Shown piece by piece: positions 1 to 64,000 of a DNA stretch of 64,000 nt. The notes beneath the pieces are model-generated. The model was not told the origin of the DNA, made no database searches, and saw only the letters and a program-made list of their open reading frames with translations. The DNA comes from Bacteroidetes bacterium GWF2_41_31. Lineage in GTDB: Bacteria; Bacteroidota; Bacteroidia; Bacteroidales; F082. The first letter of the stretch is position 1, and the number at the start of each line of letters is the position of its first letter. The DNA lies in NCBI GenBank assembly GCA_001769215.1, contig MEOL01000033.1, forward strand, positions 124,001 through 188,000, given 5' to 3'. Position numbers and translations under genes: made by a program.

Positions 1-2103
1 TTCAGATTCAGGACTGCATCCGGTTTTCCATGGTGGCAGGCCACGATACAGTGGATGTCCTTTTTTGTAATACCACTCCTGAATGGGCGGCAAAACAAAA
101 CAGTCGTAGGGCACCATCTCCCCGATGGTGGCGCAGACAAGGCTTAACCTGACAGAATGCAGGCTGTCGGTAAAAATCCGCTGATGATATGGGCAAACAC
201 TGCTTTCCAGTCCCTTTTCATATATCTGGATGGTGTCGGTATCAGGACAATAAAGTCCGGAACGGTGGCCACTTTGTTTGCAAACAGCTACGGAAACCAA
301 CTCATCGTAAGGCGGATAAAACTTGTTTGGGGTCTCAAGTTGTTGAAAAACCTCGAACATAAGCGGAGCGGCACTGGCTGTTCCGGTCAGGCCCGTTCTT
401 CCTTCACCATCTGCATTTCCCACCCACACACCAACAACATAATCGGCTGTAGTTCCAATGGCCCAGGCATCGCGAAAACCAAAGCTGGTGCCTGTTTTCC
501 AGGCGATATTCTGTGAAGAGGCGAATTGCTCCCACCCTGCTTCCGACCCGGGCCTGTTGACTTGTTCCAGCGATTGGTAGGTTAACCAGATGGAAGCCGC
601 ATGCAATGGCACCTCTTCGGATAACTGCGCTTTTTGAACAGGTGCTGCTTCATCCAGGAACAAAAGAGGTTTGTCATACTCCTTGCCGGTATATTTTCCA
701 TATAAATGATCGTAATTTAAAACAGTTCGTGCCATGCCTGCATACATGCCGGTGAGTTCCCACAAGGAGGCCTCTCCCCCACCCAAAATCATGGAAAGGC
801 CATAGTAATCAGCAGGTTTGTCAAAAGAAGTTATTCCGGTCTTCTTTAGGAGCCGCAAGAAATTTCCTTCTCCAAAATCGCGCAACATGAAAATAGCCGG
901 TACATTCAGCGAACGCGACAAAGCCTCAGATGCCGCCACCGAACCCGCATAGTGGTCGTCGAAGTTGGTTGGATGGTAGTTGTTGTAATAGCTCGGAATG
1001 TCTGCTACCAGGGTATTGGGCAGTAGAATTCCGGCTTCCTGCATCCCGGCATACAACAGCGGTTTCAGAATACTTCCGGTACTCCTATTGGCCCGGATAA
1101 CATCAACCGAGTTCTGGTGATCTCTATCTTCTGATTCACCTGTATTCCCCACATAGGCCACCACATGGTTATCAGGGACAGATACCACCAACACGGCAGC
1201 ATTGTGTATGTTGTTGCCGGATAATTGCTGGTGGTGCTCTTCCACCAGTCGGTTTACCTGCTCCTGGAGCCTGAAGTTGACATGGGTAGTCAGCCGTTGA
1301 CCGCGAAAATTATTTAAACAATAGTCAACCAGATGAGGTGCAACATTTGGCAAGGGATAGGGTTTGTCGGGCAGAGGTTCCAATTTGGAAGCAACCATCG
1401 TCAGGCTATCCACAATTCCTTCCTGGTGCATTGTCTCCAATAGGTGGTTTCTTTTTGCCAAAAGATGGGGACGGTTCTTTCCCGGATTGATCAAAGAGGG
1501 TGCATTGGGCAATACGGCCAATGTGGCCGCTTCGGCCCAGCTTAACGACGTAGCCGGATGACCAAAATATCGCCACGCTGCGGCCTCCACTCCTACTATA
1601 TTTCCTCCCATGGGAGCATGATCGGTAAAATACTGAAGGATTTCCTCCTTGGAAGCGTTTAATTCCAAAGCCACGGCTTGCGTAACTTCGGTAATCTTCT
1701 CAGGCAAGGTCCTCGATTTTCCCTTTCTTGACAAACGAATTACCTGTTGACTTAAGGTGCTTCCCCCACGTACTACTTTTCCTGCTTTGAGATTGGCCAC
1801 CAGCGCATGATAAATGGAAACCGGATTAAACCCGGGGTGTTCATAAAAATGACGGTCTTCAAACAGCAAAACAGCCTGTTTAAATTTGGCCGGGATGGTG
1901 TCGCCCGCCGGGAATCGCCACTGACCATCCAAAGCAATCCGGGCACCCAGCAACCTGTTTTTTTTGCTGTAAACCACCGTAGCATACGGATCGTTAAAGA
2001 GCGGTCGGGGCAACATCAGGAGACCCGCCAGCAGCCAAAGCAGGATGAGCATACTCAAACCTGCTATCCAACGAAAGTTCCATTTATAGTGCATAACCCA
2101 CAT
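1..2103 (-). CDS. pbpC: Penicillin-binding protein 1C, C-terminus cut by window edge
   Basis: Bifunctional peptidoglycan synthase (GT51 glycosyltransferase plus transpeptidase), anchored in the inner membrane and acting in the periplasm. The frame is open to base 1, giving 701 residues; E. coli PbpC is about 770, so only the C-terminal tail is missing. After one N-terminal membrane helix come GT51 motifs EDRHFYEHPG and GGSTLSQQ. Transpeptidase motifs follow: STGSILKP (catalytic Ser about residue 344), SRSLN, and KTGTS (Lys about 536). The ATG at 2103 is placed just before the membrane helix. An in-frame ATG at 2145 has a better AGGAG site and would add 14 residues. It lies 107 bases after the alpha-2-macroglobulin stop on the same strand, the yfhM-pbpC pairing known from other bacteria, where the two are thought to cooperate in wall repair and protease trapping. 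Confidence 0.93.
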   Translation of the reverse strand, partial: MWVMHYKWNFRWIAGLSMLILLWLLAGLLMLPRPLFNDPYATVVYSKKNRLLGARIALDGQWRFPAGDTIPAKFKQAVLLFEDRHFYEHPGFNPVSIYHALVANLKAGKVVRGGSTLSQQVIRLSRKGKSRTLPEKITEVTQAVALELNASKEEILQYFTDHAPMGGNIVGVEAAAWRYFGHPATSLSWAEAATLAVLPNAPSLINPGKNRPHLLAKRNHLLETMHQEGIVDSLTMVASKLEPLPDKPYPLPNVAPHLVDYCLNNFRGQRLTTHVNFRLQEQVNRLVEEHHQQLSGNNIHNAAVLVVSVPDNHVVAYVGNTGESEDRDHQNSVDVIRANRSTGSILKPLLYAGMQEAGILLPNTLVADIPSYYNNYHPTNFDDHYAGSVAASEALSRSLNVPAIFMLRDFGEGNFLRLLKKTGITSFDKPADYYGLSMILGGGEASLWELTGMYAGMARTVLNYDHLYGKYTGKEYDKPLLFLDEAAPVQKAQLSEEVPLHAASIWLTYQSLEQVNRPGSEAGWEQFASSQNIAWKTGTSFGFRDAWAIGTTADYVVGVWVGNADGEGRTGLTGTASAAPLMFEVFQQLETPNKFYPPYDELVSVAVCKQSGHRSGLYCPDTDTIQIYEKGLESSVCPYHQRIFTDSLHSVRLSLVCATIGEMVPYDCFVLPPIQEWYYKKGHPLYRGLPPWKTGCSPESE

Positions 2104-2210
2104 TTTATTTCCACTTGTCTGCCGCAGGCATGAAATGAAAAACATTTCAATCTCCTGTATTACTGATTTATAAACAGACTAATCTATATTTATATACAGA
2201 TAAAATTAGT

Positions 2211-5200
2211 CTATTTTGTTTTGGTCACCGTTGCCCAGCCTCCGCCTCTTGCAGCCTTAATATCGTTGTTATACATGGCTTCGCTGGTGGAGGCAGGCAT
2301 AAACCACCTGCCGGCATAGGTGGCATGAAGCAGGATATAAAACACCTTGGTTTGATTGGATCCCAAATCAAAGAAGTAGTCGATACCATCATCACGGATG
2401 TCCTGATAATCAAACTGACTGCTCTTCAGACCCGATCCTGCATCATAAAGCCGGGTGTTGATAATTTCCCATCCGGAAGGCAGGTTAACAGATAGTGCCA
2501 TGTTATGAACATGGCCATACAACCTCGAATTAATTACCTCGGCTCTAAGATAAAAGTCCTTTCCTTGTCGGAGCGAATCCGGATTAAGTGGTTTATTGTT
2601 CATATCGAAATACTTCATCTCAAGTTTCAGGTTGTCTTCAACCAAAATTTCCTTGGACGGAAGGGGAATTCCCGAACCGGTAAAGGTTACATACAAGTCC
2701 TTTTTTCCGTTATTATAAACCCTCACGGCCTGTTCAGAAGAGGCATCCAGGGTATCGATGACAACAGGTTTAGCCAGAACAAAATTCTCCGATTTGAAGT
2801 TACCTCTTCTGTATTGGTATTTTGTCGGTGCATCCAGGGGCTGATCGCCAACAAATTGCGACATGGCATAAAGTGCATAAGCCGTGGATTGTGTGCTTAA
2901 CCAATCATTGGCTCCCAACGTATGGGCCAATTGTTCAAATAAAGCAAAGGCTTTTGTCTGATCCTTGAGCATCACGTACGTCATCAATTGAAACGATTGA
3001 TCACGTGTGTTTGAACCATACCAATCGTAGTAGGCATTTCTCCAGTTGGCTCCCGATTCGCTATTTTTATCGAGCAATTTTTGGCCCATCTCCGGTTGAC
3101 CGGCCATGGCATAGGCTGCTGCCAGATGGATCAGCGCTGCATGAGAAATACCTGGCATTTCTGCCATTCTGTTCATGGCGCTGAGGGAAGGTTGATGTGC
3201 CAGAGCCAGCGTGTACAGTCGGTAGGCCTGACTAGCATCACCAACGATATAATCAGATTTTCGTTCTGCAACCCAACTGTTTGCGGTTTTGGTTTGATAG
3301 GATATCCAATTGGTAATCAGTGTTTGCGAAACCGGATAACCCTGATCGCGGGCCAAAAACAGGAAATGGCCGGCATAGCTGGTAATCCAATCATCAATGT
3401 TGTTATTTCCGGGCCAGTAAACAAAACCTCCTGAAGCTAATTGCCGGAATGAAAGTTTACTTATTGCAGCCATTATATTTTGTGAAATTCGGTCTTTCTG
3501 AATGTCACTGAGAACCATAAAACGGCCCAGAAAGAGCTGTGGGAATGCCGCTGAGGTCACCTGCTCGGTGCATCCGTAGGGATAACGGCTCAGATAACTC
3601 AGTCTGCGTTGAAGATTCATGGGGTAAATACCGGACACCGTCATGGTCAGTTGCCTGGTATTGAGGATGCCCACAGCAGGAACCGGATAGGTAGAATCTG
3701 AATCAGGAACTAACCGGTGGTGTTCGGTCACGGTGACCCGTGGATTTGGATTTCTAACCCCTACCTCCACATCATACATTGCTTTCTCATTCCCGCTTTG
3801 CACCTCTACCCTAATGGTGGCCACCCCTTGAATGTCGCCAACGTTGATCTTAAACCAGGCCAGTTGTTCGCCAGATTTACTGAAAGTAACTGTTTTTGAA
3901 GCATTTTCAAGGCTTAACAAATTATTTGTGCTGACGATGATCTTGACTTCCCTGATAAAGTCTTCCATGGCAAAAACCGATACGGGCATTTCCATGGTTT
4001 CTCCCGGCCCAAGCACGCGGGGAACTGTAGCGAGTACCATGAGCGGCTGCTTTACGGTAATGGTTTTCCAGGCATTACCATAGGCATTGTTATCGGCCGT
4101 AACTACCATACAGCGCACCGACCCAATATAATTGGGCATGTGAAGACGATGTTCATTTACCGCCCCTGCTTCGAGGGTAAACGGTCCGATAAAAGTTACC
4201 ACCGGTTTAAAACGATTGGCCTTTTTTTCTCCATTTCCATCTTCTTCTTCGCTGCCATCGCCACCCACAGCCATGGTATTCAAAATCCTTCCGCCGAAAG
4301 CGCCCAATACATCATCATAATCGTCCCAGGTGCGCACACTAAGGGCCTCCTTGGCATAAAAATGACTGTGTGGATCAGGGGTTTTAAAGTTTGTAAGGTC
4401 CAGCAACCCATCATCCACCACCGCAATGGTATAGGTCATTTTACGTTTTTGTTTTTCTGTAATTTTAATGACATAATCGCTGTTGGGGCGTATGCTCTCC
4501 GGGCCGTTGATGACAGGAGTAAGAATGGATTCAGGATTTTTCACCAATACGTTGGCCAGTCCGTACAGGCGTATTGGAAGGTCGTTGATGGTTTGGCTGT
4601 ATGGCTGAATCACCATCACGGAAGCATAAACATTGGGAACCATTTTATCGGTGGCCACAAAACTGACCACGGTTTCCTTTTTGGTGGTGGCTTGCTGCCA
4701 GCTTTGGATGATGGTATCCCCGCTTTCGATACTGACCAACAACCTCGCATTTTTAGGCACGTCCATGGTGAGGTGAACGGTATCACCCATCAGATAGGAA
4801 GATTTATCGGTACTCATACTCAGGTGGCTCACATCGCCCGGGGCTTCGCGCTGATCGCGGTTGTAATAGGATGGCCAATCCATATAGAATCTCACGCCGG
4901 TGCTGTGGCGGCTTTCCGGATCTGAAATTTCAGCGTAATACCAGCCCCAGGCAGGATAATGAAGTTCGAGTTTGAAGCTGCCCTTGCCCTGAGGTGTGTT
5001 GATGGTTTCTGAATAGATACGTTGGTTAAAATGGCTGTTCAGGTAACTGGCCAGGTTGGAGTTTCCACTGCTGCCATACCACCAACTCCAGTCAAGTTTA
5101 TATACCGACACTTCGAGGTTCTTTGCTGAAACGGGCAGGCCCTTCCGGTTAACGGTCACCACGTCAAAGGTAACCGGTGTATCCACTTCCAGGTAGTCGC

Positions 5201-7694
5201 TGCCTTTAGGAAATTCAGGAGTCCGTATTCCCACGTAAGTCTCAAAGGGTGAATAGGTTATTTGAGCCTGATTTACACTGAAGTCTCCTCCCCGCTCCAT
5301 CACCTTGCTAAAGAAATTTACATTGATCATGCCCGTTGCATTTTTTTTGTCGGGCAACTCCACATTAAAAGTGGCTTTGCCATTGGCATCCAGCTTGCCA
5401 TCAAATACCGTTTTTGTTTCAGGGTAGAAATTTCTGGATGGGCAATCGAAATGATAGCGCGGGTAATTCCCGAACCGGGTAGTCTGTGGTTTAAATGAGG
5501 CGTCGATAATGGCCTGAAAATCCGAAGCAGGACCTCCGCTTAACCACCTGGATGAGATTTCAACTTTGTTATTCTTGCCGGTCAGCAAGCTATCCGGGAA
5601 ATTGAGTTCTACTTTGAGCCGGTTTGGTTTTATGTTCTCGATGCGCAACGACTTGGAAAAGGATGCATTCCCAATCCTTGCACTGGCATAGTACATCCCT
5701 GTTTCAGCTTCAGAAGAAGTCGTCAGTTTAAAGCAATAAAACCCATTGTTGCCTTTGGATACTGTTTTGGTTTCCACCACTTTATTTTTTGGATTTCTCA
5801 ATTCGATGGTAGCAGGATGATTATCAGGCAGCTTGCCTGATTTGTCTTCAACAATCAGGGTGAGAAAAATAGTATCTCCCGGCCGCCACACTCCCCTTTC
5901 TCCGTAAAGAAATCCTTGCAATCCGTTCTGGCGCCGGATTCCACGGGTATCGAATTTAGAATAGGACAACGATTGGCCACCGTTAAGATTGATATAAGCT
6001 GCTTGTTTGTTCTTCTCGACTACGATAAAAACGGGATCATCCGTTACCGGAATTTTTACCATTGCTTCCCCTGCCGCATTGGTGGTTGCAGCTACCAAAA
6101 GCTGTTGTGTAAATCCATATACCCCGACTTTTACGCCACTTTCGGGTTCCGTTGTCATCAGGTTATGCACCAGTATCCGGTAACTGTCCCCTGAGTTTTT
6201 CACACTCACTCCCAGGTTACTGGCCAAAATATTCTTCAAGGGGAAATGGTCGTTGTAATAATCCGAATAAAAGGCATTCTTACATGGATTATTGCGGTTT
6301 TCCCAATAGTAGTCATCGTTGGAATCAGGTTCATCAACGCAGGGATAAATCACATGATTTCGGTCGTACGACAATTTAATCTGATAGATGGCACCGGGTT
6401 CCGTCTGGATATATTTGGTCAGGTCGAGTGCATAGGCTGAATAATTCCAGGTGTTTTCGGTGGCTGCACCAGGCAACACATAGTTCCCCGTGTAGATTTC
6501 CTTACCAACCCGATTCATTTCATAATCGCCATTCAGGTTGTTCACCTGCAGGAATTGGAGGATGTTGTTTGTAAAAATCTTTTGGATGGTAATTTTTACT
6601 TCGGTTACATTTCTTACTTCGAAGGGGACAATCCATTGGTTTTCACCGGGAAGTATATTGCCTTTCCCCGTAAACCTGACTTCAGGCGGGGCAGCCTCAA
6701 AGTGAACGATCATTTCCGCGTTTTCACCCAGTTTGTTTCCGCTCCTGTTTTCAATTCCTGAGGTGATAATCAAAACCTGGTCCTTTGTCTGATGGGTCTT
6801 GGGTGTCACCCGAAGGGTGTTTTTGTCTATTGCCAGGCTAAGGGGCGATTGATCCTGAAAATACACCAGTCCGTTCATATTTTGTTTTGGATTCAACGGA
6901 TCGGAAAAACGAACGAGAATCACCTGTTCAGGTTCTTCTTCGGTGGTGATGTTCATCATGTTAAATTCACCCAGCGGTGGCACCTCAAAAGTGCCCGGAG
7001 GAATGGTTCTCACCGTATTGGGAATGTCCCAGGTAAGCGTCAGCGACTGTGCAATCTTTATTCGCTCCACGCTGTCGATGGTGAACCGGTATGTGGGTGG
7101 CATGGAAGATTTGTCCCAGGTAACCGGTAACACCTTATCGGCGAGGGTGGCGGTCATCCATTTTTCAATTGATTTTGAATCAATCAGGTCGGAGGCGGTG
7201 ATCGATCCGGTTAGCTGATTCATCTGCAGGTTCTCGCTGTTGTATGGGGTCATATTCATCTCCCCGAGTTTAAAATCCAATTCTATCACCTGAAACGAAA
7301 AGGTAATTTGCTGATTTTCTTTTGCCAGTTTAGGGAAAAGTTTTTTCAACTTCAGGCTTACCTGATACTCTTCTCCATTGGTCAATGGTTTATCCGGTAT
7401 AAACCTGATCACTTGTCTCGAAAGCAGGTAGGCTTTTCCCGCTAGGGACGGTTTGAAGGTTAAAATTCCGTCGGGCAACGCCTGACTTTCAGCAAAAGGC
7501 TCCTCAACAGGCATGGCCAGCCGAATTTCGATGTTTGAGGATGATGGAATAATTCCACCTGTGTGGCTCGATACAAATTCCACCATCACTTCATTTGAAG
7601 TGGTTTCGGGTTGGTGGTTACAGGAGGTCATGAGTGTGATTGCGATGGCTGCAGCGAAAATAATTCCGGTGCTAAACAGGAGCCTGGTCTTCAT
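2211..7694 (-). CDS. Bacterial alpha-2-macroglobulin (MG2 family) lipoprotein
   Basis: An 1827-residue periplasmic protease-trapping protein. The N-terminus is a lipoprotein signal with lipobox LMTSC, so it should be anchored in a membrane. The macroglobulin-like beta domains fill the first ~1150 residues, and a TED/complement-like helical domain follows. The thioester motif YGCTEQ is intact with Cys about residue 1375, so a CxEQ thioester that captures attacking proteases is expected, as in E. coli YfhM. Its length is normal for the family. It is transcribed directly ahead of the PBP1C gene. The long antisense frames inside it are coding shadows. Known from the family: periplasmic defence against host or competitor proteases. 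The role in this organism is inferred. Confidence 0.93.
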   Translation of the reverse strand: MKTRLLFSTGIIFAAAIAITLMTSCNHQPETTSNEVMVEFVSSHTGGIIPSSSNIEIRLAMPVEEPFAESQALPDGILTFKPSLAGKAYLLSRQVIRFIPDKPLTNGEEYQVSLKLKKLFPKLAKENQQITFSFQVIELDFKLGEMNMTPYNSENLQMNQLTGSITASDLIDSKSIEKWMTATLADKVLPVTWDKSSMPPTYRFTIDSVERIKIAQSLTLTWDIPNTVRTIPPGTFEVPPLGEFNMMNITTEEEPEQVILVRFSDPLNPKQNMNGLVYFQDQSPLSLAIDKNTLRVTPKTHQTKDQVLIITSGIENRSGNKLGENAEMIVHFEAAPPEVRFTGKGNILPGENQWIVPFEVRNVTEVKITIQKIFTNNILQFLQVNNLNGDYEMNRVGKEIYTGNYVLPGAATENTWNYSAYALDLTKYIQTEPGAIYQIKLSYDRNHVIYPCVDEPDSNDDYYWENRNNPCKNAFYSDYYNDHFPLKNILASNLGVSVKNSGDSYRILVHNLMTTEPESGVKVGVYGFTQQLLVAATTNAAGEAMVKIPVTDDPVFIVVEKNKQAAYINLNGGQSLSYSKFDTRGIRRQNGLQGFLYGERGVWRPGDTIFLTLIVEDKSGKLPDNHPATIELRNPKNKVVETKTVSKGNNGFYCFKLTTSSEAETGMYYASARIGNASFSKSLRIENIKPNRLKVELNFPDSLLTGKNNKVEISSRWLSGGPASDFQAIIDASFKPQTTRFGNYPRYHFDCPSRNFYPETKTVFDGKLDANGKATFNVELPDKKNATGMINVNFFSKVMERGGDFSVNQAQITYSPFETYVGIRTPEFPKGSDYLEVDTPVTFDVVTVNRKGLPVSAKNLEVSVYKLDWSWWYGSSGNSNLASYLNSHFNQRIYSETINTPQGKGSFKLELHYPAWGWYYAEISDPESRHSTGVRFYMDWPSYYNRDQREAPGDVSHLSMSTDKSSYLMGDTVHLTMDVPKNARLLVSIESGDTIIQSWQQATTKKETVVSFVATDKMVPNVYASVMVIQPYSQTINDLPIRLYGLANVLVKNPESILTPVINGPESIRPNSDYVIKITEKQKRKMTYTIAVVDDGLLDLTNFKTPDPHSHFYAKEALSVRTWDDYDDVLGAFGGRILNTMAVGGDGSEEEDGNGEKKANRFKPVVTFIGPFTLEAGAVNEHRLHMPNYIGSVRCMVVTADNNAYGNAWKTITVKQPLMVLATVPRVLGPGETMEMPVSVFAMEDFIREVKIIVSTNNLLSLENASKTVTFSKSGEQLAWFKINVGDIQGVATIRVEVQSGNEKAMYDVEVGVRNPNPRVTVTEHHRLVPDSDSTYPVPAVGILNTRQLTMTVSGIYPMNLQRRLSYLSRYPYGCTEQVTSAAFPQLFLGRFMVLSDIQKDRISQNIMAAISKLSFRQLASGGFVYWPGNNNIDDWITSYAGHFLFLARDQGYPVSQTLITNWISYQTKTANSWVAERKSDYIVGDASQAYRLYTLALAHQPSLSAMNRMAEMPGISHAALIHLAAAYAMAGQPEMGQKLLDKNSESGANWRNAYYDWYGSNTRDQSFQLMTYVMLKDQTKAFALFEQLAHTLGANDWLSTQSTAYALYAMSQFVGDQPLDAPTKYQYRRGNFKSENFVLAKPVVIDTLDASSEQAVRVYNNGKKDLYVTFTGSGIPLPSKEILVEDNLKLEMKYFDMNNKPLNPDSLRQGKDFYLRAEVINSRLYGHVHNMALSVNLPSGWEIINTRLYDAGSGLKSSQFDYQDIRDDGIDYFFDLGSNQTKVFYILLHATYAGRWFMPASTSEAMYNNDIKAARGGGWATVTKTK

Positions 7695-8012
7695 AGGGAT
7701 TTGTTTAGATAAAGGTTAACAATCTCGTTCTATCCACTTTTATACTGATCATGCACAGGTTGAAGAGTAGAATAAAAGTGTTTCTAAAATTACGCAGGAA
7801 TCCCTTTGGTATTGTGGAGGTTACAAAGATTTTTTAAGAAGTTTTTAAACAGCTTAAAAATCGGTTGATTTGTGCAGGTTTCTCCCGGAGGTACCACATA
7901 ATCGTTAAAGCTAAAAATCTCCCGAAAACCGGATAAACCAATACATTAAAGCCTTGTATTCATGAAAAATAAAGGCAGAGCGCTATAGTTTGGCGTTTCG
8001 CTTTCAGCGAAC
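7695..8012. other. Intergenic stretch with no gene
   Basis: 318 bases between the divergent-facing end of the DsrE gene and the start of the alpha-2-macroglobulin gene. No reading frame of note. A short perfect hairpin (TTCGCT-TTC-AGCGAA, 7997-8011) sits just past the DsrE stop on the minus strand and may help end that transcript, but it has no T-run. The upstream part should hold the alpha-2-macroglobulin promoter; I found no clean TAnnTTTG box there. Confidence 0.5.
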
Positions 8013-8372
8013 TTAAAAGGTCAAAATCTTGTCACATTCAACATTCCATTGAGCGAACTCCTTCATATTACTCAATTTTACACCTTCTATAAAGGGTAAC
8101 TTGTCGATGCCACGGGCCTCTGAACAACCACCACAACTTTTTACTTCCCCACCGTTTCTGATTACGATTTTCAACATCCTTTCAATGTTGTAATATCCAT
8201 TTGGTGTGCTTTGGTTAGGCAAACCGCAGAATACGGCGTCGGCAAGTAAAAATATTTTTACTTCAACTTCTTCGGCATGTTCTTTTTGTAAGGTTATGGC
8301 CATTCGCAAAGCATTGTAGGCTTTTTCGGTCCCGTAAGGAGCATCGTTGATGACAATTAAAAACTTTTGCAT
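8013..8372 (-). CDS. DsrE/DsrF-like family protein
   Basis: A 119-residue protein with the DsrE fold signature: N-terminal LIVINDAPYGTEKAYNALRM, a central IFLLADAVFCGLPNQ, and a CGGCSEARG stretch with the family's cysteines (a Cys in VFCGLP and two in SCGGCSEARG). Related proteins carry or sense sulfur in small-molecule sulfur transfer. It is last in a three-gene operon with an ArsR repressor and a DUF302 protein, 11 bases after the DUF302 stop. This gene set is often seen in bacteria handling reactive sulfur or redox stress; that role is inferred from context. Confidence 0.8.
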   Translation of the reverse strand: MQKFLIVINDAPYGTEKAYNALRMAITLQKEHAEEVEVKIFLLADAVFCGLPNQSTPNGYYNIERMLKIVIRNGGEVKSCGGCSEARGIDKLPFIEGVKLSNMKEFAQWNVECDKILTF

Positions 8373-8383
8373 TTTGGTAAAAA

Positions 8384-8824
8384 TTAAATTGTTAAGGAGG
8401 TCATTAATGACTTGAATGAACTAAAAAGTACTTTTGCCTCATTGTAAAGTTCCTTATCGGAACTAACCGCTTTCAGCAACAATTCCATATTCATTGTTGA
8501 AATAATTGTTTCGTTATCATTTTCATAAATGGCTAACGTGCAAGGCATAAAAATAGCAAAGTGCGGATTTGTAGAAAGCATTAAGGAGGCTGTTTTTGCC
8601 TGACAAATATCGTAGATAAAGACTTTGCGCTTCATCGGGAAACCTTTGCTTTCAACAATTTCGTGATAGTTGTATGTTTGCAGCAATGCGAAATGATTCG
8701 ATTCACATGCGTTTTGTACCTGTTGGGCAACTAATTCAATTGGTTTTGTACTACTCATTTTTAAAGTAAACAAATCAATCATTTTTTTCGGAGGCATAAA
8801 TGCCTGTAAAATTCTCTGTATCAT
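8384..8824 (-). CDS. DUF302 domain protein
   Basis: A 146-residue protein matching the DUF302 pattern: an N-terminal region FALLQTYNYHE, a KVFIYDICQ strand, and the central FAIFMPCTLAIYEND stretch typical of the family. There is no signal peptide or membrane segment. The function of DUF302 is not established; related proteins are repeatedly found next to sulfur-carrier genes. The start ATG overlaps the ArsR stop (ATGA), so the two are translationally coupled, and the DsrE-like gene follows 11 bases later. Confidence 0.78.
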   Translation of the reverse strand: MIQRILQAFMPPKKMIDLFTLKMSSTKPIELVAQQVQNACESNHFALLQTYNYHEIVESKGFPMKRKVFIYDICQAKTASLMLSTNPHFAIFMPCTLAIYENDNETIISTMNMELLLKAVSSDKELYNEAKVLFSSFKSLMTSLTI

Positions 8825-9099
8825 ATCTTTGATTTTTTTAACAGGGCGATTATTTCTTGCGACAGTTCATTGGTTACCTTATAACAAGTTCTGGTTCCGT
8901 GCTTTTCAGGATAAATAATTCCGCTGTTCTTTAGTATAAGTAAATGTTGGGATGTGGTAGATTGCGAAATTTTTAATGCTGTCATTACGTCTGTTACGCA
9001 ACATTCATCGTCGGACAATACATCTACCATTTGCAATCGAATCGGGTGCGACAGTGCTTTGAATAGTCGAGCGCTTAATTCATAGTCAATTTTTGTCAT
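8821..9099 (-). CDS. ArsR-family transcriptional repressor
   Basis: A 92-residue winged-helix regulator: ALSHPIRLQMVDVLSDDECC, then the helix-turn-helix TALKISQSTTSQHLLILKNSG, here split across residues ~40-60, then the wing KHGTRTCYKV. Two adjacent cysteines (DDECC) before the HTH could be the redox, persulfide or metal sensing site, as in BigR/SqrR-type regulators; that is inference. It is first in the operon and most likely controls it, since an inverted repeat lies within its own promoter. Confidence 0.88.
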   Translation of the reverse strand: MTKIDYELSARLFKALSHPIRLQMVDVLSDDECCVTDVMTALKISQSTTSQHLLILKNSGIIYPEKHGTRTCYKVTNELSQEIIALLKKSKI

Positions 9100-9125
9100 T
9101 GAATCAATATTATTTAATTAGGATA

Positions 9126-9155
9126 CAAAAGTATTATAATATTCTAATATAACAA
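9126..9155 (-). promoter_or_regulatory. ArsR-operon promoter with operator in the spacer
   Basis: Read on the minus strand: TTG (9155-9153), exactly 19 bases, then TACTTTTG (9133-9126), which fits the Bacteroidota TTG-N19-TAnnTTTG promoter. The 19-base spacer (9134-9152) is an inverted repeat with arms TTATAATA and TAATATAA around TTC, 7 of 8 pairs. Start codon 27 bases downstream. ArsR binding there would block sigma factor access. Confidence 0.75.
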
Positions 9156-9224
9156 TATATATCAAATATAAAATGGTCTTATCGAAAAGCCGTATGTACT
9201 TTTTAAATGAAATGCGCTCAAAGA

Positions 9225-9818
9225 TCAGTGAAACTTCTCTTCCCTGGCAAGCATTTCGAGTATCATTTTCATTCGTTTCTCTCTTGTTTCAGGCTTTTTA
9301 GCTGTTTGTAGCCTCCATCCGATGGCAAAGGTATTGGTTTTATTTAAGGTCTTGAAAAAGGCCAGTGCTTTTTCATTTTTTGCCAGTTCTGTAAGAAAAT
9401 CTTCAGGCATAGTCATATTGACAGGTGAATCATACGCCCTGTCCCATCGGCCATCGGCTTTCGCCGCCTCAATCTGTTCCCTGCCGGCAGGCTTCATCCT
9501 GCCCTCTTTTTCAAGTTGTGCCACATATTCAACATTTCTTTTCGACCAGATACTTTTAGTCCGGCGCGGGGTAAATTTCTGTAGGTATGAATGCTCATCA
9601 TATTTTTTTGCCTGCCCGTCGATCCAGCCAAAACACAATGCCTCCTGCAAAGCCTGTGCATGGGTTGTGGTAGGAATTCCTGTGTCTTTTTTAAAAATCC
9701 GCAACCATACACCATTTGAATTACCGTGGTTTTGCTCAAGCCACGAATTCCATTCCTGTGGCGAGTTAAATGAAATAATTGGCTGATCGCTATTATTTGA
9801 TTTTTTCGTGTCACTCAT
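9225..9818 (-). CDS. YdeI/OmpD-associated family protein
   Basis: About 197 residues from the ATG at 9818. It has the YdeI-family signature: WNSWLEQNH near the start, the ALCFGWIDGQAKKYD motif, FTPRRTKSIWSKRN, a GRMKPAGREQIEAAK stretch, and a basic C-terminal region with TRE(K)RMKMI. Family members are cytoplasmic, sometimes named bacteriocin-protection proteins; the biochemical function is unknown. The start overlaps the amidohydrolase stop by one base (TGATG), so it is the last gene of the importer/amidohydrolase operon. A GTG three bases upstream is an alternative start. Confidence 0.82.
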   Translation of the reverse strand: MSDTKKSNNSDQPIISFNSPQEWNSWLEQNHGNSNGVWLRIFKKDTGIPTTTHAQALQEALCFGWIDGQAKKYDEHSYLQKFTPRRTKSIWSKRNVEYVAQLEKEGRMKPAGREQIEAAKADGRWDRAYDSPVNMTMPEDFLTELAKNEKALAFFKTLNKTNTFAIGWRLQTAKKPETREKRMKMILEMLAREEKFH

Positions 9819-11458
9819 CACTCAAATACCTTTTTTCCGTTAATCCATGTTCCCTTCACCGAAATGCCCGTTATGTCCTGTTCTTCAATGGTCATGACAT
9901 CATGATCGAGCATCACAAAATCGGCATCTTTTCCTGCTTCGATGCTGCCTTTGCGGTCTTCATCAAAACTTCCCCTGGCAGGCCAAAGTGTGATGGAATA
10001 CAGGGCTTCCTTTCGCGTTAGCGCGTTTTCCATCTGGAAACCAGCATCCGGCGTTCCGTCCAGGTGTTTCCGGGTAACAGCTGCGTAAAAAGTGTACAAT
10101 GGGTTGATGACTTCGATGGGGAAATCGGTGCCATTCACCAGCCACCCATTTTCTTCCAAAAGTTGTTTGTAGGGATAGGCTTCTTTTATCCGATCAGGAC
10201 CTACCCGCTCATCTGCCCAGTCCATGTCCGAGGTACAATGTGTGCTCTGGATGGACGGGATTACCGAGAACTTGCCAAACTTGTGCATGTCATCGGCATT
10301 TACAATCTGGGCGTGTTCGATGCGCCAGCGTAAGTCGTTTTTACCTTTGAGGATGGCTCCATAAACATCCAGCACCAGTCGGTTGGCCGAATCGCCAATG
10401 GCATGGGTATTCACCTGAAAACCATTTTCATAGGCCAATCGGCACAAGCTGTCATAATACGAGGCCGGTTCCATCTGCAACCCCGGATTTCCCGGATCAT
10501 CCGAATAGGGTTTCAGCAACAAGGCTCCCCTGGAACCCAGCGCTCCATCGGCATACAACTTCACGCCGCTTACAGTTAGTCTATCCTCATGAAGTGGGCC
10601 TTTCGGAAAAAAATAATCCAGGTTTTCTTTCGTAGGACTCAGCATGGCATACACTTTCATCTGAAGCTGTCCTGCTTTCTGAAGCGAATCAATTAAGAGA
10701 ATATCTTCCTTGTCAAGGCCTGCATCGGTAACGGTAGTCAATCCTTTGGCAAAACAGTTCTTCTGTGCCAGCATCAAAGCGTTGATTTTTGGGATATCGG
10801 TTGTTTTTGGGATAAAACCCTTCATCCGGTCGGCGGCATTGTCGAGCAAAACGCCGGTAGGCTTGCCATTTTTCAGGATAATTTCACCACCCGCGATGGA
10901 GGTGTTTTTATCAATTCCGGCAATGGCCAGGGCGGCTGAGTTGGCCAGAACAGCATGTCCGTCGATGCGGATGAGGACGACAGGAATTTTAGGAAAGATC
11001 GCGTCAAGCCGGGTGTTATCGGGAAATTCTTTTATTTCCCACAGGTTTTGATCCCAGCCTCGGCCAAGAATCCAGTGGTCCGGGTAGTCTTTGTGAAACT
11101 TCTGTAAGGCAGCGAGTAAGTCATCAAAGGAAGTTAACCCAACCAGATTGGCATATTGGGTCAGCGCAAGTCCATAACCCATAAAATGACTGTGACCATC
11201 ATTAAAACCCGGATAAACAGGCTTTCCGCCGGCATCCAGTTTTTGGGTACTTTCAAAATCGGCCAGTATAGTGGCATCCTGGCCAACTGACACAAATTTC
11301 CCCTTGTCTACTGCAAAAGCGGTGCTCTTCGAAAAGGCGGTGTCGAGGGTGTAAACAGCAGCGTTATAGACGATTAAATCGACAGTTTGTTTTTTTTGGA
11401 TGCAGGATGTCATGGTTACAAAGGATATTAACAGAATCAGAAAAGTAGGTTTTTTCAT
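9818..11458 (-). CDS. YtcJ-like metal-dependent amidohydrolase, lipoprotein
   Basis: About 546 residues from the ATG at 11458, chosen because it begins a lipoprotein signal (MKKPTFLILLIS...TSC). The longer frame to 11500 uses a TTG inside the preceding gene. The metal-binding amidohydrolase motifs are present: GFNDGHSHF (HxH), GHAVLANS, THAIGDSANRL, IEHAQIV and NGTDFPIE (Asp). The family (amidohydrolase 3) hydrolyses amide or related bonds of small substrates; this one should act on the outside of the cytoplasmic membrane. It follows the ABC ATPase by 10 bases, so the substrate may be linked to whatever the importer takes up. The substrate cannot be read from the sequence. Confidence 0.87.
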   Translation of the reverse strand: MKKPTFLILLISFVTMTSCIQKKQTVDLIVYNAAVYTLDTAFSKSTAFAVDKGKFVSVGQDATILADFESTQKLDAGGKPVYPGFNDGHSHFMGYGLALTQYANLVGLTSFDDLLAALQKFHKDYPDHWILGRGWDQNLWEIKEFPDNTRLDAIFPKIPVVLIRIDGHAVLANSAALAIAGIDKNTSIAGGEIILKNGKPTGVLLDNAADRMKGFIPKTTDIPKINALMLAQKNCFAKGLTTVTDAGLDKEDILLIDSLQKAGQLQMKVYAMLSPTKENLDYFFPKGPLHEDRLTVSGVKLYADGALGSRGALLLKPYSDDPGNPGLQMEPASYYDSLCRLAYENGFQVNTHAIGDSANRLVLDVYGAILKGKNDLRWRIEHAQIVNADDMHKFGKFSVIPSIQSTHCTSDMDWADERVGPDRIKEAYPYKQLLEENGWLVNGTDFPIEVINPLYTFYAAVTRKHLDGTPDAGFQMENALTRKEALYSITLWPARGSFDEDRKGSIEAGKDADFVMLDHDVMTIEEQDITGISVKGTWINGKKVFE

Positions 11459-11468
11459 AGTCCGGTAT

Positions 11469-12287
11469 TTAAAGTTTAAGTTTATCATGTTTTGATTCAA
11501 AACGCAGTGTAGTCGGATTAAAGATCACTCCTTCCTGATCGAAAAGCTGGTTGATATGCCCGTTTTCGATCAAAGATTTGGGAGTTCCTGCTTCAAAAGT
11601 ATGATTTTTTCCAACCAGCCAAAGTTCATCGGCAAATTGCAGCGCCAATTCGCTGTCGTGGGTGGTTAGCAATACAGTCTTCGTTTTGTCAGCCACCAGG
11701 CCCTTTAACAATTGCATGATGGCTACCTTGCCGGGAGAATCGATAAACGCGGTGGGCTCATCCAGACAAATCAAGGGCGTGTTTTGGGCGAGTGCCCTGG
11801 CAATCATGGTTTTTTGCTTTTCGCCATCACTCAGCGAGAAAAACCTGCGCTCCGACAATTGCGTTACTCCGGTGGATTTCATGGATGATGAGATGATTTG
11901 CCTGTCTTCCTGCGTTAACCTGCCCGTGAGCGATCCGTAAGGATACCTGCCGGTGGAAACCACGTCCATGGCGGTCAGATAGCGGTCATCAATTTTATCA
12001 GTCAGTACTGCCGACATACATCTGGCCACTTGTTTTACCGACATCTGATGAAGTGGCCGGCCATTCCAAAGCACCTCACCCGAAAGAGGACCAAGGTGTC
12101 CGAGAATGGTTTTCATCAAAGTAGATTTGCCTGCGCCATTGGGCCCCAGGATCGCCACAAACTGACCTAAAGCCAGCGACGTTTCTATTCTCCGACTGAT
12201 AACAACAGGATTTTTCCCACCTGAATAACCTGTTTCAAGTTCCTTTAGCTGAAGCAATGTTTCATTCATTAATGCCTTACTTGCCAT
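11469..12287 (-). CDS. FecE/BtuD-type ABC importer ATPase
   Basis: A 272-residue ATPase with Walker A GPNGAGKSTLMKT, Q-loop region, signature FSLSDGEKQKTMIARAL (LSDGE in place of LSGGQ), Walker B PLICLDEPTAF and H-loop LLTTHDSE. It energises the FecCD permease encoded just upstream, whose end overlaps this start by 11 bases. This class imports iron-siderophore, heme or cobalamin. The cargo is not defined by the sequence, since no TonB receptor lies in the operon. Confidence 0.9.
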   Translation of the reverse strand: MASKALMNETLLQLKELETGYSGGKNPVVISRRIETSLALGQFVAILGPNGAGKSTLMKTILGHLGPLSGEVLWNGRPLHQMSVKQVARCMSAVLTDKIDDRYLTAMDVVSTGRYPYGSLTGRLTQEDRQIISSSMKSTGVTQLSERRFFSLSDGEKQKTMIARALAQNTPLICLDEPTAFIDSPGKVAIMQLLKGLVADKTKTVLLTTHDSELALQFADELWLVGKNHTFEAGTPKSLIENGHINQLFDQEGVIFNPTTLRFESKHDKLKL

Positions 12288-13314
12288 AAGACCTCCCTTT
12301 TATAATCACCCAGATAACAATGGGGGCGCCAATAACAGAAGTAACCGCGTTGATGGGCAGCGATGAATCCCATCCCGGCAAACGGGCAATGAGGTTACAA
12401 AGCAGACTAAGCGCCGCACCAATAAGCAACACCGACGGAAGCAAAACCCGGTGGTTGGAGGTATTAAAAAATGTTCGGGCCAGATGGGGAACTGCCAATC
12501 CGATAAATGCAATGGGACCTGTAAAAGCCGTGCCCAACGCGATGAGGATTCCCGAAATCAGAATAAGCGACCGTTGAACAAGACGTGTGTTAAAACCGGT
12601 GCTGCGCGCATAGGATTCTCCCAAAAGGAGTGCATTTAATGGCCTGATAAACCAAAAGGCTGATGCCGAAGTGAGCAATATCCCAAAAAGCAGTCCCAGT
12701 GCCTGCGTAAGGCTGGTTTTCGAAAAGCTACCCAGCCCCCAGAGTACATACGCTTGCAGGTCCTGCGAACTGCTGTAGAACTGCATGGTTCCAACGGCAG
12801 CACTTACCAGATAGCCAATCATGATGCCAATAATCAACACCGTAACCGCGTGGCCGATACGTGATGAAACAAATACAATCACCGATAACACAGTCAGCGC
12901 GCCTGCCAGAGCGGCAACTACCATCAGAAAATCACGGTACAGCCAGTCGTTGCTTACCAGATATATGCCGGAAACACCTCCAAATAAAAGTACCAGTGCT
13001 ACTCCAAAACTGGCACCGGAACTGATACCCAAAACTGATGGGCCTGCCAGTGGGTTTCCAAAAGTGGTTTGAAGCAACAAACCAGCCACACTCAGGGCCA
13101 TCCCAACGGCCAGGGCGGTAATGGCCTGAGGCAATCTGTACTGCAACACAATGACCTGCGAAACAGGATCGACCAACTGATTTCCGGTTAAGATGCCCCA
13201 AACATCCCGCCAGGCCAGCCAAACGGAACCATACCAGAGATTGGCTGCAAAAAGCACCAAAATAAACAGCCCGACGATGGCCATCCACAAAGTTCTATTT
13301 CCTGTTGTCGACAT
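12277..13314 (-). CDS. FecCD-family ABC importer permease
   Basis: About 345 residues from the ATG at 13314; a TTG three codons upstream is less likely. It is very hydrophobic with roughly ten membrane helices. Family motifs include QYRLPQAITALAVGMALSVA, the GxxxQTTFGNPLAGPSVLGIS segment and the C-terminal TGPIAFIGLAVPHLAR coupling region. It forms the inner-membrane channel of the importer with the ATPase (overlapping downstream) and the binding lipoprotein (89 bases upstream plus start shift). Confidence 0.9.
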   Translation of the reverse strand: MSTTGNRTLWMAIVGLFILVLFAANLWYGSVWLAWRDVWGILTGNQLVDPVSQVIVLQYRLPQAITALAVGMALSVAGLLLQTTFGNPLAGPSVLGISSGASFGVALVLLFGGVSGIYLVSNDWLYRDFLMVVAALAGALTVLSVIVFVSSRIGHAVTVLIIGIMIGYLVSAAVGTMQFYSSSQDLQAYVLWGLGSFSKTSLTQALGLLFGILLTSASAFWFIRPLNALLLGESYARSTGFNTRLVQRSLILISGILIALGTAFTGPIAFIGLAVPHLARTFFNTSNHRVLLPSVLLIGAALSLLCNLIARLPGWDSSLPINAVTSVIGAPIVIWVIIKGRSYGK

Positions 13315-13412
13315 GCAGGCCAAAAGTACAGTTTTCCGGTCTACTCTTTAAACAGGCCACCAATAAGTTTTCAAGAAAGGATTTGTTGAGAATCGGGTAA
13401 AACAGGATGATA

Positions 13413-14576
13413 TCAGGGAATCAATTTGTAATAAACAGGCTTATAATCAGGAAGCAGTTCCGGATGAAAGGCATGGATTAAGTCTGCAAGCTGAACCTGG
13501 GGCTGTAGTGGTCCCTGTTCAAAATATCCGGTTTTGCGCGAATCACAAAAAAGCACTTTCCTTTTTTTAAACGCATCGAAATGGGAATAAAGTTCATTTT
13601 CACTGCCCAGCTTTTCGTAGGATGGATCTCCATCATACGAACCTACAATGCGCCAGAAATCAGCGTGTGAGGCTTTGCTGAGCACCGTTTCCAGATTCAG
13701 GGGAATGCTGGCGTTGTGTGGGTCGTCTTTCCAGATATAATCGCCTCCGGCATCGGCAATCATCATGGCCATGTAGCTTTGGCCACCGGGTACATACCAC
13801 TGATCGGCAAAATACTTGTCCGACATTACGGTAGGACGGTAATCAACGCTTTCGACCAGCTGTTTCAGGCTGTCGTAGGATTGAACCATCCTGTTGAACA
13901 GGCTGTCAGCTTTTGGAAGCTGACCAAAAAAGAGAGCGGTAAATTTAATCCATTCGGCTCTGCCCAGTGGATTGGTCTCCAGAAAATCCAGAAACGGAAT
14001 CATAATCTGGTGGCTGGCTGCCAACGGATGCGCTTCATTAAGCTGATAGGGCGAGTAAAAAATTACCTGCGGATGTAAGGCGAGTGTTCTTTCCACAAAA
14101 AAGGCGCCGTTGTTTCCCAGCTCCACAGCCTTGCCTTCTTCAAGGCGTTGTTTCATGACAGGATTGGTGATATACCTGGCTTCCGACACTCCCACTACCC
14201 TGTCCAACTGGTTTAAAATGGCCATGCTGCTGAGTTGGGTTGCCGAAAATACCGCCACGCTATCGATGGGAACCTGCAGGATTAACTCATCGTTATTTGG
14301 TTTGAAAGTGCGATTATCAGGAACCAGTATGCATGAAAAAAAAACCTCTTTTGGAGATTCAGGGTTAAAAATTAACAACCGGTAAACTCCATCGCCCTGA
14401 TCGAGAATGTTGAAACCATGTGCATATCTAACAATGTTCTTTGACCTTGGATTTTTATCGGATTGGGTTTCGCTTGTTTGAGGCCCGTTACAACCTGAAA
14501 TCAGCAAAACAGCCATCAGGATGAACAGGCCTGAACCCCGAAGTGTATTACCGAATAAGGTAGAGAGAGATTTCAT
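13413..14576 (-). CDS. Periplasmic binding lipoprotein of the FecCD importer
   Basis: A 387-residue lipoprotein (lipobox LISGC) with the two-lobed TroA/BtuF-like pattern: VFSATQLSSMAILNQLDR, the VGVSEARYI segment, HPQVIFYSPY, and a C-terminal LNLETVLSKASHADFW stretch. It should deliver cargo to the permease and is first in the operon. As is common in Bacteroidota, it has a long N-terminal part (about 60-90 residues) before the binding fold. Cargo is likely an iron chelate, heme or cobalamin by family; sequence alone does not choose. Confidence 0.85.
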   Translation of the reverse strand: MKSLSTLFGNTLRGSGLFILMAVLLISGCNGPQTSETQSDKNPRSKNIVRYAHGFNILDQGDGVYRLLIFNPESPKEVFFSCILVPDNRTFKPNNDELILQVPIDSVAVFSATQLSSMAILNQLDRVVGVSEARYITNPVMKQRLEEGKAVELGNNGAFFVERTLALHPQVIFYSPYQLNEAHPLAASHQIMIPFLDFLETNPLGRAEWIKFTALFFGQLPKADSLFNRMVQSYDSLKQLVESVDYRPTVMSDKYFADQWYVPGGQSYMAMMIADAGGDYIWKDDPHNASIPLNLETVLSKASHADFWRIVGSYDGDPSYEKLGSENELYSHFDAFKKRKVLFCDSRKTGYFEQGPLQPQVQLADLIHAFHPELLPDYKPVYYKLIP

Positions 14577-14580
14577 GGAG

Positions 14581-14588
14581 CAAAAGTA
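14581..14588 (-). promoter_or_regulatory. Likely -7 box of the importer operon
   Basis: TACTTTTG on the minus strand ends five bases before the lipoprotein ATG, so the transcript would be nearly leaderless. It matches TAnnTTTG. No TTG lies at the ideal distance upstream, so support rests on the -7 box. Confidence 0.45.
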
Positions 14589-14657
14589 AACATTTAGTGA
14601 TGGAGATACTTTGTGTGAATTGTTCTTGTTTTAATAAATTTCACCTATTTTTATCCT

Positions 14658-15449
14658 ATGAAAAAAAGTATCCGCACATCCCGCACTTTGAGTTTAGGAT
14701 TCGTCCTTGTCTGGTCGTTGATCCTGATCGGTTGTACTACTGCAACCCAACCTTCGCTAACCATTGCTGTCAGCAAGCAAAGTAATGCCTATGTTCAATG
14801 GCTCCAGCGCAACGACAGCACGGTTAAAACCATTAATCTTTATCCATTGGGAATTGACTCGGCTTTGTCTATTTTAAACGAGTGCAATGGACTGCTCCTG
14901 ACAGGCGGTGAAGATGTTTATCCTGGATATTATGATCAACTTGCCGATACTTCTCGTTGTGGTGAATTCGACCACTACCGCGACAGCCTCGAAATGGCCT
15001 TGATCGATTTTGCTGTTCAGCATAAAATTCCTATTCTCGGAGTTTGTCGGGGTGAACAGATTTTAAATGTGGCTTTGGGAGGAAGCCTGGTGGTGGATAT
15101 TCCAACCGATTTTGATACCACTATCATTCATCAGCAGGAAGATTATCTGCATTGTTTTCATCCGGTTACAGCCGTTTCAGGTTCCGTTTTAATGGAAATG
15201 GCAGGAGCCAAATCAGACTCTGTTACCAGCAATCACCACCAGGCCATTGATCGGTTGGCCGGACTACTCTCGATCGTGGCTTATACACCCGACAGTCTTC
15301 CTGAAGCTATTTCCTGGAAAAATCCTGAAAACAAGGGCTTTTTGTTTGCGGTGCAATGGCATCCTGAACGGATGAAACCCGGTCGTCCATATTCTGATCC
15401 CATCGGACTTGCTTTTCTGGCCAAAGCCAAAGCATATCACAAAAAGTAG
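14658..15449 (+). CDS. Secreted class I glutamine amidotransferase-like hydrolase (peptidase C26)
   Basis: 263 residues with a lipoprotein signal (lipobox LIGC). The fold motifs are LLLTGGEDVYPGYY, the nucleophile elbow ILGVCRGEQILNVALGG (catalytic Cys) and FAVQWHPERM (catalytic His with following Glu). This is the pattern of gamma-glutamyl-gamma-aminobutyrate hydrolase and folate gamma-glutamyl hydrolase relatives. The membrane-exported form suggests hydrolysis of gamma-glutamyl compounds outside the cytoplasm; this is inferred. The stop is one base before the next start. Confidence 0.85.
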   Translation: MKKSIRTSRTLSLGFVLVWSLILIGCTTATQPSLTIAVSKQSNAYVQWLQRNDSTVKTINLYPLGIDSALSILNECNGLLLTGGEDVYPGYYDQLADTSRCGEFDHYRDSLEMALIDFAVQHKIPILGVCRGEQILNVALGGSLVVDIPTDFDTTIIHQQEDYLHCFHPVTAVSGSVLMEMAGAKSDSVTSNHHQAIDRLAGLLSIVAYTPDSLPEAISWKNPENKGFLFAVQWHPERMKPGRPYSDPIGLAFLAKAKAYHKK

Positions 15450-15450
15450 T

Positions 15451-16419
15451 ATGGGTGATTTGAAACACTCCGAAAAGACAGAATACCTGTTGATTACCGG
15501 TGCATCCAGTTTTACAGGCACCTTTTTAATTGAGAAATTATTAAATGAAACCAGTTTCGATCTGGTGGCAACAGGAAGAAATACGGATAGAATTCTTCAG
15601 GTTAATCATGCCCGTGTTCATTTTGTGGAAATGGATTTGCTTCTTCCCGATTCATTTGTAAAGGTGTTTACGAATTATCACATTTCAGCAATCTTTCATC
15701 TGGGGGCTTTGGCCCGGTTATCGGAAGGTGAGAACGATCCCATCCGATCCATCAGAATCAATTACATAGCTTCGGTTGAGTTGATTCGTCTTTCCATACA
15801 GCATCAGGTAAAAACCTTTGTGTTTACTTCCTCTGATTTGGCCCGACATGCTACCTCTGTGGTAGGCATGTGTAAATACCTGGTGGAAGATGCCTTCAGA
15901 AAAATTCAAAATGTAAACACCCAATTTATCACCATTCGTTTGGCCAATGTAATCGATAGCCCGGGTGCGGTTACTTTGATCTTTAAGAAGCAAATTGAAC
16001 AGGGAGAACCCGTTACCATCACCGAACCACGAATGAGCCGCCGTTTTATCACAGGCCCTCAGGCTGCTGAGTTTATCTACCATGCTTATCTTTTCGGCCA
16101 ACACAACGACTTGTTTGTCAGTACCGATAAGGCTGTTATCATTACCGATCTGGCCCAGCGTCTCATGCACCAAATGGATAAAACCGTTCCCATCAGGTTT
16201 ATCGGGGCGAAACCCGGTGAACGGTTATCGGAAAAGGGTTATTCAGCTCAGGAGGTATTTCCAACTTCAATGTCTGGCTTGGGAAAGCTGAGAAATAACC
16301 TGTATAATCATGAAGAAACTTCCCGAATTCAGGAGCAGTTATTAATGAAAGCAAAATTACATGGGGATTTGGAAGTTATACACAAACTCAATGAGTTATT
16401 TGAGAATCAGGAAGCATAA
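15451..16419 (+). CDS. CapD/FlaA1-like NAD-dependent sugar dehydratase/epimerase without the usual Tyr
   Basis: 322 residues from the ATG at 15451; the longer frame starting at 15409 lies inside the previous gene. It begins with the Rossmann motif ITGASSFTGTF. The segment SSDLARHATSVVGMCKYLVE aligns with the S(T)DKAVNPTxVMGATKRLAE region of the FlaA1/PseB/CapD family, and ITEPRMSRRFIT matches that family's DPxMTRF element. The YxxxK tyrosine is Val (about residue 138) with Lys about 142, and FlaA1-type enzymes also lack Tyr there, usually with Met. Family role: C4/C5/C6 modification of UDP-sugars for surface glycans. Here the 4,6-dehydratase assignment is likely but the substrate is unknown. 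Confidence 0.8.
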   Translation: MGDLKHSEKTEYLLITGASSFTGTFLIEKLLNETSFDLVATGRNTDRILQVNHARVHFVEMDLLLPDSFVKVFTNYHISAIFHLGALARLSEGENDPIRSIRINYIASVELIRLSIQHQVKTFVFTSSDLARHATSVVGMCKYLVEDAFRKIQNVNTQFITIRLANVIDSPGAVTLIFKKQIEQGEPVTITEPRMSRRFITGPQAAEFIYHAYLFGQHNDLFVSTDKAVIITDLAQRLMHQMDKTVPIRFIGAKPGERLSEKGYSAQEVFPTSMSGLGKLRNNLYNHEETSRIQEQLLMKAKLHGDLEVIHKLNELFENQEA

Positions 16420-16499
16420 CTTTCTCTGATACATTTGTATTTAGCAGTGCGAAATAGCATGATTTTCAATTAAATGTTTAAAAAGAGGTTGAATTGATG

Positions 16500-16507
16500 T
16501 ATATTTG
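16500..16507 (+). promoter_or_regulatory. -7 box for the cold-shock-domain gene
   Basis: TATATTTG matches TAnnTTTG and would give a leader of about 45-50 bases before the ATG at 16561. A second match, TACATTTG, lies at 16430-16437. No good TTG at 19 bases for either. Confidence 0.45.
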
Positions 16508-16560
16508 CAAAAAATAATCAGCCTGCATTTCAGCTGACCCTCAAAACTAAATATTAAAAT

Positions 16561-17010
16561 ATGGCCAGATCGCAAGATACATTTAACAAAAAAGAAGTAA
16601 GAAAAAATAAAGACAAGAAGAGAAAAGACAAAGACGCCAAAAAATTGGCCAGGAAAGACAATGATAAGACAAGCAAACTGGAAGATATGATAGCCTACGT
16701 CGATGAAAACGGAATGCTTACTTCCACCCGACCTGATCCAAGTAAAAAGCAGGTATTTGAAATTGACGACATCGAAATAAGCATTCGCAAACGCGAAAAC
16801 GTGGAACTCGATCCCATTAGAAAAGGTATTGTGACGTTTTTCAACGAATCAAAAGGTTTTGGTTTTATTAAAGATACAGAAACACAAGAAAGTGTGTTCG
16901 TTCATGCTAACAACCTGCTTGAGGAAATCAAAGACAACAACGTGGTCAGTTATGAAGTTGAGATGGGACCAAAAGGCCCTTCAGCTGTCAGGGTTAAAAT
17001 ACTCAGGTAA
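16561..17010 (+). CDS. Cold-shock-domain RNA-binding protein with basic N-terminal tail
   Basis: 149 residues. The C-terminal ~65 residues are a cold-shock domain with RNP1 KGFGFI and RNP2 SVFVHAN, the single-stranded nucleic-acid-binding strands. The first ~45 residues are strongly Lys-rich (KKEVRKNKDKKRKDKDAKK), likely adding RNA or ribosome affinity. This long form with a charged N-terminus is a recurring Bacteroidota type. Probable role: RNA chaperone. It stands alone after the dehydratase gene with its own leader. Confidence 0.9.
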   Translation: MARSQDTFNKKEVRKNKDKKRKDKDAKKLARKDNDKTSKLEDMIAYVDENGMLTSTRPDPSKKQVFEIDDIEISIRKRENVELDPIRKGIVTFFNESKGFGFIKDTETQESVFVHANNLLEEIKDNNVVSYEVEMGPKGPSAVRVKILR

Positions 17011-17121
17011 TTTCTTGCAAAAACCGCATTGTACATTCATCAGAACAGGTAGTAGGCAATTTTCGTTGAAAATTTAAACGAGGGTCTGCATTACAATCAG
17101 AATTTTTCATTCAATGTAATC

Positions 17122-17149
17122 TTTGGCAAAATGAAACTCAGTACCTTTG
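17122..17149 (+). promoter_or_regulatory. Promoter of the secreted 424-aa protein gene
   Basis: TTTG (17122-17125), 16 bases, then TACCTTTG (17142-17149), with the start ATG four bases later, so the transcript would be almost leaderless. The spacing is shorter than the 19 usual for this phylum. Confidence 0.45.
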
Positions 17150-17153
17150 TGTC

Positions 17154-18428
17154 ATGAAGAAATCGATCCTCATCCAATTGTTCCTGGTTTTTTTGATGTC
17201 AGCTTCGCTTACTTCAAGAGCCGCATGGTTGCTAATCCCAATGGACCAAACCCAAACCAACCACCTCAAAGCATATGGAATAGCCTTTTGGGTACTCGAA
17301 AAAGACATTACCATCGAATGGCTGTTGAATTACCGGGGAGGCAGCTACCTCATCCCCTATTATCAGGAAATTCAACAGGAATGCGTTATAAGAGATGTGG
17401 CAAATCAGGTGATTACTGATGTCCAGGCCAGCGCCATCCGTCAGGAAATAGCGAAACCGGATGTCAACATGGATGTGATGGAACTTCAAAAAGCCCCACG
17501 TGTGGCAGTTTATTCTCCCAAAAACAAGCAACCCTGGGACGATGCAGTAACTTTGGCTCTGACCTATGCCGAGATACCCTATGATGTGGTGTATGATGAA
17601 GAAGTAATGAGTGGATTGTTACCTACCTATGACTGGCTCCATCTGCATCATGAAGACTTTACCGGACAGTATGGAAAATTTTGGGCACATTACCGCCAAT
17701 ACCCCTGGTACAAAGAAGATGTGAAAATGTCGGAGGAGATGGCCACCAAACTGGGTTTTTCAAAAGTTTCAGATTTAAAGCTGGCGGTTGCAAAAAAAAT
17801 TAATGAATTTGTATTGGGAGGTGGTTATTTGTTCGCCATGTGCTCGGCAACTGACAGTTACGATGTCGCGTTGGCCGCCGACCAGGTTGACATTTGTGAT
17901 GTGATGTTCGATGGGGATCCCATGGATTCGGAGGCTCAGAAAAAACTGGATTATTTAAAATGTATGGTATTTACTGATTTCAAAATTGTGATCAATCCCG
18001 TTGAGTACGAAATTTCGAATATAGATGTCACCAATGTACGGTCCAGGGTTATAAACGAATCAAACGATTATTTTTTGTTGTTTGACTTTTCGGCCAAATG
18101 GGACCACATTCCTACCATGCTTTGCCAGAACCATGAGCAGCTCATTAAGGGTTTTATGGGGCAAACCACGGCTTTTGATGAAGACCTGATCAAGCCCAAT
18201 GTGGTGATTATGGGAGAAAACAAGGCTGCCGGCGAAGCCAGGTACATTCATGGAGAATATGGCAAAGGGTTTTGGACTTTTTATGGGGGTCATGATCCTG
18301 AAGACTATCAACATAAAATCGGTGATCCCCCAACTGAACTCACACTGCATCCTAACTCACCCGGCTATCGGTTGATATTGAACAATATTCTTTTCCCGGC
18401 AGCAAAGAAGAAAAAAAGGAAGACTTAA
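17154..18428 (+). CDS. Secreted conserved protein of unknown function, amidotransferase-like centre
   Basis: 424 residues with a cleavable signal peptide (MKKSILIQLFLVFLMSASLT). The mature start WLLIPMDQTQTNHLKAYGIA is recognisable in Bacteroidota proteins that are often labelled asparagine synthetase B; I see no asparagine synthetase domain, so that label is doubtful. The middle has an alpha/beta pattern, VAVYSPKNKQPWDDAVTLAL, then FVLGGGYLFAMCSATDS, resembling the nucleophile elbow (Cys) of class I glutamine amidotransferase folds. A late YIHGEYGKGFWTFYGGHDPE may carry a catalytic His. It ends with a KKKKRKT tail. Function unknown. Confidence 0.75.
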   Translation: MKKSILIQLFLVFLMSASLTSRAAWLLIPMDQTQTNHLKAYGIAFWVLEKDITIEWLLNYRGGSYLIPYYQEIQQECVIRDVANQVITDVQASAIRQEIAKPDVNMDVMELQKAPRVAVYSPKNKQPWDDAVTLALTYAEIPYDVVYDEEVMSGLLPTYDWLHLHHEDFTGQYGKFWAHYRQYPWYKEDVKMSEEMATKLGFSKVSDLKLAVAKKINEFVLGGGYLFAMCSATDSYDVALAADQVDICDVMFDGDPMDSEAQKKLDYLKCMVFTDFKIVINPVEYEISNIDVTNVRSRVINESNDYFLLFDFSAKWDHIPTMLCQNHEQLIKGFMGQTTAFDEDLIKPNVVIMGENKAAGEARYIHGEYGKGFWTFYGGHDPEDYQHKIGDPPTELTLHPNSPGYRLILNNILFPAAKKKKRKT

Positions 18429-18673
18429 GTTTTCGCTATTCAGCAATGCTTTTTAAATTGTCTTTCGCTTGAAATGTCCAATTTACCCGAACCATTTTTC
18501 AAACAAGCTTTTTAAACAATCCTTTGCCATTGCCCAATCTGGCATCCCATTAGATGAAAACTACAAATCTGTTTTGATCAGGGCTTAGGTTTTTTATACT
18601 GTTTTCATTTACCCTATGAGATAAAAAAATGAAAAAGTATTGAAAATTTTGTTGTTTTTCAGCTAAGTTCTTT

Positions 18674-18680
18674 GTTAGGC
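18674..18680. repeat. Cassette-boundary-like heptamer GTTAGGC
   Basis: On the minus strand this reads GCCTAAC, directly downstream of the small secreted-protein gene; the matching GTTAGGC lies upstream of that gene (19257-19251, minus). GTTRRRY...gene...RYYYAAC is the arrangement of an integron gene cassette. The rest of 18429-18720 is AT-rich with no gene. Confidence 0.4.
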
Positions 18681-18720
18681 ATTGGTTTTTATTTTCCTTA
18701 TTTATTCCGTTTTATATAAC

Positions 18721-19221
18721 TCAATTACTCTGGAGTAATTGAAAATTCTGTATCGCTTCTTTATATTCCATTTCTGTCATTGAGTTATATTGAAATTTAA
18801 TAATATTACAGAAATCTGAGGAAGGATTGTCAATAAACACAAGCATCATTTTTCTATTATATCGGGAAACATATTTTGTGTCAGAAATTCTATACCATTT
18901 ATAGCGGCTAAATAAAGATTTCCCCCTTTTTTCTGCGCATTCACCACATGTCGTGACAATCTCTTGATAATCGCAGTAATTATTTTTTAGATTAAATGTC
19001 ATTTTTATAATGGTAGTTAGTTCGTTTTCGGAAACTCTATAATACAAAGTATCACCAACTTCTTCTAAACTAATTTTGATTGTTTGAGAGGTATTTCTTT
19101 GTATGCCCTTCTCAATTTTTTTTACAACTTGATTCTTATTATACCTATTTACATAAGGACCAATATGTTGTCCGTGTAAAAACAATGGAAACAACAGGCT
19201 CAAAAAAACAATTATTTTCAT
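18721..19221 (-). CDS. Small secreted protein of unknown function
   Basis: 166 residues beginning with a signal peptide (MKIIVFLSLLFPLFLHGQ). The mature part is Lys/Tyr-rich with three or four cysteines, including the pair in TTCGECAEKRGKS, suggesting an extracytoplasmic disulfide. I recognise no family. It is enclosed by GTTAGGC and GCCTAAC heptamers on the minus strand like a gene cassette, and its AT-richness differs from the flanking core genes. The terminal MTEMEYKEAIQNFQLLQSN is helical. Confidence 0.7.
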   Translation of the reverse strand: MKIIVFLSLLFPLFLHGQHIGPYVNRYNKNQVVKKIEKGIQRNTSQTIKISLEEVGDTLYYRVSENELTTIIKMTFNLKNNYCDYQEIVTTCGECAEKRGKSLFSRYKWYRISDTKYVSRYNRKMMLVFIDNPSSDFCNIIKFQYNSMTEMEYKEAIQNFQLLQSN

Positions 19222-19250
19222 AATTAATATGTGGTTGCTTATAAACTTGT

Positions 19251-19384
19251 GCCTAACTTTTGGCTATAAGTGCCGTTTGGCATTTCGGAACACGTACGTT
19301 TCAATCTGGTAATAATTTTCATTAGGTGCACTGCATTATATGTACGTAATGCCCGCCAAATGGCATTTATAGCGTGTTATAGCC
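19251..19384 (-). repeat. attC-like imperfect palindrome
   Basis: Outer ends on the minus strand are CTATAAC (near 19382) and GTTAGGC (19257-19251). Inner arms pair: TATAAATGCCATTTGGC with GCCAAACGGCACTTATA, and ACGTAC with GTACGT around a ~45-base loop. Length about 134 bases, within the 57-141 range of integron attC sites. It separates two single-operon units on the same strand. Confidence 0.45.
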
Positions 19385-19392
19385 TGTTGTTT

Positions 19393-19704
19393 TTACTTTA
19401 TTCTTTGGTCAATTATCTTATCTTCAGGGTCCCTTCGACAATCCCAAATCATTATTACTAAAATTAATTGGTCAAATATTTCATATATTATTTGATAGTC
19501 CCCTGTTATTAATGCTCTTACTGAATCATAATCTGTTGGTACCCCTAGAAAAGGATTCTTACTTAATAGTTTTATACTCCTATTAATCTTTGCATTTAAC
19601 TTAATGCTATATGTTTTTGATTTATTACGTTTTATATAGTAGTCTAAAATGTCGATTAAATCCAATTTGGCTTCAATCGACCAGTCTATTTTGAACTTAA
19701 CCAT
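19393..19704 (-). CDS. ParE/RelE-type toxin
   Basis: 103 residues with the ParE/RelE superfamily pattern: N-terminal FKIDWSIEAKLDLIDILDYY, a Lys-rich helix ending in LLSKNPFLGVPTDY, the strand RALITGDYQIIYEI, and C-terminal ILVIMIWDCRRDPEDK (the Arg-rich end typical of the toxin active face). The family includes gyrase poisons (ParE) and ribosome-dependent mRNases (RelE); this looks closer to ParE. It overlaps the upstream antitoxin gene by 19 bases. Toxin-antitoxin pairs are common in integron cassette arrays, fitting the surrounding repeats. Confidence 0.85.
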   Translation of the reverse strand: MVKFKIDWSIEAKLDLIDILDYYIKRNKSKTYSIKLNAKINRSIKLLSKNPFLGVPTDYDSVRALITGDYQIIYEIFDQLILVIMIWDCRRDPEDKIIDQRIK

Positions 19705-19922
19705 TGGTCAATTTCTTTTTGCAAAACATCGTGGGAAATAGTCTGCCTATTTTTAAGCTGCTGTCTTGCAGAATCTATACGAATTTTTTGATAATCACTT
19801 AATTGATAAGTATCTTCGGATACTTTACTTTCGATTATCGTCTTTATTGCATTCAAAAAAGAAACATCATGAATGTGAGATAATCTCTCTGTAATAATAT
19901 GTCTTAATTCTATTGTTCCCAT
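19686..19922 (-). CDS. Antitoxin partner of the ParE-type toxin
   Basis: 78 residues, transcribed first and overlapping the toxin gene by 19 bases, the usual antitoxin-first order. It has no clear DNA-binding motif but is helical and charged, with a C-terminal QKEIDQWLSSK that would wrap the toxin. It resembles the small antitoxins of ParE-type modules in Bacteroidota. The assignment relies mainly on position. Confidence 0.75.
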   Translation of the reverse strand: MGTIELRHIITERLSHIHDVSFLNAIKTIIESKVSEDTYQLSDYQKIRIDSARQQLKNRQTISHDVLQKEIDQWLSSK

Positions 19923-20012
19923 ATCATTGAATCATTTTAGCAAAGATACGTTTTTTTAATCCTTTAAAATTATCGCAAATGTCTCTTTCACAATTGGCCA
20001 TAACGAGCGTAT

Positions 20013-20168
20013 AAACCCACCTCTGTCCGTTATTTGTTTAATACTCCTTTTCTTTAACCTCTTTATCCATAATAACCTACCCATTTTCAATCGTTTTAAA
20101 TTAGCTAAATCGGTTTCTTTCTGCTTTATTGTAACTGGATCATCGGGTGTTTGGTGGGGTAAATCTAG
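20013..20168. repeat. ~155-bp direct repeat, copy 1
   Basis: Shares AAACCCACCTCT, AACCTACCCATTTTCAATCG and a ~45-base GTTTCTTTCT..GTGGGGTAAATCTAG block with copy 2 (21882-22033), roughly 80% overall. On the minus strand both copies can be read as a similar peptide beginning LPHQTPDDP and ending KMGRLL, but copy 2 has an internal stop, so it is more likely a DNA element or a dead coding remnant. The 81-residue frame here (19956-20201) is not called as a gene. Confidence 0.6.
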
Positions 20169-20205
20169 AATTATTATTACCGGTTTGATTATTAGAGTCA
20201 ACCTT

Positions 20206-20526
20206 TTAGTGATTTATTTTTGGGCGGTGGGGAGTTATAGAGATTGATTCCGCTTCTAAAACCTTTCCGCCGTGAAACGCGGCCGGCGAGTCAAGTATAA
20301 CCTGGGAAAAGAGTTGATCGTGCACCCCTGTCGCATGCTCGTTACCGCTACGCTCAAACGAGAATGAGTTAGGGGGTTCTGCTGCTGTGGCACGGTCACG
20401 CTCCAGGTCGTCCAAATATTTCAGGAACAATACCCACGAAGTCTGCTCTACATAATCTAATTCGCTTCCACAACCAGCATCTTTGTGCAGTATGTCGTCT
20501 ATATTCTTAAAAGTCTGTTCAAACAT
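20206..20526 (-). pseudogene. Remnant of a type I restriction-modification HsdM gene
   Basis: The first ~48 residues (MFEQTFKNIDDILHKDAG... VLFLKYLDDLERDRATAAE) match the conserved N-terminus of HsdM methyltransferase subunits, which are normally about 500 residues. After that the frame turns into unrelated sequence and stops at residue 106, with no SAM motif (DPACGSGG) or NPPY. No hsdS or hsdR is nearby. It lies inside the repeat-rich accessory patch, so a recombination event probably deleted the rest. Confidence 0.8.
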
Positions 20527-20741
20527 TATCTAATCTTATATTTTTTCGTTCATTAAAACGCAAATGTACCAATTTCCATGGGTGCGTCGGCAAGAAAACT
20601 GCTCAATTCGACAGGCTCACTGCAGGCGGACGGGCAGGTGTTCTGTTTTGTGGGTTGGCTGTTCATTATATAGTTTTTATTTTTCTGTCATTATGTAGCA
20701 AATTGTCTGCTATGTAGGTCGCCTTTAAACTTGGCGGTAAA
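20527..20741. other. Gene-free accessory spacer
   Basis: No gene seen. Together with the attC-like structure that follows, it fills the 348 bases between the HsdM remnant and the two-gene unit. It has a GC-rich patch around 20580-20640 in an otherwise AT-rich stretch. Confidence 0.4.
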
Positions 20742-20867
20742 GGTTGGTACATGTTGTCGGGGCGGATTTCGGAGAGCGTTCCTGTCCGAAGGGCACGGAA
20801 CTGCGAAACGGGAATCCGCAGTTGGCGTACCACCGAACCCGCCCTGCAATATGTACTGTGTTAGCGC
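20742..20867 (-). repeat. GC-rich attC-like nested palindrome
   Basis: Outer arms GTACATGTTGTCGGGGCGG and CCGCCCTGCAATATGTAC pair with few mismatches. A second pair, GCGGATT/AATCCGC, and a third, GTTCC/GGAAC, lie inside, so the single strand would fold strongly. It ends at GTTAGCGC (20860-20867) next to the stop of the following minus-strand gene; the mirror GCGCTAAC is at 21866-21873 before that gene pair. Confidence 0.45.
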
Positions 20868-20874
20868 AAGTTTT

Positions 20875-21165
20875 TTATAATAAATTATACAAGTTTATCT
20901 GTTTCTCAGATTTTAAGAAATCAATGAATTTCATTATTTTTTCAATTGTAATGACTGTTTCTTCGGAAAAATCTAAAACTTGATTTTCATGCCATTTTAG
21001 ATTCTCTCGAATTATCTCGGCTAGTTCATCTGAGTTAATATTTTCTCCATTTTTAAGGCACTCGAATACGACATTATAAAATCGTTCCATGTCATATGGA
21101 TGAGCACTTTCTGGTGCAGCACCTCTAATCCAACGAATTAAAGCATCTTTGGTTTTACGTTCCAT
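20875..21165 (-). CDS. Hypothetical protein, second gene of a cassette-like pair
   Basis: 96 residues, acidic and helical, no signal peptide or membrane segment. Start MERKTKDALIRWIRGAAPES. It follows the 223-aa gene by 10 bases, so the two are probably co-transcribed. I do not recognise the family. The SDELAEIIRENL region looks like a small helical protein, possibly an immunity or partner protein for the upstream gene, but that is a guess from the pairing. Confidence 0.65.
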   Translation of the reverse strand: MERKTKDALIRWIRGAAPESAHPYDMERFYNVVFECLKNGENINSDELAEIIRENLKWHENQVLDFSEETVITIEKIMKFIDFLKSEKQINLYNLL

Positions 21166-21175
21166 TTTTATTGAT

Positions 21176-21847
21176 TTAAAGCATTTTTATTGAATTGTCT
21201 TTTTGAATTTGAATGAAGTTTGCAAATCCATTTATAAAGCCAAACTTTCCCATTAAATCATCATCCCAATTTTGGATAGCTATTTTTTTCCTGTCATTGT
21301 CAGGTATAAATAATGAAGTTGCCTCATAAACATAGATTATTGGGATGTTTCTGGGGTCTTCATTTTTTAACTCATTTCTAAAGTAGTTCCAATAAATTTT
21401 TTGTTTATTCTCTTTGTCGAAGATTAAATCACAGATAGATTCTAAGTCGGGAACATTTAATTTAATAGTGTCGCTATAATCGGACGAATTTTTAATGATT
21501 TGCTCCAGATTATACAACATAAATCCTTGAGTCATTATTGCACATTCTTCTCCTTTGTTTAGTTCTGCCTTTTCTAACATTGGAATCATCGTTTGTCGAT
21601 ATTCATCTGGAAGAAACAATAACTCAAAGTGTTCTTTAGGAGCCATTGAAAGCCAAATTTGTAATACTCCACGGTATTTTGAATTTATTTTTCTGTCAAT
21701 GCTCTTTATTGTTTTTGTTATTACTTCTAAAAATTCAAAATGGATTTTTTCTGTCTCCGAATAAATTATTGGTCTTAGAAAATTGCCAAAAACTCCTCTT
21801 GTCAAGAAAGTTTTTGTTACGCCATGTTTCATTATTCCTCGTGCCAT
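21176..21847 (-). CDS. Hypothetical protein, first gene of a cassette-like pair
   Basis: 223 residues, no signal peptide and no clear membrane helix. The N-terminus MARGIMKHGVTKTFLTRGVF is basic, followed by a mixed alpha/beta body with DKENKQKIYWNYFRNEL and a C-terminal GKFGFINGFANFIQIQKD. I recognise no family. Its ATG is 18 bases after the boundary octamer (GTTAGCGC on the minus strand), very close as in integron cassettes, where genes usually start soon after the recombination core. Confidence 0.7.
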   Translation of the reverse strand: MARGIMKHGVTKTFLTRGVFGNFLRPIIYSETEKIHFEFLEVITKTIKSIDRKINSKYRGVLQIWLSMAPKEHFELLFLPDEYRQTMIPMLEKAELNKGEECAIMTQGFMLYNLEQIIKNSSDYSDTIKLNVPDLESICDLIFDKENKQKIYWNYFRNELKNEDPRNIPIIYVYEATSLFIPDNDRKKIAIQNWDDDLMGKFGFINGFANFIQIQKDNSIKML

Positions 21848-22300
21848 TTTTTTGTTTTAAAATTTGCGCTAACATGTGGGCAAACCCACCTCTAGCAGTT
21901 ATCTATTACCATTTATTTTTAACTTCTTTATAATTAATAACCTACCCATTTTCAATCGTCTATAATGAGTTAAATCGGTTTCTTTCTACTTTATTGTAAT
22001 TGGATCATCGGGTGTTTGGTGGGGTAAATCTAGGGATTTATTTTATAGGTTTTACATTGGGGATTAAAAATTTAAGGAGCCAGATGGAACACGCCTGCCC
22101 ACCAGCCAGAAATGAATGACACTCATTGGGCGAATAAACACGGATATTTTGATTTATGGCGACATGATAGCATAAAACTTCGCTTTAGAGGGATAAAAAC
22201 TTCCTCGTTGCGGAGGCATGAAAAGCAGATGTGCTTTCATTTATCACAGGCTATCAAACTGTTCTCATTACTATGAATTTGCAAGATTGTTAAATTTCAC
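21848..22300. other. Gene-free accessory stretch with second repeat copy
   Basis: Holds the octamer GCGCTAAC (21866-21873), a small hairpin GTGGGCAAACCCAC (21876-21889), the second ~155-bp repeat (21882-22033), and then about 270 bases with no gene. A short hairpin AAAGCAGATGTGCTTT lies near 22219. This is the right border of the accessory patch; the sugar operon starts next. Confidence 0.5.
21882..22033. repeat. ~155-bp direct repeat, copy 2
   Basis: Same order of blocks as copy 1 (20013-20168), about 80% alike, same orientation, roughly 1.87 kb apart. Each copy starts at a small hairpin containing AAACCCACCTCT and ends in GGTGGGGTAAATCTAG. The two copies bracket the HsdM remnant and the two-gene unit, so recombination between them could delete that segment. 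Confidence 0.6.
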
Positions 22301-22331
22301 TTGTGTTATTTAAAAGTATTATATACTTTTA
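22301..22331 (+). promoter_or_regulatory. Promoter and palindromic operator of the sugar operon
   Basis: TTG (22301-22303), 20 bases, then TACTTTTA (22324-22331), one base from TAnnTTTG. A perfect inverted repeat overlaps it: AAAAGTAT, three bases, ATACTTTT (22312-22330). A dimeric regulator bound there would cover the -7 box. The NrtR-family gene 18 bases downstream is the natural candidate, giving autoregulation of the whole operon. Confidence 0.65.
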
Positions 22332-22348
22332 TCGCAAATTATTTTGAT

Positions 22349-23038
22349 ATGGTTAGCCAACAAGAATATGGTTCACAGGAAAAGCATTTGCTGGCAGTGG
22401 ATTGCGTTATATTTGGATATGAACGTGGTGAGTTGAAACTGTTGCTGTTCAAACGACAATTGGAACCTGAAAAAGGCAATTGGTCATTAATAGGTGGTTG
22501 GGTGGAACCCAATGAAACCATAGAACAGGCGGCTGAACGGGTTTTGTTAAAAATTACCGGTCTTAGCCGCATTTTTCAGGAGGAAGTCAAGGTGTTTTCT
22601 GCGCCTGACCGCGATCCCGGCGGACGTGTGGTAAGCATTGCCTTTTACGCATTGATTGACATTAAAAGCCACGATAAAGAACTGGTAAAGCAATATGGAG
22701 CGCAGTGGTGGCCTGTTACAAAACTCCCTGAACTTATTTTCGACCATGCCCAAATGGTGAACTTCTCCCTTCAGAAATTACGGAAAAAAGCCAGCTTCGA
22801 TCTGGTGGGGGCCGATTTGCTTCCCCCGGAATTTACGATCACACAACTCCGACAATTGTACAACTCCATATTTACCAGGGAATTCGACCCGGGTAACTTT
22901 CGTAAAAAAGTACTTTCTTTAAATGCGGTGGTTCGTCTGGAAGAAAAAGATACCCTGGACTCGAAAAAAGGAGCCTACTATTTTACATTTAAAAAACCGG
23001 ATGAAATAGATGTTTCTGTTAGAATTGTTAATTCTTAA
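22349..23038 (+). CDS. NrtR/AraR-type Nudix-domain transcriptional regulator
   Basis: 229 residues from the ATG at 22349; the longer frame uses a TTG inside the promoter. The N-terminal Nudix-like domain (about 10-145) is followed by a winged helix (about 155-225, FTITQLRQLYNSIF then FDPGNFRKKV). The Nudix box keeps Gly50, Glu56, Arg64 and Gly71, but three catalytic acids are replaced (Val65, Lys68, Ile69), so it should bind rather than hydrolyse its ligand. Bacteroides AraR is a sugar-sensing member of this family. The galactanase gene starts 3 bases later, so a galactose-related effector is likely. Confidence 0.9.
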   Translation: MVSQQEYGSQEKHLLAVDCVIFGYERGELKLLLFKRQLEPEKGNWSLIGGWVEPNETIEQAAERVLLKITGLSRIFQEEVKVFSAPDRDPGGRVVSIAFYALIDIKSHDKELVKQYGAQWWPVTKLPELIFDHAQMVNFSLQKLRKKASFDLVGADLLPPEFTITQLRQLYNSIFTREFDPGNFRKKVLSLNAVVRLEEKDTLDSKKGAYYFTFKKPDEIDVSVRIVNS

Positions 23039-23041
23039 AGT

Positions 23042-24721
23042 ATGAAAAAGATTTACTTGATGATCTCCCTTTTCTTGTTGAATATTGGATTAATCGCACA
23101 GGATTATTCAGTTGGCGCTGATCTTTCCTACGTAAATGAAATGGAAGATTGTGGTGCTGTGTATTATGAAAACGGAACCGCCAAAGACGTTTATGCTATT
23201 TTCAACGATCACCAGGCACGATTGGTACGCCTTCGGTTGTGGCATACCCCGGAAGGTGGTTACAGTGGATTTTCCGATGTAAAAAAGAGTATATCAAGGG
23301 CAAAAGCTTCCGGGATGAAAGTATTGCTCGATTTTCATTATTCCGATACCTGGGCCGATCCGGGAAAACAAACCCGTCCTCAGGCATGGAGTGGGATCAC
23401 CGATTTAAATGTGCTGGCAGATTCGGTTTATAACTACACTTTTCAGGTGCTTTCCGATCTAAAGGCTGAGAACCTGTTGCCTGATTATGTTCAGATTGGT
23501 AACGAGACCAATGGGAACATCATGGTAGAAGCAGGCGAAACTCTTTATCCAATCGATTGGCCACGAAACATTCAATTGTTCAAGGCCGGAATTCAAGCTG
23601 CAAAGGATACCGATTCGTCCATACAAACCGTCATTCACATTGCAGATCCAACGGTGGCCGCATGGTGGTTTACCACTGCTGCCGCCAATAATTTCTCAAA
23701 CTATGATATCATCGGATTGTCCTATTATCCTGAATACCACGATGTGGATATTGAAGGCGTGGGTCAGGTGGTGGCCAACCTGAAATCCCAGTTCAGCAAA
23801 CCAGTCTGGATAGTCGAAACAGGATATCCATGGACATTGGATAACAATGGTGACGCGGGAAATATATTGGGAGAAGCCTCCATTTGGCCCGGTTATTCCA
23901 ACCCTCCCACCATCAAAAGCCAGAAGAATTTTCTGATCAACTTAACTTATGCTGTTATCTCCAATGGTGGCATGGGTGTTATTTATTGGGAGCCTGCCTG
24001 GGTTACTACTACGTGCACAACACAATGGGGACAAGGCTCACATTATGAAAATGCCACCTTTTTTGATTTCTCAAATGAACTCATCGCAGGGATCGATTAT
24101 CTGAGTTACGATTACTCTCAGGCTCCTTCCACCACATCGGAGGTTTCTTTTTATGTGGATATGACCGATGTTGAAATAGTGGACGGTGTGTTTGTAACGG
24201 GAGATTTTACGGGTACAGCCTGGCAGTTTATGACCATGGAACTCATTGGTAACAGCATTTATAAGTATTCCACTACCATGCAAAAAGGATCTGAAGGAGC
24301 CTATATCTTCACCATCAAGGCCGATTGGAATATGGAATTGTATCATGAACAGGTACCTTTGGAATGTGCCCCCATGTGGGGAACGCACCGGAAATACATC
24401 ATCGAAGACGACACCGAAACATACGCATTTTACTGGAGCAGTTGCGATAATCTGCCCCTTTCGGTGAATAACACGATGGCACAGAACTCCTTTTCAGTTT
24501 ACCCCAATCCCTTTCGTGATCAACTGAACATCCGCAATTTTAACCATGAATCAAATTCTATTCATGTTTATTCTGCTGATGGCAGATTACAGGGCATTTA
24601 CGATGATTCAACCGAAACAATTGATGGATCGTCATGGAGCCAGGGGCTTTATCTGATACAATTATGGAATGAGTTCGATACAGTCATTGATAGTGTTAAA
24701 GTCTTTAAGTCAAATAATTAG
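23042..24721 (+). CDS. GH53 endo-beta-1,4-galactanase with type IX secretion tail
   Basis: 559 residues. Signal peptide (MKKIYLMISLFLLNIGLIAQ), GH53 catalytic domain about 22-345, a ~100-residue beta domain about 365-470 (starts SEVSFYVDMTDV), and a type IX sorting domain at the end (YPNPFRDQLNI ... GLYLIQLW). Catalytic acid/base Glu lies in QIGNETNGN and nucleophile Glu in VETGYPW. It cleaves the beta-1,4-galactan side chains of pectin or type I arabinogalactan and should be released or attached at the cell surface. No SusC/SusD pair is encoded nearby. Part of the galactan operon, 2 bases before the GH2 gene. Confidence 0.93.
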   Translation: MKKIYLMISLFLLNIGLIAQDYSVGADLSYVNEMEDCGAVYYENGTAKDVYAIFNDHQARLVRLRLWHTPEGGYSGFSDVKKSISRAKASGMKVLLDFHYSDTWADPGKQTRPQAWSGITDLNVLADSVYNYTFQVLSDLKAENLLPDYVQIGNETNGNIMVEAGETLYPIDWPRNIQLFKAGIQAAKDTDSSIQTVIHIADPTVAAWWFTTAAANNFSNYDIIGLSYYPEYHDVDIEGVGQVVANLKSQFSKPVWIVETGYPWTLDNNGDAGNILGEASIWPGYSNPPTIKSQKNFLINLTYAVISNGGMGVIYWEPAWVTTTCTTQWGQGSHYENATFFDFSNELIAGIDYLSYDYSQAPSTTSEVSFYVDMTDVEIVDGVFVTGDFTGTAWQFMTMELIGNSIYKYSTTMQKGSEGAYIFTIKADWNMELYHEQVPLECAPMWGTHRKYIIEDDTETYAFYWSSCDNLPLSVNNTMAQNSFSVYPNPFRDQLNIRNFNHESNSIHVYSADGRLQGIYDDSTETIDGSSWSQGLYLIQLWNEFDTVIDSVKVFKSNN

Positions 24722-24723
24722 CC

Positions 24724-27114
24724 ATGAAAAAGTTTCTGCAACTAATCTTGCTTTTTAGCTTGTTGAGCGGGATGAATTCATGTAAAACGAGCCACGATGA
24801 ACGGGGTAGAAACGATCGAAGTCTGAATAAGAGTTGGCTATTTGCAAAGGATTTACCTGAGGGCGATTATTCAGGGTCCAGTGTAGACGACTCGCTTTTT
24901 ACAATGGTAAATTTACCACATACCCCCAACATCGAACCTTTGGTAGTCAACCAACAATGGCAGGGAACATGTTGGTATCGTCATTTATTGAAAATACCTC
25001 AAAAACAACGAAATAGAAAGCACTTTCTCTATTTTGAAGGAGCCATGCAAAATGCAGATGTCTATTTGAATGGAAAACACCTGAGTCATCATTTGGGTGG
25101 TTATCTGCCTTTTATTGTGGATATTACCGATGAGATTGATTTTTCGAAAGAAAATTTGTTGGCAGTAAAGCTGGTTAATGTGGATGATTCTTTGGTTCCA
25201 CCCGGGAAAGCCCTTAATAAGCTTGATTTTAATATGTACGGCGGAATTTACCGTTCAGTTAAACTCATTTCCACCTCAAAACTTTATATCACAAATCCAC
25301 TCCAGTCTCAAAAAAACCCAGGTGGTGGCATTTATAATCGCTTCGATTCGATTTCGGAAAAATTCTGTCAAATCAAGGTTAGTACTTACATACAGAACGA
25401 TTTTAATACCGACCAGACTTTTAGGGTACGGCAATCTTTGTTGGATTCAGCAAATGAAGTTGTCGCTTCCAACACTTCAGAAGTACTTCACCTTAATTCA
25501 CAAAGCGGCATGCGATCAGATCAGGAATTCGGGATGAATGATCCTATCCTGTGGAGTCCGGACAGTCCGTATTTGTATCTTCTGGTAACAGAAATCTATC
25601 AGGGTGATGAAAAAACAGATAGTCTGTCGAATCAGGTTGGAATCAGGGATATACAATTGACAAAGGAAGGTTTGTTGCTGAATGGTAAAAAGATATTCCT
25701 GAATGGCACCAACCGTCACCAGGAGTACCCGTACATTGGTTATGCCTTGTCGGACCAGGCCCAGTGGCGTGACGCGGTGAAAATTAAAAATGCAGGTTTT
25801 GATTTGGTTCGGCTGTCGCATTACCCACAATCAGAAGCCTTTATGGATGCATGCAATGCTCTCGGAATTGTGGTAATGAATTGTATTCCTGGATGGCAAT
25901 ACAATGGAAATGAGGAATTCAAAGAAAATGTCCTTTCTAATGTCCGCGATCTTATTCGCCGCGACCGAAACCGCGCTTCTGTTTTCTTCTGGGAACTTTC
26001 GTTGAATGAATCGTGGATGGAGCCCCCTTTTATGGATCGCATTTTGCAAATAAAGAAAGAAGAATTTGAGGATCAACCTGCACTTACTTGTTCGTGGATT
26101 GACTATGCTGGTTATGACCTGTTTATTCCTGCCCGACAGCACGGGCAACCTCCCTCCTATTGGAACGATTACAAATCCGGAAATCGGCCTATCTTGATTG
26201 CGGAATATGGCGATTGGGAATATTATGCTCAAAATGCAGGGTTTAATCAAACTGCCTATCATGATCTGAAAGAAGAGGAAAGAACCAGCCGGCAATTGAG
26301 AGTATCCGGTGAAAAAGGAATGCTCCAACAGGCCCTGAACTTTCAGGAATCTGCCAATTCAAATAGAAAAGGTAGCTCCACGATTGGTCATGCCAACTGG
26401 CTGATGTTCGATTATAACAGGGGTTATGCTGATGACATCGAATCATCAGGGTTAGCGGATATCTTTCGCATTCCTAAATTTGCTGGTTATTTTTATCAAA
26501 GTCAGTGCAATGCTGATGAGCCGATTTCTGACCCTGCTGTTGGTGGACCTATGGTCTATATAGCAAGCTACTGGCAACCTGAATCCTCTACAAATGTCCG
26601 GGTTTTTAGTAATTGCGATGAAGTTGAACTGCTGTTGAATGGGCAAAGTGTAGACAGACAAACTCCTGATCAGAATGCCTTTAGCGACTATTTGGCACAT
26701 CCTCCTACCACCTTTAAACTAAAAGAATTTGTGCCTGGTGAACTGAGGGCCATCGGATTTATTGATGGAAAAAAAGTGGCAAGTTATGTAGTAAGAACAC
26801 CGGAGCCAGTTGATCACCTACAACTGACTATAGACGAATCGGGTATTCCTGTAGCAGAAAATGATGTGGTTTTTATTTATGCCTCGTTAAGAGATGAAAA
26901 CGGTACTCTATGCCCTGTTAACGGTGAATCGATTACCTTCTCAGTTGAAGGGGATGGAGAGTTGATTGGAACCAATCCCATGGTCACGGAAGCAGGGATC
27001 GCTACAATTCTCATAAAAACAGAGATAAATTCAGGAAAGATTTTAGTTAAAACCCAATCTGGAACCATTAAAAATGACTCTATTGTCATTGAGTTTGGAA
27101 AAACCAATCAATAA
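24724..27114 (+). CDS. GH2-family beta-galactosidase lipoprotein
   Basis: 796 residues with a lipoprotein signal (MKKFLQLILLFSLLSGMNSC). Sugar-binding beta domain about 30-190, immunoglobulin-like domain about 195-305, TIM barrel about 310-600, a DUF4982-like domain about 615-690 and a C-terminal Ig-like domain. Acid/base Glu is in WELSLNESW and nucleophile Glu in ILIAEYGDWEYY. It likely removes galactose from the oligosaccharides made by the GH53 enzyme, at the outer membrane or in the periplasm. Substrate choice (galacto-oligosaccharide versus other beta-linked galactose) is inferred from the operon. Confidence 0.88.
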   Translation: MKKFLQLILLFSLLSGMNSCKTSHDERGRNDRSLNKSWLFAKDLPEGDYSGSSVDDSLFTMVNLPHTPNIEPLVVNQQWQGTCWYRHLLKIPQKQRNRKHFLYFEGAMQNADVYLNGKHLSHHLGGYLPFIVDITDEIDFSKENLLAVKLVNVDDSLVPPGKALNKLDFNMYGGIYRSVKLISTSKLYITNPLQSQKNPGGGIYNRFDSISEKFCQIKVSTYIQNDFNTDQTFRVRQSLLDSANEVVASNTSEVLHLNSQSGMRSDQEFGMNDPILWSPDSPYLYLLVTEIYQGDEKTDSLSNQVGIRDIQLTKEGLLLNGKKIFLNGTNRHQEYPYIGYALSDQAQWRDAVKIKNAGFDLVRLSHYPQSEAFMDACNALGIVVMNCIPGWQYNGNEEFKENVLSNVRDLIRRDRNRASVFFWELSLNESWMEPPFMDRILQIKKEEFEDQPALTCSWIDYAGYDLFIPARQHGQPPSYWNDYKSGNRPILIAEYGDWEYYAQNAGFNQTAYHDLKEEERTSRQLRVSGEKGMLQQALNFQESANSNRKGSSTIGHANWLMFDYNRGYADDIESSGLADIFRIPKFAGYFYQSQCNADEPISDPAVGGPMVYIASYWQPESSTNVRVFSNCDEVELLLNGQSVDRQTPDQNAFSDYLAHPPTTFKLKEFVPGELRAIGFIDGKKVASYVVRTPEPVDHLQLTIDESGIPVAENDVVFIYASLRDENGTLCPVNGESITFSVEGDGELIGTNPMVTEAGIATILIKTEINSGKILVKTQSGTIKNDSIVIEFGKTNQ

Positions 27115-27137
27115 TAAAACGGTAATAAACAGGGTAT

Positions 27138-28298
27138 ATGATTCAGAATATTAAGAATACATTCATTCAAAAATTTGGTACGGAGCCATTTATCGTAAAA
27201 TCTCCCGGCAGGGTTAACCTGATTGGCGAACATACCGATTATAACAATGGATTTGTTTTACCTGCGGCAGTTAACAAGGCCATCTATTTTGCCGTTGGTC
27301 CCAATGAATTGAATCTGTTCCGGTTTTATGCCATCGATCTGGATGAAAGCCTCGAAACCGCTGTTGATCAAATCGAAATCTGCTCAGTTCATTGGGCCAA
27401 TTATTTGCTGGGTGTGATCGCTCAATTTGTTAAAGAAGGACACTCGGTGAATGGGTTTGATTGTGTTTTTGGTGGCGATGTACCTTTGGGTGCAGGCATG
27501 TCGTCGAGTGCTGCCATCGAATGTGGGATGGCCTTTGCCATCAACCACCTGCAACAATTTGAATACAACAGGTTGCAATTGGCAAAATTTGCCCAAAAAG
27601 CGGAACATGAATACGCAGGCGTTCAGTGTGGTATCATGGATCAGTTTGCCTCTTTGCATGGGAAAATCAACCAGGTCATCAAACTCGATTGCCGCAGCTT
27701 GGAATATGAACTTTTTCCTTTCAATATGACCGATTACCAGTTGGTATTGGTTAATACGGGGGTGAAACACGCGCTGGCTTCTTCTGAATATAACATCCGC
27801 CGTCGGGAATGTGAAGCCGGGGTTGGATTGTTGCAAAAATATTTTCCGGAAGTCATGTCGTTGCGTGATGCGAACATGGAAATGATCAGAGAACATATAT
27901 CAGAATTTCCTATGAATGTTTATAAGCGCTGTAGCTACATCATTGAAGAAAACCACCGTGTCGATCTGGCTTGTGCCGCCCTGCAGCACAGCGATTTTGA
28001 AACATTCGGACAGTTGATGTACCAGTCACATGAAGGCCTTAAAAATAAATTTGAAGTCAGTTGTCCCGAGTTGAATCAACTGGTAGAGATAGCTTCCGGT
28101 ATAGAAGGTGTTATTGGTGCGCGCATGATGGGCGGTGGTTTTGGTGGCTGCACCATTAACCTGGTAGAAAGGAATGCTGTGCCTTTGTTTGAAAAAATGA
28201 TAAATGAAAAATACCAAACCCCTGAGGGTAAAAAGCCTCAAATAATAGAAGTCGTGATTGAAGATGGGACGCATTTATTATCCATTACAGGAGCTTGA
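27138..28298 (+). CDS. galK: Galactokinase
   Basis: 386 residues, the normal length. GHMP kinase motifs are complete: galactokinase signature GRVNLIGEHTDYNNGFVLP, ATP loop VPLGAGMSSSAAIECG, catalytic-region CGIMDQFAS, and C-terminal ARMMGGGFGGCTI. It phosphorylates alpha-D-galactose at C1 in the cytoplasm. It follows the GH2 gene by 23 bases. No galT or galE is in the window, so the later Leloir steps must be encoded elsewhere. Confidence 0.96.
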   Translation: MIQNIKNTFIQKFGTEPFIVKSPGRVNLIGEHTDYNNGFVLPAAVNKAIYFAVGPNELNLFRFYAIDLDESLETAVDQIEICSVHWANYLLGVIAQFVKEGHSVNGFDCVFGGDVPLGAGMSSSAAIECGMAFAINHLQQFEYNRLQLAKFAQKAEHEYAGVQCGIMDQFASLHGKINQVIKLDCRSLEYELFPFNMTDYQLVLVNTGVKHALASSEYNIRRRECEAGVGLLQKYFPEVMSLRDANMEMIREHISEFPMNVYKRCSYIIEENHRVDLACAALQHSDFETFGQLMYQSHEGLKNKFEVSCPELNQLVEIASGIEGVIGARMMGGGFGGCTINLVERNAVPLFEKMINEKYQTPEGKKPQIIEVVIEDGTHLLSITGA

Positions 28299-28357
28299 TT
28301 TTTTTAATATCTTTAGCCGGAGAAATTTGAAACCATTGAACTTAAAATAACAACAGG

Positions 28358-30001
28358 ATGAATGAAAGTTTTGCCCTACTCGATTATCTGATTTTTGGAG
28401 CCTATGCCGTATTAATTATTTCTGTCGGCCTCTATGTTTCCCGAACGAAAAAAGGTGAAGAAAAAACAGCCGAAGATTATTTTTTAGCCGGGAAGACACT
28501 CCCCTGGTGGGCCATTGGTGCCTCGCTGATTGCTGCCAACATTTCGGCCGAGCAATTTATCGGCATGTCGGGATCGGGAATGGCAGCAGGTTTGGCCATC
28601 GCTTCCTACGAATGGATGGCTGCCATTACACTCATCATTGTTGGTAAATATTTCCTGCCCATCTTTATCAAACAAGGGCTTTACACCATCCCGGAATTTG
28701 TTGAAAAACGCTTTAATACCTCATTAAAAACCATCCTGGCGGTCTTCTGGATAGGATTGTTTGTATTTGTAAACCTGACATCGGTACTTTACCTGGGCGC
28801 CAAAGCCCTGGATACCGTAATGGGCGTAGGAAACGGCGAAACCATTATTCCGTTTATGATCGGGCTGGCACTTTTTGCTGCAGCCTATTCTGTTTGGGGT
28901 GGATTGTCGGCAGTGGCCTGGACGGACGTTATACAGGTGGCTTTATTGGTTATCGGAGGGTTGATTACGACTTTCATTGCGCTGGATCATGTAACACCCG
29001 ATGGTGGTGCTATCAGGGGTCTGGCCCATATTTATGACGTTGCCGGTGACAAGTTTCACATGATCCTGAAAAAAGACAATCCTGAATTTGCTAATTTACC
29101 CGGAATCGCCGTGCTCATTGGCGGTATGTGGGTAGCGAATCTTTATTACTGGGGTTTTAATCAGTATATTATTCAACGTGCGCTGGCTGCCAAATCGCTC
29201 AAAGAAGCGCAGAAGGGAATCGCCTTTGCCGGATTTCTAAAACTGATTGTTCCGTTAATTGTGGTTATTCCGGGAATTATTGCCTACGTGATGTACACCC
29301 AGCCTGCTGGAACAACAGCTATTGATGGGGTAGCGGATGTGTTTGGTAAAACAGGCGGTGGGATTGATGTTGACAGGGCCTATCCCTGGCTTATCAGCAC
29401 TTTTATTCCGGTTGGATTAAAGGGATTGGTCGTGGCCGCCCTTGCGGCTGCCATTGTTTCTTCATTGGCCTCTATGCTCAATTCAACAGCTACCATTTTT
29501 ACGATGGATATTTACAAACCTTATATCAATAAAAAAGCCGGTAACAGGCAATTGGTCACTACCGGTAGAATAACCGTGCTTGTAGCACTTGTTCTTGCTA
29601 CCTCAGTAGCCAATTCATTGGGTTCCATCCCACAGATGTTCCAATATATACAAGAATATACCGGTCTGGTAAGCCCTGGAATATTGGCTGTATTTTTGAT
29701 GGGATTGTTTTGGAAAAAGACCAATGTAAAGGGTGCTATTGTGGGTGTTATGGCTTCCATACCTGTGGCATTGGCCTTAAAATTCCTGCCTGTCGAAATG
29801 CCATTTCTCGATCAGATGTTTTATACCTTGCTCATCACCATGGTCATCATCGTAGGGATTTCTCTTTCAACTGGTAAAGGTGACGATAACCCCAAAGCCA
29901 TTCCTCTGTTAAGAGAAACCTTCATAACTGGTAAAGCATTCAATATCAGTGCCTATATCATGATGATTATATTGGTGGTATTGTATACGGTTTTCTGGTA
30001 A
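28358..30001 (+). CDS. Sodium/solute (SSS) symporter, probably galactose
   Basis: 547 residues with about 14 membrane helices. SSS/SGLT motifs include DYFLAGKTLPWWAIGASLIA, IGMSGSGMAAGLAIASYEW, the YSVWGGLSAVAWTDVIQ segment and KGLVVAALAAAIVSSLAS(M) around the sodium site. It is the SGLT type commonly paired with galactokinase and mutarotase in Bacteroidota. Substrate galactose is inferred from the operon. Confidence 0.92.
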   Translation: MNESFALLDYLIFGAYAVLIISVGLYVSRTKKGEEKTAEDYFLAGKTLPWWAIGASLIAANISAEQFIGMSGSGMAAGLAIASYEWMAAITLIIVGKYFLPIFIKQGLYTIPEFVEKRFNTSLKTILAVFWIGLFVFVNLTSVLYLGAKALDTVMGVGNGETIIPFMIGLALFAAAYSVWGGLSAVAWTDVIQVALLVIGGLITTFIALDHVTPDGGAIRGLAHIYDVAGDKFHMILKKDNPEFANLPGIAVLIGGMWVANLYYWGFNQYIIQRALAAKSLKEAQKGIAFAGFLKLIVPLIVVIPGIIAYVMYTQPAGTTAIDGVADVFGKTGGGIDVDRAYPWLISTFIPVGLKGLVVAALAAAIVSSLASMLNSTATIFTMDIYKPYINKKAGNRQLVTTGRITVLVALVLATSVANSLGSIPQMFQYIQEYTGLVSPGILAVFLMGLFWKKTNVKGAIVGVMASIPVALALKFLPVEMPFLDQMFYTLLITMVIIVGISLSTGKGDDNPKAIPLLRETFITGKAFNISAYIMMIILVVLYTVFW

Positions 30002-30071
30002 GGTCCCCGGAGTTTCATTTCCGGAATATGACAATTGCTAACCGGGGAAAAATCCAAATAATTCCATTTCA

Positions 30072-31091
30072 ATGAAGAACAAAATCTATCAACTAACCAA
30101 CAAAAATGGATTGGTAGTTGAATTTATTTCTCTGGGAGGAAGGCTCATTTCGTTGAAGATTCCTGAAAACAACGGATTTGTGGATGTATTGATGGGGTAT
30201 GATACAGCAGAAGGATGTGCCACAGGTGATGTATATATGGGTGCAATATGTGGCCGGTTTGCCAACCGCATCGCCCACGGAAGGTTTAGCTTGGATGGAA
30301 AATGGATTCAACTGGATCAAAACAACAGGACCAACCATTTGCATGGCGGAAACAATGGATTTCATAAAAAATATTGGGAGGTTAAAGGTATAAACCTAAA
30401 AGGATACGCGAGTGCCTATCAGCTTTCCATGATCAGTGCCGATGGTGATGAACACTACCCGGGCAACCTGAATGCAGAGGTGATATATGCCTTAAACAAT
30501 GACAATGAATTGCTGATTGAGTTCAAGGCTGTCAGCGACAAAAAAACAATCATTAACCTCACCAGTCATCCGTATTTTAATCTAAAGGGAGTTGGAGGTG
30601 GCACTGTTCTCGATCATCTGTTGGAAATCAATGCAGGCTTCTTCACCCCTATTGATCCGGTTTCGATACCAACTGGCGAATTGAAATCTGTTTCGGGGAC
30701 AGCCATGGATTTTACGACACCCACCGTTTTAAGCGACCCGATGAATTGTGAAGATCAACAGATTAACCTGGTAGGAGGTCTCGACCACAATTGGGTACTC
30801 AATAAAAAAGAGGGGGAATTGGCTTTGGCGGCACGTATCACGGAACCCGTCTCCGGCAGGTCAGTTGAAGTATTTACCACTCAACCCGGGCTTCAGGTAT
30901 ATACCGCCATGCATTTCGATGGTACTTCAATTGGTAAAGGCGGACATCCAATCCTACCCTATTCATGCATTGCTTTAGAAGCCCAAAATTTTCCGGATGC
31001 GCCAAATAAAATTCATTTTCCCTCAGCAGTACTGGAGGCCGGGGGAGTTTACAATGAAAGAGTAGTGTATCGGTTTTCTACTGGAAAGTAA
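30072..31091 (+). CDS. galM: Aldose 1-epimerase (galactose mutarotase)
   Basis: 339 residues, no signal peptide, so cytoplasmic. Motifs: GRFANRIAHGRF, NRTNHLHGGNNGFH (His), LTSHPYFNLKG (catalytic acid His), LQVYTAMHFDG and the catalytic base in CIALEAQNFPDAPN (Glu). It interconverts beta- and alpha-galactose, giving galactokinase its substrate. Last gene of the operon, 70 bases after the symporter; the next gene converges from the other strand after 84 bases. Confidence 0.94.
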   Translation: MKNKIYQLTNKNGLVVEFISLGGRLISLKIPENNGFVDVLMGYDTAEGCATGDVYMGAICGRFANRIAHGRFSLDGKWIQLDQNNRTNHLHGGNNGFHKKYWEVKGINLKGYASAYQLSMISADGDEHYPGNLNAEVIYALNNDNELLIEFKAVSDKKTIINLTSHPYFNLKGVGGGTVLDHLLEINAGFFTPIDPVSIPTGELKSVSGTAMDFTTPTVLSDPMNCEDQQINLVGGLDHNWVLNKKEGELALAARITEPVSGRSVEVFTTQPGLQVYTAMHFDGTSIGKGGHPILPYSCIALEAQNFPDAPNKIHFPSAVLEAGGVYNERVVYRFSTGK

Positions 31092-31175
31092 CCTTGTCTT
31101 CATACCAATCGCACACATGTAATAGGAAGATCAGAAACAGCTTATCATAAATTGTTGAGAAAATCCCAAATTCAT

Positions 31176-32180
31176 TTACTCAAGTGTACACCCACCGGTA
31201 AAATCTTCCGCGCTAAAGGTCTCGGTCATCTCTCCGCTAATCCGTTCAGATGTCACTCTTATTTTAAGGCTATGGGTGCCCGACCTTTTCGGTGAACAAT
31301 ATTCAAACAGATAATAACTCTTGGCTTCATCTTTCACAAATTGGGCGATTGCTTCAAACTTGGGGATTAATTCACTTAGATTTTCTGCAAATTCAAACCC
31401 GTTTTTACCAAACTTCTCCAGCGTATTTTTGTCGATCTCCCCACCCAACCCTATGGTATACAGCGCAATGGAAGGGTTTCTTTTATTGATCACATCAGTC
31501 ACCTGATTGCTGGTATACCAACCGGCCTGATCCGACCCATCGGTAAAGGTAATCAATGCTCCTGCAGAAATGATGCCGGCTTCCGCGAAAAGGGTTACCC
31601 TGTTGTCAATATTGCCAATTCCCTGTATGATACCTCCGTAAAGATTGGTCGAGTTATCAGATGAAATATTTTGGTCGATTTGGTTAATGCTGCTGATGAG
31701 ATTCGATTTTAAAAAAGTATAATCAACCAGGTCATGGATATTTTTTTCACCATCGAACCATTTCACGGCCATTAATATTTCCTGATAATCGGAACTTCCT
31801 TCGTTGGGCATCACCGAATTGATAAAACTAATGCTGGCTTGTTTTAACGAGTTCAGGCTGCTGTCGAGCACACTTCCACTTAAATCCAACATCAGGAGCA
31901 AATTAAATTTAAACTTTTCCGGTTTATCCTGAATCTTACGGGCGGCTTCGAATTCGGAAATGAGTTTCCCGTCTTCATAAATCTCAAAGTTGGATTCTAC
32001 CAACCCGGGAAGCGGATAATTGACCGCATCGTTTACCTTGAAAATGATTGAAACGTTGGCAGGTGCCTCCACCATCTTGTCGATATAAGTAAGTTTTAAA
32101 TGCTTCTGGTCAGGATCCTTTTTACACGAATGAACAGAAAATGCGATGGTAAGTATGAGTAATAACTTTAAATACTTCAT
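31176..32180 (-). CDS. Von Willebrand factor A domain lipoprotein
   Basis: 334 residues from the ATG at 32180, which starts a lipoprotein signal (MKYLKLLLIL...VHSC, Cys19); the longer frame uses TTG. After an Ig-like stretch comes a VWA domain with the metal-binding MIDAS motif LMLDLSGSVLDSS, a Thr/Asp later in LITFTDGSDQAGW, and ALYTIGLGGEID. The C-terminal beta segment (residues about 285-330) has two cysteines. VWA domains bind protein partners through a divalent metal. It is last in the five-gene patatin operon, 99 bases after the outer-membrane protein gene. Partner and role unknown. Confidence 0.82.
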   Translation of the reverse strand: MKYLKLLLILTIAFSVHSCKKDPDQKHLKLTYIDKMVEAPANVSIIFKVNDAVNYPLPGLVESNFEIYEDGKLISEFEAARKIQDKPEKFKFNLLLMLDLSGSVLDSSLNSLKQASISFINSVMPNEGSSDYQEILMAVKWFDGEKNIHDLVDYTFLKSNLISSINQIDQNISSDNSTNLYGGIIQGIGNIDNRVTLFAEAGIISAGALITFTDGSDQAGWYTSNQVTDVINKRNPSIALYTIGLGGEIDKNTLEKFGKNGFEFAENLSELIPKFEAIAQFVKDEAKSYYLFEYCSPKRSGTHSLKIRVTSERISGEMTETFSAEDFTGGCTLE

Positions 32181-32279
32181 GATTATTTTGAATAAAGTTA
32201 ATATTAATTGGCACCTTGGCAAAGATGTAAAAAATCAAGGGAATCAACAAATTTAAAACGATATAGTGAGCTAATTATT

Positions 32280-33611
32280 TTAACGTAAATTAAATTTTCT
32301 CCAGTCAATATCATTTTTCGCTGGCGAACCAAACCCAATATTTAACGACAAGAGCGAGACAAGGGTGTTGTCAGGATTCAGGACGGGTTCAAACCTGTTG
32401 CCCAGGCTATAGCTCAGTACTACCTGTTCGGTTAGGTTGTAACTAAATGAAGCGATGTACTGAAAATCAGAGTTCTGTTCCTTTCTGAACAACTTGTTTC
32501 CCTCTGCATCCGTACCCGCTGGAAGTTCAGAATGGCTGTTTCGTCCAACCATTTCAAAACTCAATGCAAATTTCCTGAACTCACCTGCCACCGACAATCC
32601 AAAGTCCAAATTATTTTCATAGGTTTTGATGCCTGGAAAATAGGCGTTATAGTAGTCCGCATTGTACCATTCATAACGCAATACACCCAATATTTTTAGA
32701 AAACTAAACTTGTCTTTAAAACGGTAGGCAGGTGTAATCCAGAACGACTGCCGGGCAATATAGGACGATTCAAACTTGTTTGCCGGAAAATTAAGCACTC
32801 CCGCGAAAGCCACATCCAGGCTAAAACCATAACGCTCGCGAATGTAGGTTTTGAATTCATTGAATACGATTTCCGCGGAGAGTTTTTGGTCAATTAATGA
32901 ATACAGACTATCCAGAAACGGGTCAGGTGCAGCCGTGTCGAGCGGGGGAATCAAGATGGATTTTGCAACTATGTCTTTCATAAACTCCTCCGCTTCCTTC
33001 AAACTGCCAATCTTACCTGATTCATAAACTGCGTTTACAATCGTTGCTCCAATGGCCGCCATCAACTCTTTTTGGTTGGTGATTTCCTTGTTTGCGATAA
33101 GGTATTCTGCAATGCTAACGATCTTGGCTTTCACTTTTTGATCCGTGCTTAACAGACCGGTAAATCGTTCAACTTCTTCCCTGTCTTTATGATTACCAAA
33201 ATAAAAGGTTGTCCTGTACCCAAAAGCCAGCGCGTTGGACATGGTACTGTCGCCCAATTGAAAATGCTGTGTAGAGGCCAGTGAAAAGGAGGAGTTCCTG
33301 ATAACCTGGTCAATTGAACTTTTCGGATATAAATACTCGTCAACACTAAGTGAGTGGTTTTGAGTCCAGTAAGGTGTGAATTCCAGGGCAAAATCATTTG
33401 GGACAATTGAACCGCTATTGTTGTTGATGAAATTAGAAAAGAGTGCCGTTTCCAATGCCTGATACGATTTGGGTGCCAACACGGTAGTAGGTTGCAATCC
33501 CAAAATACCCGAAGCAGGTGAAGAGGGAGGTTGTAGTTTGCTGAGTTTCTCCTGTGCAGTTAACCATGTTGGCAACATAACCAGGACTATCCATGCTTTG
33601 CTGAGTTTCAT
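32280..33611 (-). CDS. Probable outer-membrane beta-barrel protein
   Basis: 443 residues with signal peptide (MKLSKAWIVLVMLPTWLTAQ). The rest alternates hydrophobic and polar residues in many short strands with aromatic ends (ALEFTPYWT, AFGYRTTFYFG, LSFEMVGR, VVLSYSLGNRFE), as in outer-membrane barrels. The segment SPASGILGLQPTTV near the start resembles a motif found in other Bacteroidota surface proteins. No TonB box or plug. Its start overlaps the 118-aa gene stop by 4 bases. Function unknown. Confidence 0.7.
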   Translation of the reverse strand: MKLSKAWIVLVMLPTWLTAQEKLSKLQPPSSPASGILGLQPTTVLAPKSYQALETALFSNFINNNSGSIVPNDFALEFTPYWTQNHSLSVDEYLYPKSSIDQVIRNSSFSLASTQHFQLGDSTMSNALAFGYRTTFYFGNHKDREEVERFTGLLSTDQKVKAKIVSIAEYLIANKEITNQKELMAAIGATIVNAVYESGKIGSLKEAEEFMKDIVAKSILIPPLDTAAPDPFLDSLYSLIDQKLSAEIVFNEFKTYIRERYGFSLDVAFAGVLNFPANKFESSYIARQSFWITPAYRFKDKFSFLKILGVLRYEWYNADYYNAYFPGIKTYENNLDFGLSVAGEFRKFALSFEMVGRNSHSELPAGTDAEGNKLFRKEQNSDFQYIASFSYNLTEQVVLSYSLGNRFEPVLNPDNTLVSLLSLNIGFGSPAKNDIDWRKFNLR

Positions 33612-33964
33612 GGTGCCGGAAATTTGATGTATAAAATAATGGTGGCTCTCTCAGCTTCTGATTTCAGGTTAACATGTTCTTTAATTAATTGCCCGTTGAA
33701 TCGGTATTCAATCCTTATTTCGTCTTCCTCAGGAATCAAATTTGCAACTTCCGTCGTGACGATGGTTGTGTCACCCCTGAGGCCGCTTCCTATTCCAATG
33801 TTTTGTGTCCCCGAGTCTTCAATCTCACAATCGTTTGATCCCGGGATATTGATTGCGGTATGTCCCTTATCGCCATCCGATTTGAATACAACTGAAAGTA
33901 TAACTTCAGTTTCATCAGCCACTACGAAGGACAAATTCCTGTAACGATAAATTTTATGCATCAT
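33608..33964 (-). CDS. Small beta-sandwich-like protein of unknown function
   Basis: 118 residues, no signal peptide. Predicted all-beta with strands SFVVADETEVILSVVF, TTIVTTEVANLI and ATIILYIKF, and two glycine-rich turns. I recognise no family. It is coupled by a 4-base overlap to the outer-membrane protein gene and follows the 274-aa gene by 55 bases, so it belongs to the patatin operon. Its cytoplasmic location, if real, would separate it from the exported proteins of the operon. Confidence 0.65.
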   Translation of the reverse strand: MMHKIYRYRNLSFVVADETEVILSVVFKSDGDKGHTAINIPGSNDCEIEDSGTQNIGIGSGLRGDTTIVTTEVANLIPEEDEIRIEYRFNGQLIKEHVNLKSEAERATIILYIKFPAP

Positions 33965-34019
33965 CTAAATATATTATTTCCGGTTATGATTACAAAACCT
34001 AACTTAAACCATTGGCGTT

Positions 34020-34844
34020 CTATTCTCTCGATTTAGAGAGCTTCGTCAAATGGTGAATGGTGCTGCCTGTCAGGCCTGAGAACAACATACTTTCCTTGAT
34101 ATTTGGAAGGGCGAGCAAACTGGTTTCCGGTAATTTGGCAAGAGTGGGTCGTTTCAATACGATTGGATTAACTCCAAATTTGATATCCAGTGAATATTCT
34201 TCGGTAGATGTCGCCAACTCACCCCCTATATTTAAGCCATAGGCACCACCCTTTGCACCCGCTTTAAATTTATTGTACTTTTTTCGTACGATGTTTTTTT
34301 GCACAAATCCCGATATCGCGAACAAGTAACACACTTCGGGATCATTCATTAATTCCTGATTGTCAGCTTTCCATTGACGCACATTTGACGACCAATCAGG
34401 ATCGTGTTGGTTAATTACACCCGCTGCCTGGTCGAAAATCATGAGCGAGAAGAAATTTTCCGATGACAGCTCTGCACTTAAATAACTTAAAAACGAAACA
34501 TTCGCCGCCAGTTTCTGATCCACAACAATTGAACTCCTAAGCAAGGGTGAGGTAAGTTTTGAAAGTTCATCCACTTTTCGGGGTATGGGAAAGGGAGTGA
34601 ACTCAAACTGATAGTTTGGATCATTCAGATTTACGGGACAATGACCGTTGATTTTTCTTATTTGCAATACCATGCCCAAAAGTGCGTAAGGATTCGCTAT
34701 GTAAGGATCAGCGTCAATGTAGGCTGTATGACTCCTCAGGTTCAGTTTTGTAATCGCTTCTTCCTGGTCTGCGACATTTGTTTGTTGAGCAACATTATTG
34801 TTCATTACGTCATTAATGTGCTCTGTTGAATTATTTCCTGCCAT
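34020..34844 (-). CDS. Conserved-looking protein of unknown function in the patatin operon
   Basis: 274 residues, no signal peptide. The first ~45 residues are Asn/Gln-rich and probably disordered. The C-terminal half has a glycine-rich beta segment, KFKAGAKGGAYGLNIGGELA, followed by EYSLDIKFGVNPIVL, which could be a membrane-binding or pore-forming hairpin, but I cannot name a family. It lies 37 bases after the phospholipase stop. A role as an effector or partner of the phospholipase is only a guess from position. Confidence 0.65.
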   Translation of the reverse strand: MAGNNSTEHINDVMNNNVAQQTNVADQEEAITKLNLRSHTAYIDADPYIANPYALLGMVLQIRKINGHCPVNLNDPNYQFEFTPFPIPRKVDELSKLTSPLLRSSIVVDQKLAANVSFLSYLSAELSSENFFSLMIFDQAAGVINQHDPDWSSNVRQWKADNQELMNDPEVCYLFAISGFVQKNIVRKKYNKFKAGAKGGAYGLNIGGELATSTEEYSLDIKFGVNPIVLKRPTLAKLPETSLLALPNIKESMLFSGLTGSTIHHLTKLSKSRE

Positions 34845-34881
34845 TTTTCTTATAGTTTAATTGATTAACAATCGGGTGCAT

Positions 34882-36723
34882 TTACTTCTTTAATTTTTTA
34901 TCATCTGTTAACAATTCGTTTTTATCCATATCGGCAATCACAATATCGAGGAATTTTCGCGCCATGATGCCCTTCACTTTCTTCTTTGCAAACCACAGAA
35001 GCAATCCGGTGAGAGGTTGATACAGGGTTGTATTCAGTAGTTTTTGGTGCCATGGTTTTTTACGAAGGCGTTTTACGATATCGTTTTCATTTTTCTCCCT
35101 TTCGGGAGCTTCTCCGTTGGTGATATTTGATACGAGTGAGGATATTCTTTTCTCCAAATCATCCTGCAGTCCCAATAAATAGCTTAGTTTAATTTCAGGG
35201 AACTTAAAATTGACTTCTTCAAAATCCTCAACGTAAATAATTGAATACTTGCCTGTTATTTCATCATGTTTTACCCTTATATCGGGCAGTAACGGGAAAT
35301 AGTCTCTATGGTTCACCGACACTTTGTACCGATCTTCCACGCCTTCGTAACCATAAGCCAATATGGGATTGTCGGCATCCACCGGAGCACTAAAGTGTTT
35401 TCTAAGAAATTGCTGGCAATTCCTTCGCCCGAGCAGAAAATCATGCTCCCTGAATTGTTTGTTGAAAAACCCGCCAAATCCTCCTAACGAGCCACAAGCA
35501 ATATAATTTTCAATTTCCGGGTTGGCTCCTGAACGTGAGGGGATGATTAGGAATTTGGTGTAATCTTCATCGCCATAGGCTGATTTCAGCACCTCTTCTT
35601 TCATTCTCAACTCGCCCAGCATCGCGGATAAGATTTGTGAAATGATAAACTTGAACGCCCTCAAAGGAAGATAATTGGTATCAGGCAAATCGCTGTGGTT
35701 TGGAAAAGGATCGATCATCAAAACTACTGATTCAAAATCAGAGGCTTTCGTTTTACGCTCACCCGGAAGAACGCCCATCCGCTCATCCAACAGCTCCTGG
35801 GTAAGCTCAAAAGGATCGTTGTTGATGGTTCCTCCGTCTACATTCAGGGTCAGAAATTCATCAATGGCATTCACCGTGTGTAAATCGGGCCGGTTTCCCA
35901 GGTTCAGGTATTTATTTTCTTTGATGTACTTTCCAAGTCGTTTGATGATACGTGGCTCAAGACCTATGGGAAAACCTCCTGTTGCCATGGCCGATTGAAT
36001 GAGCAGCTCTTTGTTCAAGCCTTCAGCATCATTAAAGTTCAGGGGAATTCTACCATCCTTTTTATACTCACTTTCAATTCCCAACCTAAAATGGGCAATA
36101 TCAAAATGCCTTTTCATGCGGTGTACACGGGTGTACGAAGAACTCCCAAAAGCCACTTCAAAAGGAATTCCCCGCAAGTTGGTTAGTGTGGCAAACACCT
36201 CCATATCACCCGCAAAATAAGGTCGATACACCGCATTGTCTTTTATTATGCTGTTGATATGCCTTTCGGCGACGGTTTTAATAAAACTTGAATTAAACAC
36301 TGATCTGACCTCCATATCAGGATTTCCCTGTCGATCGTTTTCAATATCTTCTGTTGACAACATCTGGCTCATCATGTCGCGGTGATTTTCTTCGGTCAGG
36401 TCTACCCAGGAATGATACAATGGATTTTTAGCCAACTTTTCCGCGTTGTTCTCCACATCTGCGAGGCTAACATGATCAAAATTTGTTTGGATTGCAGCGG
36501 CTGTGAGGGCTGCCGTCATTCCCCCGGCTGATGCCCCACTGAGAATGTCAATCACAATCTCGTGTTTGGGAATTCCCGATAGTTTGCCTTCTTGTTGCAG
36601 GTCCTTTGCTTTTTGCCAGTTTTCGAGTGCTTCGAGCAGGTAGTCCATAACGCCGGCGGTATAAGCACCTGCCGATATGGCTCCTGCCATACTGATGCCA
36701 AGATGAATTGTTTTTTTTTCCAT
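34882..36723 (-). CDS. Patatin-like phospholipase
   Basis: 613 residues, no signal peptide. The catalytic dyad is present: nucleophile elbow SGASAGG (Ser65) and DGG (Asp296). The glycine-rich oxyanion region lies at SMAGAISAGAYTAGV near residue 11. The patatin core covers about 1-330; the remaining ~280 residues are extra and include a C-terminal membrane-like segment (LTGLLLWFAKKKVKGIMA). Patatins hydrolyse acyl chains of phospholipids or related lipids. It is the first gene of the five-gene minus-strand operon (36723 to 31176). Confidence 0.85.
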   Translation of the reverse strand: MEKKTIHLGISMAGAISAGAYTAGVMDYLLEALENWQKAKDLQQEGKLSGIPKHEIVIDILSGASAGGMTAALTAAAIQTNFDHVSLADVENNAEKLAKNPLYHSWVDLTEENHRDMMSQMLSTEDIENDRQGNPDMEVRSVFNSSFIKTVAERHINSIIKDNAVYRPYFAGDMEVFATLTNLRGIPFEVAFGSSSYTRVHRMKRHFDIAHFRLGIESEYKKDGRIPLNFNDAEGLNKELLIQSAMATGGFPIGLEPRIIKRLGKYIKENKYLNLGNRPDLHTVNAIDEFLTLNVDGGTINNDPFELTQELLDERMGVLPGERKTKASDFESVVLMIDPFPNHSDLPDTNYLPLRAFKFIISQILSAMLGELRMKEEVLKSAYGDEDYTKFLIIPSRSGANPEIENYIACGSLGGFGGFFNKQFREHDFLLGRRNCQQFLRKHFSAPVDADNPILAYGYEGVEDRYKVSVNHRDYFPLLPDIRVKHDEITGKYSIIYVEDFEEVNFKFPEIKLSYLLGLQDDLEKRISSLVSNITNGEAPEREKNENDIVKRLRKKPWHQKLLNTTLYQPLTGLLLWFAKKKVKGIMARKFLDIVIADMDKNELLTDDKKLKK

Positions 36724-37042
36724 GATAACCGGTTTATTTGTTTAGTATAACGCTTGAGATAACCTATTTCCACTGCTTTATTGCAATGTGCCAGGGTATT
36801 CTGCCATTTTAATTTTATGTAATCAGGTGCCTGGTTATTCGGTAAATAAAATTTAACGATCGAAAAATACATAATTAATTGATTGAAAGTGTAAATAATG
36901 TATATTAAATTTTTGGAGGAGCGTATTGATGTTTCGTTGCAATTAACCGGATATTTATTTTGAATCAAACACGGTTATTGAAATTTAGCACTTTCCGTTT
37001 TATTAAAACCGCTTACATTCGCAGTGCATTTGAATACACATC
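36724..37042. other. Divergent intergenic region
   Basis: 319 AT-rich bases between the patatin operon and the ABC transporter genes, so it should contain two divergent promoters. I found no clean TAnnTTTG on either strand; TGCATTTG at 37025-37032 is one base off and sits 10 bases before the ATPase start. A minus-strand frame here (to 36968) is an upstream overlap artefact. Confidence 0.45.
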
Positions 37043-37792
37043 ATGATACAAATATCCAACCTTACAAAAAACTTCGGTCGAAACACCGTTTTGGAACAGA
37101 TTAACCTGACAGTTGAAAAAGGACAGGTATATTCACTGCTTGGAAAGAACGGGGCAGGCAAAACAACCCTGATCAACCTCATGCTCGACTTACTGAAACC
37201 TGATACCGGAACCGTACAATTGCTTGGCAAGGAAAGCAGCCAGGTTAAACCTTTCGACAAATTGAAGATGGGTATTGTTGGTGAAGATATGGCACTCATT
37301 GAAGAGTTTACGGGGTTTGAATATTTGACCTTTATCGGGAAAATCTACCAGATTCCGACTGCCACTCTCAAAAAGCGAATTGCTGACTTGTTTCAGTATT
37401 TCTTTGAAGATGAAAAAGATTTACGGAAATTGATCTCCAAATATTCCACCGGCATGAAAAAGAAACTGGCTTTTTGTGGCGCCATCCTCCACACACCAGA
37501 TTTACTCATCCTCGATGAACCCTTTTCAGGGCTTGACCCATTGGTAGCCAGTCAAATGGTTCTTTTTTTAAAGAAATACCACAACCAAAACCGCACCATT
37601 TTCATCTCCTCGCATGACCTGTCGTATGTTGAAAAAGTAAGTACACACATTGGTGTACTTGACCAAACCAGGCTTGTCTATAACGCTACTTTACAGGAGT
37701 TTACCTCCGATGGCGCCAGGGAGCTGGATGCCGCTTTGCTGAAAATACTTAAGCCAAACGAAAACGAACTGGAAAAAATAGACTGGCTATGA
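37043..37792 (+). CDS. ABC transporter ATPase
   Basis: 249 residues. Walker A LGKNGAGKTTLINL, signature KYSTGMKKKLAFCGAIL, Walker B DLLILDEPFSGLDPL and H-loop FISSHDLSYVE. The STGMKKK form is typical of exporter ATPases of the CcmA/NatA type that pair with a separate ABC-2 membrane protein. The next gene overlaps by 4 bases and supplies that partner. Confidence 0.9.
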   Translation: MIQISNLTKNFGRNTVLEQINLTVEKGQVYSLLGKNGAGKTTLINLMLDLLKPDTGTVQLLGKESSQVKPFDKLKMGIVGEDMALIEEFTGFEYLTFIGKIYQIPTATLKKRIADLFQYFFEDEKDLRKLISKYSTGMKKKLAFCGAILHTPDLLILDEPFSGLDPLVASQMVLFLKKYHNQNRTIFISSHDLSYVEKVSTHIGVLDQTRLVYNATLQEFTSDGARELDAALLKILKPNENELEKIDWL

Positions 37793-39123
37793 TGGGATAT
37801 TTTCTGTTTTTAAAGGTTAAATCAAGTATCCTGGATTTAAAGAATCCATTGAAATTGTTTCTGTTTTTAATGCTGACGTTAACCGCCGTACTCTATGGTT
37901 GGTTGTTAGCACTTTTTTCACAACAGGTATTAATGGGCGATGTAGGCGAATTGACCATTAACCTGTTGTTTAACTACATCTTGTTGTTTATTTTTATCAT
38001 CACCCTCCTGAGGATGATTTTTCCAACTTATAAACCACAACAGGCTTTATTTCCGCTCTCCTATCCCCTATCCAGGTGGCAAGGTTACCTTTTTTCTGTT
38101 TTCAATGGTTTTTTTACACCATATTTCTTTTATTTAGTGATGTTTTTGGTGAGTGGCTCTGTGTTTCTCGGAGAATACAACATAGTCTTCCTGGTGTCAG
38201 GATTGCTTGTGCTGGTATCTTCGCACCTTTTCAGGCGGCTGATACAATATTTTATTGATTTTAGGTTAAAGAAAAAAGCTTTTTTGGTGCTTGCCGCGGT
38301 TGCAATCCTGGTAACCTGTCTGTATTTCTTATCATTTACCCTGGTTGATTTTGGTAGTTGGCAGGGTCTTGTTATTATTGCGTTGTTGTTGACATCAGGT
38401 TATTGTCTCGATATCAATCAGTTTGAGCCAAAAAGACACGAAACTGCCGGAGATAGTAGAAAAAGCAGCCGGGTTTATTTAAAACTCATCACCAACAATC
38501 CAAAGGTTCGGATACCACTTCTTGTGGCAATGGTATTGAAAATCATTTTTTTTGGAATCGATTTGTTTTTGATGGAAACAAAGGCCGGGCACCTGATGAA
38601 TGGGGAGTTATTCTATTGGATTGTTGCTTCCCCGATGATCATTTTTACCTACGTTTATAACAATACCTGGGGTTTCTGGAAAGCCATTTGGATGAATATG
38701 GAAGTTCGTACGGGCGATGCTAAACAATTGCTATGGCAGCACTTCAGGTTGATGGCCCTTGCTTTGGTGGTCGACCTGTGCATTACACTGCCATTGCTTT
38801 ATATTTCCTGGGGCGAGGCTGGTTTTATTCTAACATTTTATTTCACATCCGCCTTTTTTTTAATCGCCATGTCATTTATCTGGTCGATTTTTACTCCCCG
38901 GCAAATAAACGCTACTTTTCAAATGAAAGGCAGCACTTCCCCGGTCAGCGTTCTTGTATCAATGGCAGGAGTGCTGTTGCTTACCACCTTAAGAGTTAAT
39001 AATTGGTTTTATTTAATCGTGCCTTTGTATGTTATTTTTGGTGGCATGGCCATTTGGGTCGCTTTAAATTATTATGAAGACGGTAAGGTTATTTTGATGA
39101 GGAAACTCAGGAAGGCTACCTAA
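37789..39123 (+). CDS. ABC-2-like membrane subunit
   Basis: 444 residues with about 10-12 hydrophobic helices and no other domain. The N-terminus (MMGYFLFLKVKSSILD) is short and cytoplasmic. It overlaps the ATPase gene by 4 bases (ATGA), so it is the membrane half of that transporter. It resembles Bacteroidota multi-helix ABC permeases of uncharacterised families rather than classical ABC-2 proteins. Direction is probably export; substrate unknown. Confidence 0.75.
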   Translation: MMGYFLFLKVKSSILDLKNPLKLFLFLMLTLTAVLYGWLLALFSQQVLMGDVGELTINLLFNYILLFIFIITLLRMIFPTYKPQQALFPLSYPLSRWQGYLFSVFNGFFTPYFFYLVMFLVSGSVFLGEYNIVFLVSGLLVLVSSHLFRRLIQYFIDFRLKKKAFLVLAAVAILVTCLYFLSFTLVDFGSWQGLVIIALLLTSGYCLDINQFEPKRHETAGDSRKSSRVYLKLITNNPKVRIPLLVAMVLKIIFFGIDLFLMETKAGHLMNGELFYWIVASPMIIFTYVYNNTWGFWKAIWMNMEVRTGDAKQLLWQHFRLMALALVVDLCITLPLLYISWGEAGFILTFYFTSAFFLIAMSFIWSIFTPRQINATFQMKGSTSPVSVLVSMAGVLLLTTLRVNNWFYLIVPLYVIFGGMAIWVALNYYEDGKVILMRKLRKAT

Positions 39124-39144
39124 ATTCTTTTTTCACAATCAGAA

Positions 39145-39171
39145 TTTGCGGCTTAAAGTGTTGTATCTTTG
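39145..39171 (+). promoter_or_regulatory. Promoter of the 617-aa protein gene
   Basis: TTTG (39145-39148), 15 bases, TATCTTTG (39164-39171), then about 58 bases to the ATG. The -7 box matches TAnnTTTG; the spacing is short. Confidence 0.45.
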
Positions 39172-39229
39172 TACCCTTATTGGAAAGGATCGTAAAGTCA
39201 CTCATTTTCCGATATAAACAGTTGATAAT

Positions 39230-41083
39230 ATGACAAAAGCACATTCGTTTCACATACCGGTTATGGGAATTGGGTTTACTATTGACACCCCGTTGAAGGT
39301 TTCTCAATACGGAATCGACTCTGTTATTTCCCTGGTTGATGATATGCTTCTTGAGAAGTTGAGAAAAATGTACTGTGAAAAATTTGAAATCCCCTATCAG
39401 GAAATAACTGAGAAAATAGATGATTTCAGGGCCAAAAGAATTACCTCTTATCTCAATTTGATTAACGATCAGGCAGAAAAGAAATTTGAAGAATTGAAAA
39501 ATTCCGCTATCGGGAAAGGAAACGAAATAAAGGAATTCTTCAACATGTTGCCCGATACTTCGACTTTAAAGCAAGAATTTAAAAGCTTAACAGAAAAATA
39601 TTTCAATTTAGGTGAAATCAAAACCTGGCTCAACAGCAACCTTTCCAGGGGTAGTATCGATGTCAATATCATGACCAAAGTTGACAAGGACAATTATGCG
39701 AAAGGTGAGAAACTGCCCATTGAATATAATGACGCCCATGCCGCGCTCAGGGGATTTGCCAATAGCGATCTGAGCTCTTCCATTGTGCTGTCGGCAGGAA
39801 TGAACCCCAGGTTGTACAGTTACCTGGAGAAATTTGAAGATTTTTATCCCGATACAAACGGAACAATAAAAAAGAAGATTGTATTAAAGGTGAGCGATTA
39901 CCGGTCGGCTTTGATTCAGGGAAAGTTCTTGGCTAAGAAAGGTATCTGGGTTTCTGAGTTCAGGATTGAATCAGGTTTAAACTGTGGCGGACATGCTTTT
40001 GCAACCGATGGATTCTTGATGGGACCCATTTTGGCTGAATTTAAAGAGCATAGAAAAGAATTAACACAAAATAACTTTGATATTTTGGTGCAGGCGTTGG
40101 CAAGCAAGAACAGACCCATACCTGCTGCTGTATTGCCAATAAAAATTACCGCCCAGGGAGGTGTTGGTACTGCCGAAGAGCATCAATTTTTATTGGATCA
40201 TTATGAGGTGGACTCGGTAGGTTGGGGAACACCATTTTTACTTGTTCCAGAGGTAACCTCGGTTGATGAGGCTACCATCAGCAAATTAATAGAAGCTCAG
40301 GAATGTGATCTTTATCTAAGTAATATTTCCCCCTTAGGTGTTCCTTTTAACAGCCTGCGAGGCAATACCAAAGATATCGAGAGGCTAACCTTGGTGGAGA
40401 ATGGGAAACCAGGTAGTATTTGTCCAAAAAAATATGTGGCTCTCAACAATGAGTACACCGAGAAAAGTATCTGTACAGCATCCCGTCAATACCAACGTGC
40501 GAAAATAAAAGACCTTGACAAGGAAGCCCTTCCTCCCGATCAACACCGTGAAAAGTTTAACAGTATTGTGGAAAAATCATGTATTTGTGTCGGGCTGGGA
40601 ACTTCAGCCTTGTTGGTTAATCATTTGGACACCAAAGTGGAAGGAGTTGGGGTTTCTGTTTGCCCGGGTCCAAATATGGCCTATTTTTCTAAAATCATGA
40701 GCCTTAAAGAGATGACTGACCATATTTATGGAAGGGCAAACGTGATATCGCGCACCGATCGCCCCAACATGTTTATGAAAGAACTCGATCTGTACCTTGA
40801 TTACCTGAAAAATAAGTTGGAAGAAACCAAGGTCTCGATGACTAAAAAACAAGAACAGTATTTCGCTGCTTTTGAACAAAATCTTCAGGATGGCATCAAC
40901 TATTACAACCAGCTATTTGCTGATTTGAAGTACAAATTTGAAGGCACCAAATCAAATATTCTGCACGATTTAGATCTCCACAACAAGGCCCTGCACCTGT
41001 TGAAGATCAAAAGAGAGGTGATAAAACAGTATATCATTCCGATAAACACCGGGATGGAGCGCCAAAAATGCATGGTACTTTAA
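39230..41083 (+). CDS. Conserved protein with a TIM-barrel-like core, function unknown
   Basis: 617 residues, no signal peptide. N-terminus HIPVMGIGFTIDTPLKVSQY is followed by a helical section (about 30-140). A possible FMN/TIM-barrel segment follows: FRIESGLNCGGHAFATDG, AQGGVGTAEEHQFLL and VDSVGWGTPFLLVPE resemble nitronate monooxygenase or glutamate-synthase-like barrels. Cysteines in ICPKKY, KSICTASRQ, KSCICVGLG and SVCPGPN could hold an iron-sulfur cluster. The last ~100 residues are coiled coil and end in CMVL. I recall similar proteins in Bacteroidota without assigned function. Enzyme class is a low-confidence inference. Confidence 0.65.
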   Translation: MTKAHSFHIPVMGIGFTIDTPLKVSQYGIDSVISLVDDMLLEKLRKMYCEKFEIPYQEITEKIDDFRAKRITSYLNLINDQAEKKFEELKNSAIGKGNEIKEFFNMLPDTSTLKQEFKSLTEKYFNLGEIKTWLNSNLSRGSIDVNIMTKVDKDNYAKGEKLPIEYNDAHAALRGFANSDLSSSIVLSAGMNPRLYSYLEKFEDFYPDTNGTIKKKIVLKVSDYRSALIQGKFLAKKGIWVSEFRIESGLNCGGHAFATDGFLMGPILAEFKEHRKELTQNNFDILVQALASKNRPIPAAVLPIKITAQGGVGTAEEHQFLLDHYEVDSVGWGTPFLLVPEVTSVDEATISKLIEAQECDLYLSNISPLGVPFNSLRGNTKDIERLTLVENGKPGSICPKKYVALNNEYTEKSICTASRQYQRAKIKDLDKEALPPDQHREKFNSIVEKSCICVGLGTSALLVNHLDTKVEGVGVSVCPGPNMAYFSKIMSLKEMTDHIYGRANVISRTDRPNMFMKELDLYLDYLKNKLEETKVSMTKKQEQYFAAFEQNLQDGINYYNQLFADLKYKFEGTKSNILHDLDLHNKALHLLKIKREVIKQYIIPINTGMERQKCMVL

Positions 41084-41135
41084 GTCCTGATCAGATTAAC
41101 ATTGTATTTTACCATTCATTCCGATAGTAAAAGGT

Positions 41136-41143
41136 TACCTTTG
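41136..41143 (+). promoter_or_regulatory. -7 box of the first hybrid kinase
   Basis: TACCTTTG, 19 bases before the ATG at 41163. Matches TAnnTTTG; no good TTG at 19 bases. Confidence 0.4.
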
Positions 41144-41162
41144 TTGGCACTGAATTTCTATT

Positions 41163-43913
41163 ATGGAAGCACCTGTATTAAAATATTTTCCCGTCCCTAC
41201 GTTTTTGATTTCGAAAAAATCCAGTGAAATCATACAACTTAATGACAAGGCAGCTGATCTTACCGGATTAGAAGTTGGAAGCTTATCAGGAATAAAAATA
41301 ACCAACTTTTTAAAAACCAAATTTCTAAAGCTTGGTGAATATAGCAATATTGATTTCAGGCTCAATGACCGAAAAACACTGAATGTTCATCTGGTGGTAC
41401 AGTCGTTAACTGAAAACCGCCAGAATTATTTGATAGTCTCCTTTTGGGAAGAGCCGAATAATGAGCTGGAAAAAGCAAGGCAAGCCATCATTGAAAGTGA
41501 GGAGCTATACCGGAAATTATTCAACTCATCCAAAGATGCCATTATGACCCTGGAACCACCCAGCTGGAAATTTACATCGGGCAATTTGGCTATTTTTGAA
41601 CTATTCAAGGTGAAGAACCTTAGAGATTTTCTTTCGTTGAAACCGTGGGAAATTTCTCCAAAAAAACAACTCGACGGAAGTGTTTCCATTGAGAAAGCCA
41701 AAGAGATGATTCAATTGGCCATGCATGAGGGTTCTCATTACTTTGAATGGGTGCACCAACGAAAAAACGGAGAACCCTTTCATGCAACGGTGTTACTTAC
41801 ACGAGTCGATCTGGCCAATAGGTCCTTCCTTCAGGCTACAGTGAGAGATGTTTCTGAGCAAAAGAAATCCGAGGAGCAATTAAAAGAAAATGAATTAAAA
41901 TACAGAACACTGGTTGAGGCCTCAAAGGACAGTATTTTTATCATTCAAGACGGACTTATTAAATTTGTAAACAGCGAATTGAAAAAACTTTCGGGGTATA
42001 CCGCTGAAGAAATTGTAGGGAAGCCTTTTGCTGATTTTATTGCACCTAAAGATGCTGATAAGGTGAAATCCTATTATCAGAAAAGGAAAAGTGGTAAGGA
42101 GGTGCCCTCTAAGTATGAATTGGTCGTTCGCTTAAAATCAGGTAAATTTATTCCTGTCGAAATTTCCGTCGCTTTTATTGATTTTCTGGGCAAACACTCC
42201 GAGATGGTGGTCATAAAGAATGTGACAGAACGTCGAAAACGAGAGGCTATCCAACGTGTTCTGTTCGAAATAACAAGAATCTCGTTTCACGACATCGGGT
42301 TGAAAGAGTATTTAGCAAAAATCCATGTGTTATTTGGACAACTCATCAGTGCCGAAAATTTCTATATTGCTTTATATGATAAAGTCAGCGATCTATACAC
42401 CTTCCCCTATTTCGTTGATGAATTCGATCACTTCGAGAGCGACCAAATGCTTTCATTAGAAGGTACTTTAACCGATTTCGTTCGAAAAACAGGAAAAGGC
42501 AGACTGATTACTGAAGAAACCGAAAAACAACTTTTTACAGAATCTGGTTTTAAGTTAATTGGAGAATATTCCCCGATTTGGGTAGGCGCTCCACTGGTCG
42601 ATTCTTCAACCAATGAAGTGATCGGTGTTATTGTCATTCAGGACTATAAAAATAAAGAAGCCTATTCACCTGACGACTTACTGACACTTGAAATTGTAGC
42701 CAGTAGCATAGGTTTGTTTATCGAACGTGTCAGAAGCAATCAAGACTTAAAACTCGCCAAGGAAAAAGCCATCGAAAGCGACCGGCTTAAATCTGCCTTT
42801 CTTGCCAATATGAGTCACGAAATCAGGACTCCGATGAATGGTATCCTGGGATTTGCCGAATTGCTAAAAGAACCCAGGCTGAGTGGTGAAGAACAACAGG
42901 AGTATATTGATATTATTGAGAAAAGTGGTCACCGGATGCTCAATATAATCAACGATATCATTAGCATTTCAAAAGTAGAATCGGGACTTATGGAAGTGAA
43001 TATATCGGCAACCAATGTGAATGAGCAGATGAAATACATTTACACCTTTTTTCGTCCGGAAACGGAAAAAAAAGGTGTCAGGTTGTTGTTAAACAATGAT
43101 TTAAGTGACACGGAAGCCATCATACTTACCGACCGTGAAAAAATATATGCCATTTTAACCAACCTGGTGAAAAATGCCATCAAGTTTACCAACAAAGGGT
43201 CAATAGAATTGGGGTGTAAAATTGTATCGATGATTCATGAATCATCGATACCAGCGATACAGTTTTACATAAAAGATACAGGAACGGGAATTCACAGTGA
43301 CAAGCAGGCAATTGTTTTTGAACGATTCAGGCAGGGCAGCGAATCGCTTGACCGCAATTATGAAGGTGCAGGATTGGGCTTGTCCATTTCAAAAGCCTAT
43401 GTGGAATTATTGGGAGGGAAATTATGGGTCGAGAGCCAGGAAAATGTAGGATCCACCTTTTTCTTTACAATTCCTTACCGGGTTGAAGCACAAGGGCAAA
43501 CCAGCTCCCGGAAGTTGCAAGTTACCGGATTACCTGCTGAAAAGGTTAAAAAACTGAAAATCCTGATTGCCGAAGACGACCCTACGTCAGAAGTATTCAT
43601 AACGCTGGTGTTAAAAAGCATGACTAAGGAATTGATCATAGCCAGAACGGGAACTGAAGCTGTGAATGCATGCCAACATCATCCTGATATCGACTTGGTG
43701 ATGATGGACATCAAAATGCCGGAAATGGACGGATATGAGGCTGCCAGACAAATCAGGCAATTCAATAAGGAAATCATTATCATTGCCCAAACCGCTTACG
43801 CATTGGTGGGTGATGGTGAAAAAGCAATTGCCGCAGGGTGCAATGATTATATTGCCAAACCAATTAATCGGGACCACTTAACCAACATGATTAAAAATCA
43901 TTTTAAAAATTAG
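41163..43913 (+). CDS. Hybrid histidine kinase (PAS-PAS-PAS-GAF-HisKA-HATPase-REC)
   Basis: 916 residues, no membrane helix, so a cytoplasmic sensor. PAS-like domains at about 1-95, 110-235 and 240-360, GAF about 375-540, HisKA with phosphoacceptor His552 ([11 protein letters not shown]), HATPase about 655-775 ([22 protein letters not shown]), and a C-terminal receiver about 797-914 (AEDD, DIKMPEMDGYE phosphoacceptor Asp, AQTA, KP). The HATPase carries the in-frame palindrome at 43224-43251, encoding SMIHESSI just before DTGTG. The receiver is near-identical in pattern to those of the next kinases, pointing to local duplication. No output domain. Confidence 0.93.
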   Translation: MEAPVLKYFPVPTFLISKKSSEIIQLNDKAADLTGLEVGSLSGIKITNFLKTKFLKLGEYSNIDFRLNDRKTLNVHLVVQSLTENRQNYLIVSFWEEPNNELEKARQAIIESEELYRKLFNSSKDAIMTLEPPSWKFTSGNLAIFELFKVKNLRDFLSLKPWEISPKKQLDGSVSIEKAKEMIQLAMHEGSHYFEWVHQRKNGEPFHATVLLTRVDLANRSFLQATVRDVSEQKKSEEQLKENELKYRTLVEASKDSIFIIQDGLIKFVNSELKKLSGYTAEEIVGKPFADFIAPKDADKVKSYYQKRKSGKEVPSKYELVVRLKSGKFIPVEISVAFIDFLGKHSEMVVIKNVTERRKREAIQRVLFEITRISFHDIGLKEYLAKIHVLFGQLISAENFYIALYDKVSDLYTFPYFVDEFDHFESDQMLSLEGTLTDFVRKTGKGRLITEETEKQLFTESGFKLIGEYSPIWVGAPLVDSSTNEVIGVIVIQDYKNKEAYSPDDLLTLEIVASSIGLFIERVRSNQDLKLAKEKAIESDRLKSAFLANMSHEIRTPMNGILGFAELLKEPRLSGEEQQEYIDIIEKSGHRMLNIINDIISISKVESGLMEVNISATNVNEQMKYIYTFFRPETEKKGVRLLLNNDLSDTEAIILTDREKIYAILTNLVKNAIKFTNKGSIELGCKIVSMIHESSIPAIQFYIKDTGTGIHSDKQAIVFERFRQGSESLDRNYEGAGLGLSISKAYVELLGGKLWVESQENVGSTFFFTIPYRVEAQGQTSSRKLQVTGLPAEKVKKLKILIAEDDPTSEVFITLVLKSMTKELIIARTGTEAVNACQHHPDIDLVMMDIKMPEMDGYEAARQIRQFNKEIIIIAQTAYALVGDGEKAIAAGCNDYIAKPINRDHLTNMIKNHFKN
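43224..43251. repeat. In-frame 28-bp perfect palindrome, copy 1
   Basis: Perfect over 28 bases, centred on GATTCATGAATC, arms GTATCGAT and ATCGATAC. It lies inside kinase codons between the IELG strand and the FYIKDTG strand. It is followed by CAGCGATAC, a partial repeat of the arm. See copies at 47300, 49474 and 59483. Confidence 0.9.
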
Positions 43914-43947
43914 CTACATTTTTAGTTTAAAAACATCAATTATTCAC

Positions 43948-43955
43948 TATCTTTG
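43948..43955 (+). promoter_or_regulatory. -7 box of the truncated kinase gene
   Basis: TATCTTTG, about 100 bases before the ATG at 44058. Matches TAnnTTTG; weak -33 region. Confidence 0.35.
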
Positions 43956-44057
43956 TCTCGCTAAAAATAATCCCAATCCGGAAACATGGTCATGCTAATG
44001 GAATAACGTGTATTTAAAGCATGTTCCGATAAATTGTAGTTTTAAAATCGTTGCGAG

Positions 44058-44480
44058 ATGAAACCGCCCGAAAACCCACCAAACGATCTGCCAAAAATTC
44101 GTAAAAAAGCCGAAGAAATTGTAAAAAAGCTCTCCTCTACCAAAAACGCGTTGCGATCGTGGATGCCTGAGGCTGATGCTTTAAAATTAATCCATGAACT
44201 ACAGGTGCATCAGATAGAGCTACAGTTACAGAACGAAGAACTGATGCTTGCCAATGAGCAAATAGAAAAGTTCAACGCCGAAAGGGAGAAGCTCCTCTCC
44301 ATCATCACCCACGACATGAAAAGTCCCTTGAATTCTGTTGTTGTCTATAGCGAAATGCTCGTTAAGCAAGCCAGGGAAAAAGATTTTGAGGGCATGGAGA
44401 AAAATGTTGAATTGGTACTTCAATTTTCCCTTAGGGCGCTTGAACTGCTTGATAACCTGTCACGGTTAAATGTTAAGTAA
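44058..44480 (+). CDS. Histidine-kinase fragment with only the phosphoacceptor (DHp) domain
   Basis: 140 residues. Residues 1-75 are a charged coiled coil with the LIHELQVHQIELQLQNEEL sensor-kinase motif. Residues 78-138 are a HisKA helix pair with ITHDMKSPLNS, phosphoacceptor His85. There is no HATPase domain, and the frame stops cleanly at 44480. It may be a broken kinase, or a DHp-only phosphotransfer protein comparable to Spo0B, which would give this kinase cluster a missing histidine phosphotransfer step. It has its own -7 box. The 345 bases after it hold only the next promoter. Confidence 0.75.
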   Translation: MKPPENPPNDLPKIRKKAEEIVKKLSSTKNALRSWMPEADALKLIHELQVHQIELQLQNEELMLANEQIEKFNAEREKLLSIITHDMKSPLNSVVVYSEMLVKQAREKDFEGMEKNVELVLQFSLRALELLDNLSRLNVK

Positions 44481-44694
44481 GGAGTTGGTCGAAAAAAAAC
44501 ATGGACGGTCATAGGCCGAATACAATCCGGCAGGCATTGATAGTTCTGTTAACCATTGCGTGGAAGAAAAATAAGTTCGTACATTCTATTTTACCCTTCC
44601 TCTGAACCCAAAATAACCTTGATGGCATTCAGCTCATTACGGTTTGACCAACGATGATAAAAAACACTCTGTCAATGTGTTACTCATTTTCTGA

Positions 44695-44724
44695 TTGTCA
44701 GGTGCAATTTAAACACTATATTTG
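44695..44724 (+). promoter_or_regulatory. Promoter of the second hybrid kinase
   Basis: TTG (44695-44697), exactly 19 bases, TATATTTG (44717-44724): a full match to the phylum consensus. Leader of about 95 bases before 44826. The rest of the 345-base gap 44481-44825 shows no gene. Confidence 0.7.
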
Positions 44725-44825
44725 TGGTGTTTAGTTACATATGTATTCGATTATCACCACTTATCGAAGCAATTGGATGTGATTAATACGTATGGTGGAG
44801 AAGAAGAAGATTATAGATTCGACCC

Positions 44826-47800
44826 ATGATAAAGACAACTAACTTTAATACCGAGGCATCCATTTTTCGCCAAAAGGCTGAAAACCTTTTGAAAACCAGG
44901 AAAATAAAACTGCCAAAGAAAATTTCTGATTCCGAGACCCAAGGCCTTTTTCGCGAATTGAAATTAAAGCAATTGGAACTCGAACTGATGCATGAGGAGC
45001 TTAAACACACCGAAACCACCCTGCAAACAAATCAGAAAATCCTACAGGAAAAAGAAGACGATCTTACATTACTCGCCAATACCTCAATTACCTTGTTGGA
45101 TTTTAACTCCATTGACGAGATTTATCATTTCCTGGGCTCTCAATTATTAAAGCTGTCCGGTGCCGATTACCTGTTGATTTCTGAATACAACGAAAAAAGC
45201 GGATCGACTTCACCAAAACAATGGTACGGCCTCAGTTCATCTATCGGGAAAATAGTGTCACTCCTGGGAAAGGATATCAGTCAAATTCAAATCCCGGTTC
45301 AGGATATTATAGTGCAGATGGATTTAGAATTAAGACAAAAAATCTATCATTTGGCGGGGGGATTGTACGAATTAACCATTCAAAAAGTACCAAAAACAAT
45401 TTGCCGGTCCATTGAAAAATTCCTGGGCATCCACGAGATATATTCAATAGGGTTCATTTGGGAAGGTTATTATTATGGAGGTGCCAGTTTTGGTTATAAA
45501 AGGGGAAATCAGATTAAAAAAACCGATTTGATTGAAGCAATTGCTAACCAGGCATCACTTTCGTTAAGAAGAAGGTACACCGAAAAATCGCTGATGGAAA
45601 GTGAAAAAAAATACCGGGGCATTTTTAAAAATATCCAGGATGTTTATTATGAAACCGATGTAGATGGAAGTATTCTGGAAGTGAGCCCTTCAATAGAACG
45701 CTTGAGCATTGGACAGTATACCAGGGAAGATTTAATAGGCAAGCCCATTTATGATTATTACAAAGATCGGGATGCCAGGTCCAAACTGATCCATGAATTA
45801 AAAAAAAGTCAGTGTGTTGTTGATTATGAAATTGAGTTGATTAACAAAGACGGTTCGTTGGTAAACTGCTCCATTTCAGCCGAGTTGATATTGGAGGCGG
45901 GTGGTAAACCTAAAAAAATCATTGGGACCTTCCATGACATCACCAAACGTAAACAAGCCGAGATTTCGCACCTTAAATTATCGCGGGCTGTGGAACAAAG
46001 CCCTGTTTCCATCATTATAACAGATGATAAAGGTATCATAGAATACGCCAACCAAAAAGTAGAAGAATTAACGGGCTATCAACTTGAAGAATTGATTGGT
46101 AAAAATCTGAGTATCTTTAGCTCAGGAGAAAAATCATCGTACGAATTTGAGCAACCCTGGAAGACCATTGAATCAGGCGCTGAATGGCGGGGTGAATTAC
46201 ATAACCGCAAAAAAAATGGAGAATTGTTCTGGGAACAAGCCTTCATCTCCCCCATCGTTAACGAAAATGGCGTGACTACACATTTCCTTGCCGTTAAAGA
46301 AGATATCACCGAGCGGAAAAGAACCCAGCAAATCCAACAGGTGATCTACCAAATATCAAATGCTGTAGTCATTTCTGAGAACCTTGAAGGGTTGATTAAA
46401 TTGATTCAAGAGGAGCTGAGTACCATCATCGACACTACGAACTTTTACCTGGCCTTATACGAACCTGATACCGATACCATTTCGTTGCCCTTTATAGCAG
46501 ATGAATATGATCATTTCAAATCACATCCTGCGAAAAACACCATCACCAATTACGTGATTAAAACGAAAAAATCGCTGTTGGCCAATTTAGATAAGATCCG
46601 CGAATTGGAAAGTTCGGGTGATATTGGACACTATGGAACTGATTCGCTGATTTGGCTGGGCGTACCGCTTGAAGTCGGAAATGAAGTAATTGGGGTGCTC
46701 GCGGTTCAGAGTTACACCAATCAAAATGCGTTTACTGAAGCGGATCAGAAAATGCTCGAATTTATTTCCGGACAGGTGAGTATGGCCATTCGTCGGAAAA
46801 AAATTGAGGAAGATTTGAAATTGGCCTTGACAAAAGCGGAGGAATCTGATCGTTTAAAATCTGCCTTTTTAGCCAATATCAGCCATGAAATCAGAACTCC
46901 TATGAACGGTATTCTGGGTTTTTCCACTTTGCTACGGGAGTCAGGACTCACCGGCGATCTACAACAGGAATATATCAGCATCATCGAAAAAAGTGGTGAA
47001 CGTATGCTCAATACCATCAACGACCTGATGGACATCTCGAAAATTGAAGCCGGACAAATGGATATGCTTGTTTCTGAAGTAAACATGAACGATCGAATCA
47101 ATAATATGCATCATTTTTTTAAACCGAGGTGCGATGAAAAGGGGATTCAATTCTTAGTCAGAAATAATTTATCGCCCGACCAATTCAAAATCAATTCGGA
47201 CCGAAAAAAAATTGATGCCATTTTGTCGAACCTGATCCTCAATGCCATCAAGTTTACACACCATGGGAGCATTGAGTTGGGCTGTAGCCTTGAAAGCACT
47301 GTATATACGATTCATGAATCGTATATACATTCAACTCATGAATCGTATGTACAGTGCTATGTAAAGGACACAGGCATTGGCATACCCCTCGATCGCCAAC
47401 ACGCCATTTTTGATCGTTTTGTTCATGCGGATATAGAAGACAGAGCAGTATACGAAGGAACGGGATTGGGGCTTTCGCTTTCAAAAGCATACGTTGAAAT
47501 GCTGGGCGGCACCATTTGGGTGGAAAGCACTCCCGGTGTAGGATCCACTTTCTTTTTTACTATACCCGGCAGTGTTGAGGCAACAACAGCAAAAAATACA
47601 GAAGAAGTAAAGGTGTCTGACATAAGTACCGAACCGTTTAAGAAACTCAATATTTTGATTGCCGAAGATGATCGAAATTCAGAACTGTTCCTGACCATCG
47701 CACTTGAAATGTGGACTAAGCAGTTGTTTATTGCCAGAACCGGGTTGGATGCCTTGAAACTCGTCCGTAATCACCCCGACATCGACTTGATCCTGATGGA

Positions 47801-48020
47801 TATCAGGATGCCCGACATAGACGGCTATGAAGCCACTAAACGCATCAGGGAATTCAACTCCGGAGTGGTTATTATTGCACAAACTGCGCATGGACTGTCC
47901 GGTGACCGGGAAAAAGCGATAGAGGCCGGCTGCAATGATTATATTTCCAAACCCATAAATCGAATCAGATTGTTGGAGGTGATCAACAGACATTTACGTG
48001 GTAAAATGACTAATTTTTAA
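44826..48020 (+). CDS. Hybrid histidine kinase (GAF-PAS-PAS-GAF-HisKA-HATPase-REC)
   Basis: 1064 residues, cytoplasmic. N-terminal coiled coil about 1-75 with [19 protein letters not shown], akin to that of the truncated kinase; GAF-like about 80-255, PAS about 258-375 and 380-500, GAF about 510-665, HisKA with His687 ([11 protein letters not shown]), HATPase about 790-910, receiver about 941-1058 ([15 protein letters not shown]). Its HATPase has the longest palindrome insert of the cluster (47295-47358), coding for HESY-type repeats before DTGIG. The stop is 16 bases before the next start, so the two are one transcript. Confidence 0.93.
47295..47358. repeat. In-frame composite palindrome, copy 2
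   Basis: Inner perfect palindrome of 30 bases (47300-47329) with the same GATTCATGAATC centre but different arms (TGTATATAC / GTATATACA). An outer pair, 47295-47317 with 47336-47358, matches in 22 of 23 positions and includes a third half-unit CATGAATCGTATGTAC. All of it is in-frame coding sequence of the kinase. Confidence 0.9.
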
Positions 48021-48036
48021 TTTGGACTTATCAACC

Positions 48037-50187
48037 ATGAAGATAAAATTTGGAATTTACCATCGGATCATAATGGTTTTAATCATCACAGGAGTCATCT
48101 TTCTTGGATTGTTTACCGCGCTTTACTTTTATCAACGAATGGAAGAACAATTCATTTTTGACGAAGCCAACAATCAATTTAGTAAGGAGGTAAACAGCAT
48201 CATATCACTTTATAGAAGGCAAACAAATCAAATTCTTGTCGATTATCGTGAATGGGAGGCCCTTGCCGAATATATTGACGAGTATGAAAAGTATTGGTTC
48301 GATGAAAACATCTCATCCATCTTGTACAGCTTTAATCTTGATTATGTAGGCGTATACGATTCCACTCTACAAACTATTCATGAAGCCTCGTTAGACGATA
48401 TTTTTTCGCGCGGGTTTATAGCGAAAGAGGCGCTATTAAAACTCAAAGAAAACCAGTTTATTAATTATTATCAGGTTACAAATGATGGGATAATTGAAAT
48501 ATGTGGAACCAAAATTCAAATATCAAATCATCTGACACCTTCAAAAAACCTGACAAGAGGATATTTTTTTGTGGCCAGAAGTTTTAATAAACCTTTATTG
48601 AATGAATTATCAACTATACTAAAAGCCCGTGTTCAGGTTATAAAACTGACGGATACCATTGCAATAGCCAATACTTATACGGTATATTCGTCCATTAAAC
48701 TCTCCGACTGGTCAGGGCGGCCGGTAGCAAAACTTGTATCTACCAGAGATTATTATGCCCTAAAACTATATGAGTACATGTCATGGCGCATGTTACTGAT
48801 CTTGTGGTCGTTATCAGTAACAATCCTGGTAATTATTCATTTTTCGTTAAATAAATGGATAATCCGACCCATGAAATTGGTTTCAAATATTCTTGAAACT
48901 GATGATTTGCTGCTTATACGTAAACTTAAACAAGAACCGGGAGAGTTTGAACATTTAGGAAAGCTCTTCGAAAAAAATATTACTCAAAAGAACGAACTCC
49001 GGATAGCCAAAGAAAAAGCGGAAAAAAGTGACCTCCAGAAATCCGCTTTTCTGGCCAATATGAGCCACGAAATACGAACCCCCATGAACGGTATCCTGGG
49101 TTTTACAGAGCTTCTTAAGGAATCAGATTTACAAGGAAAGGACCAGAAAAAATATGTTGAAATCATCGAAAAAAGCGGTGTCAGGATGCTTAATGTGATT
49201 AATGACATTATTAGCATTTCCAAAGTGGAATCGAACCAAATGGAGGTTTCCTTATCAGAAACAAATATAAATGAACAGGTTGATTATATTTACAACTTCT
49301 TTAATCCTGAAGTAGAGAAAAAAGGAGTAATTCTTATCTTACGAAAAGGACTTTCGTCAGATCAATCGGTTATTAAAACTGATGCAGAGAAATTGTACGC
49401 CATACTGACCAACCTGGTTAAAAATGCCATCAAATTTACCAATGACGGCACCATCGAATTTGGTTATAAACTGGTACCGATGATTCATGAATCATCAATA
49501 CAATTTTATGTGAAAGACACGGGCTCGGGAATTCAACCGCAACAACAACAAATTATTTTTGACAGGTTCAGGCAGGGAAGTGATATCCATAGCCCGGTTC
49601 GCGAAGGAGCAGGATTGGGATTGTCTATTTCGAAAGCCTATGTGGAAATGCTTGGAGGTAAAATATGGGTAGAGAGTGACTCCGATGGCAACCAGTCGGA
49701 GGAAGGAAGAGGCTCCTCCTTCTTTTTTACTATTCCGTACAAGACGACTTATAAAGAACAAATCAGGATCGATAATACAGGCTCCGGGGACAAATCAAAC
49801 GACCTGGCACAATCAATTGTTAAGCAACTGAAATTTCTAATCATCGAAGACGACCCAACATCAACCATGTTCGTATCCATTATCCTTAAAGAGTTCAGCA
49901 GGGAAATTTTAACGGCTGTAAATGGTTTGGATGGCCTTAACATCTGTCGGAAAAATCCCGATATTGATTTAATTCTGATGGATATTAAAATGCCACAAAT
50001 GAATGGGTATGAAGCCACCAAACAAATTCGTACGTTTAACAAAGAGGTCATTATTATTGCGCAAACTGCATATGGCCTGGCCGGTGATCGGGAAAAAGCG
50101 ATAGAAGCCGGGTGCAATGATTATATTTCCAAACCCATTAATCGAATCGAATTAATGGAGATGATCGATAAATATTTTAACAAATGA
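48037..50187 (+). CDS. Membrane hybrid histidine kinase (sensor-HisKA-HATPase-REC)
   Basis: 716 residues from the ATG at 48037; a TTG at 48022 would add five residues. Membrane helix about 9-31, a periplasmic sensor about 32-245 with [18 protein letters not shown] and a following Trp/Asn region like CHASE4 domains, membrane helix about 247-268. HisKA His344 ([11 protein letters not shown]), HATPase about 445-580, receiver about 597-714 ([15 protein letters not shown]). The HATPase has palindrome copy 3 (49474-49501). It follows the 1064-aa kinase closely. Confidence 0.92.
49474..49501. repeat. In-frame near-palindrome, copy 3
   Basis: 18 bases perfect around the centre (49479-49496), extended to 28 bases with two mismatched pairs. 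It codes PMIHESSI immediately before FYVKDTG. The decay of the outer arm fits an older, drifting copy. Confidence 0.88.
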
Positions 50188-50283
50188 AATGATGAAAATA
50201 ATGATGCCTTCTGATGATAACATCGTTCAGCCTTGTATTCAATTTTTTTCTGTTTTTTTGAACTACCAGGCAATATAATCACA

Positions 50284-51111
50284 ATGAAGAATACCCATTT
50301 GAAAATATTGGATTTCCTGAAAAGTGAAAGAAACTTTGATTATTCGGGCTATCATTTCGCCATGCTGGAACGCAGAATCCAGAACCGGATAATACATTTA
50401 GGATCAATAACGCCTGAAGCCTATTTTGAGTATCTGCAAAACAACCCGGAAGAGTCTACCCGTTTGATTGAAAATTTCATGATCAATGTGAGTCACTTTT
50501 TCAGGGATCCCCTGAGTTTCGAGTTGCTTGCCAAAGTTGCAATTCCTGCCATAATTGCTTCAAAACAACGATCGGATGAACATTCGATCAGGATATGGTC
50601 GGCCGGGTGCGCCCGTGGGGAAGAAGCCTATTCGGTGGCCATGCTTTTTAACGAATATTTTGCCAGGGAAATGGAGCAACTTAACCTCGATTTTTTTGCT
50701 ACCGATTTCGATTCACAGGCCATCGAAAAAGCCAAACAAGGCATCTACACATCCACGAGCATGAAAGAGGTGAAACATGGGTTGTTGAAAAAATACTTCA
50801 CCGAAGGCGATGAAACGTACACCATTATCCCTGAATTAAAAATGAAGATACAATTTTCGATATACGATTTGCTCTACAAAAATAGTTACGCTCCGAGCGA
50901 GAGTATTTTTGGCGATTTCGACCTCGTCTTATGCCGCAATGTATTGATCTATTTCAATCAGGAATTTCAAAAACTGATTTTAAACAAACTGATTAAATCG
51001 CTTGCACCCAAAGGGGTACTCATGCTTGGTGAAAGCGAGGTTCTTGGGGATTCCTTTAAGGAAAAGCTTCGCCAGATTTCAAAATACGCTAAAATATTCG
51101 AGAAGAAATAA
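50284..51111 (+). CDS. CheR-type protein-glutamate methyltransferase
   Basis: 275 residues from the ATG at 50284; an upstream in-frame ATG at 50233 would add 17 hydrophobic residues and is less likely. N-terminal helical domain (YHFAMLERRIQNRI, about 15-75) then the SAM-binding fold: IRIWSAGCARGEEAYSVAML (motif I), FFATDFDSQAIEKAKQGIY (motif II), FDLVLCRNVLIYFN (motif III). CheR methylates receptor glutamates in chemotaxis. No MCP, CheA or CheB is here. It lies 8 bases before the HAMP-containing hybrid kinase, which suggests it modifies that kinase or a partner. Confidence 0.93.
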   Translation: MKNTHLKILDFLKSERNFDYSGYHFAMLERRIQNRIIHLGSITPEAYFEYLQNNPEESTRLIENFMINVSHFFRDPLSFELLAKVAIPAIIASKQRSDEHSIRIWSAGCARGEEAYSVAMLFNEYFAREMEQLNLDFFATDFDSQAIEKAKQGIYTSTSMKEVKHGLLKKYFTEGDETYTIIPELKMKIQFSIYDLLYKNSYAPSESIFGDFDLVLCRNVLIYFNQEFQKLILNKLIKSLAPKGVLMLGESEVLGDSFKEKLRQISKYAKIFEKK

Positions 51112-51119
51112 TTTACTAC

Positions 51120-54100
51120 ATGATAGATATGAAAAAATTTGAATTCGACAGCATCCGGACAAACCTTACCTTCTGGTTTTTGACTTTGGCATTATCCCCT
51201 TTGTTGATTGGCATGGTTTTTACCTATTGGGAGAGTTCTAGGGCTTTTCAGGAAAAGACATTTGAAAAATTAACGGCTATCCGCGACCTGAAAGTTGGAC
51301 AGGTTGAAACCTGGATCGCTGAGAGAAAGTCCGATTTCAGTACATTCGCTCATAATACGGAAAAAACACTTTTAAATGATGCATTAAATAGCAATGATTC
51401 TAACAGTTCAGAAAACAAGAGTAAAAAGCAAATCAGGGATCGATTGCTCAATTATCAAAAAAACTATTTAGTTTATCAGGAGATTTTCATTGTCAATTCC
51501 AAAACAGGGCTTGTCGAAATTTCGACCAACTCCTCGAACGAGGGTCAATATAAAAAAAACGAAACTGCCTACACGGGAGCCATTATGGCAGACAAAATAT
51601 TTATTGGCGATGTTTACTATTCTGCCTTAATCGGTAAGCATTTATTGTCATTCTCGGTACCTTTGAATGATTCATGGGACGAAAACCAAAAAACCATCGG
51701 GGTGCTGGTAGCCAATGTCGATTTAACGAATTCTCTCTCGCCCATGTTGCTTAACCGAATAGGTTTGGGCGAAACCGGAGAAACACTGATTGTTGATAAA
51801 AATGTAATGGCTATCAATGATTTGCGGTGGTACGATCATGCCCCCTTGCAATTAAAAATCAATGCAGAACCAGCCGTAAGGGCTGCTCAGGGCAAAACAG
51901 GGATTTTTATCAGTAACGATTACAGAGGGAAAAAAGTAATTGCCGCTTATACTTATATTCCTGAAACAGGCTGGGGTTTTGTTTGTAAACAGGACTGGAG
52001 TGAATTAAGCGAAGCGACTGTGTCTATGGGTCAATTTTTAATTACACTGCTGATTATTTCGGGTTTGCTTATCATTGTGATCGTTTATTTTGTCAGCAAG
52101 ACCATCTCATCACCAATCATCGCCCTTAATGCCGATAGCAAAAAAATTGCCGCAGGCGATTATACAATAAGGAATGCAGTTAAATTAAAGAATGAACTGG
52201 GTAAATTGGGTGAGTCAATTAACACGATGGTCCAGGGCATCGAATCGAAGGCCATGATACAAAAAGGGGTCACGGCCATTTCGAAAGCCGTTATTGGTCA
52301 CGCGAGCCGCATGCGATATTCTAATAATCTTCTCTCTTACCTGTCAAAGGTAACCGATGCCCAAATGGCTGTTCTTTATTCATTAAATGAGCAGGAGTTA
52401 CTATTCGAACATTTTGATTCCATTGGAGCAAATAAAAACCTGATGCTGCCATTCATGTCCGGGAAACCGGAAGGCGAACTTGGAAATGCTGTGGAATCAA
52501 AGAAAATTCAACATCTTCAGGAACTATCAGATGATACCAAATTTACCTATCGGACGAGTGCCGGCGAAATTATTCCAAAAGAAATTATTACCATCCCCGT
52601 TTTGAATAACGACTCCGAGGTAGTTGCCCTTATTTCCCTGGCTAAAATCAACGGTTTTAGCCACGAGGCTACTGAAACAATTCAACTCTCATGGAATACA
52701 ATTAATAGCTCCTATTCAAATTTACTGGCCGGCGAACAGACTGCCGTTCTGGCCGAAAACCTGATGTTGAGCAACCAAAAACTGGAAGCGCAATCAGAAG
52801 AATTGCAGCAACAGGCTGAAGAACTGCAACAACAAACCGACGAACTTCAAAAAGGAAGCGATGAATTGCTTTTACAGAATCAGGAACTGGAGATGCAACG
52901 AAAACAGGTGGAAGAAGCCACACGCATGAAAAGTGAATTTCTTTCGAATATGAGTCATGAGTTGCGTACACCATTGAATTCAATCAACGCACTATCGAGG
53001 GTACTGATCAATCAGGCAAACAGCAGACTAACTGCCGATGAAAATGAATACCTCGAAGTGGTGGAACGAAATGGCAAACGGTTGTTGTCACTCATTAATG
53101 ATATCCTGGACCTGTCGAAAATTGAGGCCGGGAAAATGGAACTTCAGCCAAATAACATTTCCCTCCTCAGAATAATGACCGAGGTAGCCGAAAATATACG
53201 TCCGTTGGCCAAACACAAAAACATTTCACTCGATTTAAGCATGCCAAATGAGGAAATTGAATTGGAAACCGATGAAAACCGGTTAAACCAGATCCTGACA
53301 AATATCATTGGCAACGCGGTAAAATTCACCGATAAAGGAGGAGTTCGGATTTCAGTTCACTCCGATCCAACCGTAGCCTATATTCAGGTTAAAGACACTG
53401 GAATTGGCATTTCTAAAGAGATGCTTCCCGAAATTTTTAAGGAATTCAGACAAGTGGATGGTTCCACTTCTCGGTCGTATGAAGGAACAGGTTTGGGATT
53501 GGCCATCGTTAAAAATCTGGTTAAGGCTTTGCACGGCGAAATTACTGTAACAAGCACACCGGGTGAAGGATCGGTTTTTACCGTTTCACTGCCGCTGAAT
53601 TGGAAAGGAAACCCGGAACAGGGTGATTTGCAGTGGATGCACCTGGACATTCCATCTGAAACCAGAAAAACGATCCTCGTTGTAGACGATGATCCGAGCA
53701 TTATCCGCCAGATTTCTGACAGCCTTAAAGAGTCAGGTTATCATATTATAGCGACAACCTCAGGAACAGAAGCCCTACGGCTGGCTCAAAAGTACAAACC
53801 GATCGCTATAACACTCGACATCGTCATGCCTGATTTGGATGGATGGGAAGTATTGCAACAACTAAAAACAAATCCTGAAACCACCAATATCCCGGTAATT
53901 ATCATTTCAATTTCCGACGAAAAGCAAACTGGTATTGCTCTGGGGGCAGTGGGCTATATCACCAAACCAGTTAACCGTCAGTTACTTTTGCGCGAAATCA
54001 AAAAATGGACCACTGCCCCATCCTCCGTTATGATTGTAGATGACAACCCCACCGACCGGGAACAAATTGCTGGTTTACTCCGACTTGAACAAATTGATGT

Positions 54101-55259
54101 TTTTCAGGCTGAGAGCGGGGCACAATGTTTGGAAATGTTACAATATCATAGACCTGATCTTCTGGTGCTCGATTTGATGATGCCCGAAATGGATGGATTT
54201 CAAGTGTTGAATGAAATAAGGACAAGACCTGAAACATGTGATTTACCTATTATTGTGGTAACGGCAAAGGACCTAACAGAACGGGATAAAAAGTTGCTTT
54301 CAGGAAAAGTGTCTTCAGTACTTACAAAGAGTACGGTGGCACTTCCGCAAATATATGACGAAATAAAACGAATAGTGGAACGGATAAAAGGTGAAAGGTC
54401 CGATAACCAGGATATTCGACCAAAGAAGCAAACAAGACATATTTTAATGATTGAAGATAATGAAATCTCGGTCATCCAGGTTCAAAAAATTCTTGAAAAG
54501 GAGGGTTTTGCTGTTGATGTAGCCAAGGATGGCAAACAAGCGCTTGAATTTGTTAAACATTCCGTTCCTGACGGAATAATCCTTGATTTGATGATGCCCG
54601 AAATGGATGGTTTCGAGGTACTTGAAAAGATCCGGGGGAGGCAAGAAACCCGAATGATCCCGATACTCATTCTCACAGCCAAAAACCTCACTAAATCAGA
54701 TTTATCGCGGCTTTCAGCGAACAACATTCAGCAGTTGGTTCAAAAAGGCGATGTCAATGGCAGGGAATTGCTGGGTAAAGTTAAGCAGATGATGGGTATT
54801 GAAACCGATCAGACCCGGATAGTAGATCATCACAAGGAAGTTGATGTGCGACCCATCATGATTTCTGGTAAAGAGACCGGTAAAGCAAGTATCGGCAGGA
54901 AGAAAATCCTGGTGGTTGAGGACAACGCGGACAATAGACTGACTACAAGGGCAATACTTGGAGAGCAATATGATCTGGTAGATGCCATCGATGGAGAAGA
55001 CGGGTTGGAAAAAGCCAGATTAGAAATCCCTGATTTGATCCTGCTTGATTTTTATTTGCCAAAAATGAATGGTTTTAAAGTGATTAAATTATTGAAAGAA
55101 AACGAGAACACCAAATATATTCCTGTTATCGCGGTAACCGCCAGGGCTATGAAAAATGATCGGGAAGAAATTCTTGAAGCAGGATGCGATGGATATGTTT
55201 CCAAACCTATTGACGCTGATCTGCTGTTGGAGGAAATTGGGAAGTTGTTGGGTAGTTGA
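51120..55259 (+). CDS. Membrane hybrid histidine kinase with four receivers (dCACHE-HAMP-GAF-HisKA-HATPase-4xREC)
   Basis: 1379 residues. Membrane helix about 14-34, dCACHE-like periplasmic sensor about 40-295, helix about 303-326, HAMP about 327-380, GAF about 385-540, Glu/Gln-rich coiled coil about 545-605 (EELQQQAEELQQQTDELQK), HisKA His613 (MSHELRTPLNS), HATPase about 715-830. Four receivers start near 848, 968, 1106 and 1260, each with an acidic pair and a phosphoacceptor Asp (DIVMPDLDG, DLMMPEMDG twice, DFYLPKMNG). No palindrome insert. The stop TGA lies in the first octamer of the hairpin repeat, so the last two residues may come from that element. CheR precedes it by 8 bases. Confidence 0.92.
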   Translation: MIDMKKFEFDSIRTNLTFWFLTLALSPLLIGMVFTYWESSRAFQEKTFEKLTAIRDLKVGQVETWIAERKSDFSTFAHNTEKTLLNDALNSNDSNSSENKSKKQIRDRLLNYQKNYLVYQEIFIVNSKTGLVEISTNSSNEGQYKKNETAYTGAIMADKIFIGDVYYSALIGKHLLSFSVPLNDSWDENQKTIGVLVANVDLTNSLSPMLLNRIGLGETGETLIVDKNVMAINDLRWYDHAPLQLKINAEPAVRAAQGKTGIFISNDYRGKKVIAAYTYIPETGWGFVCKQDWSELSEATVSMGQFLITLLIISGLLIIVIVYFVSKTISSPIIALNADSKKIAAGDYTIRNAVKLKNELGKLGESINTMVQGIESKAMIQKGVTAISKAVIGHASRMRYSNNLLSYLSKVTDAQMAVLYSLNEQELLFEHFDSIGANKNLMLPFMSGKPEGELGNAVESKKIQHLQELSDDTKFTYRTSAGEIIPKEIITIPVLNNDSEVVALISLAKINGFSHEATETIQLSWNTINSSYSNLLAGEQTAVLAENLMLSNQKLEAQSEELQQQAEELQQQTDELQKGSDELLLQNQELEMQRKQVEEATRMKSEFLSNMSHELRTPLNSINALSRVLINQANSRLTADENEYLEVVERNGKRLLSLINDILDLSKIEAGKMELQPNNISLLRIMTEVAENIRPLAKHKNISLDLSMPNEEIELETDENRLNQILTNIIGNAVKFTDKGGVRISVHSDPTVAYIQVKDTGIGISKEMLPEIFKEFRQVDGSTSRSYEGTGLGLAIVKNLVKALHGEITVTSTPGEGSVFTVSLPLNWKGNPEQGDLQWMHLDIPSETRKTILVVDDDPSIIRQISDSLKESGYHIIATTSGTEALRLAQKYKPIAITLDIVMPDLDGWEVLQQLKTNPETTNIPVIIISISDEKQTGIALGAVGYITKPVNRQLLLREIKKWTTAPSSVMIVDDNPTDREQIAGLLRLEQIDVFQAESGAQCLEMLQYHRPDLLVLDLMMPEMDGFQVLNEIRTRPETCDLPIIVVTAKDLTERDKKLLSGKVSSVLTKSTVALPQIYDEIKRIVERIKGERSDNQDIRPKKQTRHILMIEDNEISVIQVQKILEKEGFAVDVAKDGKQALEFVKHSVPDGIILDLMMPEMDGFEVLEKIRGRQETRMIPILILTAKNLTKSDLSRLSANNIQQLVQKGDVNGRELLGKVKQMMGIETDQTRIVDHHKEVDVRPIMISGKETGKASIGRKKILVVEDNADNRLTTRAILGEQYDLVDAIDGEDGLEKARLEIPDLILLDFYLPKMNGFKVIKLLKENENTKYIPVIAVTARAMKNDREEILEAGCDGYVSKPIDADLLLEEIGKLLGS

Positions 55260-55438
55260 GTAGTTAAGTGGTTAAGTGGTTAAGTAGTTGAGTAGTTATG
55301 AAATAAAAATCAGTGTAAATTTTAAGGCAATTAATGAGTCTATTCGAGTCTATTCAAAAAAGTGTGTCAGGAGTTTAATTAAAAAACGATTAATAATGTG
55401 CATCACAATTACCCCACTCAACTACTCAACCACTCAAT
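55252..55438. repeat. Octamer-repeat hairpin element, copy 1
   Basis: Six tandem octamers of the form AGTRGTTR (55252-55299), a ~115-base middle, then the complementary octamers CACTCAACTACTCAACCACTCAA (55413-55436). The first octamers contain the stop codon of the four-receiver kinase. The middle shares two blocks with copy 2 (AAATCAGTGTAAATTTTAAG and ACGATTAATAATGTGCATCA) and has an extra tandem GAGTCTATTC pair. Confidence 0.85.
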
Positions 55439-55481
55439 TTTCTCCCCTCCCCACCCTTCTAATTTTTAGAAACATAAATCC

Positions 55482-55862
55482 ATGAGCGACACGAAATCAA
55501 CTTTTGAAACACTTGAAGTATGGATTCGATCCAGAAAATTAAGAAATCACTTCGCGAAACTTTCCAAAGATTTACCCTCTGATGAAAGATACAGGTTGAA
55601 GGATCAGATGATCAGAGCTTCCCGCTCAGTAACGGCAAATATTGCAGAAGGATATGGACGATACCATTACCAGGAAAATATCCAGTATTGTAGACAAGCC
55701 AGAGGATCACTGTATGAGTTAGTTGATCATTTATCAGTAGCAATTGATGAGGAATTTATCAACAATGATACCTATGAAAGCACTAGATTAGATATCTTTG
55801 AAATTATACAAATGTTAAACGGTTATATAAACTATCTTAAAAGCAGGAAACAGAGTGGTTGA
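55482..55862 (+). CDS. Four-helix-bundle protein (23S rRNA intervening-sequence/S23 family)
   Basis: 126 residues, all helical. Family motifs: FETLEVWIRSRKLRNHF, LKDQMIRASRSVTANIAEGY and QARGSLYELVDHLSVA. Members of this family occur inside 23S rRNA intervening sequences or as stand-alone genes; the Avd protein of diversity-generating retroelements is related. No retroelement is seen here. It sits between two copies of an octamer-repeat hairpin, and its own stop codon is inside the second copy, so it may have moved as a unit with them. Confidence 0.9.
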   Translation: MSDTKSTFETLEVWIRSRKLRNHFAKLSKDLPSDERYRLKDQMIRASRSVTANIAEGYGRYHYQENIQYCRQARGSLYELVDHLSVAIDEEFINNDTYESTRLDIFEIIQMLNGYINYLKSRKQSG

Positions 55863-55966
55863 GTAGTTAAGTAGTAAAAATCAGTGTAAATTTTAAGGCA
55901 ATGAATAAATTAAAACGATTAATAATGTGCATCAAAATTCCCCCACTCAACTACTTAACCACTCAA
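55853..55966. repeat. Octamer-repeat hairpin element, copy 2
   Basis: Three octamers (55853-55876, AGTGGTTG-AGTAGTTA-AGTAGTAA), a ~65-base middle sharing both blocks with copy 1, then the complement CACTCAACTACTTAACCACTCAACT (55943-55967). The stop TGA of the four-helix-bundle gene (55860-55862) lies in the first octamers. Confidence 0.85.
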
Positions 55967-55990
55967 CTCCCCCCCCTTCACAATGAATAA

Positions 55991-58900
55991 ATGATGAAAA
56001 AAATTCTCGCTATAGATGACCTCCCCGATAACCTGATTACTATTAAAGCAATCATTAAAACATATTTACCTGATCATCAAATAATAACAGCCTCCTCCGG
56101 AGCCGAAGGAATTAGATTGGCCGCAAAAGAACAACCTGATATTATTTTGCTTGATATTATCATGCCGGGAATGGACGGGTATACAGTTTGTGAAAAGCTA
56201 AAATCCAATCCGACTACAAGCCGAATACCGATCCTGATGGTCACTGCCATTAAATCCGATTCTGAGAGTCGGGTAAGAGGCCTGGAAACAGGTGCCGATG
56301 CTTTTTTGACGAAACCTTTCGACATCCCTGAATTCGTTGCCCAGATTAACGTATTGTTTCGTGTTAAAGAATCGGAGGATCGCTCAATAAGTGAGAAAAA
56401 CAATGTGAATCAAATCGTTCAGGCTCGGACGCAGGAACTCTTACTTGCCAATGAAAGACTCCGAAAGGAGATAGAAGACCGGAATCGCCTACAGCAAAAA
56501 TTAATTGAAAGCAAAGATCGCCTCGAAACGATCATTAAAACTTCTCTTGATGGGTTTTGTTTGATAGACCTACAGGGAGAACTGATTGAGGTAAATGAAA
56601 CCTATTGCCGCATGAGTGGATATAGTCGCAAGGAATTACTCACCATGAACGTTTGCGATGTTGAAGCAATCGAAACTCCCATCACTATTAAAGGGCATAT
56701 CAGCAACATCCAAAAACTGGGCGAAACCCGGTTCGAAACTAAACACCGACGTAAGGATGGATGCTTTTTCGATGTGGAGGTTAGTATACAATACCAATCG
56801 AATGAAGGGGGACGGCTTGTTACCTTTTTAAAAGACATTAGCGAACACAAGAAAGCTAAACAGGAACTTATTGAAAAAGAAAACCGCTATCGGACATTGT
56901 TCAACGTGTCTCCCAGCGGAATACTGTTAATGGACATGAATGGCGAAATTATTGATGTAAACGAGTCGTTTTGTCGGTCAGTTTTGTACGAAAGAAATGA
57001 ACTAATTGGGAAAAATATTCTTTTCCTCGTCCCGGAAGAAAACATAGGTAATGTACCTGTTCATATACAAGAACTGGAGCAAGGAAAGATTTTAAAGCAT
57101 GTTGTTAAAAACATAAAAAAAGACGGCACCTTGTGTGATATGGAGTTGATGGAATCGTTGGTCACCTTACCTGATGGCAGAAGCGGGATACTATCAGCAG
57201 CAAACGATATCACTGAACGCCGAAAAACTGAAAACGAATTGCGCCAAAGTTATGAACAATATAGGATGTTACTCGACTTTGCCCCGGATGCCTTTTTCCA
57301 CGGAGATGCCGAAGGAAATTTTATTGCCGCCAATATTGCTGCTAACGAACTTACCGGCTTTAGCCGTGATGAGTTACTGAAAATGAACATGAAAGATTTA
57401 TTTTCTGAAATGCAACTGAAAAACCAGCCATTGAATTATCAATTACTAAAAGAGGGGCAAAAAATCAAAGCAATAAGGGAAGTAATCAAAAAGGATGGCT
57501 CCACCTTGTTTGTTGAGATGAATTCAAAAAAAATGATTAATGGCTCCTACCAGTCATTTTTTAGTGATATTACCGAGCGTATAAAGGCTGAAGAAGAGAT
57601 GATAAAAAGCCGGGAGCGAGCCAGGTTACAGAGAAACGCCATCACCCGGATAGCGCTTGATGACCTGGTTTCTATTGGCGACTTAAACGGAACTTTCCAA
57701 ATGCTAACCAAGGAAATGGCGACTACCCTCCAAGTCGAAAGGGCTGGTATTTGGCTCTTTTCTGACAACAAAACTGAATTGCGTTGTGCCTCACTATACC
57801 ATGGCATTTCCCAAAAGCATATTCCTGGATCGAGCTTGATAGTAGGTGATTTTCCACGCTATTTTGAAGCCATTCAAAATGAAAGCAGGGTTTTTACCAG
57901 TGATGCCCAAAACGATCCGCGTACCAGTGAGTTTACTGATGCTTACTTTTATCCGCTTGGCATTACTTCACTGCTTGATGCCTGTGTACACATTGAAGGT
58001 GAGTTGATGGGCGTGGTATGTTTTGAACACTGTAGCGAAAAACGCAACTGGCACACGGATGAAGAATCGTTTGCCAGCACGGTGGCATCCATTGTGGCCC
58101 AGGCACTTATCAACAATAAGCGAAGACAGGCTGAACAATCATTGCGCGAAAGTGAATTAAAGTTCAGGCGACTTTTTGAAGATCTTGGTGATGCTGTGTT
58201 TGTGACAGAAATTGTTGGCGAGAACGGTAAAATTTTAGAGGTCAATCTGGCAGCCGAAAAGCAAACAGGGTACACTAGGGCAGAACTTTTAAACAAAAAT
58301 ATTATCTGGGATATTGGTATTGGCAGTAGTTCAGAAATAGGCATCGAACTTTGGACTGATCACCTCTTAAAAGGGGAGAAAGTAAACGTGACCGAAAAAA
58401 AACGAAAAAAAGACGGAACCGAATACTGGACAGAAGTGGTGGTTACCCCCATTGAATATAAAGGAAAAAAAGCCAGTTTATCTATTAACCACGATATTAC
58501 CGAGAGGAAACGTGCCGAACAAATTCAACGGGTATTATATTATATATCAAAGGGGGTTACCTCAACAGATAATCTGAAGGAGTTTATCACACTGATCAGG
58601 CAAGAGCTGGAAAGTATCATCGACACGAGAAACTTCTTCGTTGCTTTCTACAGCGAAAAAACGGATGAACTTTCGTTTCCCGTTTATTTTGATGAAAATG
58701 ACCATTATACCAACGCTCCAGCCCGAATGACGCTAAGCAAATATGTGATTGAAACAAAAAAGCCTCTATTGGCTAAAAATGACTTTAAAAAGAAACTGGC
58801 CTCAGAAGGTAAATTAATATTTGAAGATAGCCGCTCAAAGGTGTGGTTAGGTGTGCCTCTGAAAATAGAGGGCAGGGTAACAGGCGTGCTTGTATTGCAA

Positions 58901-59758
58901 AGTTATACCGACGAAAACGCTTATACTGAATCAGATTTAGGGATGTTCGAATTTATTGCCAATCAGATTGGTATTGCTATTGATCGAAAAAAAGCGGAGG
59001 AAGACTTATTTGTGGCTCTGGAAAAAGCGGAAGAAAGCGACCGGCTCAAATCGGCATTCCTGGCCAACATGAGCCACGAAATACGGACACCCATGAACGG
59101 GATACTGGGATTTGCCGAATTGCTGAAACGGCCCGGTTTGAATAGTGATAACCAGAAAAAATACATCGACATCATTGAAAAAAGCGGCAGGAGAATGCTC
59201 AATATCATCAACGACATTGTCGATATTTCAAAAATCGAAGCCGGGCAAATGAATGTATTTATATCTAGCACCAATATCTTCGAACAAATTAACGAAGTAT
59301 TTACCTTTTTCAAACCTGAAGCCGCGTCGAAAGGTATCCGTTTATTGCTGGATGTCCCGTTATTCCTAAGGAATGAAACAATCAATACCGATCATGAAAA
59401 ATTATTCGCCATTCTGACCAACCTGGCAAAAAATGCCATTAAATATACCCATGAAGGGAAAATTGAAATGGGGTATAAAACGGTATCGATGATTCATGAA
59501 TCATCGATACATGAACCATCGGTACTGTTTTTTGTGAAAGATACAGGCATCGGTGTGCCGGTCGACAGACAAGCAGCCATTTTCGATCGGTTTATACAAG
59601 CCGATATTGCCGACACCCAAGCCTATGAAGGCGCGGGTCTGGGACTAGCCATTACTAAAGCATACGTGGAAATGTTGGGTGGGAAAATTTGGATCGAGAG
59701 CCCTCCTGCCGGGCAGGAATGTGGCTCCGCGTTTTTCTTTACAATCCCGCAGCTGTGA
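55991..59758 (+). CDS. Histidine kinase with N-terminal receiver (REC-PASx3-GAF-PAS-GAF-HisKA-HATPase)
   Basis: 1255 residues, cytoplasmic. Receiver at 1-125 (AIDDLPDN, DIIMPGMDGY Asp, TKPFD), a coiled coil, PAS about 175-290, 300-415 and 425-535, GAF about 545-715, PAS about 725-845, GAF about 855-1010, HisKA His1029 ([11 protein letters not shown]), HATPase about 1130-1255. There is no C-terminal receiver, so its layout is reversed compared with its neighbours; its receiver may accept phosphate from them. HATPase has palindrome copy 4 (59483-59525). A second ATG three bases later is possible. Confidence 0.92.
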   Translation: MMKKILAIDDLPDNLITIKAIIKTYLPDHQIITASSGAEGIRLAAKEQPDIILLDIIMPGMDGYTVCEKLKSNPTTSRIPILMVTAIKSDSESRVRGLETGADAFLTKPFDIPEFVAQINVLFRVKESEDRSISEKNNVNQIVQARTQELLLANERLRKEIEDRNRLQQKLIESKDRLETIIKTSLDGFCLIDLQGELIEVNETYCRMSGYSRKELLTMNVCDVEAIETPITIKGHISNIQKLGETRFETKHRRKDGCFFDVEVSIQYQSNEGGRLVTFLKDISEHKKAKQELIEKENRYRTLFNVSPSGILLMDMNGEIIDVNESFCRSVLYERNELIGKNILFLVPEENIGNVPVHIQELEQGKILKHVVKNIKKDGTLCDMELMESLVTLPDGRSGILSAANDITERRKTENELRQSYEQYRMLLDFAPDAFFHGDAEGNFIAANIAANELTGFSRDELLKMNMKDLFSEMQLKNQPLNYQLLKEGQKIKAIREVIKKDGSTLFVEMNSKKMINGSYQSFFSDITERIKAEEEMIKSRERARLQRNAITRIALDDLVSIGDLNGTFQMLTKEMATTLQVERAGIWLFSDNKTELRCASLYHGISQKHIPGSSLIVGDFPRYFEAIQNESRVFTSDAQNDPRTSEFTDAYFYPLGITSLLDACVHIEGELMGVVCFEHCSEKRNWHTDEESFASTVASIVAQALINNKRRQAEQSLRESELKFRRLFEDLGDAVFVTEIVGENGKILEVNLAAEKQTGYTRAELLNKNIIWDIGIGSSSEIGIELWTDHLLKGEKVNVTEKKRKKDGTEYWTEVVVTPIEYKGKKASLSINHDITERKRAEQIQRVLYYISKGVTSTDNLKEFITLIRQELESIIDTRNFFVAFYSEKTDELSFPVYFDENDHYTNAPARMTLSKYVIETKKPLLAKNDFKKKLASEGKLIFEDSRSKVWLGVPLKIEGRVTGVLVLQSYTDENAYTESDLGMFEFIANQIGIAIDRKKAEEDLFVALEKAEESDRLKSAFLANMSHEIRTPMNGILGFAELLKRPGLNSDNQKKYIDIIEKSGRRMLNIINDIVDISKIEAGQMNVFISSTNIFEQINEVFTFFKPEAASKGIRLLLDVPLFLRNETINTDHEKLFAILTNLAKNAIKYTHEGKIEMGYKTVSMIHESSIHEPSVLFFVKDTGIGVPVDRQAAIFDRFIQADIADTQAYEGAGLGLAITKAYVEMLGGKIWIESPPAGQECGSAFFFTIPQL
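59483..59525. repeat. In-frame 28-bp perfect palindrome with extra half-unit, copy 4
   Basis: 59483-59510 is identical to copy 1 over all 28 bases. It is followed by CATGAACCATCGGTAC (59510-59525), a near-repeat (14 of 16) of its right half, which can also pair with the left arm. The codons read MIHESSIHEPS before the FVKDTG strand. Confidence 0.9.
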
Positions 59759-59967
59759 TCATTGTATTATAAAACGCTTGAATCAGGCTATTTTAGCCGA
59801 GTTGATCTGCATGTTTTGTTCATCCGCCAGATATACGGAAGATGGGTTCTAAAAGTAAAAAACTGTCTAAATTTTTTACGTAAGGAAATGAGATGGGTTA
59901 ATATTCTAATTATTTGTTCCACCAGAGTCATACGTTTCAAACAAATAAAATGATTCTAATAATCATA

Positions 59968-59989
59968 TTTGGCTCCTGACGGAGCCAAA
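59968..59989. terminator. Hairpin between convergent genes
   Basis: TTTGGCTCC, loop TGAC, GGAGCCAAA: a 9-bp perfect stem in the 252-base gap 59759-60010 between the last kinase and the converging cysC gene. It may stop transcription from both sides, though no clear T-run follows. The short frame at 59762-59953 is not supported as a gene. Confidence 0.5.
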
Positions 59990-60010
59990 AGCAAAATATA
60001 GACAATTTTA

Positions 60011-60622
60011 TTAAAACTTTTTGTATTGTATTAATGGAAGGATAATTTCTAATCCCTGAGCAACCGATTCGGCAATGGTTGGGGTATCTGTTTTAAGCTC
60101 AATATCAGGATGCTCAGGTGGTTCAAATGGTGCACCAATCCCAGTGAAATTTCTTATTTCACCAGCCCTTGCTTTTTGATATAACCCTTTGGTATCTCTT
60201 TTCTCGCATACTGCCAGCGAGGCATTTACATATACCTCAATAAAATTTTCACTACCGATGATGTCTCTGGCCATTTGCCTGATTTTTTTTGTCGGGCTGA
60301 TAAAACTGTTGATGCAAATAATTCCACAGTCCAAAAAAAGTTTAGAAACCTCCGCAATCCGCCTGATATTCTCGAATCGGTCATCTTCACTAAAGCCAAG
60401 GTTGTTATTTATCCCGGTACGGACATTGTCACCGTCTAAAATCTGGGTAAGATACCCCATTTTATTGAGTTCTATTTCAAATTGGCGGGCGATGGTTGTT
60501 TTGCCTGCGCCTGAAAGACCTGTCAGCCAAATTACCCTTGAGTTCTGCCTTAGCAGCCGCTCTTTTGCCTGACGATCAAGTATTTGATTAAATGTGGGAT
60601 GTTTGTTCCTAGATTCTTCCAT
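60011..60622 (-). CDS. cysC: Adenylylsulfate (APS) kinase
   Basis: 203 residues, normal length. P-loop LTGLSGAGKTTIAR, substrate motif DGDNVRTGINNNLGFS, RFENIRRIAEVSKLF, the SFISPTKKIRQMARD lid region and ERDTKGLYQKAR. It makes PAPS from APS and ATP in the cytoplasm, either for sulfate assimilation or as sulfate donor for sulfotransferases. No sulfate adenylyltransferase or reductase gene is in the window, so pathway context is missing. Confidence 0.95.
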   Translation of the reverse strand: MEESRNKHPTFNQILDRQAKERLLRQNSRVIWLTGLSGAGKTTIARQFEIELNKMGYLTQILDGDNVRTGINNNLGFSEDDRFENIRRIAEVSKLFLDCGIICINSFISPTKKIRQMARDIIGSENFIEVYVNASLAVCEKRDTKGLYQKARAGEIRNFTGIGAPFEPPEHPDIELKTDTPTIAESVAQGLEIILPLIQYKKF

Positions 60623-60797
60623 ACGTTTAGTGCGTGAAATTATGTGTGAATTTTCTAACCAATGTTATCAGAACAGAAAATAAATTTTGATGGTTTTATT
60701 GATTTTACAAAATTAGATTTTTATTTAAAAGATGGATTAATTTAGTCATGTGCCTGGGTGTCCAATTCCTTATTAAGTGTTAAGGAAACAACGGGAA

Positions 60798-61007
60798 TCA
60801 GTCTAAAATGTTTTGAACTCTCCCTACCTCCCCTGTTTCCAGCATCACTTTTATTCCACGGGTATGGTTGGCCGATTTGGTAAGTATTCTTTTGACGTAC
60901 CCTTCGGTTAACTCACCTGAACGTTGGTGGTGTTTCTGAACAATTTCCACTTTCATCCCTACCTGAATATGAGCCCTGATCCGGCCATCCTTCTGAATAT
61001 TCTCCAT
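60798..61007 (-). CDS. YwbE family protein
   Basis: 69 residues, matching the short YwbE family (DUF2196): the conserved GMKVEIVQKHHQRSGELTEG, then VKRILTKSANHTRGIKVML and ETGEVGRVQ. Small cytoplasmic beta protein, function unknown. It stands alone 175 bases upstream of cysC on the same strand, and divergent to ettA. Confidence 0.88.
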   Translation of the reverse strand: MENIQKDGRIRAHIQVGMKVEIVQKHHQRSGELTEGYVKRILTKSANHTRGIKVMLETGEVGRVQNILD

Positions 61008-61213
61008 GATTAACTACAAATATTAATATAATAAGTTGATGCCATTTAAACCGCAGAACAGGTTATCGAAGCAAATCCCTGAACCATCAAATAGAAAATG
61101 ACTTTATTACTGCTCGACAAAGGTAGATTTTCCTGCCTATCGGCGATTATCAACCCATATAAAAATCTTGTGGGGTCGATTCAATTCCGCTGTAAACAGG
61201 CTTCAAATTCAGT

Positions 61214-61221
61214 TATCTTTG
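61214..61221 (+). promoter_or_regulatory. -7 box of ettA
   Basis: TATCTTTG, 22 bases before the ATG at 61244, matching TAnnTTTG. No TTG at the ideal distance. Confidence 0.5.
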
Positions 61222-61243
61222 CACTTTCAAAAATCATACGACA

Positions 61244-62917
61244 ATGGCAGACGATAAAAAGATCATCTTTTCGATGGTGGGTGTTGGAAAAGTGGTTCCA
61301 CCAAACAAAGAAATCCTCAAAGATATTTACCTCTCCTTTTTCTATGGAGCAAAAATAGGTATCATCGGTTTGAACGGTTCCGGGAAATCAACCTTACTGC
61401 GCATTATTGCTGGTGTTGACAAATCATTCAATGGTGAGGTTGTGTTTTTAAAGGGATTTTCCGTAGGAATGCTGGAGCAGGAGCCCCTATTGGACAACCA
61501 AAAAACGGTTCGTCAAGTGGTTGAAGAAGGTGTACAGGAGGTGGTGAATCTACTTAAGGAGTACGAAGCCATCAATCTTAAGTTTTCGGAACCGATGTCG
61601 GACGAAGAAATGGACAAGGTCATACAACGACAGGGAGAACTAACCGAATTAATTGAACAACACAACGGATGGGAACTTGACACCCGTCTGGAAAGGGCCA
61701 TGGACGCACTCAGGTGTCCCGAAGAAAACAAAATGGTGGGTGTATTGTCGGGCGGCGAACGCCGCAGGGTGGCTTTGTGCCGACTGTTATTACAGGAACC
61801 GGATATCCTGCTTCTTGATGAGCCCACCAATCACCTGGATGCCGAATCGGTTGAATGGCTCGAAAATCATTTAAAACAATACAAGGGAACAGTCATTGCT
61901 GTTACCCACGACCGGTATTTTCTGGATAATGTGGCCGGATGGATTCTTGAGCTTGACCGTGGCAAAGGAATTCCATGGAAAGGGAATTATTCCAGTTGGC
62001 TGGAACAAAAATCCAAACGCATGGAAATGGAGGAAAAAACAGCCAGTAAACACCGAAAAACCCTTGAGCGGGAGCTGGAATGGGTGCGCATGGCTCCCAA
62101 AGCACGACATGCTAAATCAAAAGCAAGGGTCTCCAATTACCAAAAATTACTCACCGAGGACAAGAATGAAAAAGTGGAGCAACTCGAGCTTTTTATCCCC
62201 AATGGTCCGCGTTTGGGTAGCAAAGTAATCGAGGTGAAAGGTCTCCGAAAAGGCTATGACGATAAACTTCTGTTCGACGACCTGGATTTTAGCCTGCCTC
62301 CGGGTGGAATTGTGGGCGTGATTGGTCCTAATGGTGCCGGAAAAACGACTTTGTTCCGGTTGATCATGGGTCTTGAGAAACCCGATCAGGGCTCCTTTGA
62401 GGTAGGTGAAACCGTTGAAATTGGGTATGTTGATCAAACACATGAAGAAATTGATCCCGAAAAAAATGTATGGGAGGTCATTTCCGGTGGCCACGACATC
62501 ATCAAACTGGGCAGTAAAAGCATGAACTCCCGCGCCTACGTATCCCGTTTCAATTTTAGCGGCACCGACCAGGGCAAAAAAGTGGGCGTGCTTTCAGGTG
62601 GAGAACGAAACCGACTTCACCTGGCCATGACACTCAAAAAAGAAGCCAATGTATTGCTCCTGGACGAACCCACGAATGATATCGATGTAAACACGCTTCG
62701 TGCGCTGGAAGAAGGCCTTGAAAACTTTGCCGGATGTGCCGTGGTGATTTCCCACGACAGGTGGTTCCTCGACCGCATTGCCACACATATTTTAGCCTTT
62801 GAAGGAGATTCAAAAGTGGTTTACTTCGAAGGATCGTATTCTGAATATGAGGAAAGTAAGAAAAAGCGTTTGGGTGATGTAACTCCGAAACGTTTGAGGT
62901 ACAGGAAATTAAGTTAA
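61244..62917 (+). CDS. ettA: ABC-F translation factor, EttA (energy-dependent translational throttle)
   Basis: 557 residues, normal EttA length. Two ABC ATPase domains: first Walker A GLNGSGKSTLLRI, signature LSGGERRRVALCRLLL, Walker B ILLLDEPTNHLDA; second GPNGAGKTTLFRL, LSGGERNRLHLAMTLK and VLLLDEPTNDID. The interdomain linker (about 250-320) is charged, and no membrane segment exists. EttA binds the ribosomal E site and gates early elongation by ATP/ADP level. The short arm and the KRLRYRKLS end fit EttA rather than antibiotic-resistance ABC-F proteins. Confidence 0.93.
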   Translation: MADDKKIIFSMVGVGKVVPPNKEILKDIYLSFFYGAKIGIIGLNGSGKSTLLRIIAGVDKSFNGEVVFLKGFSVGMLEQEPLLDNQKTVRQVVEEGVQEVVNLLKEYEAINLKFSEPMSDEEMDKVIQRQGELTELIEQHNGWELDTRLERAMDALRCPEENKMVGVLSGGERRRVALCRLLLQEPDILLLDEPTNHLDAESVEWLENHLKQYKGTVIAVTHDRYFLDNVAGWILELDRGKGIPWKGNYSSWLEQKSKRMEMEEKTASKHRKTLERELEWVRMAPKARHAKSKARVSNYQKLLTEDKNEKVEQLELFIPNGPRLGSKVIEVKGLRKGYDDKLLFDDLDFSLPPGGIVGVIGPNGAGKTTLFRLIMGLEKPDQGSFEVGETVEIGYVDQTHEEIDPEKNVWEVISGGHDIIKLGSKSMNSRAYVSRFNFSGTDQGKKVGVLSGGERNRLHLAMTLKKEANVLLLDEPTNDIDVNTLRALEEGLENFAGCAVVISHDRWFLDRIATHILAFEGDSKVVYFEGSYSEYEESKKKRLGDVTPKRLRYRKLS

Positions 62918-62953
62918 GCTGAATGAATTTTACCAGACTTATTTTTTAGTGCA

Positions 62954-63991
62954 GTGGAAAAAGACCCTGACATCATATCCATTGCTGAATATTACCAAAA
63001 ATATTCCAATCTGGCGATCATCGATGTTCGTTCGCCCGGAGAATTTACCAAAGGTCATATTCCGGGTGCTACCAATATCCCTTTATTTTCGGATGCTGAG
63101 CGGGCCAAGGTGGGAACTGCCTATGTGCGCCAATCCAAGGAAATCGCCATGAATATTGGGTTAAAAATAGTGAAACCCAAGCTGGAGTATTTTATCGAAG
63201 AATCCGAAAAAGTGGCACCTTCCGGTGAAGTGGTGGTACATTGCTGGCGTGGTGGAATGCGTAGCCAATCCTTCGCGCGTCATCTTTCTGAAAATGGATT
63301 TCATTCCATTCGGGTCATCGAAGGTGGATATAAGTCATTCAGGAATTATGTGCTTCATTTTTTCGAATATCCATTCAAACTCACCATTCTGGGTGGCTAT
63401 ACCGGCAGTGGTAAAACAATGATTTTGAAATATCTGCAAGAGCAATCATTACAGGTGGTTGATTTGGAAGGTGTGGCTCATCACCGCGGCTCTGCTTTTG
63501 GAGGTATCGAAATGGGAAAGCAACCCACAGGAGAACAATTTGAAAACAATCTGTTTGAAGAGATGAGGCATCTGGATCAGAATGCCACCATTTGGATGGA
63601 AGATGAAAGCCACCATATCGGATCGGTTTTTATTCCACTTGGGTTATTCAAACAGATAGAAAAAAGTGAAGTTTATTTTCTGGATATCAAAAAGGAAAAA
63701 CGGGCAGAATACCTTGTGCAGGAATATGCCGGACTGGATAAAAAGGAACTCGCACTGTCCATCCGAAAAATAACCAAACGGTTGGGTTACGACAGGGCGA
63801 AAAAAGCCCTTGAATATCTTGAAAACAACAACTTTTATGAGGTAGCCATAACGGCTCTCACCTACTACGACAAGTATTATCTGGGGGGACTTTCCTTACG
63901 CAAATCAGGATCGGTTCATCGGTTGGAATGCAATGAAGTGGATACTCAAAAAAATGCCCGAATCCTATTAATGACAGCATCTTATGAATGA
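62954..63991 (+). CDS. mnmH: tRNA 2-selenouridine synthase
   Basis: 345 residues, GTG start at 62954 (no usable in-frame ATG upstream). N-terminal rhodanese domain with IDVRSPGEFTKGHIPGA and active-site Cys in VHCWRGGMRS, then a P-loop domain with LGGYTGSGKTMILK. It replaces the sulfur of 2-thiouridine at tRNA wobble position 34 with selenium, using selenophosphate, so the organism should also have selD. It follows ettA by 36 bases. The stop overlaps the next reading frame (see 63988). Confidence 0.93.
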   Translation: MEKDPDIISIAEYYQKYSNLAIIDVRSPGEFTKGHIPGATNIPLFSDAERAKVGTAYVRQSKEIAMNIGLKIVKPKLEYFIEESEKVAPSGEVVVHCWRGGMRSQSFARHLSENGFHSIRVIEGGYKSFRNYVLHFFEYPFKLTILGGYTGSGKTMILKYLQEQSLQVVDLEGVAHHRGSAFGGIEMGKQPTGEQFENNLFEEMRHLDQNATIWMEDESHHIGSVFIPLGLFKQIEKSEVYFLDIKKEKRAEYLVQEYAGLDKKELALSIRKITKRLGYDRAKKALEYLENNNFYEVAITALTYYDKYYLGGLSLRKSGSVHRLECNEVDTQKNARILLMTASYE

Positions 63992-64000
63992 AATTATCAG
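63988..64000 (+). CDS. Possible start of the next gene, cut by window edge
   Basis: An ATG overlaps the mnmH stop (ATGA) and opens MKLS before the window ends. In many genomes mnmH is followed by selD (selenophosphate synthetase), its required partner. Four codons cannot prove it. Confidence 0.3.

Follow-up and report, generated by a model that had tools for sequence, protein, structure and literature searches.

Four neighbouring histidine kinase genes in the DNA analysed here (the window, 64,000 nucleotides from the Bacteroidetes bacterium GWF2_41_31 contig MEOL01000033.1) carry a TTCATGAA-centred palindrome at the identical site of the HATPase_c domain, and the arms of this palindrome change in pairs between orthologues. 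From their sequence we identify the palindromes as GTAG-type REP elements with a double foot, and they appear to belong to a lineage that is served by a RAYT, a putative transposase encoded elsewhere in the same genome. We think that such a REP was probably captured in a tolerant protein loop, and that its arms have since been homogenised and lengthened by template switching during replication. The kinases, assigned from their domains, and the palindromes have the following window coordinates:

41163..43913, forward strand: kinase 1, a PAS/GAF-HisKA-HATPase_c-REC hybrid histidine kinase
43224..43251, forward strand: copy 1, a perfect 28-nt REP with arms GTATCGAT, in kinase 1
43252-43260: partial extra unit of copy 1, CAGCGATAC
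44826..48020, forward strand: kinase 2, a hybrid histidine kinase with HATPase_c at residues 792-914
47295..47358, forward strand: copy 2, a 64-nt nested palindrome in kinase 2, from sequence reading and folding
47301-47328, forward strand: 28-nt REP core of copy 2, with perfect pairing that reaches 47300-47329
48022..50187, forward strand: kinase 3, CHASE4-HisKA-HATPase_c-REC
49474..49501, forward strand: copy 3, an imperfect 28-nt REP in kinase 3 with 2 of 14 pairs broken
55858-55967: inverted repeat of 18 nt, 94% complementary, with a 74-nt spacer, located a short way upstream of kinase 4
55991..59758, forward strand: kinase 4, REC-PAS/GAF-HisKA-HATPase_c
59483..59510, forward strand: copy 4, a perfect 28-nt REP with arms GTATCGAT, in kinase 4
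59511..59525, forward strand: additional half-unit of 15 nt, ATGAACCATCGGTAC, belonging to copy 4

The original prediction had described copy 2 as 30 perfectly pairing bases within an outer pairing of 22 of 23 positions, extended by an additional half-unit, and direct reading of the sequence agrees. Positions 47300-47329 (TGTATATACGATTCATGAATCGTATATACA) form a perfect 30-nt palindrome, of which about 6e-5 are expected per 64 kb by simple arithmetic, 22 of 23 positions are paired between the outer arms, 47295-47317 and 47336-47358, and the extra half-unit lies at about 47330-47353. The half-unit gain that had also been claimed for copy 4 is found at 59511-59525. As a DNA strand, the 64-mer of copy 2 folds with -20.5 kcal/mol (z -8.9), which none of 200 shuffles equalled. 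Its outer arm AGCACT...AGTGCT recurs in a simpler 40-nt palindrome of a sister species, the G003 orthologue of copy 2 (L063) reading AGCACTGTACATACGATTCATGAATCGTATGTACAGTGCT.

In the kinases, the palindrome lies after the N-box segment (NAIKFT..GxIExG) and before the FYVKDTGxG segment. An AlphaFold2 model of the HisKA-HATPase region of kinase 2 (mean pLDDT 82.7) places the REP-encoded residues at the tip of one HATPase beta-hairpin, most of them as a low-confidence tip between two modelled strands at residues 145-154 and 172-179. This tip is a place tolerant of length change, and the hairpin motif ranges from 32 to 55 residues among relatives. In kinase 1 of G001 (L078), three repeats of about 30 nt of the TGTATATACGAATCATGATTCGTAT unit result in a 55-residue motif. 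The kinases have become longer by a net 12 nt, compared with 28 for a whole REP. A REP also lies in a molybdopterin/NuoG-like oxidoreductase gene (G000:C52:8074-8101, within L007:705-2696), which has the same length as its outgroups of about 45% identity, and this suggests a replacement rather than an insertion. A simple, clean insertion of 28 nt is therefore not supported in either kind of gene.

The GATTCATGAATC core occurs four times in the window, where shuffles gave a mean of 0.33 even with one mismatch allowed, and seven times in the genome, with none for the reversed control. Copies were counted by pattern searches with GTA-N8-TCATGA-N8-TAC, in which the named bases are fixed and the N8 arms are left free. 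This 28-nt pattern has eight exact matches in the genome studied (G000), ten each in G001 and G003 and four in G002, the reversed control again giving 0. Nearly all N8 arm pairs of the eight copies are complementary, making the palindromes perfect or near-perfect, and the copies reside in and around the RAYT gene, in the oxidoreductase gene, and, in several hybrid histidine kinases, within the one HATPase beta-hairpin. The length of 28 nt and the repetition in the genome agree with REPs, which are repeated palindromes of 20-40 bp, but a REP family would usually have more copies. The foot is GTA...TAC in all copies, bases that the search also fixed, with T, A, C or G as fourth base in the genus, and related copies in other phyla mostly have GTAG...CTAC. 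The RAYT locus is found on contig C8:

C8 99228: REP copy
C8 99527: REP copy within the RAYT gene
C8 99893: REP copy
C8 100558: diverged palindrome near the RAYT gene, 0.6 kb beyond, with three mismatches to the pattern

The C8 gene matches Y1_Tnp (2e-8, above the cut-off), and its closest NCBIfam model is REP_Tyr_transpos (2.7e-18, below the equivalog cut-off). The RAYT motifs are all found, as DHIH/DHFH (HuH), WQ and YIQDNP, with D substituted for N in NH[IFV]H and likewise for the first N in YIxNNP. According to Quentin et al. 2018 (PMC6006769), RAYTs of subclass 2.4, which correspond to Bertels group 4, go with double-foot REPs that lie in frame in tnpA_REP between the HuH and Y motifs, and the Bacteroidetes are one of their main host groups. 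In four species of the genus studied here, the REP lies in frame between the RAYT motifs as expected of this subclass, and RAYT genes from other genera of the family also contain palindromes within the gene. The RAYT frame of G003 (L034) has one TAG stop and may be decaying, and its REPs are still nearly palindromic. It is the link to the RAYT, the match to subclass 2.4 and the spread across phyla on which we base the assignment as GTAG-type REPs. Compared with the subclass 2.4 REPs, which have GT[AG]G as their only foot, the foot here is GTAT, GTAA, GTAC or GTAG, and there are only about eight copies, with most of the coding ones in histidine kinases.

The copies are shared within the genus. 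G001, G002 and G003 have copies orthologous to those of G000 in the RAYT gene, the adjoining intergenic DNA, the oxidoreductase and the syntenic kinases, whose order is found on C33, C13 and C269. In G004, the fifth genome of the genus, both the RAYT and the palindromes are absent. Among 100 close relatives the GATTCATGAATC-centred form is restricted to the genus, while the GATTCATGAATC-centred pattern occurs in at least 120 stretches from many phyla across 84,980 species genomes, which led us to reject a genus-only element. Among the matches listed, 63 of the 83 occurrences examined are perfect 28-mers, most commonly GTAGGGGCGATTCATGAATCGCCCCTAC. The matches listed (L110-L189) include the Microcystis form GTAGGGTTGATTCATGAATCAACCCTAC together with GTAGGGGCGATTCATGAATCGCCCCTAC from many phyla, and within long frames GTAGGGGCGATTCATGAATCGCCCCTAC reads VxxIHESxx (e.g. 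VGAIHESPL). In L152, a RAYT-like frame from Calditrichaeota, the same loop behind the HuH motif contains a REP (HVHGIIMIMENDGSVEAIHESPLHK). Kinases from five other Bacteroidales families also have REP-like palindromes in this hairpin, at the identical codon but with other centres, namely GTAAAGACAGATGATCATCTGTCTCTAC in G194, whose genome has 46 matches to a related pattern, a degenerate GTAGAGACGCAATGCATTGCGTCTCTAC in G110, and further ones in G225, in G309 and in G354, the last with three such kinases. These may be independent arrivals, or they may go back to one ancient arrival with the sequence exchanged later.

The claim of compensated arm changes is based on the sister-species orthologues, since paralogues of one genome are by themselves no proof. 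In a minimum spanning tree of the alleles at nine orthologous sites from four genomes, with orthology taken from synteny and flank identity, 12 arm changes are paired, 11 are one-sided and one is double but unpaired. The genomes are drafts of many contigs, several of them metagenome-assembled, and the events are few and partly shared. When the same numbers of substitutions were scattered independently, paired changes averaged 0.73 with a maximum of 6 in 20,000 trials. The strain comparison that had been proposed to decide whether the arms vary independently thus speaks for joint change. When 14 kinase hairpins were aligned without gaps, together with 8 flanking bases, 94.6% of the cells formed standard pairs and 13 of 20 pairs showed two-sided changes. 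The covariation of 0.513 compares with 0.217 for shuffled alignments and at most 0.147 with the partner slid, but these shuffles ignore kinship and the paralogues are related, which makes the orthologue count the safer test.

The covariation reaches flanks outside the 28-nt REP (ATT/AAT, ACT/AGT, ACC/GGT), as in the arms AGCACT/AGTGCT of kinase 2 in G003, which read GGCATT/AATGCC in G001, or in AAAACC/GGTTTT. In-frame gains of half-units are seen in several kinases and in more than one species, among them kinase 4 of G001 (VSMIH three times, ESSIH twice). At the one intergenic site with variation, the arms also change in pairs (GTATAACC/GGTTATAC), and the copy of G002 has grown there to a perfect 54-nt palindrome. 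None of the 11 paired changes in coding DNA leaves the protein as it was: each replaces at least one amino acid, as in the oxidoreductase, where P>P is accompanied by S>W, and 8 replace both. Conservation of the protein is therefore not the cause of the pairing. The excess of paired changes and the covariation past the element support the original prediction that, over and above the protein sequence, it is the symmetry that is being preserved or restored. As to the mechanisms it had offered, namely selection on DNA or RNA structure or template switching during replication, the data favour the last, give no support to RNA, and leave some room for DNA.

A hairpin selected in the kinase mRNAs, for translation pausing or mRNA stability, could be invoked because a z of -6.1 is obtained for the fold of the 124-nt RNA surrounding copy 2, but good RNA folding is a property of any REP. 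An RNA stem should show a preference for G.U among its broken pairs, of which there is no sign in the mRNA-sense mismatches (6 A.C and 5 G.U, small numbers that are partly non-independent). The intergenic REP and the unrelated genes behave in the same way as the kinases, and an Rfam scan of the window from 40 to 64 kb gave no match, all of which makes this explanation extremely improbable. Selection on a hairpin of the DNA, as a recognition site of the RAYT or as a landmark for replication or the nucleoid, with compensation by ordinary two-step mutation, has more in its favour, and if such selection were strong, two mutations arising independently would lead to paired changes like those of template switching. 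The TCATGA centre and the GTA/TAC ends, which the search patterns also fixed, vary least, in non-coding as well as in coding copies, as expected for recognition by a transposase, and the only genome of the genus without the RAYT, G004, is also the one without palindromes. Such selection leaves unexplained, however, why perfect pairing extends into gene-specific flanks, why half-units are gained, and why kinases, oxidoreductase, RAYT gene and intergenic DNA are maintained equally; that a fixed copy can be mobilised also brings no gain to the host. We regard it as unlikely.

Whole palindromes might also be swapped for other REP copies, by RAYT transposition into REPs or by ectopic gene conversion. 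The K2 allele of G000 is identical to the RAYT-gene allele of that genome, a possible case of exchange between copies, and the K3 allele of G003 (GTAGCAAC...) is similar to its K5 allele. The new paired alleles are mostly unique within their own genome, though, and were thus not copied from another REP: no second genomic copy exists for S1 and S4 of G002, S2 and K4 of G003, or K5 of G001. In kinase 5, where the flanks of G001 and G002 are 100% and 97% identical, the two REPs differ in one unpaired and three paired positions, and the G001 allele retains the internal CAATG of its orthologues. As the covariation goes on beyond the 28-nt unit, jumping of whole elements alone would not explain the pattern. 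Exchange between copies may account for a few alleles, but is very unlikely as the general explanation.

Template switching fits better, as a single process that accounts for the paired changes, the covarying flanks, the behaviour of the intergenic copy and the half-unit growth. A REP would first have been fixed in a hybrid kinase, at the tip of one beta-hairpin of its HATPase domain, and would have spread along with kinase duplication. As a near-perfect inverted repeat, it would be a hotspot for template switching during replication, which would transfer a point mutation from one arm to the other, recruit neighbouring bases into the arms, and add a half-unit now and then. The arms would in this way stay complementary and yet be free to change in sequence, in length and in the peptide that they encode. 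In copy 2, the C>T of the left arm and the G>A of the inner right arm would be one such pair, and the third half-unit would be a gain event.

Di Nocera et al. 2013 (PMC3733652) described intragenic GTAG/CGTC REPs, including Rickettsia palindromic elements, which like the present ones are palindromic repeats translated in frame within conserved proteins. Those REPs reside in many genes, often for DNA repair, and mostly at differing sites, with the exception of recB in two Xanthomonas species, whereas in the present case a single HATPase hairpin is the site in many paralogues and in several families, and arm co-evolution can be seen at orthologous sites. Correction of quasipalindromes by template switching is known from E. 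coli (PMC7202029) and from yeast genes, in which it homogenises inverted-repeat arms and alters residues (PMC8604942), and it has been put forward as the process that creates and maintains compensated RNA stems (PMC8794818). The homogenised arms and the amino acid change as by-product are common to these systems and ours, but here a former mobile element is concerned at many sites, and the effect is deduced from orthologues. Nematomorpha mitochondrial genes likewise have perfect inverted repeats in functional coding sequence, which are much longer, up to 284 bp (PMC6649704). A literature search on REPs in histidine kinases yielded nothing relevant.

Paired-base covariation is routinely taken as proof of a selected RNA structure. 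Here, a former mobile palindrome in bacterial protein genes shows textbook covariation for which a mutational explanation fits better, and it does so at the price of substitutions such as S>W. With copies in paralogous kinases of several species, the need for selection in compensatory change becomes directly testable. One protein loop appears to have been occupied repeatedly by lineage-specific REPs, and it is conceivable, although distinctly unlikely, that the HATPase hairpin is a standing home for the REPs of each lineage, with the palindrome as a built-in mutator of loop length and sequence in the ATP-binding domain; kinase evolution would then be driven in part by DNA symmetry and may be adaptive.
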